Shown in pieces: positions 1 through 40,011 of a stretch of DNA of 40,011 bases. How positions within the stretch are numbered: the first letter of the stretch is position 1; each line of letters starts with the position of its first letter. The translations under genes were made by a program, and so were the position numbers. The DNA lies in NCBI GenBank assembly GCA_028275745.1, contig JAPWUB010000003.1, positions 1 to 40,011 of the forward strand. Direction: 5' to 3'. This DNA comes from Desulfurococcales archaeon. Its GTDB lineage: Archaea; Thermoproteota; Thermoprotei_A; Sulfolobales; Ignisphaeraceae. Under the pieces are notes generated by a model. That model had not been told where the DNA came from. It did no database searches and saw only the letters and a program-made list of their open reading frames with translations.

Positions 1-1265
1 AGTGGTGGGAAGTCGCTGTACTTCTCTATTACTAGCGGCTTTAGTGGCTTAAACTTTATTATTGCTATATCTCCCTGCTTAATGAAGGGCGGATTCTTCT
101 CCGTAATTTGACCTGTTCTCGGATCTAATTTACCTACTATCTCTACAATTCTGCATGGCACGCTAGCTGTATGTACATGTATTACAGGTGTGTATCCTGG
201 TGCTATTGCTGTTGGGTGCCACACAATCATTACTCTTGCTGTAAACTCTTCTACTACTGTCGGTGGGTGTGTTGGGTGTCCTGCTACATCGCCTCTCTTT
301 ATCTGCTCTTTTGACACACCCCTTACGTTAAAGCCTATGTTGTCACCTGGTACAGCCTTCTCTATCCTCTGATGATGCATCTCAATACTTCTGACTTCGC
401 CTGACACATTAGGTGGCATGAAGACTACTGTATCGCCTACTTTGAGTACCCCTGTCTCAACTCTGCCTACGGGTACTGTACCTACTCCAGATATTGAGAA
501 TACCTCTGATATTGGTATTCTCAGTGGCTTATCAATTGGTTTTGGAGGCTCCTTAACAGCGTCAAGGGCTTCAAGTAGTGTTCTAGCACCGTTGAATCCG
601 TACTTCTTCTTGAATTCAGCAATCTTTTGGTCATTCCACCACGGCATGTTGCTGCTGGGCTTTGTCACATTGTCTCCTACCCAGCCAGATACCGGAACGA
701 ATGTCACGTTCTCTGGTTTGTAGCCTATTGATTTAAGGAACTTCCCAACAATCTCTACTACCTCGAGGAATCTCTGCTCTGAGTATGGAGGCTCTGTAAT
801 GTCCATCTTTGTTACTGCAACAATTAGCTGATCTATACCCATAGTCTTGGCTAGCAGAATGTGCTCTCTTGTTTGACCCTCAGGACTCATACCAGCCTCA
901 AATTCGCCCTTCTTAGCTGATACAACTAGTAATGCTACATCCGCTTGGCTAGCACCAGTAATCATGTTCTTTACGAAGTCTCTGTGACCTGGAGCGTCGA
1001 TAATTGTGTAGTAATATTTGTTTGTTTCGAACTTCCTATACGCCAAAGATATTGTTAACCCTCTTTCCCTTTCCTCCTTTAGCCTGTCTAAAAGCCATGC
1101 GTACTTCTCGCTCTCCTTACCAGCCTTTATAGCTGCTTCCACAGTTTCTTTCCACGTCTTCTCGTCCACCGCTCCTGTCTCAACAAGTAGCCTTCCAACT
1201 AGGGTGCTCTTTCCATGATCTACATGACCTATTATAACAATGTTTAAGTGTGGTTTTTGGCTCAT
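1..1265 (-). CDS. tuf: Translation elongation factor EF-1 alpha, 3' end cut by window edge
   Basis: Reverse-strand translation starts [27 protein letters not shown] (GTPase G1 motif); lies next to rps7/rps12 as expected; not in the ORF track because its stop is outside the window. Confidence 0.95.
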
Positions 1266-1457
1266 AACTTACCCCACTACGTAGTCACTAGACTTTACAT
1301 TACAATTTATTGGGCTAGAACTTATAAGTGTATTGCAACTAAGGAATGAAATTAACTGCCTAGCTACAGGTAAGGACTTTAGGAGCTGACCCTCATTATT
1401 AACTGGATATGGAGCCCAATACGCAAAATGTAAAAAGGAAGCTGAATGTTATAGGCT

Positions 1458-2096
1458 TTACCTTGAGCTTAGTGCAATCCTCTCTATCTCCTCTTTCCTT
1501 TGTATTGCATAACTTTTTGGATCATTTGCTGCCGCTGCAATTATTTCATCTGCTAGGCACTCCTCTATAGGCTTTACTGATCTAAATGAGCAGAGAAATG
1601 CACCTTCAGTTATGTGTCTTATTGCAAGGTCCACTCTTCTCATTGGAGATACATCTACAGCTACATGGTATATTATACCACCATACATGATTCTTGTTGT
1701 TTCCTCACGCGGAGCTGCATTCTCAATTGCTCTTACAAGCACTTGTAAGGGGTTCTCCTTGGTCCTCGCATAGATAAGCTCAAACGCCATCTTAACTATG
1801 TTGTAGGCCAGATGCTTCTTGCCAGTGTTCTTTGCTTTCCTCATAAGCCTGTTTACGAGCCTTTCAACTATTGGTACTTCTGCTTTACCAAATCTTCTTT
1901 TTGCATGTCGTCCACCAGTGTGTGGAACTATCACCGGTTTTAATGATATGTACTTCTTTAGGCTTGGATCAAGAACTACAACATCTCTGTAGCTCCACTT
2001 ACCGAACAACTTGATTGAGTCTAGGTCTGCTATAATGTCTGATAACCTAAGCTGTGCGGCTATTTGTTGAGACATGTTATTCTGTTCTTCGCTCAA
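1458..2096 (-). CDS. rps7: 30S ribosomal protein S7
   Basis: ORF with archaeal S7 sequence ([26 protein letters not shown]); conserved gene order. Confidence 0.95.
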
Positions 2097-2102
2097 TGCA
2101 TC

Positions 2103-2546
2103 CTACCTCATAGGCTTCTGCTTCTTTCCTTTAAGAAGCTCTGTTAAGGCAACACCATTTACTGCTATAACCTTGTACTTAACACCCGGCAAATCGCCCA
2201 TGGACTTCCCTCTACTACCGCCAATTCCTACTATAAGCACCTCATCGTGTTCGTCTATGAAGTTCAAGCCACCGTCGTATGGAACGAAAGCTGTTACAAC
2301 CTTACCATTTTTGATTAGCTGTACCCTCACACACTTTCTCACTGCAGCATTGGGTTGTCTAGCTTCCACACCTACCTTTTCAAGTACTATTCCTCTAGCC
2401 ATTGGCGCTCCTTCTAATGGATCGTACTTCTTTTTAAGCTGTAGCATACGTATCCTAAAATCTCTTTGAGACCATCTGAACTTTAGCCTTTTCTTCTCCA
2501 ACTTTCTAGCAGCGAAAAGACCGTTTGGAGCTTTCTTTCCAGGCAA
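2103..2546 (-). CDS. rps12: 30S ribosomal protein S12
   Basis: [27 protein letters not shown]...[19 protein letters not shown], typical archaeal/eukaryotic S12 (S23e). Confidence 0.97.
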
Positions 2547-2667
2547 GCACCTCCTCCCTACTTCATTTATAATTATATGGTTTTACCCAGCATTTAAGCT
2601 AATCATATTAGCTATTAGTAGTCTTGGTTTATAAAGCTTGATGTTGCATCTAACAACACAGTTACTG

Positions 2668-3141
2668 CTAATATATGACAACGTTGTCAATGTCGAAATA
2701 CCTCTTGAGCAGTAGCCTTGCTTTGATGACGTTTCTTCCATTCCTACCTATGGCTAGGCCCTTATCCTTAGGGTCTACATACACGTAGACAACTTTTCTG
2801 TTTGGTGATGCAATTAGTTGTACTCTGTAAACTCTAGCAGGCATGAATATGTTTTTGACAAAGTCCTCTAAGTTGTCTGCCCAACCAACAACCTCTACAT
2901 CCTTTCCAAACATTTTGGCTAAGTACTTAACGTTAAGCCCTTTCTTTCCAACAGCTAGACCCACCTTATCGCTGTCTACAACAAATATTATTGTGTTTAA
3001 TTCTTCACTTACTATACAGTCTTTTGGTGTTACTGAGGTGATGTCTTGGAAGACTGACATATACTTTAATTCTTCCATTGTAAATTTTACATTGAATTGA
3101 GGCTTTATTTCGGAGGGCTTTGTTGCCACTTCATGCATCAC
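2668..3141 (-). CDS. nusA: NusA-like transcription factor (two KH domains)
   Basis: VGLAVGKKGLNVKYLAKMFGKDVEVVGW and GLAIGRNGRNVIKARLLLKRYF KH motifs; conserved synteny. Confidence 0.93.
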   Translation of the reverse strand: MMHEVATKPSEIKPQFNVKFTMEELKYMSVFQDITSVTPKDCIVSEELNTIIFVVDSDKVGLAVGKKGLNVKYLAKMFGKDVEVVGWADNLEDFVKNIFMPARVYRVQLIASPNRKVVYVYVDPKDKGLAIGRNGRNVIKARLLLKRYFDIDNVVIY

Positions 3142-3142
3142 C

Positions 3143-3460
3143 CTACATCTTTACAAAAGGTTTTAGCGAGTCTTCAGAGACTTGCCCTAAGTCTATTATC
3201 CCAGCAAAGGCTACTGAAAAAGGCTTGCCCAGAACAGTTCCTAGCTCTCTATTTGTTCCTGGGTAGCTAATTATTGGTATTCCTGAGAGCTTAGCGTAAT
3301 GCTCAATATCGCTTCTCAGCGATTCTGGCGCATTACTTGAAATGATTATGTATTTAACTTTACCCCACTTCACATGTTTTAAGGTTTGATTAAATCCTAT
3401 GACGATCTTTCCTGTCCTTACAACAAATTTTAGTATATTGTCTAATACCTCACGCGACAT
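3143..3460 (-). CDS. rpl30e: 50S ribosomal protein L30e
   Basis: L7Ae/L30e-fold sequence; between nusA and rpoA2 as in other crenarchaea. Confidence 0.92.
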   Translation of the reverse strand: MSREVLDNILKFVVRTGKIVIGFNQTLKHVKWGKVKYIIISSNAPESLRSDIEHYAKLSGIPIISYPGTNRELGTVLGKPFSVAFAGIIDLGQVSEDSLKPFVKM

Positions 3461-3476
3461 TTTCTTCTACCTTCAC

Positions 3477-4667
3477 CTACTCCTTCATATATGGATTGTA
3501 AACAACTCTTGTTTTTGCTGTACCTACAGGTATATAGCTGCCTACAATAACATTTTCTGCCACTCCTAAAAGCTCATCTACCTCGCCTCTTACGGCAGCA
3601 TCAACGAGGTTCTTAACTGTAACTTCGAATGCTGCTCTTGCTAATGGACTGCTCTTCATGCCAACAACGCCATGCCTACCAATAGCCTTCACGGTACCTG
3701 TACGAGTCATCATGTCTGCTACTAGCATTACATGTCTTATATCTACATCTAGACCTTGCTCTTCTAGGACATTCAATATTTCCTCAATTAAGGCTGCTCT
3801 AGCAGCCTCAATGCCTAGTACCGCTTCGATTTCCTTTATATTGTTTGTTCTTATCCTCCTGTGATCAATTTCCTCAAACTGAAGGAGCTCTACCAGGTTA
3901 CTACCTTCACAAACAAGCACGTACTCGTCTCCTCTTCGCTGAATAATTACCTTGTTTATTCCTTTAACGCCCTTAATCCTTGTTTGCAGTATCTTCTCCC
4001 TAATTTTCTCAACTTGTGTTGGGTCTATAGCTTCTTCAAACTCTATTACGATCTGATATGGGTTCTCTGAGCTTTGAGTTATCTTAGCTTTCTTAATGGA
4101 TTTCTGGAGAGCCTTGATCACATCATCTACATCAACACCTTTGTCTTTAAGCATGTCTGCATCTAGCGTAAGTACCATTGCGTTACTTAGGAAATCAATG
4201 TCGATTCTAAGCGTTACATTAACAACTTTTGTAAGTTCAATTCTTTGCGCAATTTTCACAGCCATTTCTCTATCCTTGCTATACTCAGGCTTTAGGTAAA
4301 CATATGTCAGAGGTGTGGAGGGAACCTTCTTGGCATCTACAAGCTCTATTAGTCTAGGTAGTCCTAGAGTCACATTAAGCTCTCTGACACCAGCGTAGTG
4401 GAACGTTCTCAGGGTCATCTGAGTACTTGGCTCACCTATGCTCTGAGCTGCGACAACACCTACAGGTTCTCCAGGTTCTACCATGTTTGCCTGAGCTTCT
4501 CTTTCAACTTCATTAATTATTTTCTCCAATGATTCCTCAGTTAGCTGAAACCTCTTTAGCGCTTGCTTAATCTCCTCAACAATATTCTTTGGGAGCCTAT
4601 CGCTTAACCTCTCCTCAACAATTCTATCAATTGTTGATGGGTTCAGAGATCCGTTTCCAGAGCTCAT
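3477..4667 (-). CDS. rpoA2: DNA-directed RNA polymerase subunit A''
   Basis: [28 protein letters not shown] motif. Confidence 0.97.
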
Positions 4668-7327
4668 TACATTGCTCCCCCAAGCACGCGCTCAATCACT
4701 CTCTCAACATTCAATAGCTTACCGTGCGGAGCTTTTGATGGGTCTGCTTTATCTTCTCCATATGCAAACTGAATTATAGAGCCTGTTGAGTCCCTCACTG
4801 TATAGTCGTACTCTACATACAGATCCAGTAAAGCATTTATGAGCCTGCGCTGCATGTATCCACTTTGTGATGTTCTTACAGCTGTATCTACCAAACCCTC
4901 TCTACCGCCAGCTGCATGCATAAACATCTCTGTTACTGAGAGACCTGAGCAAAAACTGTTCACAACAAAACCTCTCGCTATGGCGCCTAGATCATTCCTC
5001 TTGAAGTGAGGTAAATATCTCCCCATATATCCCCTCCATATCCTCTCACCACGCACAGTCATCTGACCTAGAGTCGCCATCATTTGTGTCAAGTTCAACA
5101 CATTTCCTCTAGCACCGGTTCTAGCCATTGCAAACGCGAAGTTGATAGGACTCAACTTTGATACTACAAGCTCTCCTGCTCTATCTCGTGCTTCAGCTAG
5201 AACCTCTAGAATCTTTATTTCAAGGCTTTCCTCAAGTGACCTACCTGGCACTACCTCAAGCTCCCTCCTAACATATCGGTCTACTAAATCCTTCACCTTT
5301 TCAAATGCTTTATTGAGGATATCAATTATTTGTTTCCTTGTCTCTTCATCTACTTCAACATCATCTAGACGTAGTGTGAAGCCCTTAATTTCAAGAGTTC
5401 TTATGAAGAGCCTAAACACCCTATCCATAAATGTCGCACAAGTTTCAACACCATACTCTTTACAAAGCCAGTAAAGTAGGCTATCTTGCTGCTCTGCACC
5501 AATAGGCTTCTTGTCAAGCACACCCATTAATAGCTTGCCCTGCTTCACAACTATGTAAGAGTCCCAGAAGCAGTTAATATCATCACACCTTAGGTTACCT
5601 GATGAAATGTTGGACTTTCCATGGTAATTGAAGTTCTCGGGCAGGAAAAGACTAACCACTTGTTTTCCTGTCCAGTACTTCTTAGGCGATAATATCGCTG
5701 GTTCAGGAAGCTCCTTTACTATTCCTGCTGCTGCAAGAAGCTCTACTACCTCTTCTTTCTCTAGTAGTGTAGACTTAATGGTTAAGATGTAGGCGCCGCT
5801 TACATAGTCCTGGATGGCGCCTATTATTACTCCTCCATACCTTGGTGTAAGTATGTGATTCTGAACCTTTAGGAGAATTCTTGCCTCAGCTCTCGCATCC
5901 TCTGTTTGCGGAACGTGTAAGTTCATTTCATCCCCATCAAAGTCCGCATTGTATGGCGGACAGACCGCTAGATGAAGTCGGAATGTTCTGCCTGGCAAGA
6001 CCTTGACTACGTGACCCATCATAGACATTCTATGTAGTGATGGTTGTCTATTGAATAGGACTATGTCTCCATCCTTTATATGCCTCTCAACAATGTAGCC
6101 TGGAGCAAGCGACTCTGCGATACTCTTTCTATCCCTCACATACCTAAGATCAATTCTTCTCCCATCTGGCGTAACAATATAGTTTGCACCAGGCCACTTA
6201 TAGGGTCCATTAAGTACATACTTCCTAAGCTCCTCAATATTCCATTCAGTAACCTTCTCAGGTACTGTCAAGACCTTCGCTATTTCTACAGGTACTCCAA
6301 CTTCGTTGATGCTAAGATAGGGGTCAGGACTTATAACAGTTCTTGCAGAAAAGTCTACTCTTTTACCAGATAAATTCCCTCTAAACCTGCCCTCTTTGCC
6401 TCTTAATCTCTGTGCCAAAGTCTTTAATGGTCTCCCAGACCTGTGCTTTGCTGGAGGCAGACCAGGCACTTCGTTATCAAGATATGTTGTTACATGGTAC
6501 TGCAGAAGCTCCCATAGATCATCGATTATAATCTCTGGTGCACCCGACGCTAGATGTTCCCTCAGCCTCTCATTCGTCCTAACTATATCAACAAGCTTAT
6601 GCGTTAAATCATCTTCCGATCTAATACCTGTTTCAATTAGTATTGATGGTCTTATTGATGTTGGTGGCACTGGTAGAACTGTTAATACCATCCACTCTGG
6701 TCGCGCATCTTTAGGGTCATAACCTAGTAGTTCAAGATCTTCATTTGGTATCATCTCTAATCTTCTTCTAATCTCCCTTGGATTAAGCCTTATTTTATCT
6801 CGTGTTTCTGGATCCTCCTCGTAGAAAGTGATAGGCTTCTCGAGCCTAATCTTAGGCTGCTTAGCTCCACAATATGGGCAAACAGACGCCTTCATCGCTT
6901 GCCTCTTTATGTTCTCTGCAAAGAGTTTAGCAAGGTACGGATGCCTCTCCCTAAGCTTTAGCAAGTACCTCCTATACTTTTCAAAGACTTCTGGCGGTAT
7001 CTTGAGCCTACCACAACGTGGACACGTCGCCTTAAGCAAGTCATATATATGTTTAACAAACAGAACGTTTATCACGGGTAATGCTAGCTCAATATGCCCA
7101 AAATGCCCTGGGCAAGCCTTCATTGTATTGCCGCAGACAGGGCAAACCTGGCCAGGTTCTATAGCACCTAGTCTCGGATCCATTACTGAAAACGCTTTTG
7201 GAGTACCATCTTCATAGTATGTCTCTGGCGAGGTTACTTGAACAACTGACATCTTTCTTATTTCATCGGGGGATAGAATGCCAAACTTTACTGCTGCAAT
7301 AACTTTCTCTTCACTCATTAATAACAC
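4667..7327 (-). CDS. rpoA1: DNA-directed RNA polymerase subunit A'
   Basis: [15 protein letters not shown] catalytic motif; [21 protein letters not shown] zinc motif. Confidence 0.98.
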
Positions 7328-7333
7328 CCTTCC

Positions 7334-10300
7334 TTACATGCCATACTTCTTAATCTTGTCGGTTAATATAAGCCTGGGCCTTATGCCCATACTCATAAGC
7401 TCTTGAATTAGTAGCTTAAAGGCGTACGGAACTGTAACTGGGTGCAACACTCCTTTATCACCATGTATCGGGCATTCATAGGTCTCTCTCTTCTTGTTAT
7501 ACCATCCAATAAAGCCGCAGAGCTCACAAACATAGATTACCGTCTTATCAGAGCTTTCAAGCATTCTCTCTTTCAGTAGTGCTGAGGCTCCATGACCTAT
7601 TAGTGTATCCCTTTCCATCTCACCAAACCTAAGACCTCCCTCTCTAGATCTGCCCTCTGTAGGCTGTCTCGTCAGAATCTGCACAGGTCCCTTTGCCCTT
7701 GCATGTATCTTGTCTGCAACCATGTGATGTAGCTTCTGATAGTAGACTATGCCTATAAATATTGGGTTGCCTATGAGCTCACCAGTTCTACCATCATACA
7801 TAGGCTCAGTGCCATCCATCGGATAGCCGAATACAAGTAGTTGTTTCTTTAGATCCTCTATACTCTCCTCAAAGAATGGTGTGCCATCGACAAACTTCCC
7901 TCTGAGAGCAGCTACCTTGCCTGCTATGCTTTCCATGAGCTGCCCTAACGTCATTCTCGATGGAAGTGCATGCGGATTTATGATTACGTCTGGTGTTATT
8001 CCATCAGGTGTGTAGGGCATGTCGTATTGAGGTATAAGGGCTCCTATAACACCTTTCTGGCCATGCCTTGAAGCAAACTTGTCTCCAACCTCTGGTACCC
8101 TAAGGTCTCTAACCTTAACCTTAACTATTCTGTAACCTTCAGCAGACGTTGATATAAATACTGTATCTACCCAGCCACTCTCACCATGCCTTACAGTAAC
8201 TGAAGCGTCTTTCCTTCTCTGTGCAAGTATTCCATAACCCTTGAACTCCTCTACAAACCTAGGTGGACTAGTCTTACCTATTAAAGCCTCACCTCCTTTT
8301 ACGAATATCTCTACCTTTGCTATTCCATCTTCCTCCAGCTTTGCATAAGCGTCCTTGCCTCTGTAACCTAGAACCTTAGAATCTGGTATCTCGATTTTAT
8401 CTTCCTGACCACCAGGATACTTAAGCTCTTCAGTAGAGTAGAGCCTGAAGAAGCTCGACCTTGCAAGACCTCTATCAACTGACGACTTATTCATTATAAT
8501 TGCGTCTTCCATATTATAACCGGTAAAGCTCATAACAGCAACAACCATGTTTTGACCTGATGGCCTATCATTGTATCCTATGAGTTGCAGAGCCCTTGTT
8601 TGAACTAATGGCATCTGTGGATAGTGTAGTATATGTGACCTTGTTTCGGGCCTCAGAACAAAGTTCGCCATGTAGAATCCTAGTGCTTGCTTAGCCATAG
8701 CAGACTGGTAGGCATTTCTAGGCGACTGATTATGCTCTGCATATGGTATTGTTGAAGCTGCTACTCCCATTATTGCAGGAGGCCATATCTCAACATGTGT
8801 CGTTTCTGGGGTTATCTCCTCCGGGTGTAAAGCTATTAAAGCATTCTCCTCTTCTTCGGCATCAAGAAGCTCAACAACCCCCTCTTTTAGTAGCACCTCA
8901 AAGGGTTCTCCACGCTTAATCCTCTCAATATGCTCTTTGGTTATCTTGAGCTCGCCATTCTCAACAACTAGAAGTGGTCTTAATATCCTACCAGAATCTG
9001 TGTTAATGTGAATCTCATTAATGTACTGAGTCTTGAAAAACGCTATGCCAACTTCGTACTGTATTTTGCCACTCCTCCTTAGCTTCCTCAACTCCTTAAC
9101 CAACTCTTCACCTCTTGGATGATAACCTACGAGAGTTCCATTGAGGAATACCTTGGTCCAGCCAAGTACTGTACCGGGGTCAAGTTCATTATTTCTCAGT
9201 TTATTGAATACATCTAATGCTGGTATCATGCCTAGAGAGTAAAGAGCTTGTAAAACATCCTCTTCTGGCGCACCAACAGAAATTGTAGCCATGAGTGCTA
9301 AGTTCTTGACAAGACCGCAGTTAGGTCCTTCAGGAGTCTCAAAAGGACATATCCTGCCAAACTGAGTACCGTGAAGATCTCTTGCCTCAAAATGAGGCTG
9401 GCTTCTGCTTAATGGCGATATCACTCTTCTCATATGACTTAGGGATGAGAGCCAGTTTGTTCTATCAAGTATTTGTGTAACGCCTGTTCTTCCACCAATC
9501 CATGTGCCTGTCGCCATTGCATGCCTTATTCTCTCAGTGACTATATCACTTCTGGCGTAAAGCGCTATGTTTATCTTTCTACCCTTAACCTTAGCTCTTT
9601 CAAGCTGGTACCTAAGGTCTCGTAAAAACGCTTTAAATGCTACCCTAAATAGCTGAGCAAGTAAGTCACCGGCTAGCCTTACCCTCTTATTGGCGTAGTG
9701 ATCCCTATCATCTGGAGGTCTTCTGCCTAAAACAAGCTCTAGCAACTTGTTTGCCATCTGCCCTAAAAACAGCGCTTTCTTAATTCTGTCTTCAGGGCTT
9801 GTTCCTAGGTGTGGAAGGAAGTAGTGGTCAAGGACGTACTTTGCACGCTCAATTCTGCTTTCTCTTGTTTGCCCTATTGCTACACGTGACCCTATGTAAT
9901 CCAGAGCGTCTTCAACTGTTTTTATGTCGCTTGCTTGGACAAATGATGGGAAGAGCTCCATCTGTATCTCTGGATCAGGAGATACTGCCAGGGCAATGTC
10001 TCTATCAGACTCTAATCCAAGTGCACGCATTAGTACTATGAATGGTATTTTACCTGGTACTGCAGGGAACGAAACATGCAACGTGCCATCTTTATGTCTA
10101 TCGAGAATTACAGGCACCCTGAAACCTGCAACAGATGATATTACTTTGGCTGTGTGAGTTACATTAAGGCTTTCCTGCCCATAATCAACCAAGACTCTGT
10201 TAGGTGCTAGATCCTCCTGAGCAACCACAATTCTTTCAGAGCCTCCTATTATGAAGTATCCTCCAGGATCCTTAGGGTCTTCCCCTATCTTAATAAGCTC

Positions 10301-10783
10301 TTCTTCGCTCATCTTGTGAAGAGGATCCGCCGCAGATTTAATCATTATTGGTATCTCTCCAACCAGAATCTCTACTGGATTACCTGGAACATCATTCTCT
10401 ACTGGTACGACAGTAATGTATAGTGGTGCTGCATATGTCAAATCCCTTAACCTGCACTCCATTGGCGTTATATTCTTGTTTACACTTCCATCAACCTCCC
10501 TTACTTGAGGCTCTCCTAATCTAAATCCTTTTATAATTAGCTTGAATCCTGGGATTGACGTCTCTATGACAGGCTCCTCTAATACGATTTCTCTCAACGT
10601 TCTCATTATAAACATATTGTATGACTCTATATGGTGCTTTGTAAGCCCCCTCTCCTTTATGAACTTCTCTATAATTGCCCATCTATCGTCTGGGCTAAGT
10701 ATCTGCGATTTTACATGAGCTTGTGGTATAGGACCTGTTGATGCAAAGATCTGCTCTCCTGAAACTATAGAGACACTGCTCAA
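7334..10783 (-). CDS. rpoB: DNA-directed RNA polymerase subunit B (single, unsplit)
   Basis: 1149-aa ORF with SFTGYNMEDAIIMNKSS and GDKFASRHGQKGVIG motifs. Confidence 0.98.
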   Translation of the reverse strand: MSSVSIVSGEQIFASTGPIPQAHVKSQILSPDDRWAIIEKFIKERGLTKHHIESYNMFIMRTLREIVLEEPVIETSIPGFKLIIKGFRLGEPQVREVDGSVNKNITPMECRLRDLTYAAPLYITVVPVENDVPGNPVEILVGEIPIMIKSAADPLHKMSEEELIKIGEDPKDPGGYFIIGGSERIVVAQEDLAPNRVLVDYGQESLNVTHTAKVISSVAGFRVPVILDRHKDGTLHVSFPAVPGKIPFIVLMRALGLESDRDIALAVSPDPEIQMELFPSFVQASDIKTVEDALDYIGSRVAIGQTRESRIERAKYVLDHYFLPHLGTSPEDRIKKALFLGQMANKLLELVLGRRPPDDRDHYANKRVRLAGDLLAQLFRVAFKAFLRDLRYQLERAKVKGRKINIALYARSDIVTERIRHAMATGTWIGGRTGVTQILDRTNWLSSLSHMRRVISPLSRSQPHFEARDLHGTQFGRICPFETPEGPNCGLVKNLALMATISVGAPEEDVLQALYSLGMIPALDVFNKLRNNELDPGTVLGWTKVFLNGTLVGYHPRGEELVKELRKLRRSGKIQYEVGIAFFKTQYINEIHINTDSGRILRPLLVVENGELKITKEHIERIKRGEPFEVLLKEGVVELLDAEEEENALIALHPEEITPETTHVEIWPPAIMGVAASTIPYAEHNQSPRNAYQSAMAKQALGFYMANFVLRPETRSHILHYPQMPLVQTRALQLIGYNDRPSGQNMVVAVMSFTGYNMEDAIIMNKSSVDRGLARSSFFRLYSTEELKYPGGQEDKIEIPDSKVLGYRGKDAYAKLEEDGIAKVEIFVKGGEALIGKTSPPRFVEEFKGYGILAQRRKDASVTVRHGESGWVDTVFISTSAEGYRIVKVKVRDLRVPEVGDKFASRHGQKGVIGALIPQYDMPYTPDGITPDVIINPHALPSRMTLGQLMESIAGKVAALRGKFVDGTPFFEESIEDLKKQLLVFGYPMDGTEPMYDGRTGELIGNPIFIGIVYYQKLHHMVADKIHARAKGPVQILTRQPTEGRSREGGLRFGEMERDTLIGHGASALLKERMLESSDKTVIYVCELCGFIGWYNKKRETYECPIHGDKGVLHPVTVPYAFKLLIQELMSMGIRPRLILTDKIKKYGM

Positions 10784-10789
10784 CGTGCT

Positions 10790-11056
10790 CTACCCCGGAA
10801 CCACGTATCGATAAACAACTATTTCACCACCTGTAGGACTCTTTCTAATAATCCTAACAATGTCCCCTGGCTTGGCACCAATAGCCTTTGCCACAGGATC
10901 GCTTGCTCTAAGCCATGGTAGTTGCTCAGGCTTCACACCATATTCTTTTAAAATCCTCATCCCTTCCTCAATGCTTAGAACCTCATGCTTAGGAACAAGC
11001 TCATGTTCAAGTATTTTTTGCGAGAGATCGCCTGTAATTTTCTTCCTACTAGGCAT
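10790..11056 (-). CDS. rpoH: DNA-directed RNA polymerase subunit H
   Basis: [14 protein letters not shown]...[41 protein letters not shown]. Confidence 0.96.
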
Positions 11057-11241
11057 TAATTACACCAACCATTACATACCTAAATTATGTGAAGAAGCTT
11101 CATGCATCAATTGTGACTAGTACTTTCTTTAGTAGTTATCCTTATAAGCTCATCTCAGAAACAAGAAAACATAACAACTGAATCAAGCTACTAACAAAAC
11201 CTTATAAGCTTTAGCAAACAAAAGTGACACTGAAAAGCAAA

Positions 11242-11318
11242 GGGCCCGTAGCTCAGCTCGGTAGAGCGGCGGGCTTTTAACCCGTAGGTCCCGGGTTCAA
11301 ATCCCGGCGGGCCCGCCA
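11242..11318 (+). tRNA. tRNA-Lys(TTT), CCA encoded
   Basis: gggcccg/cgggccc acceptor, loop CTTTTAA, T arm GGGTTCAAATCCC, encoded CCA; TATA-like cttataagctt about 35 nt upstream. Confidence 0.96.
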
Positions 11319-11624
11319 CATCACATAACTTCCTAGGACTCATATAATAATTATGCTAAACAATCATCTACCTTACACTTAACATACTTAGGCAAAAACC
11401 TAGCTTCAGCTCAGATCCTGTGTAGGATTTGAGCCTGCCTTTTTTCTCAGCTTTGAAATGCCTTCCACTAGCATTAATCATAAAGACCAAGAAAACTACT
11501 ATTAGAGGCTTTTCATGCCAAAGATTTAGAAGGTTCAAAAATTATTCATGAGTTTGCAAGCTTGAGAGCATTGTGAACCAAGATTTGACTAAAAATACTT
11601 AGAATGGAAAGGATTTCAATTGTT

Positions 11625-11701
11625 TGGAGCCGCCGGCGGGATTTGAACCCGCGACCACCGGCTTACAAGGCCGGCGCTCTACCGAGCTGAGCTACGGCGG
11701 C
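11625..11701 (-). tRNA. tRNA-Thr(TGT), CCA encoded
   Basis: Reverse complement gccgccgtagctcagctcggtagagcgccggccttgtaagccggtggtcgcgggttcaaatcccgccggcggctcca; loop CTTGTAA. Confidence 0.95.
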
Positions 11702-11762
11702 TTCTAGTCAATTTTGTTTAATCGGCAGTACTTTTTGAGCTTTTCGTGTAATCTAATAGCGT

Positions 11763-12446
11763 ATGAAGAGCTTTTATACATGTATATCTGTAGTATTTTT
11801 AAGCTTGGTGCAACAATTGAGCAATCCTGAACTTGCCGAATATTTGCCTACATTTTATAGAGCTTATCTTCAGATATCGAATTTCATTTTAAACTCTCTC
11901 GCAGCAATAAAGCGTAGTCAGGTAGAGGCCTTCATCAATGTATTGGTTAAAGCGTATGAAGAAAAAAAGAAGGTGCTTGTTATTGGTGCAGGTAGAAGTG
12001 GTCTTGTCGGCAGAGCATTTGCGATGAGATTGAAGCATCTAGGCTACGATGTTTATGTGCTTGGAGACACTATAGTGTCGCCTGTTCATAAGGGTGATGT
12101 TGTTGTTGCCATATCTGGTTCTGGTAGAACAGCATTAATTGTGACAGCAGCTGAAGCTGCAAAGTCTGTTGGCGCAATAATTGTAGCCATAACTACATAC
12201 GTGGATTCACCACTAGCTAAATTGGCTGACATTGTTGTTGAAGTTCCGGGCAGAACAAAGTTGAGCACAGTTGAAGATTACTTTGCTAGACAGATACTAG
12301 GGATACATGAGCCCTTAGCTCCTCTAGGAACCTTATTCGAAGACTGTGCCATGGTTTTCCTAGATGCAGTAATAGCTGAGCTAATGCATAAGCTTGGAAA
12401 GGATGAAGAGGAGTTAAGAAAAATGCATGCAAACATTGAAATATAG
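11763..12446 (+). CDS. hxlB: SIS-domain protein, probable 6-phospho-3-hexuloisomerase
   Basis: [53 protein letters not shown]. Confidence 0.85.
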
Positions 12447-12659
12447 AGCCTCTAGAAAATATCTAGGAAAGAAATATTAAAACGAAGAGGTAGAAGTACT
12501 GTAATTCATTTCCTTACATAATATTCAAATCAAGCTTTATCTTAGTACTTGAACACGTCTTTTCTTAAGTGCATAGTTATTGTTTAAGAGAGACCTTAAG
12601 TAAATTGCTGTAAAAGATGCCTTAAAAACTTTAAAAGAATTGAAACCTATGCCTAGTGC

Positions 12660-13745
12660 TTAGCCGAATAGCGCTGATAGTCCTTCTGCTAGCTGTTCTT
12701 CGCTTACTCCTTCCTTCTTCTCTTCCTCTTTCTTCTCCTCAGCCTTTGGAGCAGCTTGCTGCTGCTGTTGCTGAGCAGGTGCAGGAGCGCTTATGCTAAT
12801 TTGTAGACCTTGGGCAAGCTCAGGAGATTTCATGGCAAGAATCGATGCAATGGTGTATGCTCTTGCAAGTGCAAGTGAAATAACGATCGGGGCTGTCTCC
12901 TTTGTCACTATACCTACTTCAGCTGCTAACCTCTGTGCTCTTGTATATGCTTTTGCTATTGAGATCCTGAGAGCCATGGGTTCTGGTACTACGAGTTCTG
13001 ATGCTAATGCAATTGCTGATTGGGCTGCTGTAATGAACTCTTTTCTAAATGCCTCTATGTCAAGTGTTAGGTTGCTTCCGGGTATAACTACTCCTGCCTC
13101 ATAAGCAACTTTAATTACAGGTCTTAGGAGTTTTGGTGCTATGCCTAGATTATTGAGTATGGATACTAACTCGGGTGTAACTTCTAAACCAGGTCTTAGG
13201 AGTGTGGACTCCTTAGCAATCCACAGAACTCCATCCCTTACTTGTACCGGTATCTTCAGCTTCCCAAAAACACTCATTGCTGGACCTGGCTTTATATTTG
13301 TCTTCATAGGCGTTACTATTATTTCGTTATCTACTTTCTCACCTGGCTTTACCCTCCACCAAACCTTAATGCTATCAAGAACTCTCTTAGCCTCGAATGG
13401 ATTTAGATTTACAAACACCATAATGTTTGTGCCTTGTAGGTACTTAGCAAACTCCTCCCAGTTCTTCATCCCAAGCTCCTTCATAGCTAACTTAAGTAAA
13501 TTATTCTTGAATACCTTTACGACTCCTATACCTTCAAGCCTCTTTCTAAGCTCACTAACATACGATGATGGAAGGCCTGTAGAGTCAATAAGCAACACTG
13601 TCTTGTAGGAGAGGAGAAACTTTTTTGCTTCTTCAACTAAAGCCCTCTTCTCCTCCAATGATCTCCTAGTCCTAACCTTTTTACCTTCTCCACTTAAATA
13701 GGCTTTCTCAAGCATCCTCAATTCTTCACGTAACCTTGCTTTCAT
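12660..13745 (-). CDS. rplP0: 50S ribosomal protein L10 (P0)
   Basis: Long archaeal P0 with acidic tail ...EEKKEEEKKEGVSEEQLAEGLSALFG. Confidence 0.95.
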   Translation of the reverse strand: MKARLREELRMLEKAYLSGEGKKVRTRRSLEEKRALVEEAKKFLLSYKTVLLIDSTGLPSSYVSELRKRLEGIGVVKVFKNNLLKLAMKELGMKNWEEFAKYLQGTNIMVFVNLNPFEAKRVLDSIKVWWRVKPGEKVDNEIIVTPMKTNIKPGPAMSVFGKLKIPVQVRDGVLWIAKESTLLRPGLEVTPELVSILNNLGIAPKLLRPVIKVAYEAGVVIPGSNLTLDIEAFRKEFITAAQSAIALASELVVPEPMALRISIAKAYTRAQRLAAEVGIVTKETAPIVISLALARAYTIASILAMKSPELAQGLQISISAPAPAQQQQQQAAPKAEEKKEEEKKEGVSEEQLAEGLSALFG

Positions 13746-13756
13746 TCTGACTCCAC

Positions 13757-14422
13757 CTATGCTACCTCTATGCTTGGACTGCTTGTGGTTTTTACGTATA
13801 TCTTGGCAAAACCTAATAAAGGTCTTTTAACCTTATCCTCAATGTAGCTTAAAACGGTTAATGCATTTTCAACAAGATCGTCAAGAGACATTGTTTCTAA
13901 GCCTATCTTACACCCAACCCAGGGCTGTTCTTTCGAATGCAGCCTTGTTGTATTGCTGTATCGCATAACCATTTCGCTTAAGCTAGCATTTGGAGGGAGG
14001 GGCACAGGCACCTTACCTCTAGGACCAAGTGCAGGTCCTAGAACCCTGCCAGCCAAACCCATTAGGTCTGCTCTAACCAATATCCAGTCACAACGCTCTG
14101 CAATTTTCTTAGCAGCTTTCTTGTCTATCTTTGATAACTCACTCTTGCTTATAACCATTGCCGCGCCTGCTTTCTGAGCCTCTTGTACTTGAGCATCATC
14201 CACAACCACACATACATTAATCTTTTTTCCAATACCTTTTGGAAGTAGAACTGCGTCTCTAAATCTAAACTCTGGTTGCTTCTTGACATCAACATCCTTG
14301 AACGTTACAATAAGCTCTACACTCTGAGTATATTTCCACGGTCTCTTTGTTGCTAATGCGAGCTGGATAGATTTCTTCAGGGCATCTATAAACTCTGGAG
14401 ACTTAATGCTCATAGTGCTCAT
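13757..14422 (-). CDS. rpl1: 50S ribosomal protein L1
   Basis: LAGRVLGPALGPRGKVPVPLPPNA motif; synteny. Confidence 0.95.
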   Translation of the reverse strand: MSTMSIKSPEFIDALKKSIQLALATKRPWKYTQSVELIVTFKDVDVKKQPEFRFRDAVLLPKGIGKKINVCVVVDDAQVQEAQKAGAAMVISKSELSKIDKKAAKKIAERCDWILVRADLMGLAGRVLGPALGPRGKVPVPLPPNASLSEMVMRYSNTTRLHSKEQPWVGCKIGLETMSLDDLVENALTVLSYIEDKVKRPLLGFAKIYVKTTSSPSIEVA

Positions 14423-14428
14423 AGACGT

Positions 14429-14938
14429 TCACCTGCGGTTCCACTCCTCCTCATACTTCTTAAACAATTCATCGTAAACACCTCTGTTAACTTCAGCCAC
14501 AACTTCTTTCGGATCCTTACCATCAACAGTTAAGCCTATTGACCTAGCACTACCGAGAATTGTCTTAACCGCCGCCTTTAAGCTCTTTGCATTAAGCTCT
14601 GGCTTCTTAAGAATTGCAACCCTTATCACGTCCTCAAGTTTAATATCGCCAACTTTCTTATGAGCAGGGTCGCCAGAAGGCTCTGAAGCGCCTGCAAAGT
14701 GAAGAAGAAGACTTGTTGTTGTTGGCAACTCTAGCTTTACGTCATACTCTTTCGTATCTAAGTCAACAATAATATTTACTGTTACTGTAAACCCTTTGTA
14801 GGGTTCTGTAAGCTTGTTTATTTTCTCAACAACTTCAGCCGCATTTAGACCTGCATCTGTTAGTGCAGGTCCTAAAGGTGGGGCTGTTGATGCTTTTCCT
14901 CCCTCTACCTGTACTTTAATGATTTTTATCCTTGCCAT
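14429..14938 (-). CDS. rpl11: 50S ribosomal protein L11
   Basis: [31 protein letters not shown]. Confidence 0.97.
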
Positions 14939-14943
14939 ACCAG

Positions 14944-15540
14944 TTACGCACCTTTCTTAACAGGTCTAATGTAGTCCACTGGAATCGTTATTGTGAGTGG
15001 ATAGCTAGCCTCTAAAATACTTAATGAAACCTCGTTTTTAACTTTATCAATTGCCACAACCCTAGCCTTCATACCCCTAAAGGGACCTGCTATTATCTCT
15101 ACCTCCTCACCTTCCTTCAGCAACTCTATAAGCGACTTGGGCTTCAATAGCGATTCTAGATCATCCCAATTAATTATCCCAGAAACCTTTCCCTTGACGT
15201 GCTTAAGACCTCTTGTAACCTCATAAACTATGTGAAGCCCTGGAACTTCGAGTACAACATACCCCTTTAAGTTGGGTAATGCTAGCATTGAGTATACCGG
15301 AAGATTCCTTGTTTTTACTCTAACCTCAAGCAGAAGCAATACGTTGAGTTCTTGACCTGCTGTAGTACGTATCGCAAAGAAGGTTGCTCTTGGTACAATG
15401 GCTTGTGAAGATCTTGGAGCTACAGCTTCGGGTTTCTCTTCATGTGTAGATTTCTCCGCACCTTCACTACTTTCTGTACCGATTTCTTCAACGTCTTTCG
15501 TTTCCGTCTCATTATTTACATCTTTCATTTCTTCCTCCAT
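14944..15540 (-). CDS. spt5: Transcription elongation factor Spt5 (NusG)
   Basis: NGN domain plus KOW ([22 protein letters not shown]); acidic N-terminal extension; synteny with rpl11 and secE. Confidence 0.92.
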
Positions 15541-15559
15541 ACATTTTTACCTCATCTAA

Positions 15560-15784
15560 CTAAACTAGTCCTAACCATAAGAGGAGCTGACGCAATGCAA
15601 ATACAATTGCAAACGCTGTGAGACCCAGAACCATGAATCCAATTAGAATCAGTTTAAGAACTAGTTTAAACTCTTCACTACTGGGCTTCTCAGCTAATTC
15701 TAACACCTTGGGGATATTCTCGAAAGCCTCTTTTAGGCTTCTAGACACTTTTCCTACCTCGAACAACCAGTTCGCTACAACCAA
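15560..15784 (-). CDS. secE: Protein translocase subunit SecE (Sec61 gamma)
   Basis: Small single-TM protein between spt5 and ftsY. Confidence 0.85.
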   Translation of the reverse strand: MVVANWLFEVGKVSRSLKEAFENIPKVLELAEKPSSEEFKLVLKLILIGFMVLGLTAFAIVFALRQLLLWLGLV

Positions 15785-15816
15785 TACCGAGTTACATTAT
15801 ATTGCTTTTTTTTTAT

Positions 15817-16743
15817 CTACTTAAAAAGCATTTTAAGTACTATCTCAGGATCATACTCAATTAAGTCTTCATATTGTTGCCCAACACCGAGGTAGGCTAT
15901 AGGCTTACCCACACCAACGATAACAGATAAAGCTGTACCACCATTTGCATCAGCATCTATTTTAGTTAAAATAACTGTATCAACACCTACAGCCTCATCA
16001 AACCTCTTTACCTGCTCAAGAGCATCATTGCCTGTTAACGCGTCTAAAACTAGGATCTTTAGATGTGGTTTAACAACTCTTACAACCTTTCTGAGCTCGT
16101 TCATGAGATCCTCATCTATATGCATTCTACCCGCAGTATCAATTAGTGCAACATCAAACCCACGCTTCTTAGCATAAAGAATTCCATCGAGAGCTGTAGC
16201 CGCCGGATCTGCACCATACTTTCCCCCAATAAAATCTACAGCTATTCTCTCTGCATGTTTCCTTAGCTGCTCCTGTGCACCAGCCCTAAAGGTATCTGCA
16301 GCGATAACAATTGGTTTGAGATTTGCTTGCTTTAGCTTATAAGCAACTTTTGCAATAGTCGTCGTCTTACCAACGCCATTGATGCCCATAAAAAGCAGTT
16401 TTACAGGGCGTTCCTGCGGCAGTACAGAGCTTACAAAGTTCAGTAGATTAAATCCCGATGCGGAGGAAAGTATTGTAAGTATAGATTGCTGAACATGATC
16501 CTCAACAAACTTCTGAGCGTCCTCACCTCTCCTAATTTTTAGTGTTTCCAGCCTTTTTCTCATGTCATCCACAATTTTCTCGGCAACCTCATATGCAACA
16601 TCAGCCTCTAGCAACTTCATGAAAAGCTCATTAGTGTAATTTTCAATCTCTTTTTCGCTCAGTTCCCTATAAAGAATAGCGTCCTGAACTTTATTAACTA
16701 CTTCTTGAAAAATTTTCTTAAGCTTACCAAACAAAGCATTCAA
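15817..16743 (-). CDS. ftsY: Signal recognition particle receptor FtsY
   Basis: GINGVGKTTTIAKVAYKLK, AADTFRAGAQEQLRKHAERI, IDTAGRMHIDEDLMNEL SRP GTPase motifs. Confidence 0.97.
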   Translation of the reverse strand: MNALFGKLKKIFQEVVNKVQDAILYRELSEKEIENYTNELFMKLLEADVAYEVAEKIVDDMRKRLETLKIRRGEDAQKFVEDHVQQSILTILSSASGFNLLNFVSSVLPQERPVKLLFMGINGVGKTTTIAKVAYKLKQANLKPIVIAADTFRAGAQEQLRKHAERIAVDFIGGKYGADPAATALDGILYAKKRGFDVALIDTAGRMHIDEDLMNELRKVVRVVKPHLKILVLDALTGNDALEQVKRFDEAVGVDTVILTKIDADANGGTALSVIVGVGKPIAYLGVGQQYEDLIEYDPEIVLKMLFK

Positions 16744-16757
16744 CCCAGCACATGAAC

Positions 16758-17213
16758 CTACTTCTTGACCTCTTCAGCGCCTTGAAGAGCTACTACATAC
16801 TCCTGAATCTTTCTCTGTAGTTGCGCATATATGTCATTTAATCTCTTAAGCTCAGCCTCTGTCTGCTTCAAAGACTCTGTCAACTCCTTCTCATATTCTA
16901 TAAGAATCTTCTTAGCGCTTTCTATTGGTACCGTAGCATAGTAATCTTTGCCTATCCTAACTGTTGCCTCATCATTTGAAAGTATCTGTACTTTAATAAA
17001 GACGTAGCCGTTCCTATCTAGAGCTGCTAAAACAGTTTTCTCACTAATCTTCTGTATATTGCTTAGCGTTTCGTAAGCCATTCTTATTTCTTGAATCTCA
17101 GACGCTATGGCAAGAGACCTTGACTGTACAAGCCTTATAGCTTCGCGAAGCTCATCTAGTTGAAGCAGTAGTTTCTGTAATGCTTCCTCAATTTTTTCCT
17201 TATCTGAAGCCAT
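16758..17213 (-). CDS. pfdA: Prefoldin alpha subunit
   Basis: Two flanking coiled coils with beta-hairpin core; synteny. Confidence 0.88.
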   Translation of the reverse strand: MASDKEKIEEALQKLLLQLDELREAIRLVQSRSLAIASEIQEIRMAYETLSNIQKISEKTVLAALDRNGYVFIKVQILSNDEATVRIGKDYYATVPIESAKKILIEYEKELTESLKQTEAELKRLNDIYAQLQRKIQEYVVALQGAEEVKK

Positions 17214-17473
17214 TAAATCACCATTCTAGTGAGTGAGGCAAGATCGCGTACATACCTATTTTCAGCTTTTTCTGGCGGTATCTCAGAGACCTTGAACACC
17301 TTTATATTGCTTCTCTTCACCTTATGTCTGCTACCTAGGAGAGAATAGACAAGTTCAAGTGCTTGTTTTTCATTTAATGCTCTAACTTCAACTACGAACT
17401 TCTGCCATCTAGGTAATTTATCTACGCCTATTAACATTACCCCCTCTATCCTATACACCTTCACTTCATTCAT
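17213..17473 (-). CDS. rplX: 50S ribosomal protein LX (L18a/L20e)
   Basis: Size, sequence and position between pfdA and eif6. Confidence 0.88.
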   Translation of the reverse strand: MNEVKVYRIEGVMLIGVDKLPRWQKFVVEVRALNEKQALELVYSLLGSRHKVKRSNIKVFKVSEIPPEKAENRYVRDLASLTRMVI

Positions 17474-18147
17474 TATCTTGCACCTCCAAACATTTTACTT
17501 ATCCTAAGTATCTCAGGACCGGTAGTCCTTTCACCGACTAGTAGACCTTTAGAGTTTCCAACAAGACCTGACTTAATAAACCCAACTCCGAAGTTGACTG
17601 TACCAACATCAAAAGGAACTTCAAAAATATCTGATAAAAACTCTAATTCCTTCTCCGTAGTCTCTGGATGAGCTAGACCCGCAACATTGTTTACATAAGC
17701 GGCTGAACCAACTGTTGTAAGCCCCGCTATTGTGCCTTTTTCAACAGTTTCGACTTGAAGTACATCGATTATCGGCTTCTTAAGTTCATCAAATGCTTCA
17801 GGGCTTACTAAAGCAGCTTTATCGTTGACAAGCACAATATTTCCTAATGCTGTATACTTAGTCTTTACCACAGCTATGTTAATATCCAGGCTTCTTTTTA
17901 TATTGAGAAGTTCATACTCCTTAGTTATTGGGGGTAGGAGAAGCCCTTTATTGTTACCTACAACAAATATTCCTATAAGCCCTGTATCCCCTATAGACAC
18001 CTTTACTACAGGTGTCTGTAGAATTCTTGACACAAAATCGCAGAATTTTTCATCTGCATCGTAAGGAACTAGCGTGAAAAGGTCATTAGCAAAAATGTAT
18101 ACACCTATATGTGGATTGCCTCTAAAAGTCAGCTTCTCAATTATCAC
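17473..18147 (-). CDS. eif6: Translation initiation factor aIF6
   Basis: Repeats GNPHIGVYIFANDLFTLVP, GNNKGLLLPP, GNSKGLLVGERTTGPEI. Confidence 0.96.
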   Translation of the reverse strand: MIIEKLTFRGNPHIGVYIFANDLFTLVPYDADEKFCDFVSRILQTPVVKVSIGDTGLIGIFVVGNNKGLLLPPITKEYELLNIKRSLDINIAVVKTKYTALGNIVLVNDKAALVSPEAFDELKKPIIDVLQVETVEKGTIAGLTTVGSAAYVNNVAGLAHPETTEKELEFLSDIFEVPFDVGTVNFGVGFIKSGLVGNSKGLLVGERTTGPEILRISKMFGGAR

Positions 18148-18155
18148 TATTTGCT

Positions 18156-18428
18156 CTACCTCTTCACCTCAACAGCAAGACTTGCCTTGAACACGCCACT
18201 ATCTATCTTTGTAACCTTTATTGCTATCCTTCTAGGTGGTTTCTCAATTTTTCTCTTGAATATGTAGTGACTTATTAGCGGGTCTAGTAATACTTTGCCT
18301 CCTAGGTGTCGAGTCAGCAGTTTTCTGATATAACGAATTGCCCTTTTTCCTCTATCCCTCCTACTACCAGCTCTATATACATGTCTAAGATGGATAATGT
18401 ATAGACCTTCAGATTTCTCCTGAGGCAT
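18156..18428 (-). CDS. rpl31e: 50S ribosomal protein L31e
   Basis: YIIHLRHVYRAGSRRDRGKRAIRYIRKLLTRHL. Confidence 0.95.
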   Translation of the reverse strand: MPQEKSEGLYIIHLRHVYRAGSRRDRGKRAIRYIRKLLTRHLGGKVLLDPLISHYIFKRKIEKPPRRIAIKVTKIDSGVFKASLAVEVKR

Positions 18429-18439
18429 TGGTTACAGCC

Positions 18440-18598
18440 CTAAACATCTTCTAGCTTTGATCTACGCCAATGTCTCAGTCTGTACGGTCTTAAAACCCTT
18501 CTTCTGGTCTTCACAGTTACCCATACTGGAACAGGCTGGTTTGATTTTTCTCTATTTATGAGCCTAAGCTTCTTTGCTAAAGGTTTATAGTGTGCCAT
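18440..18598 (-). CDS. rpl39e: 50S ribosomal protein L39e (absent from supplied ORF track)
   Basis: Hand translation: MAHYKPLAKKLRLINREKSNQPVPVWVTVKTRRRVLRPYRLRHWRRSKLEDV*. Confidence 0.97.
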   Translation of the reverse strand: MAHYKPLAKKLRLINREKSNQPVPVWVTVKTRRRVLRPYRLRHWRRSKLEDV

Positions 18599-18610
18599 AA
18601 TGATCCCCAC

Positions 18611-19018
18611 CTACTTTTCTCTAATGCTAATCCTAAACTCTCTCCTTGTCTTCTCATATATTTCTGCCAAAATATCCCTTAGCTCCTCATCGGTTAGAGG
18701 TCTTGTTATCCTGCCCTGTAGAGCTAAAGCTATAAGCCTATCTTCCACAGCTTTTGCTATTTCAGGTCTTACCAGCTTTATATTAGCTAGCCTTTCTCTA
18801 GCTTCAGGCGTGAGTATGGCCCTCAAAATCTCCTGCCTCCTAGCCTCTTCCTCCAACCGCTTCTTTCTAAGCTCTGCCTCCCTAGCCCTTGCCAACATCT
18901 CTTGGTACCTCTTTGCTAACAAAGCTTCTAGCTCCTCATCACCGACTTCCGAATCGTATGGAAGCTCCTCATCATACATTACGTTACACCCATTATAAGC
19001 CTTTGCCTTAACTCTCAC
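18611..19018 (-). CDS. PDCD5-family DNA-binding protein
   Basis: ILRAILTPEARERLANIKLVRPEIAKAVEDRLIALALQGRITRPLTDEELRDIL. Confidence 0.93.
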   Translation of the reverse strand: MRVKAKAYNGCNVMYDEELPYDSEVGDEELEALLAKRYQEMLARAREAELRKKRLEEEARRQEILRAILTPEARERLANIKLVRPEIAKAVEDRLIALALQGRITRPLTDEELRDILAEIYEKTRREFRISIREK

Positions 19019-19045
19019 CTAAAGTAAAATGTCTAGAAAGCCTAA

Positions 19046-19546
19046 TTAACTTGATGAAGCAGAAGATGACGATAATAAAGACTTAGGTGCATACTTAACT
19101 AGTTCTGGCCGTGACTTCACCAATTCTTTAAAGATTTCGAAAGCTATTCTATCTAACAATCTCCTACCTTCATCCGTCAAAACTCTACCCTTTCCCTCAA
19201 CCTTCTTAACCAGCCCAGCTCTCTCAAGCTGTTGCAAAATCTTTCTTATGTGCGACCCTCCACATTTTCTAAAGTGTGGTGGCGCAGAACCCCTTCGCTT
19301 TAAACCACCAAACATAACTCTAAATGTTTCAATTCCTATTGGCTCGCTTGCTAAGTAAAGCTTTCTTAGTACTGCAGCTGCTCTAATGTACCACCAGTCG
19401 GGATCGTCAGGCACACGCTCTCTGTGGGATCCTGTCTTAACAAAGAAAGCCCACTGTGGTGGTCTTACAGCTGTTACATTATTCTTTAGATATTCTGCAA
19501 GCCTTTGGATAAGCATGTCTGCAGGCACATCCCTTACTGTGACCAT
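19046..19546 (-). CDS. rps19e: 30S ribosomal protein S19e
   Basis: RPPQWAFFVKTGSHRERVPDDPDWWYIRAAAVLRKLY. Confidence 0.96.
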   Translation of the reverse strand: MVTVRDVPADMLIQRLAEYLKNNVTAVRPPQWAFFVKTGSHRERVPDDPDWWYIRAAAVLRKLYLASEPIGIETFRVMFGGLKRRGSAPPHFRKCGGSHIRKILQQLERAGLVKKVEGKGRVLTDEGRRLLDRIAFEIFKELVKSRPELVKYAPKSLLSSSSASSS

Positions 19547-19583
19547 GTTGCATTACCATTAATCTAGACTTTTGTTCTTATCC

Positions 19584-19868
19584 TTACTCACTCTTTGGCT
19601 CTCTACTTATAAGCACATATGTGTATCCTCGTATATCAGCAACAATAGCATTTAGTCTCTTAGCTAGCTCTATAATATCTTTATCGGTTACCTTGTCTCG
19701 GGAGCTTCTAAGAAGCTTTATCTTTACAGCTCTATGCTCTTTCAATCTCCTTTCAATCTCCTTTATAATACCTTCGTGAAGCCCTGCCTTACCTATCCTA
19801 ACATCAGCTTTCCCTGCCACCTTTTTCTTCCTTAACTCCTCTGCTAACCCTCTCAGCTTTACCACCAC
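19584..19868 (-). CDS. YhbY/CRM-domain RNA-binding protein
   Basis: VRIGKAGLHEGIIKEIERRLKEHRAVKIKLLRSSRDK; overlaps end of rnp4. Confidence 0.88.
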   Translation of the reverse strand: MVVKLRGLAEELRKKKVAGKADVRIGKAGLHEGIIKEIERRLKEHRAVKIKLLRSSRDKVTDKDIIELAKRLNAIVADIRGYTYVLISREPKSE

Positions 19869-20217
19869 CTCTCACCACAAATTCGTATCTATGGATCCAA
19901 CCACAAGAAAGACATCTTGTTACAACCCTTAAAGCTTTTCCATCTCTACGAGTACGCACTCTTGCATTAAATCCTGGCACCATTATAATGTGACAGTGTT
20001 TACAAATCCACCTCTTTATATCTTTAGGTATCTTAACCCTAGTTCTCATAGATATTCTCTTAATAAGTTCGCCATAGCGCCTAGCATACTCGTAATCACC
20101 TCTCTTGACAGCCTCAATACCAAGCTTAAATAACAATTCCATACGCTCAATAGCAATAATCCTAATGAGCTTTTCGATGTCTCTATCCTTCCTAGTCACC
20201 TTTTGAGCGCCAGCCAT
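19804..20217 (-). CDS. rnp4: RNase P protein component 4 (Rpp21/Rpr2)
   Basis: CKHCHIIMVPGFNARVRTRRDGKALRVVTRCLSCGWIHRYEF. Confidence 0.92.
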   Translation of the reverse strand: MAGAQKVTRKDRDIEKLIRIIAIERMELLFKLGIEAVKRGDYEYARRYGELIKRISMRTRVKIPKDIKRWICKHCHIIMVPGFNARVRTRRDGKALRVVTRCLSCGWIHRYEFVVRGGGKAERVSRGVKEEKGGRES

Positions 20218-20276
20218 TTACACCCCCTAACGCGAATAAAGCTTTTAAGACCTCTCACCATAGGTTTTTACATAGC

Positions 20277-20379
20277 GCCGCGGTAGTATAGCCCGGTCAA
20301 GTATGCGGGCCTCTCGAGCCCGTGACGCCAGCTAATTGGAATGGCGCGGGAGACCCGGGTTCAAATCCCGGCCGCGGCA
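20277..20379 (+). tRNA. tRNA-Glu(CTC) with a 28-nt intron in the variable loop (about 20325..20352)
   Basis: gccgcgg/ccgcggc acceptor; arm CGGGC-CTCTCGA-GCCCG; bulge-helix-bulge CCCG[TGA]CGCC...GGCG CGGG[AGA]; splicing leaves a TGAC variable loop as in the tRNA-Gln here; TATA-like gcttttaaga upstream. Confidence 0.94.
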
Positions 20380-20634
20380 TCAATTTAATAAATTCAAAAC
20401 TTGCATTTATCTTATGGCGTGTAAGAGATCTCATGTATTATCTAACCTTGTACAACTCTCTCTATAGCTTACACTTAGCAATTTCGTAATTTGGTTTAAT
20501 GCTAATAGGTTGAAAGTACATTAAGGAAAGTTGAAAGCCATTTAAAGCGAAGTAGACGTGACACAACTATACACGATCATATATACTTGAGTGTAGTATA
20601 ATCCTAAAGTGGTTCTTTAAATACTGCAGACTGC

Positions 20635-20925
20635 TTATCCCTCTCTAGATCTCCAGAAAGGACAAACAGCACATACCTCTGGGTGTTTATCTATTCTAGG
20701 CCTCCATTCATTATTAATTTGTATTGTGTGCAAAGTAGGTATATCTACATCAAACTTGAGTAGTGTACAAGTACCAGTGACTCTGTCAAAGAATATGCAT
20801 CTCGCAGCCTTTTCTTTGCCTATAATCATAATATTAGAAATTACTGTGGCTAGATCACGTATATACTCCTCCATCGAACCCTCTCTATTCTTGCTCAATT
20901 CCTTGCTTCTCACAATTTTAATCAT
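20635..20925 (-). CDS. Hypothetical cysteine-motif protein
   Basis: ORF with CIFFDRVTGTC and CAVCPFW. Confidence 0.7.
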   Translation of the reverse strand: MIKIVRSKELSKNREGSMEEYIRDLATVISNIMIIGKEKAARCIFFDRVTGTCTLLKFDVDIPTLHTIQINNEWRPRIDKHPEVCAVCPFWRSREG

Positions 20926-21069
20926 ACTATTACAACCTCACATACATGACTAGCTAAAATTAGATGCAGCAGTATTACCAAATACTAATGCTATTCAAGT
21001 AAGATGCTATAAGAACTAAGCCTCAAGACCATAGAATATGGTGACGCTAGATATAACCGCATTAGCTAA

Positions 21070-21132
21070 GGTTATCAGCGCTTTGGCCCCACATCATGAC
21101 ATCAGAGTTTAGCGTGGTCATCACACTTTGTT
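21070..21132 (-). ncRNA. C/D box sRNA candidate; D guide predicted to target U34 of tRNA-Gln(UUG)
   Basis: Minus strand: GTGATGA(C)-ccacgctaaact-CTGA(D')-tgtc-ATGATGT(C')-ggggccaaagcg-CTGA(D); both guides exactly 12 nt; intergenic; TATA-like ccttttaatg upstream. Confidence 0.85.
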
Positions 21133-21281
21133 TCGGTTCATTAAAAGGTTGCCACACCTAATTTATAAACTCTCCTTTTTATGACTTTAACCTTTGAATG
21201 AACTAATTTCTTTAAATTTTTCTCAATAAAGTTACTTAAGCTAGACTAGTTGAATTAGGAAAAAAGGTGTGAGGTGAGAGA

Positions 21282-22130
21282 ATGGTTTTAGGAGCTGTTG
21301 TTATACAGGGTATTGGCAGAAATAGCTACATGATTATTAAGGTGAGAAAACTCATAGCATTGAAGAGGTCTCCATACCAAGAAATTATAATTGCAGAGAC
21401 AGATGATTTTGGAAAGGCCCTTGTTCTCGATGGATACATTCAAAGTTCCGTAAGCGATGAGTATATATACCACGAAAGCCTTGTTCACCCAGCAATGATT
21501 TTGCATCCTAATCCAAAGAGAGTACTGATACTTGGTGGTGGTGAAGGAGCAACACTTAGGGAAGTTTTAAAGCATAACACAGTTGAGGAGGCAACGATGG
21601 TGGATATCGACAAGGATGTTGTCGAACTTTCTAAGGAGTATTTGCCTGAGATGCATCAAGGAGCGTTCTTTGATCGACGTGCACGTGTAATCATAGACGA
21701 TGGAAAGAGATTTGTTGAAAGGGAGCTTGAAAAAGGGTCGAAATACGATGTTGTAATAATGGATCTTACAGATCCGTACTCTAGTGAGATAGCAAAGGAG
21801 CTTTACACCGTAGAGTTCTTTGAAAAAATTTCGAGAATTCTTAGCAATGATGGTGTTGTAGCTACGCAAGCAGGTTCAAAACATTTCTATGAAGATGTCT
21901 ATCTAGCGGTGCTCAACTCTGTTAAGCAATCATTCAAGTACGTATTAGAGTACCAGACATGGATCCCATCATTTGGTTATGCATGCAACTTTATAGTAGG
22001 GTCAAAAAGCATTGATACCTCAATACTGACCGAGGAATACATAGACAAGGTTCTTAAAGATAGAAATGTTACAACTAGGTTTCTAAATGGTAAGAGCCTG
22101 CAAGCATTGCTAAAGCTAGGGGTGTACTAA
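21282..22130 (+). CDS. speE: Spermidine/polyamine aminopropyltransferase
   Basis: RVLILGGGEGATLREVLKH, DIDKDVVELSKEYLP, DVVIMDLTDPY; strong SD-like gaggtga. Confidence 0.93.
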   Translation: MVLGAVVIQGIGRNSYMIIKVRKLIALKRSPYQEIIIAETDDFGKALVLDGYIQSSVSDEYIYHESLVHPAMILHPNPKRVLILGGGEGATLREVLKHNTVEEATMVDIDKDVVELSKEYLPEMHQGAFFDRRARVIIDDGKRFVERELEKGSKYDVVIMDLTDPYSSEIAKELYTVEFFEKISRILSNDGVVATQAGSKHFYEDVYLAVLNSVKQSFKYVLEYQTWIPSFGYACNFIVGSKSIDTSILTEEYIDKVLKDRNVTTRFLNGKSLQALLKLGVY

Positions 22131-22158
22131 AGCTATAGAATCTGTTAAAAGTACAAAA

Positions 22159-23550
22159 TCAACCTCTTCTTCTATACTTCAAAACCCTGATCATCATATA
22201 GATCACAATCGCAGTATTTATTGCTACAGCCACTATAACAGCCAACAATATTATCAAGATGTTGCTCCTGTTTTCTTGCTCTTGTTGCTTTGGTGTTGTA
22301 ACGGTCTCAATGCTGTATATCCTTGCTCCACTAATAGCACTACATAACGTTACTGGAGGAATGAAAAGCCCAACTGTGTTGTTGGCTATAAAGCATGTCA
22401 ATTGTCTTACGCTTTCCAAGTCTATGAGAGTTGCATTGATACTCTCAATTCTAATCGCAATACTAGGTTCAGGAGTTGTAGCGTTGAGAAGTGCATAAAT
22501 TGATGTGCTCTTCGACACATTTACTTGCTGATAGACCCTTGAGTACCCCAACAACGTGCTTACAATTAATGGTGTAACTAGCTTTGGTATAACAATGTAT
22601 AGTACGTGTTCAAATGGTAGAAATGGTAGCATTATTGACGAAATATTATGAACCGCATTTATTGATATATTATAGGCTATAGCTAGGGAAGGTAATAAAC
22701 ATAGGAATGCTCTATACGCATTTAGAACCTCTGCAACGTCAATGCCATCTACGTACAGCTCAGTATGTACAACATCACCTAAAATCCTTACGTTAATCCT
22801 CACATCCGACTTCATAGGCATGAAATCGAGTACTTCGCATCCTTTAACATTCTGAAGTAGTACAGTGTCATACCTAGACCTATCTATGTAGACATCAATC
22901 AGGTCTATAACTGCTGAAAATGTGCCTTTATCCGCCTTAAGCATTAGGACTCCATCAGCTGATCTCACTGCTTCACCAATGTTAAATGCTGGATCCTTCA
23001 ACACGTCTTTAAGGTACTTACCCAACCATATGGTAATAGCAGCTGGTGTAGCATTGATTTTACTAGCACCCCCAATAATTGATACATTGTATTTCTGCCA
23101 CTGCATAACTATGTCTCTCGAATCGACTGCTATGTTGCCCTCAACTCTTTCGCTAAGAAAGATTTTGTTGCTTGTAATACTTGTGTTAATTATGTAGTAG
23201 ACTCTTTCTCTACCAACAAAATATAGCTGAGCATTCATATTTAGCAATGCTGTAGCGTTGCTACTACTCTTTATTATGAAGAACGTGTGTACATAACTAG
23301 GTGAGTATGAAAGAAAAATAAATTGGAAAGGATCCGTAGGTATAGAAGAGCCTGATCCAGAGAAGCGCCACGTTATGCTATTACTGCTAACGACTAAATC
23401 ATTTGGCTGAGCCAAAACTGGTTCAAGGTACATCGAAACAATAATCAGTATTATTAGAGCAACCAAAAGAAATCTTGACTTAACATCAACATACCTATAA
23501 CTGTTGGTAAATAACATGTATTGCACCTTACTAATATCTGACGTAAGCAT
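22159..23550 (-). CDS. Hypothetical secreted/membrane-anchored protein
   Basis: 463-aa ORF with N-terminal hydrophobic segment and C-terminal TM helix (ILIILLAVIVAVAINTAIVIYMM). Confidence 0.75.
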   Translation of the reverse strand: MLTSDISKVQYMLFTNSYRYVDVKSRFLLVALIILIIVSMYLEPVLAQPNDLVVSSNSITWRFSGSGSSIPTDPFQFIFLSYSPSYVHTFFIIKSSSNATALLNMNAQLYFVGRERVYYIINTSITSNKIFLSERVEGNIAVDSRDIVMQWQKYNVSIIGGASKINATPAAITIWLGKYLKDVLKDPAFNIGEAVRSADGVLMLKADKGTFSAVIDLIDVYIDRSRYDTVLLQNVKGCEVLDFMPMKSDVRINVRILGDVVHTELYVDGIDVAEVLNAYRAFLCLLPSLAIAYNISINAVHNISSIMLPFLPFEHVLYIVIPKLVTPLIVSTLLGYSRVYQQVNVSKSTSIYALLNATTPEPSIAIRIESINATLIDLESVRQLTCFIANNTVGLFIPPVTLCSAISGARIYSIETVTTPKQQEQENRSNILIILLAVIVAVAINTAIVIYMMIRVLKYRRRG

Positions 23551-23671
23551 ATAGCGGATTAAGGTAAATAAGTGTATATAGATTTTTGTTAGATTAGATA
23601 AGCCTTCAGCAGTACAATGTTATGAGAAATGAAATGGAGGTAATATCAAAATCGTTTATTTCTCAAGACTT

Positions 23672-23977
23672 TTATCTCTTTAGGGCTTCTGTAATCCTTC
23701 TCATCTCCTCTTGCACCATAGACTCTATATCCCTGGCATGAACTCTTATAAGGTGGAGGTAAAAGCCACGCTTTGTAAATGGCCCTTTTTCACAAAGGTT
23801 GCACCATAGTCCACCATTTTTTCTCGCTATTGTTGAAGCAATTCTATCTATTGACTTAGCTAATACAGGCGCTATAGAGGGGGATACAAGATCTTCAAGC
23901 GCATACTTCTGTGAAAGCGCTGAAGCTTTTCGAGCCACATACTCAACAAGTTTTTTCATAGCTATCTCGTGCCTCAT
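23672..23977 (-). CDS. Hypothetical protein with C2H2-like zinc finger
   Basis: WCNLCEKGPFTKRGFYLHLIRVH. Confidence 0.72.
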   Translation of the reverse strand: MRHEIAMKKLVEYVARKASALSQKYALEDLVSPSIAPVLAKSIDRIASTIARKNGGLWCNLCEKGPFTKRGFYLHLIRVHARDIESMVQEEMRRITEALKR

Positions 23978-24125
23978 TCAAAACACCACTGCGCGAGGTC
24001 TCAATCAAGATCTTTCCCAAGATTACAATATTTAAGATATTACCCCAGTAAACCTAGCTATCGATATGAGCGTGGCAGGCATGCGTTCACGACAAATTTA
24101 CGGCACAAAACATGACAAGCCGATG

Positions 24126-24485
24126 TTATTGTGATGTTGCGCTAGTCCCTAGACAAGGCTCAAACCGCTTAACCATGGTCTTCAGCTCTTCAACTACTGT
24201 GTCTAGACCTTTAGATGCGTAAACTGCGTAAGGAATTCTAAGCATGAGTGCTATAGATGTGCAATACTCCCCTATACATACAATCTCTATCCTTCCATCA
24301 GAAAAAGGCTCTTGAACTGAAATACTCTTGTAACCAACTCTCACTCTATATACGTCAATAGTGGCATCAATCGCTTGTGGCCCTAACTCGCATGGATAGA
24401 GATCGACAATAATAATGACATCGTTTCCTTCAAAAATAAAAACAGCTTTCCTGTGCTCCTCAATAAAGACTTCTGTGTAGCTCAT
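24126..24485 (-). CDS. Hypothetical protein
   Basis: 119-aa ORF in a same-strand run. Confidence 0.6.
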   Translation of the reverse strand: MSYTEVFIEEHRKAVFIFEGNDVIIIVDLYPCELGPQAIDATIDVYRVRVGYKSISVQEPFSDGRIEIVCIGEYCTSIALMLRIPYAVYASKGLDTVVEELKTMVKRFEPCLGTSATSQ

Positions 24486-24516
24486 TTTAACTCATTTCTT
24501 GGTTGCTCTACAGGTT

Positions 24517-24738
24517 TTATCCTTGAACTACAAGTGTTAGCTCCGTACCGCAGAAGGGGCATTTACCATGAAGCTTCCTAGCATCTGCTTTACAATAATA
24601 TATGCCATATTTTGGCCCACACTTGGGGCACCAATACACTATATCATCGCCTAGGTATAGCTTCTTTGCGCAAATGCTACATTTCACTTCATACCATCCC
24701 TTATGGCCTGTTGCCCACGCACCTCTAGGTCTTAGCAT
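24517..24738 (-). CDS. Zinc-ribbon protein, unknown function
   Basis: CSICAKKLYLGDDIVYWCPKCG...CPFCGTEL. Confidence 0.78.
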   Translation of the reverse strand: MLRPRGAWATGHKGWYEVKCSICAKKLYLGDDIVYWCPKCGPKYGIYYCKADARKLHGKCPFCGTELTLVVQG

Positions 24739-24839
24739 TGCTTTAACACCAGCTCATTACTTTTGTAGAATCACTACATTAAAGTTTGCATGTGGGGAAA
24801 TATAAGCTGAGATGCGAAAACCTTTTGTGTGACTAAAGA

Positions 24840-25550
24840 ATGGTTGAGATAAATATACTCTCATTTTCAGATACACATGGAGTACAGCACTTACCTTTGT
24901 TGGTTTCATCGCTTAATGCATTACATAGCAGGGACTTAGACCTGGTTGTGATGGCGGGGGATATAGCTGATAGAGGTAGAGTAGAATCTGTTTCTCCAAC
25001 AATAGAGGCTTTGAGGAGGTTCTTTAAAGACTTTTTAAACGTTCCTAAGATTGTAGCGGTATTTGGGAACGAGGAGTATATGGGTTCTGAGGAGCTGTTT
25101 ATAAAGAGGTTTAAGGAGGTTGTATGGATAAACGATACCTACATCAAAATAAATGTGAAGGGGGTTGATATATGCATTGTTGGTAGTAGAGGTGTTTTGA
25201 AGAGGCCTACGCAATGGCAAGAACGAAACATTCCAAACATTCGTGAGATATATAGTCAGAGGTTGCGAATGCTGGCTGAAAATATTGCCACATGTAGGCA
25301 GCTAGGGTACTACACTATTCTAGTAACTCATTATGCGTCGACCTATGTTACAGTATATGGCGAAAGCCCTGCTATTTATCCGTATTTGGGGTACCCAATA
25401 ATTGAGGAATTGAATGTAAAGCCGCATATGGCGATACATGGTCATGCCCATAATGCTACGAGGCTTGAGGCTGTAGTTGATAGAGTTAGGGTATACAACG
25501 TGGCTTTGCCAGCGAGAAAGGGTGTTACATTGATTAAGGCGCTGATTTGA
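24840..25550 (+). CDS. Metallophosphoesterase (calcineurin-like)
   Basis: FSDTHG, VMAGDIADRG, FGNEEY, THYAS, IHGHAHN motifs. Confidence 0.92.
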   Translation: MVEINILSFSDTHGVQHLPLLVSSLNALHSRDLDLVVMAGDIADRGRVESVSPTIEALRRFFKDFLNVPKIVAVFGNEEYMGSEELFIKRFKEVVWINDTYIKINVKGVDICIVGSRGVLKRPTQWQERNIPNIREIYSQRLRMLAENIATCRQLGYYTILVTHYASTYVTVYGESPAIYPYLGYPIIEELNVKPHMAIHGHAHNATRLEAVVDRVRVYNVALPARKGVTLIKALI

Positions 25551-26346
25551 CTAGGTATAGAGATGCAAAGATTATGTAGGGCATTGCATAGCTTAGATCC
25601 TTGCCAGCCTTTCTATACGAAATATCAAGCTTCAGCAAATCTTGAAGTTGCGCCTTAGCAAGGTTAATTGATTGTGGTAGGGCTTCTCTAACAGTCTCAA
25701 TGAATGTTAACGAAAGTGCCGTGTTTATGTTGCGTGTAATCTTAAAGTAGTTTTCAGCTGATGCAATTATTGATAGCACTTTCTGTTGATTAGCTAAAGG
25801 TTCGAAAACCTTCATATGCCTTGCCATTAGAGAGAAGAGATCTGCTAGGTTCATACCCTCCATAACTGCTCTTCTCTCTGAAAGCTCAAGCAAGTCTAGA
25901 ACTCTAGCATATTCTCCGCCAACGCTTCTCAAAACCTTAATTAATTCACTTGTTTCATCTGCTGGTACATAAAGCAGTGCTTGGTACAGCCTCCGAAGAG
26001 CCTCACGAAAATCTCTAACTATAACATCAATTAATGCATCAAGATATGATGAGAACACGGAATGTATTGCAAGTGCGACATTCGCTCGAAACCCCATATC
26101 CTGAACAATTATAGAGATCCCCCTAGCCATTGTTTTCCCTATCTCTAGGCTACCTATACTCCTATCTCCTCTTCTAAACTCACTGACTATGTTAGCAACA
26201 TGACTGTAGAGTGATACTGCAGGAATAAGTGTAGAGAGTATGCAAATCTCGTAGTCCTCTGAAGGGTATAGCCTATGAGGCGCCGCTACCTTGGGATAAC
26301 TACTGCAAGCGTAAAACAGCGCCTTGATAACGTCTATTAACAACAA
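25534..26346 (-). CDS. Hypothetical alpha-helical protein
   Basis: 270-aa ORF, convergent 17-bp overlap with the phosphoesterase gene. Confidence 0.7.
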   Translation of the reverse strand: MLLIDVIKALFYACSSYPKVAAPHRLYPSEDYEICILSTLIPAVSLYSHVANIVSEFRRGDRSIGSLEIGKTMARGISIIVQDMGFRANVALAIHSVFSSYLDALIDVIVRDFREALRRLYQALLYVPADETSELIKVLRSVGGEYARVLDLLELSERRAVMEGMNLADLFSLMARHMKVFEPLANQQKVLSIIASAENYFKITRNINTALSLTFIETVREALPQSINLAKAQLQDLLKLDISYRKAGKDLSYAMPYIIFASLYLVKSAP

Positions 26347-26414
26347 TTAACACCAAACCATGTATTTTGAGTCACTACTTAATAACCTTGTCGCTGTAAG
26401 GAAGGTACATATGG

Positions 26415-27011
26415 TTGTTAAATATGTTGCAGCTAATTTTTTCGGTAACGCAGCTTGCATATGCAATCTATGTGTTTGAAAACCCTTCTATAGCATTAGC
26501 TCTAGCACCACTCGCACTTCTAAACATTATGGTCAATAGCGAATACATTATAAAGGTGCCAGGCACAAACATAGCGTTCAATGTGAAGGGCGCCTTAATA
26601 CCCATTGCATCGGCAATCATAATAACCTTAGCAAGACCTCTAAACGGAGCCTACGATACTGTAATGGTGCTAGTAGGTCTTGCCACAGCTCTTTCATCGG
26701 CTTGCACAATGCTCATGGAAAGGATGATAGCCATAAACGTAGCTGTCTATGTATCGCTTCACTACTTAGCGTCTAACATCTTATTCGCAGGCAATTCCCT
26801 ACTGCCTGCCACACTTCCATTGTCAGTATCGCTAGGAGTTGTTGTAGGTTCAGACATTTTTCACTACTTGCATGTAGCAAGAAAGAGCAGCGTAACTCTA
26901 GTTATTGGTGGGGCTGGGGAGCGAGACGCAATATACCTCTCTACACTTATAATTCAATTACTTGAGATAGTTAGCAAATTATTATCACCTTATATTCCAG
27001 CTAAACTATGA
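26415..27011 (+). CDS. Hypothetical multi-TM membrane protein
   Basis: 198-aa ORF with several hydrophobic helices. Confidence 0.75.
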   Translation: MLNMLQLIFSVTQLAYAIYVFENPSIALALAPLALLNIMVNSEYIIKVPGTNIAFNVKGALIPIASAIIITLARPLNGAYDTVMVLVGLATALSSACTMLMERMIAINVAVYVSLHYLASNILFAGNSLLPATLPLSVSLGVVVGSDIFHYLHVARKSSVTLVIGGAGERDAIYLSTLIIQLLEIVSKLLSPYIPAKL

Positions 27012-27050
27012 CTGCGCAGGAACTTAGCGCTACACAACTGATGATGATTT

Positions 27051-27944
27051 ATGAGAGTGGGTGTTGTTGCCGATAGGCCTGTGCCTCCCTGGAGTGCGAG
27101 ACAGATAATACTCGCTCTTGAACAGATGGGTGTAGAAGCAGTCTATTTAAGGCCCTCCGATATTACTTCACTCATTGGCGACATACACAGTGTGATGCTA
27201 ACAAGCACACTAAGGCCTGCAGAGCTAGATGCTGTTATACTTAGAGACTTAGGTGTTGTAACAACTGTTGAGATGTTCCTACGTAGAGTAGATGTGTTTA
27301 GACATATGGAGTTGCTAGGAGTACCTGTAGTAAATCCCGTTGAATCCTACATAACAGCTAGAGACAAGTTCATGAGCCTTTGCCTCCTAAGCAAGGCGGG
27401 AGTTCCTATACCCAGAACAATCGTTGTAGAGGATTATTTCACAGCAATAAGAGCTGTAGAAATGTTTTCAAGGGCTGTGATAAAACCTCTCATAGGTAGT
27501 CTAGGACTTGGTATACTAAGAGTTGACAACCCAGACATGGCTTACACCATAAGCAAAACGCTCGCCCAAATAAAGCAGCCCATATATGTGCAGGAGTATG
27601 TAGAGAAGCCAAATAGAGACATAAGGGTACTGGTAATAGGCGATGAAATTGTTACAGCATATTATAGAGTGCAGACCTCGCCCCAAAACTGGAAAACAAA
27701 CATAGCACAGGGTGCAATAGCGCAACCCATAGAAAAACTTGATGAAGAATTGAAAGAGTATGCTTTCAAAGCCCTTAAGGTGCTGAACCTATACTATGCC
27801 GGTATAGATTTTGGTGAAACCAAGAATGGTTACGTACTCTTTGAAGTAAACGCGGCTCCACAATGGAGAGGAATTCAAAGGGTTACCGGGATAAACCCTG
27901 CAAAAAAATTGGCTGAGCTCGTTATTAGGCTTGTAAAGAAGTGA
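27051..27944 (+). CDS. ATP-grasp ligase, RimK/LysX/MptN-like
   Basis: TARDKFMSLCLLSKAGVPIPRT, VIKPLIGSLGLGI, YVQEYVEKPNRDIRVLVIGDEIVTAYYR, FEVNAAPQW. Confidence 0.88.
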   Translation: MRVGVVADRPVPPWSARQIILALEQMGVEAVYLRPSDITSLIGDIHSVMLTSTLRPAELDAVILRDLGVVTTVEMFLRRVDVFRHMELLGVPVVNPVESYITARDKFMSLCLLSKAGVPIPRTIVVEDYFTAIRAVEMFSRAVIKPLIGSLGLGILRVDNPDMAYTISKTLAQIKQPIYVQEYVEKPNRDIRVLVIGDEIVTAYYRVQTSPQNWKTNIAQGAIAQPIEKLDEELKEYAFKALKVLNLYYAGIDFGETKNGYVLFEVNAAPQWRGIQRVTGINPAKKLAELVIRLVKK

Positions 27945-28101
27945 ACAATGCTTAGATGAAGAGAAGTAAACCGGCTGAGAACACTACGTTAGGTATGATG
28001 AGAAGCTCTCGCTCGGATAGAAATCCCCTTTTGAAACCTTAAAGTTGCTGAATAAAAAAGATAGTGAATGGCGGTAGAAACCCCTTACCTTTTTATTACC
28101 A

Positions 28102-28422
28102 TTACTTTTCCTTCTCCTCAATGAACACTATGTTCTCAGGTTTAAAACCAAACTCTTCAATAAGTATCTTCTTTATCTTTGTCCTGTGATCTCCCTGAAT
28201 CTCTATTCTACCATTCTTTGCAGTTCCACCTGCAGCAAGCTTTGATTTTAAGTAGGATACAAGCTTCTTAAGATCAAATACTTTCTCGTCTATGCCTTCT
28301 ATTACAGTCACTACCTTGCCCATTTTTCTATGCTCTAACCTTATTTTCACGACTTGTGATTCTAGTTGCAGTTGTTCACAAAGCTCTGGTGGTAAACCTG
28401 CACAGCTAGATTCTAAATCCAT
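28102..28422 (-). CDS. Translation initiation factor aIF1 (SUI1)
   Basis: [63 protein letters not shown]. Confidence 0.95.
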
Positions 28423-28544
28423 CTGATTGCGTACCCGCTAAGAGTTTTGAGAAGCACAGCTTAAAAGCGTGCTTGAGAATAGCTTCTCAGTAAATTCAGT
28501 AAATCAAGTCTTCAACATAAACAGTTTTATGGGGGTGCGAAGAA

Positions 28545-28691
28545 GTGGTTAAGTATATATGTTTGCGATGCGGAAGAGAATTTGATGAATCACAGCTAGC
28601 TGTTATGATGACTGTTAGATGCCCTTACTGCGGCTATAGAGTAATTGCAAAAGCTAGAGGTGGTGAAGTAAAGGTTATTAGAGCAGTATAA
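28545..28691 (+). CDS. rpoP: DNA-directed RNA polymerase subunit P (Rpb12), GTG start, absent from ORF track
   Basis: Hand translation: (M)VKYICLRCGREFDESQLAVMMTVRCPYCGYRVIAKARGGEVKVIRAV*. Confidence 0.93.
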   Translation: MVKYICLRCGREFDESQLAVMMTVRCPYCGYRVIAKARGGEVKVIRAV

Positions 28692-28725
28692 CGTATTTCT
28701 AGAAGTTTTATAGCCTTGTAATCTG

Positions 28726-29757
28726 TTACCCTTTTTGCTGCGTCTTCTCTTCTGGTTTTTCCTCCTTCTTCTGTTCCTCTACACCACCCTTAAGATCAAT
28801 AATTTCTTTTGCTTTCTCCTTCTCCTTCTCTGTCAGCTCTTCGCTCAAGAGTGTGATCAACTCCTTATACCTATTTCTAACGGTTACTTCAGTAACTCCT
28901 GATGCCATTGCAATCTCTTTCTGAGTTCTTCGTTCATCATTCAGCAGAGCTGCTATGTAGACTGCTGCTGCTGCTACTCCTGCAGGATCCCTACCTGCTG
29001 TAATTCCCTTCTCCCTAGCTTTTTGTATAATCTCGATGGCTAGCTTAACTGTGGAACCGCTTAAACCAAGTATAGATGCTATACGTTGGGCATGCTCAGC
29101 TGCGTCAACCACAGGTATTTTTAGGTTAAGCTCTCTAACAAGCATTCTATAACATCTTGCAATCTCCTTCCTAGCACTCTTAGAGTACTTTGCTATCTCA
29201 TCAAGCGTTCTAGGAATGCCATGAATTCTACAAGCAGCGTACAGAGCTGCTGCAATCATGCTATCTATGGCCCTACCCCTTACAAGCTCTCTCTCCACAG
29301 CCCTCCTATATATTATTGCTGCCTCCTCTTTAACGCTCCTAGGAATGTTTAGTTGCTCAGCTAACCTCTCAAGCTCCTCAAGAGCCTGCAATAAGCTTCT
29401 CTCAGCTGCGCTCTGAACCCTCATTCTGCTATGCCACTTCCTAATCCTTATCATCTCTAACCTCTTCCTCAAATCAATTTTCCTACCAGCACTATCCCTA
29501 TCATACCAGTCTATAATTGTTGAAAGACCGCTATCATGGAAAGCTATGTTTACTGCCCCTCCAGCTCTACTTCTTCGCTCCCTTTCCTCAGCAGTGAAAG
29601 CTCTCCACTCAGGACCTCTATCAATCACATGCTCAGCAATTACCTCTCCAGTATCAGCACATATCCACTCTCCTCTAACCTCATCGTAGATAATGTTGCC
29701 ACTAGGGCACTTAGAGATAATGTCCTCTTGAGAAGGCTCAGAAGGCCTTATAACCAT
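28726..29757 (-). CDS. tfb: Transcription initiation factor B (TFB)
   Basis: Two cyclin-like repeats; [40 protein letters not shown]-reader/linker. N-terminal ribbon keeps one Cys pair position only ([24 protein letters not shown]). Confidence 0.96.
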
Positions 29758-29952
29758 ATAGCAACGCCTATAAACTTAGCTTTAAAAGTACTTATAAGCC
29801 TTTTTGCAAAATAAACAAAAAATTGCTCTACATCTCACCAAATACGCCTAAAACATCATCACATATGTTATGTTATTGAATGTGCTATTGAGTCTTATTC
29901 AGCAAAACTTTTATAAGTATGCGAGAATAGTGTAAGTGTGATTGAGATAAGT

Positions 29953-30028
29953 AGCCGGGTCGTCTAGCGGCCAAGGATGCGGGGCTCTGGCCCCCGTGAC
30001 CGGGGTTCGAATCCCCGCCCGGCTACCA
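29953..30028 (+). tRNA. tRNA-Gln(CTG), CCA encoded
   Basis: agccggg/cccggct acceptor; arm CGGGG-CTCTGGC-CCCCG; TATA-like ttttataagt upstream. Confidence 0.95.
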
Positions 30029-30970
30029 ACAATTTGCTCCACCTCCTAACTTTTTAAGTATTAGCCCTGCAACCTCAATTATAATCTTAGCACCGAGAAA
30101 TGCTGTGATTTCTGACTTATCGTAGGGAGGGGTTATCTCAACAATATCTAAAGCATAAACGTGCTCATCAACAACTCTTGATATCAACTCAAAGAATTCT
30201 GTAGGAGTTGCTCCAAGAGGTTCTGGTGTCTGTACTCCTGGGGCATAGGCAGGGTCTATAAAGTCTATATCAACTGATACATACTTGGGTCTAGATCTGC
30301 ATACCTCTATTACCTTACTAACTTCCTTGATTTTATCCTCTGTAACCCTTCCAACAACCTTTACCACCTCAAGCCTGCTTCTATCACTTGCCTTGATATA
30401 TTCTATCTCCTCTCTGCTCACAGCCCTAGCCCCAATCAGAACTACTTTTCCGGGCTTTGCCTCTTCAATAATTCGCCTAAGCACCGATGCATGACTATAC
30501 CTAGAGCCTAGATACTCATCCCTGAGGTCGGCGTGTGCGTCGAAGACTATCAGACATGCATCGCTGTACATAGATGAAAATGCCTTAAATGCTGAAAGCG
30601 TTACTGTGTGTTCTCCCCCTATTATGAACACCCTTTTGCCGCTTTCCAGAATCCCTCTAACTACGCTTTCTATTCTCTTCATAGACTCTATAATGTCGCC
30701 TGGTGCAATAACAATATCGCCAGCATCGTGAAAGCCTATAGCCTCCATATCTATGTTTGATAATGCTGTACAGAGTTCTAGAGATCTGGAAGCCTCTCTT
30801 ACTGCTCTAGGAGCTTCACTTGACCCTCCTCTATATGATGATGCCATGTCTAGGGGTGCTCCAACAACAACAAAGAGGGCTTCATTAAAACCTTTTGTGA
30901 AACCTGTAAAGCTATACCTATTCTCTGTCTTAGCTAGGTACACATGGTTAAAGCTCATCATAGTCAGCAC
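30023..30970 (-). CDS. speB: Agmatinase/ureohydrolase family protein
   Basis: GGEHTVTLSAFKAF, DAHADLRDEYLGSRYSHASVLRRI, SVDIDFIDPAYAPGVQTPEPLG. Confidence 0.93.
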   Translation of the reverse strand: MLTMMSFNHVYLAKTENRYSFTGFTKGFNEALFVVVGAPLDMASSYRGGSSEAPRAVREASRSLELCTALSNIDMEAIGFHDAGDIVIAPGDIIESMKRIESVVRGILESGKRVFIIGGEHTVTLSAFKAFSSMYSDACLIVFDAHADLRDEYLGSRYSHASVLRRIIEEAKPGKVVLIGARAVSREEIEYIKASDRSRLEVVKVVGRVTEDKIKEVSKVIEVCRSRPKYVSVDIDFIDPAYAPGVQTPEPLGATPTEFFELISRVVDEHVYALDIVEITPPYDKSEITAFLGAKIIIEVAGLILKKLGGGANCW

Positions 30971-31056
30971 AATATAAAAAGTGAGACACCACTAAAATAT
31001 ATACGCTAATTAATAGGTGAGGGTGGCGAACGCTGTCATCAAAGTTTGAGAAAGTA

Positions 31057-32802
31057 ATGGATTATGCAGTTAAAGCAGGGTTCATGTGGCAGTCCTTCGA
31101 GATTTATGGAGGGCAAGCAGGGTTTTACGACCTTGGACCTCTAGGGGTGCTGCTGAAGAACAACATTATTGAGCTCTGGAGGGAGTACTTCGTAAAGCAA
31201 CACCAAGATTTTGTCGTAGAGATTGAGACACCTATAATAACGCCTGCAGTAGTGTTTAGAGCAAGCGGACATGAGGAGAACTTCACTGATTACGCTACGG
31301 AGTGCTTGCAGTGCCACAGAATATTTAGAGCAGATCACCTAGTGGAGGAAAAGCTGGGTATAAATGCAGAAGGGCTAAGTGCGGAAGAGCTTGAGGAGCT
31401 GATTAGGAAGCACAACATTAGATGCCCTGTCTGCGGAGGACCTTTAAGTAATGTGCACAAGTTTCTGCTACTCTTCCAAACATATATAGGGCCTTACTCA
31501 CCATCAAACCTAGCTTATTTAAGGCCTGAAGCTGCGCAAGGAATGTTCATAAACTTTAAACGCGTCTACGATCTAATGAAGAGGAGGTTACCCTTCGGTA
31601 TAGCTCAAATAGGGAGGGTTGCTAGGAACGAGATCTCGCCAAGGCAAGGCCCTGTAAGGCTTAGAGAGTTCACAATTATGGAGATAGAGTTTTTCTACGA
31701 TGACACAAACCCGCAGTGCGATATTCTCTACGAGAGGTGCTCTGATGAGAGACTCAACATCTTGAGAGCTGAGGATAGGGAGCGAGGCAACGATAAACCC
31801 ATACAGATTCGTGTTGCTGAAGCCGTTGAGGAGAAGATTATAATGAGTCCATGGCTCGCCTACTGGATGTGCATAGCAAAGCGTTTTGTCAATGCCTTAG
31901 GGGTGCCAGACGATAAGATGTATTTTGAGGAGAAGCTTGCAAAAGAGAGAGCCCACTACTCTAAACAGACCTTTGATCAGATGGTGATTGTTGATAAATG
32001 GGGCAAGCTAGAGGTTTCAGGACACGCATACAGGCATACATATGACCTTGAAAGGCACATAATGTTTAGCAAGGCTGATCTTTACGCAATTAGGCAGCTT
32101 AAGGAGCCCAAGACTGTGACCAAAACCATTATTGAATATGATAAGAATGCTATACTCAGCATCTTTGGCTCAAAAGCGCCACAGGTATTCAAAGCCCTAG
32201 CAAAACTATCACAAGAGGATTTGGCAAAGATACTGAGTCAGACAAACAGCGATACCGTAACTATAAACGGTATTGAGGTGCCGAGATCTGTTTTCAGGGT
32301 TAGGACTGTTGAGGAGAAAATATGGGTAGAGAGGTTTGTGCCGCACGTATCTGAGCCATCATTTGGTGTAGAGAGGCTTATGTACGTAGTTCTCGAGTAT
32401 GCATATACGGAGGATGAAAAGGGGAGAGTTGTTATGAGATTCCCGAGGAGATTGGCGCCGATAAAGGTTGGTGTAACACCCTTAGTCGATAGAGAGCCTC
32501 TGGAGAGTATAGCACGTAGAATTTACAACGAGCTCAAGCAGCATTACTACACAATTTACCTGGAGGGGGGCTCTATAGGTAAGAAGTATGCACATGCAGA
32601 TGAGCTGGGAGTGCCATTCGTTATAACAGTAGATTATGACACACCTCAGAGAAACGATGTTACTGTAAGGGATAGAGACACAAAGAAACAGGTAAGGGTG
32701 CCGATAAGCGATGTGATTAAGGTTATTGATGCAGGGCTTAGCGGCACTGATATAACAACACTAGGCTACCCAGTGATTGAGTATCGTGAGGATAAGGAAT
32801 AG
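31057..32802 (+). CDS. glyS: Glycyl-tRNA synthetase (start may lie upstream at about 31033)
   Basis: SFEIYGGQAGFYDLGPLGVLLKNNI, LRPEAAQGMFINFKR, SFGVERLMYVVLEYAY. Confidence 0.96.
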   Translation: MDYAVKAGFMWQSFEIYGGQAGFYDLGPLGVLLKNNIIELWREYFVKQHQDFVVEIETPIITPAVVFRASGHEENFTDYATECLQCHRIFRADHLVEEKLGINAEGLSAEELEELIRKHNIRCPVCGGPLSNVHKFLLLFQTYIGPYSPSNLAYLRPEAAQGMFINFKRVYDLMKRRLPFGIAQIGRVARNEISPRQGPVRLREFTIMEIEFFYDDTNPQCDILYERCSDERLNILRAEDRERGNDKPIQIRVAEAVEEKIIMSPWLAYWMCIAKRFVNALGVPDDKMYFEEKLAKERAHYSKQTFDQMVIVDKWGKLEVSGHAYRHTYDLERHIMFSKADLYAIRQLKEPKTVTKTIIEYDKNAILSIFGSKAPQVFKALAKLSQEDLAKILSQTNSDTVTINGIEVPRSVFRVRTVEEKIWVERFVPHVSEPSFGVERLMYVVLEYAYTEDEKGRVVMRFPRRLAPIKVGVTPLVDREPLESIARRIYNELKQHYYTIYLEGGSIGKKYAHADELGVPFVITVDYDTPQRNDVTVRDRDTKKQVRVPISDVIKVIDAGLSGTDITTLGYPVIEYREDKE

Positions 32803-32881
32803 CAGTACTTTTTACTCCTCACACCACATAAATCTAGTCGGCTTCAGCATAAACATGTGGCAATGAATTGTGTGAACCTCT

Positions 32882-33265
32882 ATGAACGGCGAACAAGAAG
32901 CTACTCATGCAAATGAGAAAGCTGAGGAAGAGAAGCCTGAAAAAGTGGATATAAAGAGGCTCATATCTGTCATACCTCCAGCTACTGAGTTATTTGGAAA
33001 GAGACAGGGAGGACCCAAGGAGAAGAGAATAAGGCTTCTATACGATGAATCTGTAGGCGAGGAAGAGGCAAAGATCTCGCCTACACTTGCCAAGGAATTG
33101 GGAATCAAGGATTTTGTAGAGGTTAGTGTTGCAGGCAAAAAAAGATTTAGACTAAAGGTTCGCATAGATGAGAATGCCTCGCCAAACTATGTCTATGTAA
33201 ACCCTGAGCTCATGAAAAGAAATGGTGTTGCAAACAACAGCATATGTACTGTTCGTGCTGCGTAA
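32882..33265 (+). CDS. Conserved hypothetical protein
   Basis: 127-aa ORF, charged N-terminus and beta-rich C-terminal half. Confidence 0.7.
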   Translation: MNGEQEATHANEKAEEEKPEKVDIKRLISVIPPATELFGKRQGGPKEKRIRLLYDESVGEEEAKISPTLAKELGIKDFVEVSVAGKKRFRLKVRIDENASPNYVYVNPELMKRNGVANNSICTVRAA

Positions 33266-33389
33266 TCCTACTACATCTCTACAAAGATGCAGACGGCTAC
33301 ATTCTGACATGGCTTCTCAATAAAACATTTATATAACTCACACTAAATAGCAAAGTAAACAGAGGCACGTAACAATCTCTGAGAGTGGC

Positions 33390-34061
33390 ATGACTATGGC
33401 TAGCGACATTTTAGAACCTGGTGAAGAGCGTATACAGCTCTCGCTTAGCGAGGAGAATATATTGGAGAGTCTTAGAAATGCTTCGGTAAGGTCTGCTGAG
33501 CTTGTAAACGAACTTTTGAGTGTTGCTACTGATCTATTTGCTTCAAGGTTTGAGAACGCGAGGATTAGGATTCAGAAGGCTTTCGCGCTTTACGATATGT
33601 GTAGAGATGGTGTTGAAAAGGCCTTTACATACCTTGCAAAGGTCTCGTTATCCCTTACATACGCTACTCACTACATGCAGGTGCTCAACACATTTAGATC
33701 ACTTCTTCACCAGATCCAGAGACTCCTACTACATCTCCTAACAATAGATCAGAACGTTGTAAGTACTAATCCAGAAGCTATAGTTGTTATGGAGAAGTTT
33801 GTTAAGCTACTCAGTAGCTACTTTAATTCATTAACATCTCTCTTGAATTCGTATTTAGAGCATTCGCCAAAAGCTGATACTGCTTTGGAAGATCTTGCAA
33901 ATGCTTCAAGAGAGATAGAGACATACATACGTGAGCTAGCTTTTGAAAAGCAAGGTATTGAATTACCAACCCTGATAGCTCTAAATATGGAAGAAGTTGC
34001 GTTCAATGCTATAGATCTTTACGAGGCTTTACTATGTCTACACCTAGCCAGGAAAAGCTGA
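33390..34061 (+). CDS. Hypothetical alpha-helical protein
   Basis: 223-aa ORF overlapping endA start by 28 nt. Confidence 0.7.
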   Translation: MTMASDILEPGEERIQLSLSEENILESLRNASVRSAELVNELLSVATDLFASRFENARIRIQKAFALYDMCRDGVEKAFTYLAKVSLSLTYATHYMQVLNTFRSLLHQIQRLLLHLLTIDQNVVSTNPEAIVVMEKFVKLLSSYFNSLTSLLNSYLEHSPKADTALEDLANASREIETYIRELAFEKQGIELPTLIALNMEEVAFNAIDLYEALLCLHLARKS

Positions 34062-34600
34062 GGATTGAGGTAAGGATTCACGGTTTAAGGGGTATAGTGC
34101 CCGATATTGATAAATCGATTCAACTCTTCAAGGCATTTATAGGCAAGCCTCTCGGAGTTTCAAAGCCTGACCCAAATGCTGTGTATAGGCTTCCCCTTGT
34201 TCTATCACCATACGAGACTCTGTACCTCTGCGAAAAAGGCTTGATTGAGCCTGTCCTAAATGGTCAGGTAATAGACTGCAAAACCCTGCAAAAGCATTTT
34301 GAAAGCCTGATACCCGACTTCGCAAAGAAGTATGCAGTATTTGCAGATCTTACACAAAAAGGATACATACTAAGGGGCGCCATGAAATATGGAGCGGACT
34401 TTGCAGTGTACGAGCTTGGGCCAGGGCTTGAGCATGCACCCTATGTTGTTACAGTCGCCTCATCGAATACAAGACTTCGTGCTGTAGATATTGTGGGGCT
34501 TGGCAGGCTAAGCCACAGTGTTAGAAAGAAGTCTGTCCTGGCAATAGTCGACGATAAGGGTATCGTGAGCTATATAGTTTTTAAATGGGTTAAGACATAG
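34034..34600 (+). CDS. endA: tRNA-splicing endonuclease subunit
   Basis: GYILRGAMKYGADFAVYELGPGLEHAPYVV...SVRKKSVLAIVDD retains Tyr/His/Lys catalytic context. Confidence 0.92.
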   Translation: MSTPSQEKLRIEVRIHGLRGIVPDIDKSIQLFKAFIGKPLGVSKPDPNAVYRLPLVLSPYETLYLCEKGLIEPVLNGQVIDCKTLQKHFESLIPDFAKKYAVFADLTQKGYILRGAMKYGADFAVYELGPGLEHAPYVVTVASSNTRLRAVDIVGLGRLSHSVRKKSVLAIVDDKGIVSYIVFKWVKT

Positions 34601-34635
34601 AGTAAAAACGTGCTTTCCGCATCTCGTACTCGTGT

Positions 34636-35214
34636 ATGGTGAGCCTTTTGGGAAATCGTGCAGAAGGTAGCGATACTAGAAAACCTCAAGATAGAAAAAT
34701 GCCGAAACCCTCTACAAGACACCAACCACGCACACAAGCACCGAAGAAGGAGGAAAGAAGAGAGGAAAGATCAGCAGCAAAGCAAGAGGCCTTTGCACAG
34801 TATAGGAGACCTGTAAGGAGGGAAGAAAGAGCATCTAGAGCTCAACAGCCTCCACCAGAACACATAGCAGAGCAGCATGATAAACTCACACCAAAACCTA
34901 TTGACACAATGTGTAATCCTGCATGCCCGCTATTTAGGTGCACCAAGAAAGCCATAATAATAAAGCTTGTTAATGGAAAGCCTGTGCCTTGGTGTACATG
35001 GGTAAATGATGTGTGTATAGGGTATAAATGCCAGTATGCCTCATGTAGTGCTAGGTACATGCTTCCTGATGGAAGATGTGTAGCGGCGTTAAAGACTAGA
35101 GAGAAAGAGGAGGACGAGTTCCTCAAAGAGCTTGAGAAAGAGAAGGAAATAAATAGCTTAAAGAACGTCCTTAGTAGAAGAGGTCTTAACAAAGACCTTG
35201 AAGAACTACTCTAA
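34636..35214 (+). CDS. Cysteine-rich hypothetical protein
   Basis: CNPACPLFRCTKK...WCTWVNDVCIGYKCQYASCSARYMLPDGRC after a basic low-complexity N-terminus. Confidence 0.75.
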   Translation: MVSLLGNRAEGSDTRKPQDRKMPKPSTRHQPRTQAPKKEERREERSAAKQEAFAQYRRPVRREERASRAQQPPPEHIAEQHDKLTPKPIDTMCNPACPLFRCTKKAIIIKLVNGKPVPWCTWVNDVCIGYKCQYASCSARYMLPDGRCVAALKTREKEEDEFLKELEKEKEINSLKNVLSRRGLNKDLEELL

Positions 35215-35324
35215 CAATTCAATAGCATTTTCTTCGTCAAATCCTTAACAAACTCTACACCTCACCAAAATTGCCCTACATATATTGATGTTATCCTCCA
35301 TTAGGTGTAGCAGGAAGCAGAAGA

Positions 35325-35392
35325 TGATTATCAGTCCTGCGCGAGCCTATCATTCCTTTGTAGTCAACCCTTTCGAGCCTCATCACTGTAAG
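35325..35392 (-). ncRNA. C/D box sRNA candidate; D' guide predicted to target U34 of tRNA-Glu(UUC)
   Basis: Minus strand: GTGATGA(C)-ggctcgaaaggg-TTGA(D')-ctacaaagga-ATGATAG(C')-gctcgcgcagga-CTGA(D); both guides exactly 12 nt; C box 16 nt past the tRNA-Asn 3' end. Confidence 0.77.
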
Positions 35393-35402
35393 AAGGAATA
35401 GG

Positions 35403-35475
35403 CGCCGGGGGGAGGATTCGAACCTCCGACCACGGGGTTAACAGCCCCGCGCTCTACCAGCTGAGCTACCCCGGC
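35403..35475 (-). tRNA. tRNA-Asn(GTT), CCA not encoded
   Basis: Reverse complement gccggggtagctcagctggtagagcgcggggctgttaaccccgtggtcggaggttcgaatcctccccccggcg; loop CTGTTAA. Confidence 0.95.
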
Positions 35476-35527
35476 GCCGCAAGCCCCAAGAAATATATTT
35501 TAGGTACTCTGCTCTCAGGCTAAAAGC

Positions 35528-36424
35528 TTATTGTGAAATATGCGTATTGCTTACAAAGGTTGCTTTGCGCAACTTTATGTAGTGCGCCATTATGAGCCCA
35601 TAAATCGGTGCTGTAAGTGGATCTGTGTTGATTCTGACGTGAACTACGTGCTTTGGCTGGATGCGGGCTCTTAGTATATGTGCAAGTTCTTCGCGTACAA
35701 TGTGCTCCTCTGCTGATGTATAGAATAATGCTGTTGCTTCTGGAATGGCTTGCCAAATCATTGATGCTTTATCGATTGTTGTGTATATATATCCTAGCTC
35801 GCTGAGCTCTTCACCAACCGATAAGAGTGAGTGTGTCACCACAACGGTTCTGCACTTCTCTACATCTTCAACAGTTTTGCTGTAAACCTTTATCATATCC
35901 TCAACTACGCTCGCTACGCTGACTTCGTTCTCCAACCTCTTAATGCGCTTAACATCACTATTCATAGCTAAGCCAAGCTTTATGCTGGCTAGGCTAACTG
36001 TAAGCCTGTACATGGATGCCTCTATCTCTATAGAGCCCTCCAAAACCTGTTGAAGAGGTCCTGAAGCAAGCGATAGAGGTCTTGGAACTATGAGTAGCGT
36101 ATCGAGCCCTAGAATTCTTGAGGCGTAAGCAACTCTGTTGAGGCAGCCAATGCTGTGAGGGGAGGTGAGGACTATGCTCACCTCTAAACCTTCGCTTATG
36201 TATGGTAGTAACATGTTAGACGCGTAATCCCCGTTGACAACCACTATGTTTATATTCTCGTTTGCAAGCCTTAGAACGGTCTCAAGATGGTGTGCAACGC
36301 CTTCTGATGCCCCGCAAAAAAGTATTGCTACTCGCTCTTTACCGTGCAACCTCGTTAGAAGCTCCTTCGCTAAGGTGTTTGATGCCTCCTCGCTGAGCTC
36401 TACATCCCTTACCAGCTTCTTCAT
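35528..36424 (-). CDS. Hypothetical protein, possibly SIS-like/Rossmann fold
   Basis: 298-aa ORF; VAILFCGASEGVAHHLETVLRLA...VVVNGDYASNML. Confidence 0.7.
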   Translation of the reverse strand: MKKLVRDVELSEEASNTLAKELLTRLHGKERVAILFCGASEGVAHHLETVLRLANENINIVVVNGDYASNMLLPYISEGLEVSIVLTSPHSIGCLNRVAYASRILGLDTLLIVPRPLSLASGPLQQVLEGSIEIEASMYRLTVSLASIKLGLAMNSDVKRIKRLENEVSVASVVEDMIKVYSKTVEDVEKCRTVVVTHSLLSVGEELSELGYIYTTIDKASMIWQAIPEATALFYTSAEEHIVREELAHILRARIQPKHVVHVRINTDPLTAPIYGLIMAHYIKLRKATFVSNTHISQ

Positions 36425-36429
36425 CAGCT

Positions 36430-36729
36430 CTATGTCTCTTCACCGTACTCCTCCTCACTGAGGAGCTCAAGGAATAGCTCTTTGTAGTACTCCTCTTTCT
36501 CGTGCTCTATCTCCTCCTTGCTCCTACCAATCTTCTTACCTTCGCTGACAACTGACGTAGTCTTGATCCTGTCAGAGGATGTTGTTGACTGACCTTTTGT
36601 GTACTCCTTACTCTGTGGAATGAGTTCGTAGCCGCACTTGCTGCATCTGAGGACTGTTGTGCCGTCCTCTCTCTTAACAGGCATTAAGAGTCCTCCGCAT
36701 CTTGGACAGAACTGCATGCAGCTCACCAT
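36430..36729 (-). CDS. RPB9/TFS-like N-terminal zinc-ribbon protein lacking the C-terminal TFIIS ribbon
   Basis: MQFCPRCGGLLMPVKREDGTTVLRCSKCGYE, then an acidic helical tail. Confidence 0.82.
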   Translation of the reverse strand: MVSCMQFCPRCGGLLMPVKREDGTTVLRCSKCGYELIPQSKEYTKGQSTTSSDRIKTTSVVSEGKKIGRSKEEIEHEKEEYYKELFLELLSEEEYGEET

Positions 36730-36794
36730 AAGCTATTGTTGCGAGTACCTAACGTTTTTGTATTTCCCGATTAATAAACTTTGCCGTTAGAAAA

Positions 36795-36862
36795 AGTGTT
36801 GATCAGACTCTGGCGTCTTCCTCATCCTGGGCTCAGCGGTAATACCACTCATCATCTGGCTA
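36795..36862 (-). ncRNA. C/D box sRNA candidate; D' guide predicted to target the 16S rRNA 530 loop
   Basis: Minus strand: ATGATGA(C)-gtggtattaccg-CTGA(D')-gcccagg-ATGAGGA(C')-agacgccagagt-CTGA(D); both guides exactly 12 nt; D' guide complementary to CGGUAAUACCA. Confidence 0.87.
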
Positions 36863-37082
36863 GCCTATTCACTCTGTAGAACTCTATAACTCTTTTGCTT
36901 AACTCGGCAATATCCTTCTCTAGGCATTCACTGCACACAATCTTTCCATCAACAAGCGTTAGGATTATCCTAACCTTGCTCTTGCCACAATCAATGTAGC
37001 TAGACTCCTTCACAAGCCCTGCAAGTGCAAAGCCCTCTAAATCGTATATGCTTAGTGTTTCCTCACACGAAGCTTTGCCCAC
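36852..37082 (-). CDS. Hypothetical small protein with CxxC
   Basis: 76-aa ORF, ...DGKIVCSECLEKDIAELSKRVIEFYRVNRLAR; stop codon lies in the sRNA C box. Confidence 0.7.
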   Translation of the reverse strand: MGKASCEETLSIYDLEGFALAGLVKESSYIDCGKSKVRIILTLVDGKIVCSECLEKDIAELSKRVIEFYRVNRLAR

Positions 37083-37098
37083 GTTGCATCGCCTAGGC

Positions 37099-38994
37099 CT
37101 AGATCTGGGGCAGCGGCTCTATACCTAGTATCTGGAGGCCTGTGGATATAACCCTATTTACTGCATAGACGAGCAATAGCTTTGCTGCTCTAATGCTCTC
37201 TTTCGGCTCTGTAATTACGGGCTCTTCGTCGTACCAGCTGTTGAACTCGTCTGCTAACTTGAGTAGGTAGACTGCGAGTGTTGAGGGGTCTAAGCTTCTG
37301 TAGCTTGCTAGCATGGTTTCGGGGAACTGCGCTACTAGCTTTACTAATCTCCATCTTCTCTCATGCTCCGCGAACCTCCTATCCATAATCTCTAGAAGCT
37401 TGCTCCAGCTGAGCTCTATGCCCACTTCCCTAGCTTTCCTGAATATGCCTTCGGTTCTGGCATATGTGTAGAGGAGGTATGGTGCTGAGTTCTTCTCGAA
37501 GTCTAGGACAAGGGACCAGGAGAACTTTACAGGTCTTGATGGTGTTACAGATAGTAGGTAGAACCTGACTGCTGCAACACCCATCTTCTCAGCAACTTCC
37601 TGTGACTGGCTTCCTCTCTTCTCAAGCTCTACAAGAACCCTTCTCTTAGCCTCGTCCAGAACCTCATCGAGCGTTACTATCCTTCCACGTCTAGAGCTCA
37701 TCTTCACCCCCTCCATACTGACCATCTCATAGCTGTAGTGCAGAAGGTTCTCAGCCTCTCTTGTGAAGCCGAGCATGTAGAGTGCTAGCCTTAGCTGAGC
37801 CTGGGCAAGGGTCTGCTCAGCAGCAATAACGTTTATCACTCTATCAGCGTTGAACTCCCTGAACTTCTTCAAGGTGTAGGCTATGTCCCTAACGGTGTAG
37901 AGTGTTGTTCCATCGCTCCTCATTATCACTAGTGGGGGTACCTCAAGGTTCTTTGGTATTCCAAGTCTTGCCCTGAGCTCTGGGCTGTCAATAGCTTTGA
38001 AGTCTACTGCTAGTGCACCTTTGTGAACTGTTGCTACTTTCTTCAGCATCTCTATAACCTTTGCTACCTCACCGCTCCAGACTAGATCGCTTTCCCAGTC
38101 CCACACCTCTATCTCTGCACCAAATCTTCTTAACGTCTCCTTAAAGCCCTCGATGCACTTCTCAACAATGCTTCTAACAAGCTTCACTGTCTCTGGTTCT
38201 CCAGCCTCGTATGATTTCATAATCTTTGATATCTCTTCTTCGAAGTCTATGTCCCTAGCTTTCTCAGATATTGCTGTGAATATGTCTGGAGCTATCTTTG
38301 AAAGTCTTGCTGCATCTGCTAGTAGCTGATCTAGCTCTTCCTGAAGCCTTTTACTCTCCTCACCTGTTGCCGTGGCAAGCCTCTTTTTAATGCTTTGGAT
38401 ATCTGCTAGAGTGCTTGTAACTGCGTATACCAGCCCTATGAAGTGATCTGGCTTCATGTTGTCAGGTAGCTCAACTTTGCCGAGTAGCTTGAAGCCTAGT
38501 GCGACAACAGCTGTTTGCCTGCCTACATCGTTTATGTAGAACCTTGTCTGCACCTCATTACCAAAGCTCTTCAGGATCTTCGCTATGAAGCTACCTAGCG
38601 CAGCGTTTCTTGCTGCACCTATGTGTAGCGGGTGTATTGGGTTTGCTGATACATACTCCACTACAATTCTTTTAGGCTTCTCCTCCCTACATATGCCGTA
38701 GTCGGGATACCCCACAACGTTCTCTAGAGTTGTGTAGGCAAATTCCTCTCTGTTCAGGTAGATGTTTAGGTATATGCCGCTAAGCTGGGCTCTGGAAACT
38801 AAGCTGCACCTGGTAATCGTCTTGGCGGCTTCCTCTGCCTGAGCCTTGCTGATGCCTGCTTTTGGGAGAACTAGTGTGTAATCACCAAAGCCCTCCTTAG
38901 CAACTTCAAGACTGGCTACCACAGCGTTTATGGGTAGTCCAGCAGCGCTGGCTATGCACCCCCTAAGCCTGTCAATAGGGTTAAGGCACATCAT
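37099..38994 (-). CDS. argS: Arginyl-tRNA synthetase
   Basis: VEYVSANPIHPLHIGAARNAALGSFIAKIL class I motif; VKMSSRRGRIVTLDEVL. Confidence 0.97.
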   Translation of the reverse strand: MMCLNPIDRLRGCIASAAGLPINAVVASLEVAKEGFGDYTLVLPKAGISKAQAEEAAKTITRCSLVSRAQLSGIYLNIYLNREEFAYTTLENVVGYPDYGICREEKPKRIVVEYVSANPIHPLHIGAARNAALGSFIAKILKSFGNEVQTRFYINDVGRQTAVVALGFKLLGKVELPDNMKPDHFIGLVYAVTSTLADIQSIKKRLATATGEESKRLQEELDQLLADAARLSKIAPDIFTAISEKARDIDFEEEISKIMKSYEAGEPETVKLVRSIVEKCIEGFKETLRRFGAEIEVWDWESDLVWSGEVAKVIEMLKKVATVHKGALAVDFKAIDSPELRARLGIPKNLEVPPLVIMRSDGTTLYTVRDIAYTLKKFREFNADRVINVIAAEQTLAQAQLRLALYMLGFTREAENLLHYSYEMVSMEGVKMSSRRGRIVTLDEVLDEAKRRVLVELEKRGSQSQEVAEKMGVAAVRFYLLSVTPSRPVKFSWSLVLDFEKNSAPYLLYTYARTEGIFRKAREVGIELSWSKLLEIMDRRFAEHERRWRLVKLVAQFPETMLASYRSLDPSTLAVYLLKLADEFNSWYDEEPVITEPKESIRAAKLLLVYAVNRVISTGLQILGIEPLPQI

Positions 38995-39326
38995 TATACC
39001 ACTCCAAACTGTACAAGAGGATCCTCGAAGTCGACAGGCAAAGGCTTTCCAGCGGCAACTATCTCATCATACCTCCTCTCAAGGAATGAAATAAACACAG
39101 TACAGCCCTCGAACCTACCATCAACAGTACACTTCTCGCCAAGTTTAAGGAAGCACAGCTTTGTCTTCCTATCGAAGAATGGGCATATCTTGTGATGAGA
39201 CTTAGCGCTCTTAATCATCTTCTGAACCCATGACTTCTTACTCTCTCTCTGAACCAGCTGACGTGATGATGAAGACTGTGACTGCTCCCCCACCTGCTTA
39301 TCAAGCTTTTCACCATTGCCCACCAT
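38994..39326 (-). CDS. Hypothetical cysteine-motif protein
   Basis: CPFFDRKTKLCFLKLGEKCTVDGRFEGCTVF; overlaps argS start by 1 nt. Confidence 0.72.
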   Translation of the reverse strand: MVGNGEKLDKQVGEQSQSSSSRQLVQRESKKSWVQKMIKSAKSHHKICPFFDRKTKLCFLKLGEKCTVDGRFEGCTVFISFLERRYDEIVAAGKPLPVDFEDPLVQFGVV

Positions 39327-39549
39327 TATAACTCCACCTGGCTACCAAAGCCTATCACACTAAAACTCCAAATCTCTGTACTAAAAGGGTTAGAGTTAAT
39401 ATAGCGCTATGCCTGCATTGCCTAGAGCCCTAGAAGCAAAACTGGAGGTAGCACATCCCTTAACAAGCAAAACATGAAGCAACAAATCAGCACTAGGAGA
39501 AGCACAAAACAGGGACATAAATCATCATTGAATTACTTGAGGTAGAACC

Positions 39550-40011
<462 letters not shown>

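Follow-up and report, generated by a model that had tools for sequence, protein, structure and literature searches.

Does the intergenic DNA between a 96-aa ORF and a divergently oriented spermidine synthase gene encode a guide RNA, and if so, which nucleotide of which RNA would it modify? The window analysed here, i.e. the whole stretch of DNA, comprises 40,011 nt and comes from an archaeal assembly that is 75% complete. A first-pass annotation had proposed a C/D box sRNA with four boxes and two 12-nt guides on the minus strand, and all of these elements were found where it had placed them. The core of this canonical archaeal C/D box sRNA gene, delimited by a pattern scan and conserved in relatives, extends from box C to box D at 21075-21124 on the minus strand, with the organization GTGATGA-12 nt-CTGA-4 nt-ATGATGT-12 nt-CTGA; its sequence is GTGATGA-ccacgctaaact-CTGA-tgtc-ATGATGT-ggggccaaagcg-CTGA. 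Box C (GTGATGA, 21118-21124), the D' guide ccacgctaaact (21106-21117), box D' (CTGA, 21102-21105), the spacer TGTC, box C' (ATGATGT, 21091-21097), the D guide GGGGCCAAAGCG (21079-21090) and box D (CTGA, 21075-21078) thus follow the archaeal order C-D'-C'-D, with RUGAUGA as boxes C and C' and CUGA as boxes D and D', apart from box C', which ends in T where the consensus has A. The guides upstream of boxes D and D' measure 12 and 12 nt, within the 10-12 nt typical of this class. The strict four-box pattern occurs at this one site in the whole window, and neither it nor looser versions of it gave a match in 100 first-order Markov simulations of the window.

The surroundings of the gene offer several further elements. 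The 96-aa ORF has no Pfam match, and the spermidine synthase gene (speE) lies at 21282-22130 on the plus strand (PF01564, E = 6e-52). At 21169-21161 on the minus strand, i.e. ~40 nt upstream of box C, we noticed the TATA-like element TTTATAAAT, a possible promoter of the sRNA judging by its sequence and position. In the window's genome, no terminal stem flanking boxes C and D was obvious to the eye; GCGGG/CCCGC stems flank several of the orthologues (L056, L057). Rfam C/D family models scored below their gathering cut-offs at the sRNA, which is expected because these models are guide-specific. The methyltransferase of the box C/D machinery, fibrillarin, is encoded in the genome (PF01269, E = 7.5e-106).

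The tRNA-Gln(UUG) gene, which the first-pass annotation had not seen but had assumed to share its anticodon arm with the CUG isoacceptor, was extracted from the genome (G000:C9:38868-38940). It reads GCGGGGCTTTGGCCCCCG and includes GCTTTGGCCCC, which pairs with positions 2-12 of the D guide over 11 nt and with 0 mismatches. Counted from box D, the guide leaves position 1 unpaired and contacts G31 to C41 through positions 2-12, with U34 opposite position 5, so that the nucleotide addressed by the N+5 rule is the wobble base, as had been predicted. When the full 12-mer target was searched for with at most one mismatch, the tRNA-Gln(UUG) gene was the only genomic match besides the sRNA gene itself, and tRNA-Gln(UUG) is the only tRNA that is perfectly paired over guide positions 2-12. 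The two nearest tRNAs share the unpaired position 1 and have one further mismatch each: tRNA-Gln(CUG), at 29953-30028 on the plus strand, mismatches at guide position 5 (base 34), which bears out the proposed discrimination between the isoacceptors and makes it the predicted non-target, and tRNA-Pro(UGG) mismatches at position 6. Among 200,000 shuffled guides, 297 (~0.0015) matched the tRNA set over 11 nt.

Conservation of boxes and guide, another point that the first-pass annotation had raised for checking, was observed in the genus and across the order. All 10 same-genus genomes contain the D guide and, after it, box D. Of 61 related genomes, about 40 have an exact copy of guide and box (GGGCCAAAGNNCTGA); the copy in G021 resembles coding sequence. 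A control matched to the CUG isoacceptor, GGGCCAGAGNNCTGA, was found in 3/61 genomes, which is chance level, and all three sites are without C/D boxes; the conserved guide is thus specific for UUG over CUG, and a paired guide for tRNA-Gln(CUG) was not found in the 61 genomes. About one third of these relatives lack an exact guide match; there the gene has been lost or has diverged, or it lies in missing sequence. The orthologues carry the upstream boxes C, D' and C' as well, and 13 orthologous loci of the window's family have speE as the divergent neighbour of the sRNA. When 85,488 species genomes were scanned for box C', guide and box D, 70 stretches were returned. Five of them come from elsewhere (Gemmatimonadetes, Rufibacter, Blastomonas, Iodobacter and Janthinobacterium), all others from Desulfurococcales, Sulfolobales or unclassified Thermoprotei/Thermoproteota records; the named records with orthologues from the same family as the window are mostly Ignisphaera and its relatives. 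The anticodon arm of tRNA-Gln(UUG), TTTGGCCCC, is invariant in most relatives in which it was found, and because it hardly varies, compensatory changes in guide and target are not available as an independent test. Two deviations in box D and box D' were observed along the way. In a more distant orthologue (L168, in G027) the same GGGGCCAAAGCT guide precedes a D box of non-canonical sequence, CGGA, and three same-genus loci (L053, L054, L055) have two CTGA boxes, ~9-13 nt apart, after the D' guide and before box C', which looks like a duplication of box D'.

That box-like motifs in intergenic DNA fell into this arrangement by chance has a vanishingly small probability, since the shortness of the motifs is all that speaks for it, while conservation refutes it and the synteny, the empty simulations and a perfect tRNA match predicted before the tRNA sequence was seen likewise argue against it. 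Taking together what was computed here, i.e. the box anatomy, the exact complementarity, the isoacceptor specificity of the pairing, the conservation, the synteny and the fibrillarin gene, we consider it very probable that the locus is an archaeal box C/D sRNA whose D guide directs the formation of Um34 on tRNA-Gln(UUG). Once transcribed, the sRNA would serve as the scaffold on which L7Ae, Nop5 and fibrillarin assemble; the D guide would base-pair with tRNA-Gln(UUG) over nucleotides 31-41, the ribose of wobble U34 would become 2'-O-methylated to Um34, and the single guide A opposite base 34 would discriminate against tRNA-Gln(CUG), with a presumable effect on the decoding of CAA and CAG. Guidance of Um34 on tRNA-Gln(UUG) therefore probably extends widely across the Desulfurococcales/Sulfolobales lineage, with a single base making it specific for the isoacceptor, and the UUG and CUG tRNAs-Gln would constitute a defined pair for testing how wobble-U ribose methylation affects CAA/CAG decoding at high temperature.

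Both the modification and this type of guide have a precedent. Um34 of tRNA-Gln(UUG) was measured by mass spectrometry in Sulfolobus acidocaldarius (Wolff et al. 2020, PMC7668247), the only organism from which it is known, and methylation of U34 and G18 of this tRNA was linked there to a predicted C/D guide, citing snoRNAdb and Ziesche et al. 2004 (PMC7668247). By description, the S. acidocaldarius sRNA and the one reported here are identical in target tRNA, nucleotide and guide class; they differ in organism and family, and the second S. acidocaldarius target, G18 of tRNA-Gln, has no correspondence to the D' guide of our sRNA. In Pyrococcus, C/D sRNAs likewise guide 2'-O-methylation of position 34 (PMC7994747), but in tRNAs other than tRNA-Gln, namely tRNA-Leu CAA, Leu UAA, Met and Trp (PMC7994747), and sR50 resides inside a tRNA intron, whereas the gene described here is free-standing and intergenic (PMC7994747). 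The Pyrobaculum C/D sRNA families of Lui et al. (2018), as far as they are described in the summary given in PMC7994747, resemble it in targeting tRNAs and in having one guide without a target. Because Um34 and a C/D guide for it have already been described in S. acidocaldarius (PMC7668247), the sRNA is less novel than first judged, and it is a well-supported further case of a modification and guide type known from Sulfolobus.

For the D' guide the first-pass annotation had named no target, and a clean one did not emerge from our searches either. Its core around GCTAAA is conserved in 15 family orthologues, and its best non-coding match in the genome is the D-arm of tRNA-Pro(UGG), AGUUUAGCUUGG, with U13 as the N+5 nucleotide. 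We leave the D' guide without assignment, with tRNA-Pro(UGG) as the leading candidate. A dual tRNA guide, in which the D' guide would also be functional and act on this D-arm, is nevertheless rather unlikely. The complementarity to AGTTTAGCTTGG amounts to 11/12 positions and is the best to any ncRNA in the genome, most family genomes possess this D-arm, and pairing at guide positions 2-7, 10 and 11 is seen in 15/15 family orthologues; however, position 9, the one constant mismatch, pairs in 0/15 and shows only C or T, a variation that a target G would accommodate, position 8 pairs in 13/15 with a mismatch in two orthologues, and U13 could not be documented as a methylation site. The D-arm of tRNA-Gln was rejected as a target, as positions 4, 10 and 11 never pair. 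No good match was obtained in rRNA, for which the 16S and 23S rRNAs of G025 and partial 23S rRNAs of G006 and G009 were available, while no 16S rRNA was recovered for the genus. When genus genomes were searched for GTTTAGYGTG or RTTTAGYRTG, the matches fell into unrelated, apparently coding or unannotated contexts without an Rfam match.

We rather favor, with some reservation, an orphan D' guide or one whose target RNA lies outside the searched set, so that the D guide alone would act on a tRNA. Among genus members neither of the two degenerate motifs has a conserved non-coding match, tRNA-targeting archaeal sRNAs often have one targetless guide (PMC7994747), and in many orthologues a hairpin occupies the site of the D' guide. 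What speaks against an orphan is the strong conservation of the D' core within the family, suggesting selection for something, as well as the composition of the searched set, which lacked the 16S rRNA of the genus and, with the genome 75% complete, contained an incomplete set of tRNAs.

The hairpins are found outside most of the window's family, where the segment separating boxes C and D' measures 19-33 nt in many orthologues, compared with about 12 nt, and most of these long segments fold into a hairpin. The hairpin of L056 reads ATGGG-GACCTCC-attgat-GGAGGTC-GC and that of L070 ATGGG-GCCCTC-gcca-GAGGGC-AT, and comparing the arms of the orthologues by hand revealed paired changes, e.g. from A-U to G-C. 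In a test against mononucleotide shuffles, 24/37 long D' segments folded better than at least 98% of shuffles, compared with 0/23 short ones, counts that include close relatives and are not independent. The orthologues in which a covarying hairpin replaces the D' guide are L052, L056-L058, L062, L069-L072, L163-L166 and many of L249-L318. In L273, L274, L279, L285 and L308 the 5' arm is kept and most of the 3' arm is lost, which points to the 5' arm as possibly also being under sequence selection. Whether these orthologues represent a structural variant of C/D sRNAs, with one working guide and a covarying folded second arm replacing the D' guide, we judge from their sequences to be an evenly balanced question; no prior description of such a hairpin was found in a literature search that did not extend to the most relevant papers. 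As natural variants, they could help to address whether an archaeal C/D RNP needs both guides.

Further RNA features were noticed in passing. At L179 and L180 (in G009 and G006, respectively), the 23S rRNA model matched in separate pieces and no 16S rRNA was found nearby, a pattern suggesting that the rRNA genes of the genus contain introns or are unlinked. Within the window, Rfam identified an intron-containing tRNA at 20277-20379 on the plus strand that ARAGORN had missed and that is, given its anticodon CTC, probably tRNA-Glu(CUC). A second C/D box sRNA candidate is located at 36803-36855 on the minus strand (ATGATGA-gtggtattaccg-CTGA-gccc-AGGATGA-ggaagacgccagagt-CTGA), and its D' guide displays an 11-nt pairing with the 16S rRNA 530-loop sequence CGGTAATACCA.

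Follow-up and report, generated by a model that had tools for sequence, protein, structure and literature searches.

The window analysed here, a stretch of 40,011 nucleotides from an archaeon of the Ignisphaeraceae, carries on its minus strand an element that is very probably a double-guide archaeal C/D box sRNA, predicted from its sequence to direct 2'-O-methylation of the wobble uridine U34 of tRNA-Glu(UUC) and of G47 of tRNA-Leu. That the element is not a chance arrangement of boxes is settled by conservation: a sequence model of the family (E <= 0.001) finds it in 139 of 147 Thermoprotei genomes, in 62 of 62 genera by the tool's tally.

Structure of the sRNA gene

The gene and its parts are as follows.

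35325-35392, minus strand: C/D box sRNA gene, placed by its boxes and by the sequence-model match at 35331-35386
35380-35386, minus strand: box C, GTGATGA, read directly from the sequence
35368-35379, minus strand: D' guide, 12 nt, ggctcgaaaggg / GGCTCGAAAGGG, complement of tRNA-Glu(UUC) positions 31-41, with U34 at N+5
35364-35367, minus strand: box D', TTGA, read directly; its position is conserved in homologs
35354-35363, minus strand: spacer, ctacaaagga, read directly
35347-35353, minus strand: box C', ATGATAG, read directly; its TGA core is conserved in homologs
35335-35346, minus strand: D guide, 12 nt, gctcgcgcagga / GCTCGCGCAGGA, pairing with CCUGCGUGGGU of all tRNA-Leu, with G47 at N+5
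35331-35334, minus strand: box D, CTGA, read directly

Every box proposed in the original prediction is present in the minus-strand sequence as it was described there, and the order C, D' guide, D', C', D guide, D is complete within 35331-35386. As in other archaeal C/D sRNAs, boxes C (RUGAUGA) and D (CUGA) stand near the ends and C' and D' are internal, the two guides of 12 nt each fit the usual length of about 10-12 nt, and the fifth base from the box falls, in both guides, on a defined tRNA base (U34 of tRNA-Glu(UUC) and G47 of tRNA-Leu). The family model matches the window at 35331-35386 on the minus strand with an E-value of 1.6e-14, a figure to be read with the window's own sequence being one of those from which the model was built. 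A search of Rfam returned no family above its gathering cut-off, the best being sR5 with 14.8 bits vs 40; a promoter and terminator scan gave no match either, its models being bacterial and not meaningful for archaea.

Across the homologs, complementarity between the sequences flanking boxes C and D averaged 2.15 bp, vs 1.43 bp after shuffling (p <= 0.0005), and was almost nil in the window copy; this is consistent with the terminal stem expected of a kink-turn, a stem that appears weak in the window. The proteins fibrillarin, Nop5 and L7Ae were searched for, and found, in G009, a complete Ignisphaera-like congener; the window's own genome is 75.5% complete (1.37 Mb). A separate C/D sRNA candidate was also seen in the window at 36803-36855 on the minus strand, with the layout ATGATGA GTGGTATTACCG CTGA GCCCAGG ATGAGGA AGACGCCAGAGT CTGA.

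The D' guide and U34 of tRNA-Glu(UUC)

The tRNA-Glu(UUC) of the same genome, which lies on another contig (G000:C57), contains CCTTTCGAGCC, a perfect 11-nt complement of the D' guide, as had been predicted before this tRNA was at hand. Its anticodon arm reads CGGGC-CTTTCGA-GCCCG, and the pairing comprises 11 contiguous Watson-Crick pairs over positions 31-41, which places U34 at N+5; position 30 (N+1), opposite the guide base adjoining box D', is unpaired. Over the paired stretch tRNA-Glu(CUC) and tRNA-Asp(GUC) are identical to tRNA-Glu(UUC) save at base 34, so that the base discriminating among the three is the very base predicted to be methylated. The first of these two is located in the window, where the original prediction had placed it and had pointed to its difference at base 34.

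20277-20379, plus strand: tRNA-Glu(CUC), non-target isoacceptor, differing at base 34

An insert of about 27 nt, probably a non-canonical intron, follows the anticodon arm of this gene and is absent from the G009 copy.

The D' guides of 24 homologs were ranked against 6830 twelve-base windows taken from the tRNAs of the window's own genome and from the 16S and 23S of a congener (5S, SRP and RNase P RNAs lie outside this set), and tRNA-Glu(UUC) at U34 came first. By our own arithmetic, about 0.002 exact matches of a given 11-nt guide are expected by chance in some 8 kb of tRNA and rRNA.

Among 23 distinct D' guides, drawn from homologs that were pulled by sequence patterns and giving per-position counts biased by that choice, N3, N4, N5, N9 and N10 are always in Watson-Crick pairs with tRNA-Glu, N1 and N12 drift, and the base facing U34 is A in every one. 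The support for the D' pairing comes from conservation and not from compensatory change, because the arm of tRNA-Glu hardly varies. Internal boxes and guides are kept in homologs across the class, with some D' and D boxes degenerate (CGGA, CCGA), which agrees with the expectation of the original prediction. Taken at the level of sequence, both the sRNA and tRNA-Glu(UUC) U34 as its predicted target are well supported.

The D guide and G47 of tRNA-Leu

The original prediction had assigned no target to the D guide. In the same ranking it comes first on GCCTGCGTGGGT, which joins the 3' side of the variable arm to the 5' T-stem of tRNA-Leu, and its fifth base meets the G that immediately precedes C48 (position 47 in our own count). 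All 18 genomes checked have this stretch among their tRNA genes, some of them in a slightly different form. The pairing includes at least two G-U pairs in Ignisphaera, while in L097 and L105 the guide ACCCACGCAGG is a full Watson-Crick match to the tRNA-Leu of the same genomes. In the 24 homologs the guide changes almost solely between G and A opposite U and between C and T opposite G, N+1 being free. In a set of 40 distinct D guides, likewise pulled by sequence patterns that bias the per-position counts, Watson-Crick pairing with tRNA-Leu is invariable at N4-N6, and N8-N10 shift solely between Watson-Crick and G-U. A compensatory change is seen in Thermofilales, whose tRNA-Leu reads CCTGCCCGGG and whose guide reads CCCGGGCAAG: at N7 the target has gone from G to C and the guide from C to G, with one mismatch gained at N3. 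The Thermofilaceae-like L123 and L128 retain a mismatch at N7. From these pairings, G47 of tRNA-Leu is the probable target of the D guide.

Other sites were considered for this guide and rejected. The match near the 3' end of 23S that the original prediction had mentioned (CCTGCGCG / CCUGCGCG, at 39558-39570 on the minus strand) does not hold as a site: it lies immediately beyond the region matched by the rRNA model and has no counterpart in G009. The sequence of tRNA-Arg(GCG) does not fit in the register, and tRNA-Ser, the second best, has a mismatch at N4, beside the methylation site.

In archaea, rRNA is the substrate of most C/D guides, and the two halves of a double guide are usually aimed at neighbouring rRNA sites (PMC7994747), so a C/D sRNA with its real targets in rRNA or in another RNA, to which the tRNA complementarity would be incidental, has to be weighed. 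We consider it very unlikely. No sense-strand site equal to the tRNA sites exists in the complete 16S and 23S of three genomes (G004, G002 and G058), and the close matches, CCCTTTCGGGCC/T, sit on the antisense strand of 23S; for either guide the top rank goes to a tRNA site, and the D guide tracks the changes of tRNA-Leu.

Conservation and gene neighbourhood

The near-universal occurrence of the family in Thermoprotei implies a selected function. BLAST matches to the sRNA were obtained in 24 of 60 relatives. An exact 18-base pattern run over GTDB retrieved 54 stretches, mostly from Thermoproteota and some titled Geothermarchaeota or Nitrososphaeria; a handful have bacterial titles, in line with the roughly eight matches expected by chance. 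Both guides are carried by nearly all of 40 further members read by eye, with some exceptions.

Directly upstream of the sRNA, on the same strand, lies a tRNA gene.

35401-35475, minus strand: tRNA-Asn(GUU), upstream of the sRNA and probably co-transcribed with it, in an order conserved in 14 of 24 homologs

Its annotated end is separated from box C by 14 nt. In those 14 homologs, which belong to the window's genus and its family, tRNA-Asn stands about 10-70 nt ahead of the sRNA, and at the more distant homologs it was not seen beside it. A shared tRNA-Asn-sRNA precursor is likely, because the order is conserved and tRNA-sRNA dicistrons are known in other archaea.

Lineages with altered D' guides

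In a few lineages the D' guide departs from the usual one. That of G047 (homolog L333), GGCTCGGAAGG, is an exact complement of the arm CCTTCCGAGCC of the genome's own tRNA-Gly(UCC) and could match the usual tRNA-Glu(UUC) arm solely through a G-U; no intact tRNA-Glu(UUC) arm was found among the tRNAs listed for this genome. In G032 (family f6, homolog L311) the guide GGCTTTCAAGG fits the arm CCTTGAGAGCC of its own tRNA-Ser(UGA) with one G-U, and not its own tRNA-Glu. The guide of G132 and G135, GGCTCTAAAGG, is one mismatch away from both Glu and Ser. Mismatches at N7 occur in some lineages, namely f9/g45 (GGCTCTAAAGG) and G177 (GGCTCAAAAGG). Judged from these complements, L333 and L311 may be cases of natural retargeting at U34, to tRNA-Gly(UCC) and tRNA-Ser(UGA), respectively. 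The altered guides could represent either drift among tRNAs sharing the arm CCUU...AGCC, always at U34, or paralogs.

The mismatched or switched guides of G132, G135, G177 and f6 are also what one would see if the tRNA-Glu half were partly relaxed, as in a retired or drifting guide whose family survives by its D guide. Such a retirement is, in our estimate, extremely unlikely: most lineages keep the ten core bases of the D' guide unaltered, and four Geothermarchaeota- or Nitrososphaeria-like members (L099, L109, L136 and L141) keep the tRNA-Glu guide despite a wholly different D guide.

Guides to U34 in the genus

In the complete genome G009, 2554 sites combine a good C-type box with a D-type box 10-14 nt further on; these were compared with tRNAs, asking for complementarity over N2-N10 with at most one G-U and a Watson-Crick pair at N5. 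Six distinct sites place N5 at position 34, those for Ala(UGC), Val(UAC), Gln(UUG), Glu(UUC), Arg(UCU) and Lys(UUU), and all six fall on U34. The 17 other anticodon-arm registers between 26 and 43 give seven sites in all, mostly of 9 nt with a G-U; at this mean of 0.41 per register, the Poisson probability of six or more is about 4e-6 by our own arithmetic. The Lys, Val, Gln and Arg guides are flanked by the full double C/D layout, and 29 of 60 relatives have the Lys guide, among them the window's own genome and all the other genus members searched. The guides beyond that to tRNA-Glu are located as follows.

G009:C1 379588, minus strand: guide to U34 of tRNA-Ala(UGC)
G009:C1 177597, plus strand: guide to U34 of tRNA-Val(UAC)
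G009:C1 1184749, minus strand: guide to U34 of tRNA-Arg(UCU)
G009:C1 1102794, minus strand: guide to U34 of tRNA-Lys(UUU)
G000:C121:15027-15048, plus strand: Lys guide copy of the window's own genome (L388)
21075-21124 of the window, minus strand: second C/D sRNA candidate, guide to U34 of tRNA-Gln(UUG), a gene separate from the sRNA at 35325-35392

The last of these has the layout GTGATGA CCACGCTAAACT CTGA TGTC ATGATGT GGGGCCAAAGCG CTGA, and its D guide, complementary over 11 nt to tRNA-Gln(UUG), has U34 at N+5, the register shared with the Glu guide, to which attention had already been drawn. In G009, strong C/D sites matching many tRNAs at once were observed at G009:C1 1142543 and 1829060 (minus strand) and at 1595564, 901108 and 1669254 (plus strand); they concern the surroundings of G10, position 50, the D-loop of tRNA-Gly and position 44 of tRNA-Leu.

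This regularity of register also bears on whether the sRNA methylates at all. Its pairing with the two tRNAs, Glu and Leu, could be that of a chaperone or an antisense binder, for example ordering their folding or holding a precursor; to pair there, an archaeal C/D sRNP has to open the anticodon stem, and conservation speaks for pairing and not for catalysis. Nevertheless the fifth base is exactly U34, six different guides of G009 share this register, and A always stands opposite U34 in the 23 listed D' guides, whereas a mere binder has no need of a fixed distance between helix and box. Binding without methylation thus seems highly improbable to us, and we keep the methylation guide as the preferred interpretation.

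On a broader scale, we give an even chance to the hypothesis that Ignisphaera, and probably other Thermoprotei, would possess a C/D guide programme for Um34 on a large share of the U34 tRNAs (Glu, Gln, Lys, Arg-UCU, Ala and Val, 6 of 13 in one complete genome), with C34 and G34 isoacceptors largely spared and with a Glu guide able to switch among tRNAs of similar arm.

Proposed mechanism

The following scheme builds on anatomy, complementarity, register, conservation, pairing-preserving changes and the proteins encoded in a close relative, from which we infer expression, processing, methylation and a physiological benefit. The sRNA would most likely be transcribed with the upstream tRNA-Asn and freed by tRNA 3' processing, and L7Ae, Nop5 and fibrillarin would bind it at the C/D and C'/D' motifs. 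The D' guide would pair with positions 31-41 of tRNA-Glu(UUC) and lead to 2'-O-methylation of the wobble U34, tRNA-Glu(CUC) and tRNA-Asp being excluded by their difference at that very base. The D guide would anneal to tRNA-Leu across the variable arm's 3' side and the 5' T-stem, leading to methylation of G47 in its isoacceptors. Um34 would likely lock the wobble sugar in C3'-endo at high temperature for the reading of GAA and GAG, and Gm47 would stiffen the elbow of this long-arm tRNA.

Comparison with known guides

The mechanism is that of an ordinary archaeal C/D guide, and wobble guides, G47 of tRNA-Leu and tRNA-linked sRNA genes each have a precedent. A C/D guide for U34 and G18 of tRNA-Gln(UUG) was predicted in S. 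acidocaldarius (Ziesche et al. 2004, as cited in the text of PMC7668247), and Um34 of this tRNA is among the observations by mass spectrometry given in that text. Like that guide, the sRNA described here is a C/D sRNA acting on a wobble uridine, and the candidate at 21075-21124, in the same register, is its probable counterpart; unlike it, the sRNA at 35325-35392 is predicted to target tRNA-Glu(UUC) and, by its second guide, tRNA-Leu. It likewise resembles the other known guides to the first anticodon base, but those serve other tRNAs and one lies inside a tRNA intron, whereas the present gene is downstream of a tRNA. The text of the S. acidocaldarius tRNA survey, to which its Table 2 is external, makes no mention of Um34 in tRNA-Glu(UUC) (PMC7668247). 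In the open papers searched, a set with the main Pyrobaculum compilation (Lui et al. 2018) outside it, U34 of tRNA-Glu(UUC) was not named as a C/D target; the RNA-seq study of seven species by Dennis et al. (2015) saw tRNA complementarity, with 'data not compiled'.

For the D guide, G47 of tRNA-Leu(UAA) in P. furiosus is a C/D prediction (snoRNAdb) that went undetected there by mass spectrometry, according to the text of PMC7668247. It is the same tRNA and, in our own numbering, the same base; however, that prediction concerns one isoacceptor, while the site of the window's D guide is common to all tRNA-Leu. Dicistronic genes of tRNAs and C/D sRNAs are described for tRNA-Val in N. equitans (PMC3491384) and for tRNA-Ser in I. 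hospitalis and tRNA-Pro in T. tenax (PMC7994747). As in these, the sRNA lies directly 3' of a tRNA and its 5' end would probably derive from tRNA 3' processing, but the partner is tRNA-Asn and the linkage is found mainly in the window's genus and family.

The conservation of the sRNA is unexpectedly deep, and a U34-wide programme may lie behind it.

Biological meaning

Few bases in biology are as heavily modified as U34 of tRNA-Glu, which receives its 5- and 2-substituents from Elp3 and the thiolation enzymes. A 2'-O-methylation directed by a guide RNA at this base would add a separate, isoacceptor-specific layer. One guide RNA would moreover link two tRNAs, in contrast to the idle second half with which tRNA guides have been described in a review (PMC7994747). 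The prediction lends itself to a clean in vitro test, because three natural tRNAs differ solely at the methylated base. Finally, it offers named candidate sites for the orphan mono-methylations reported in crenarchaeal tRNAs.
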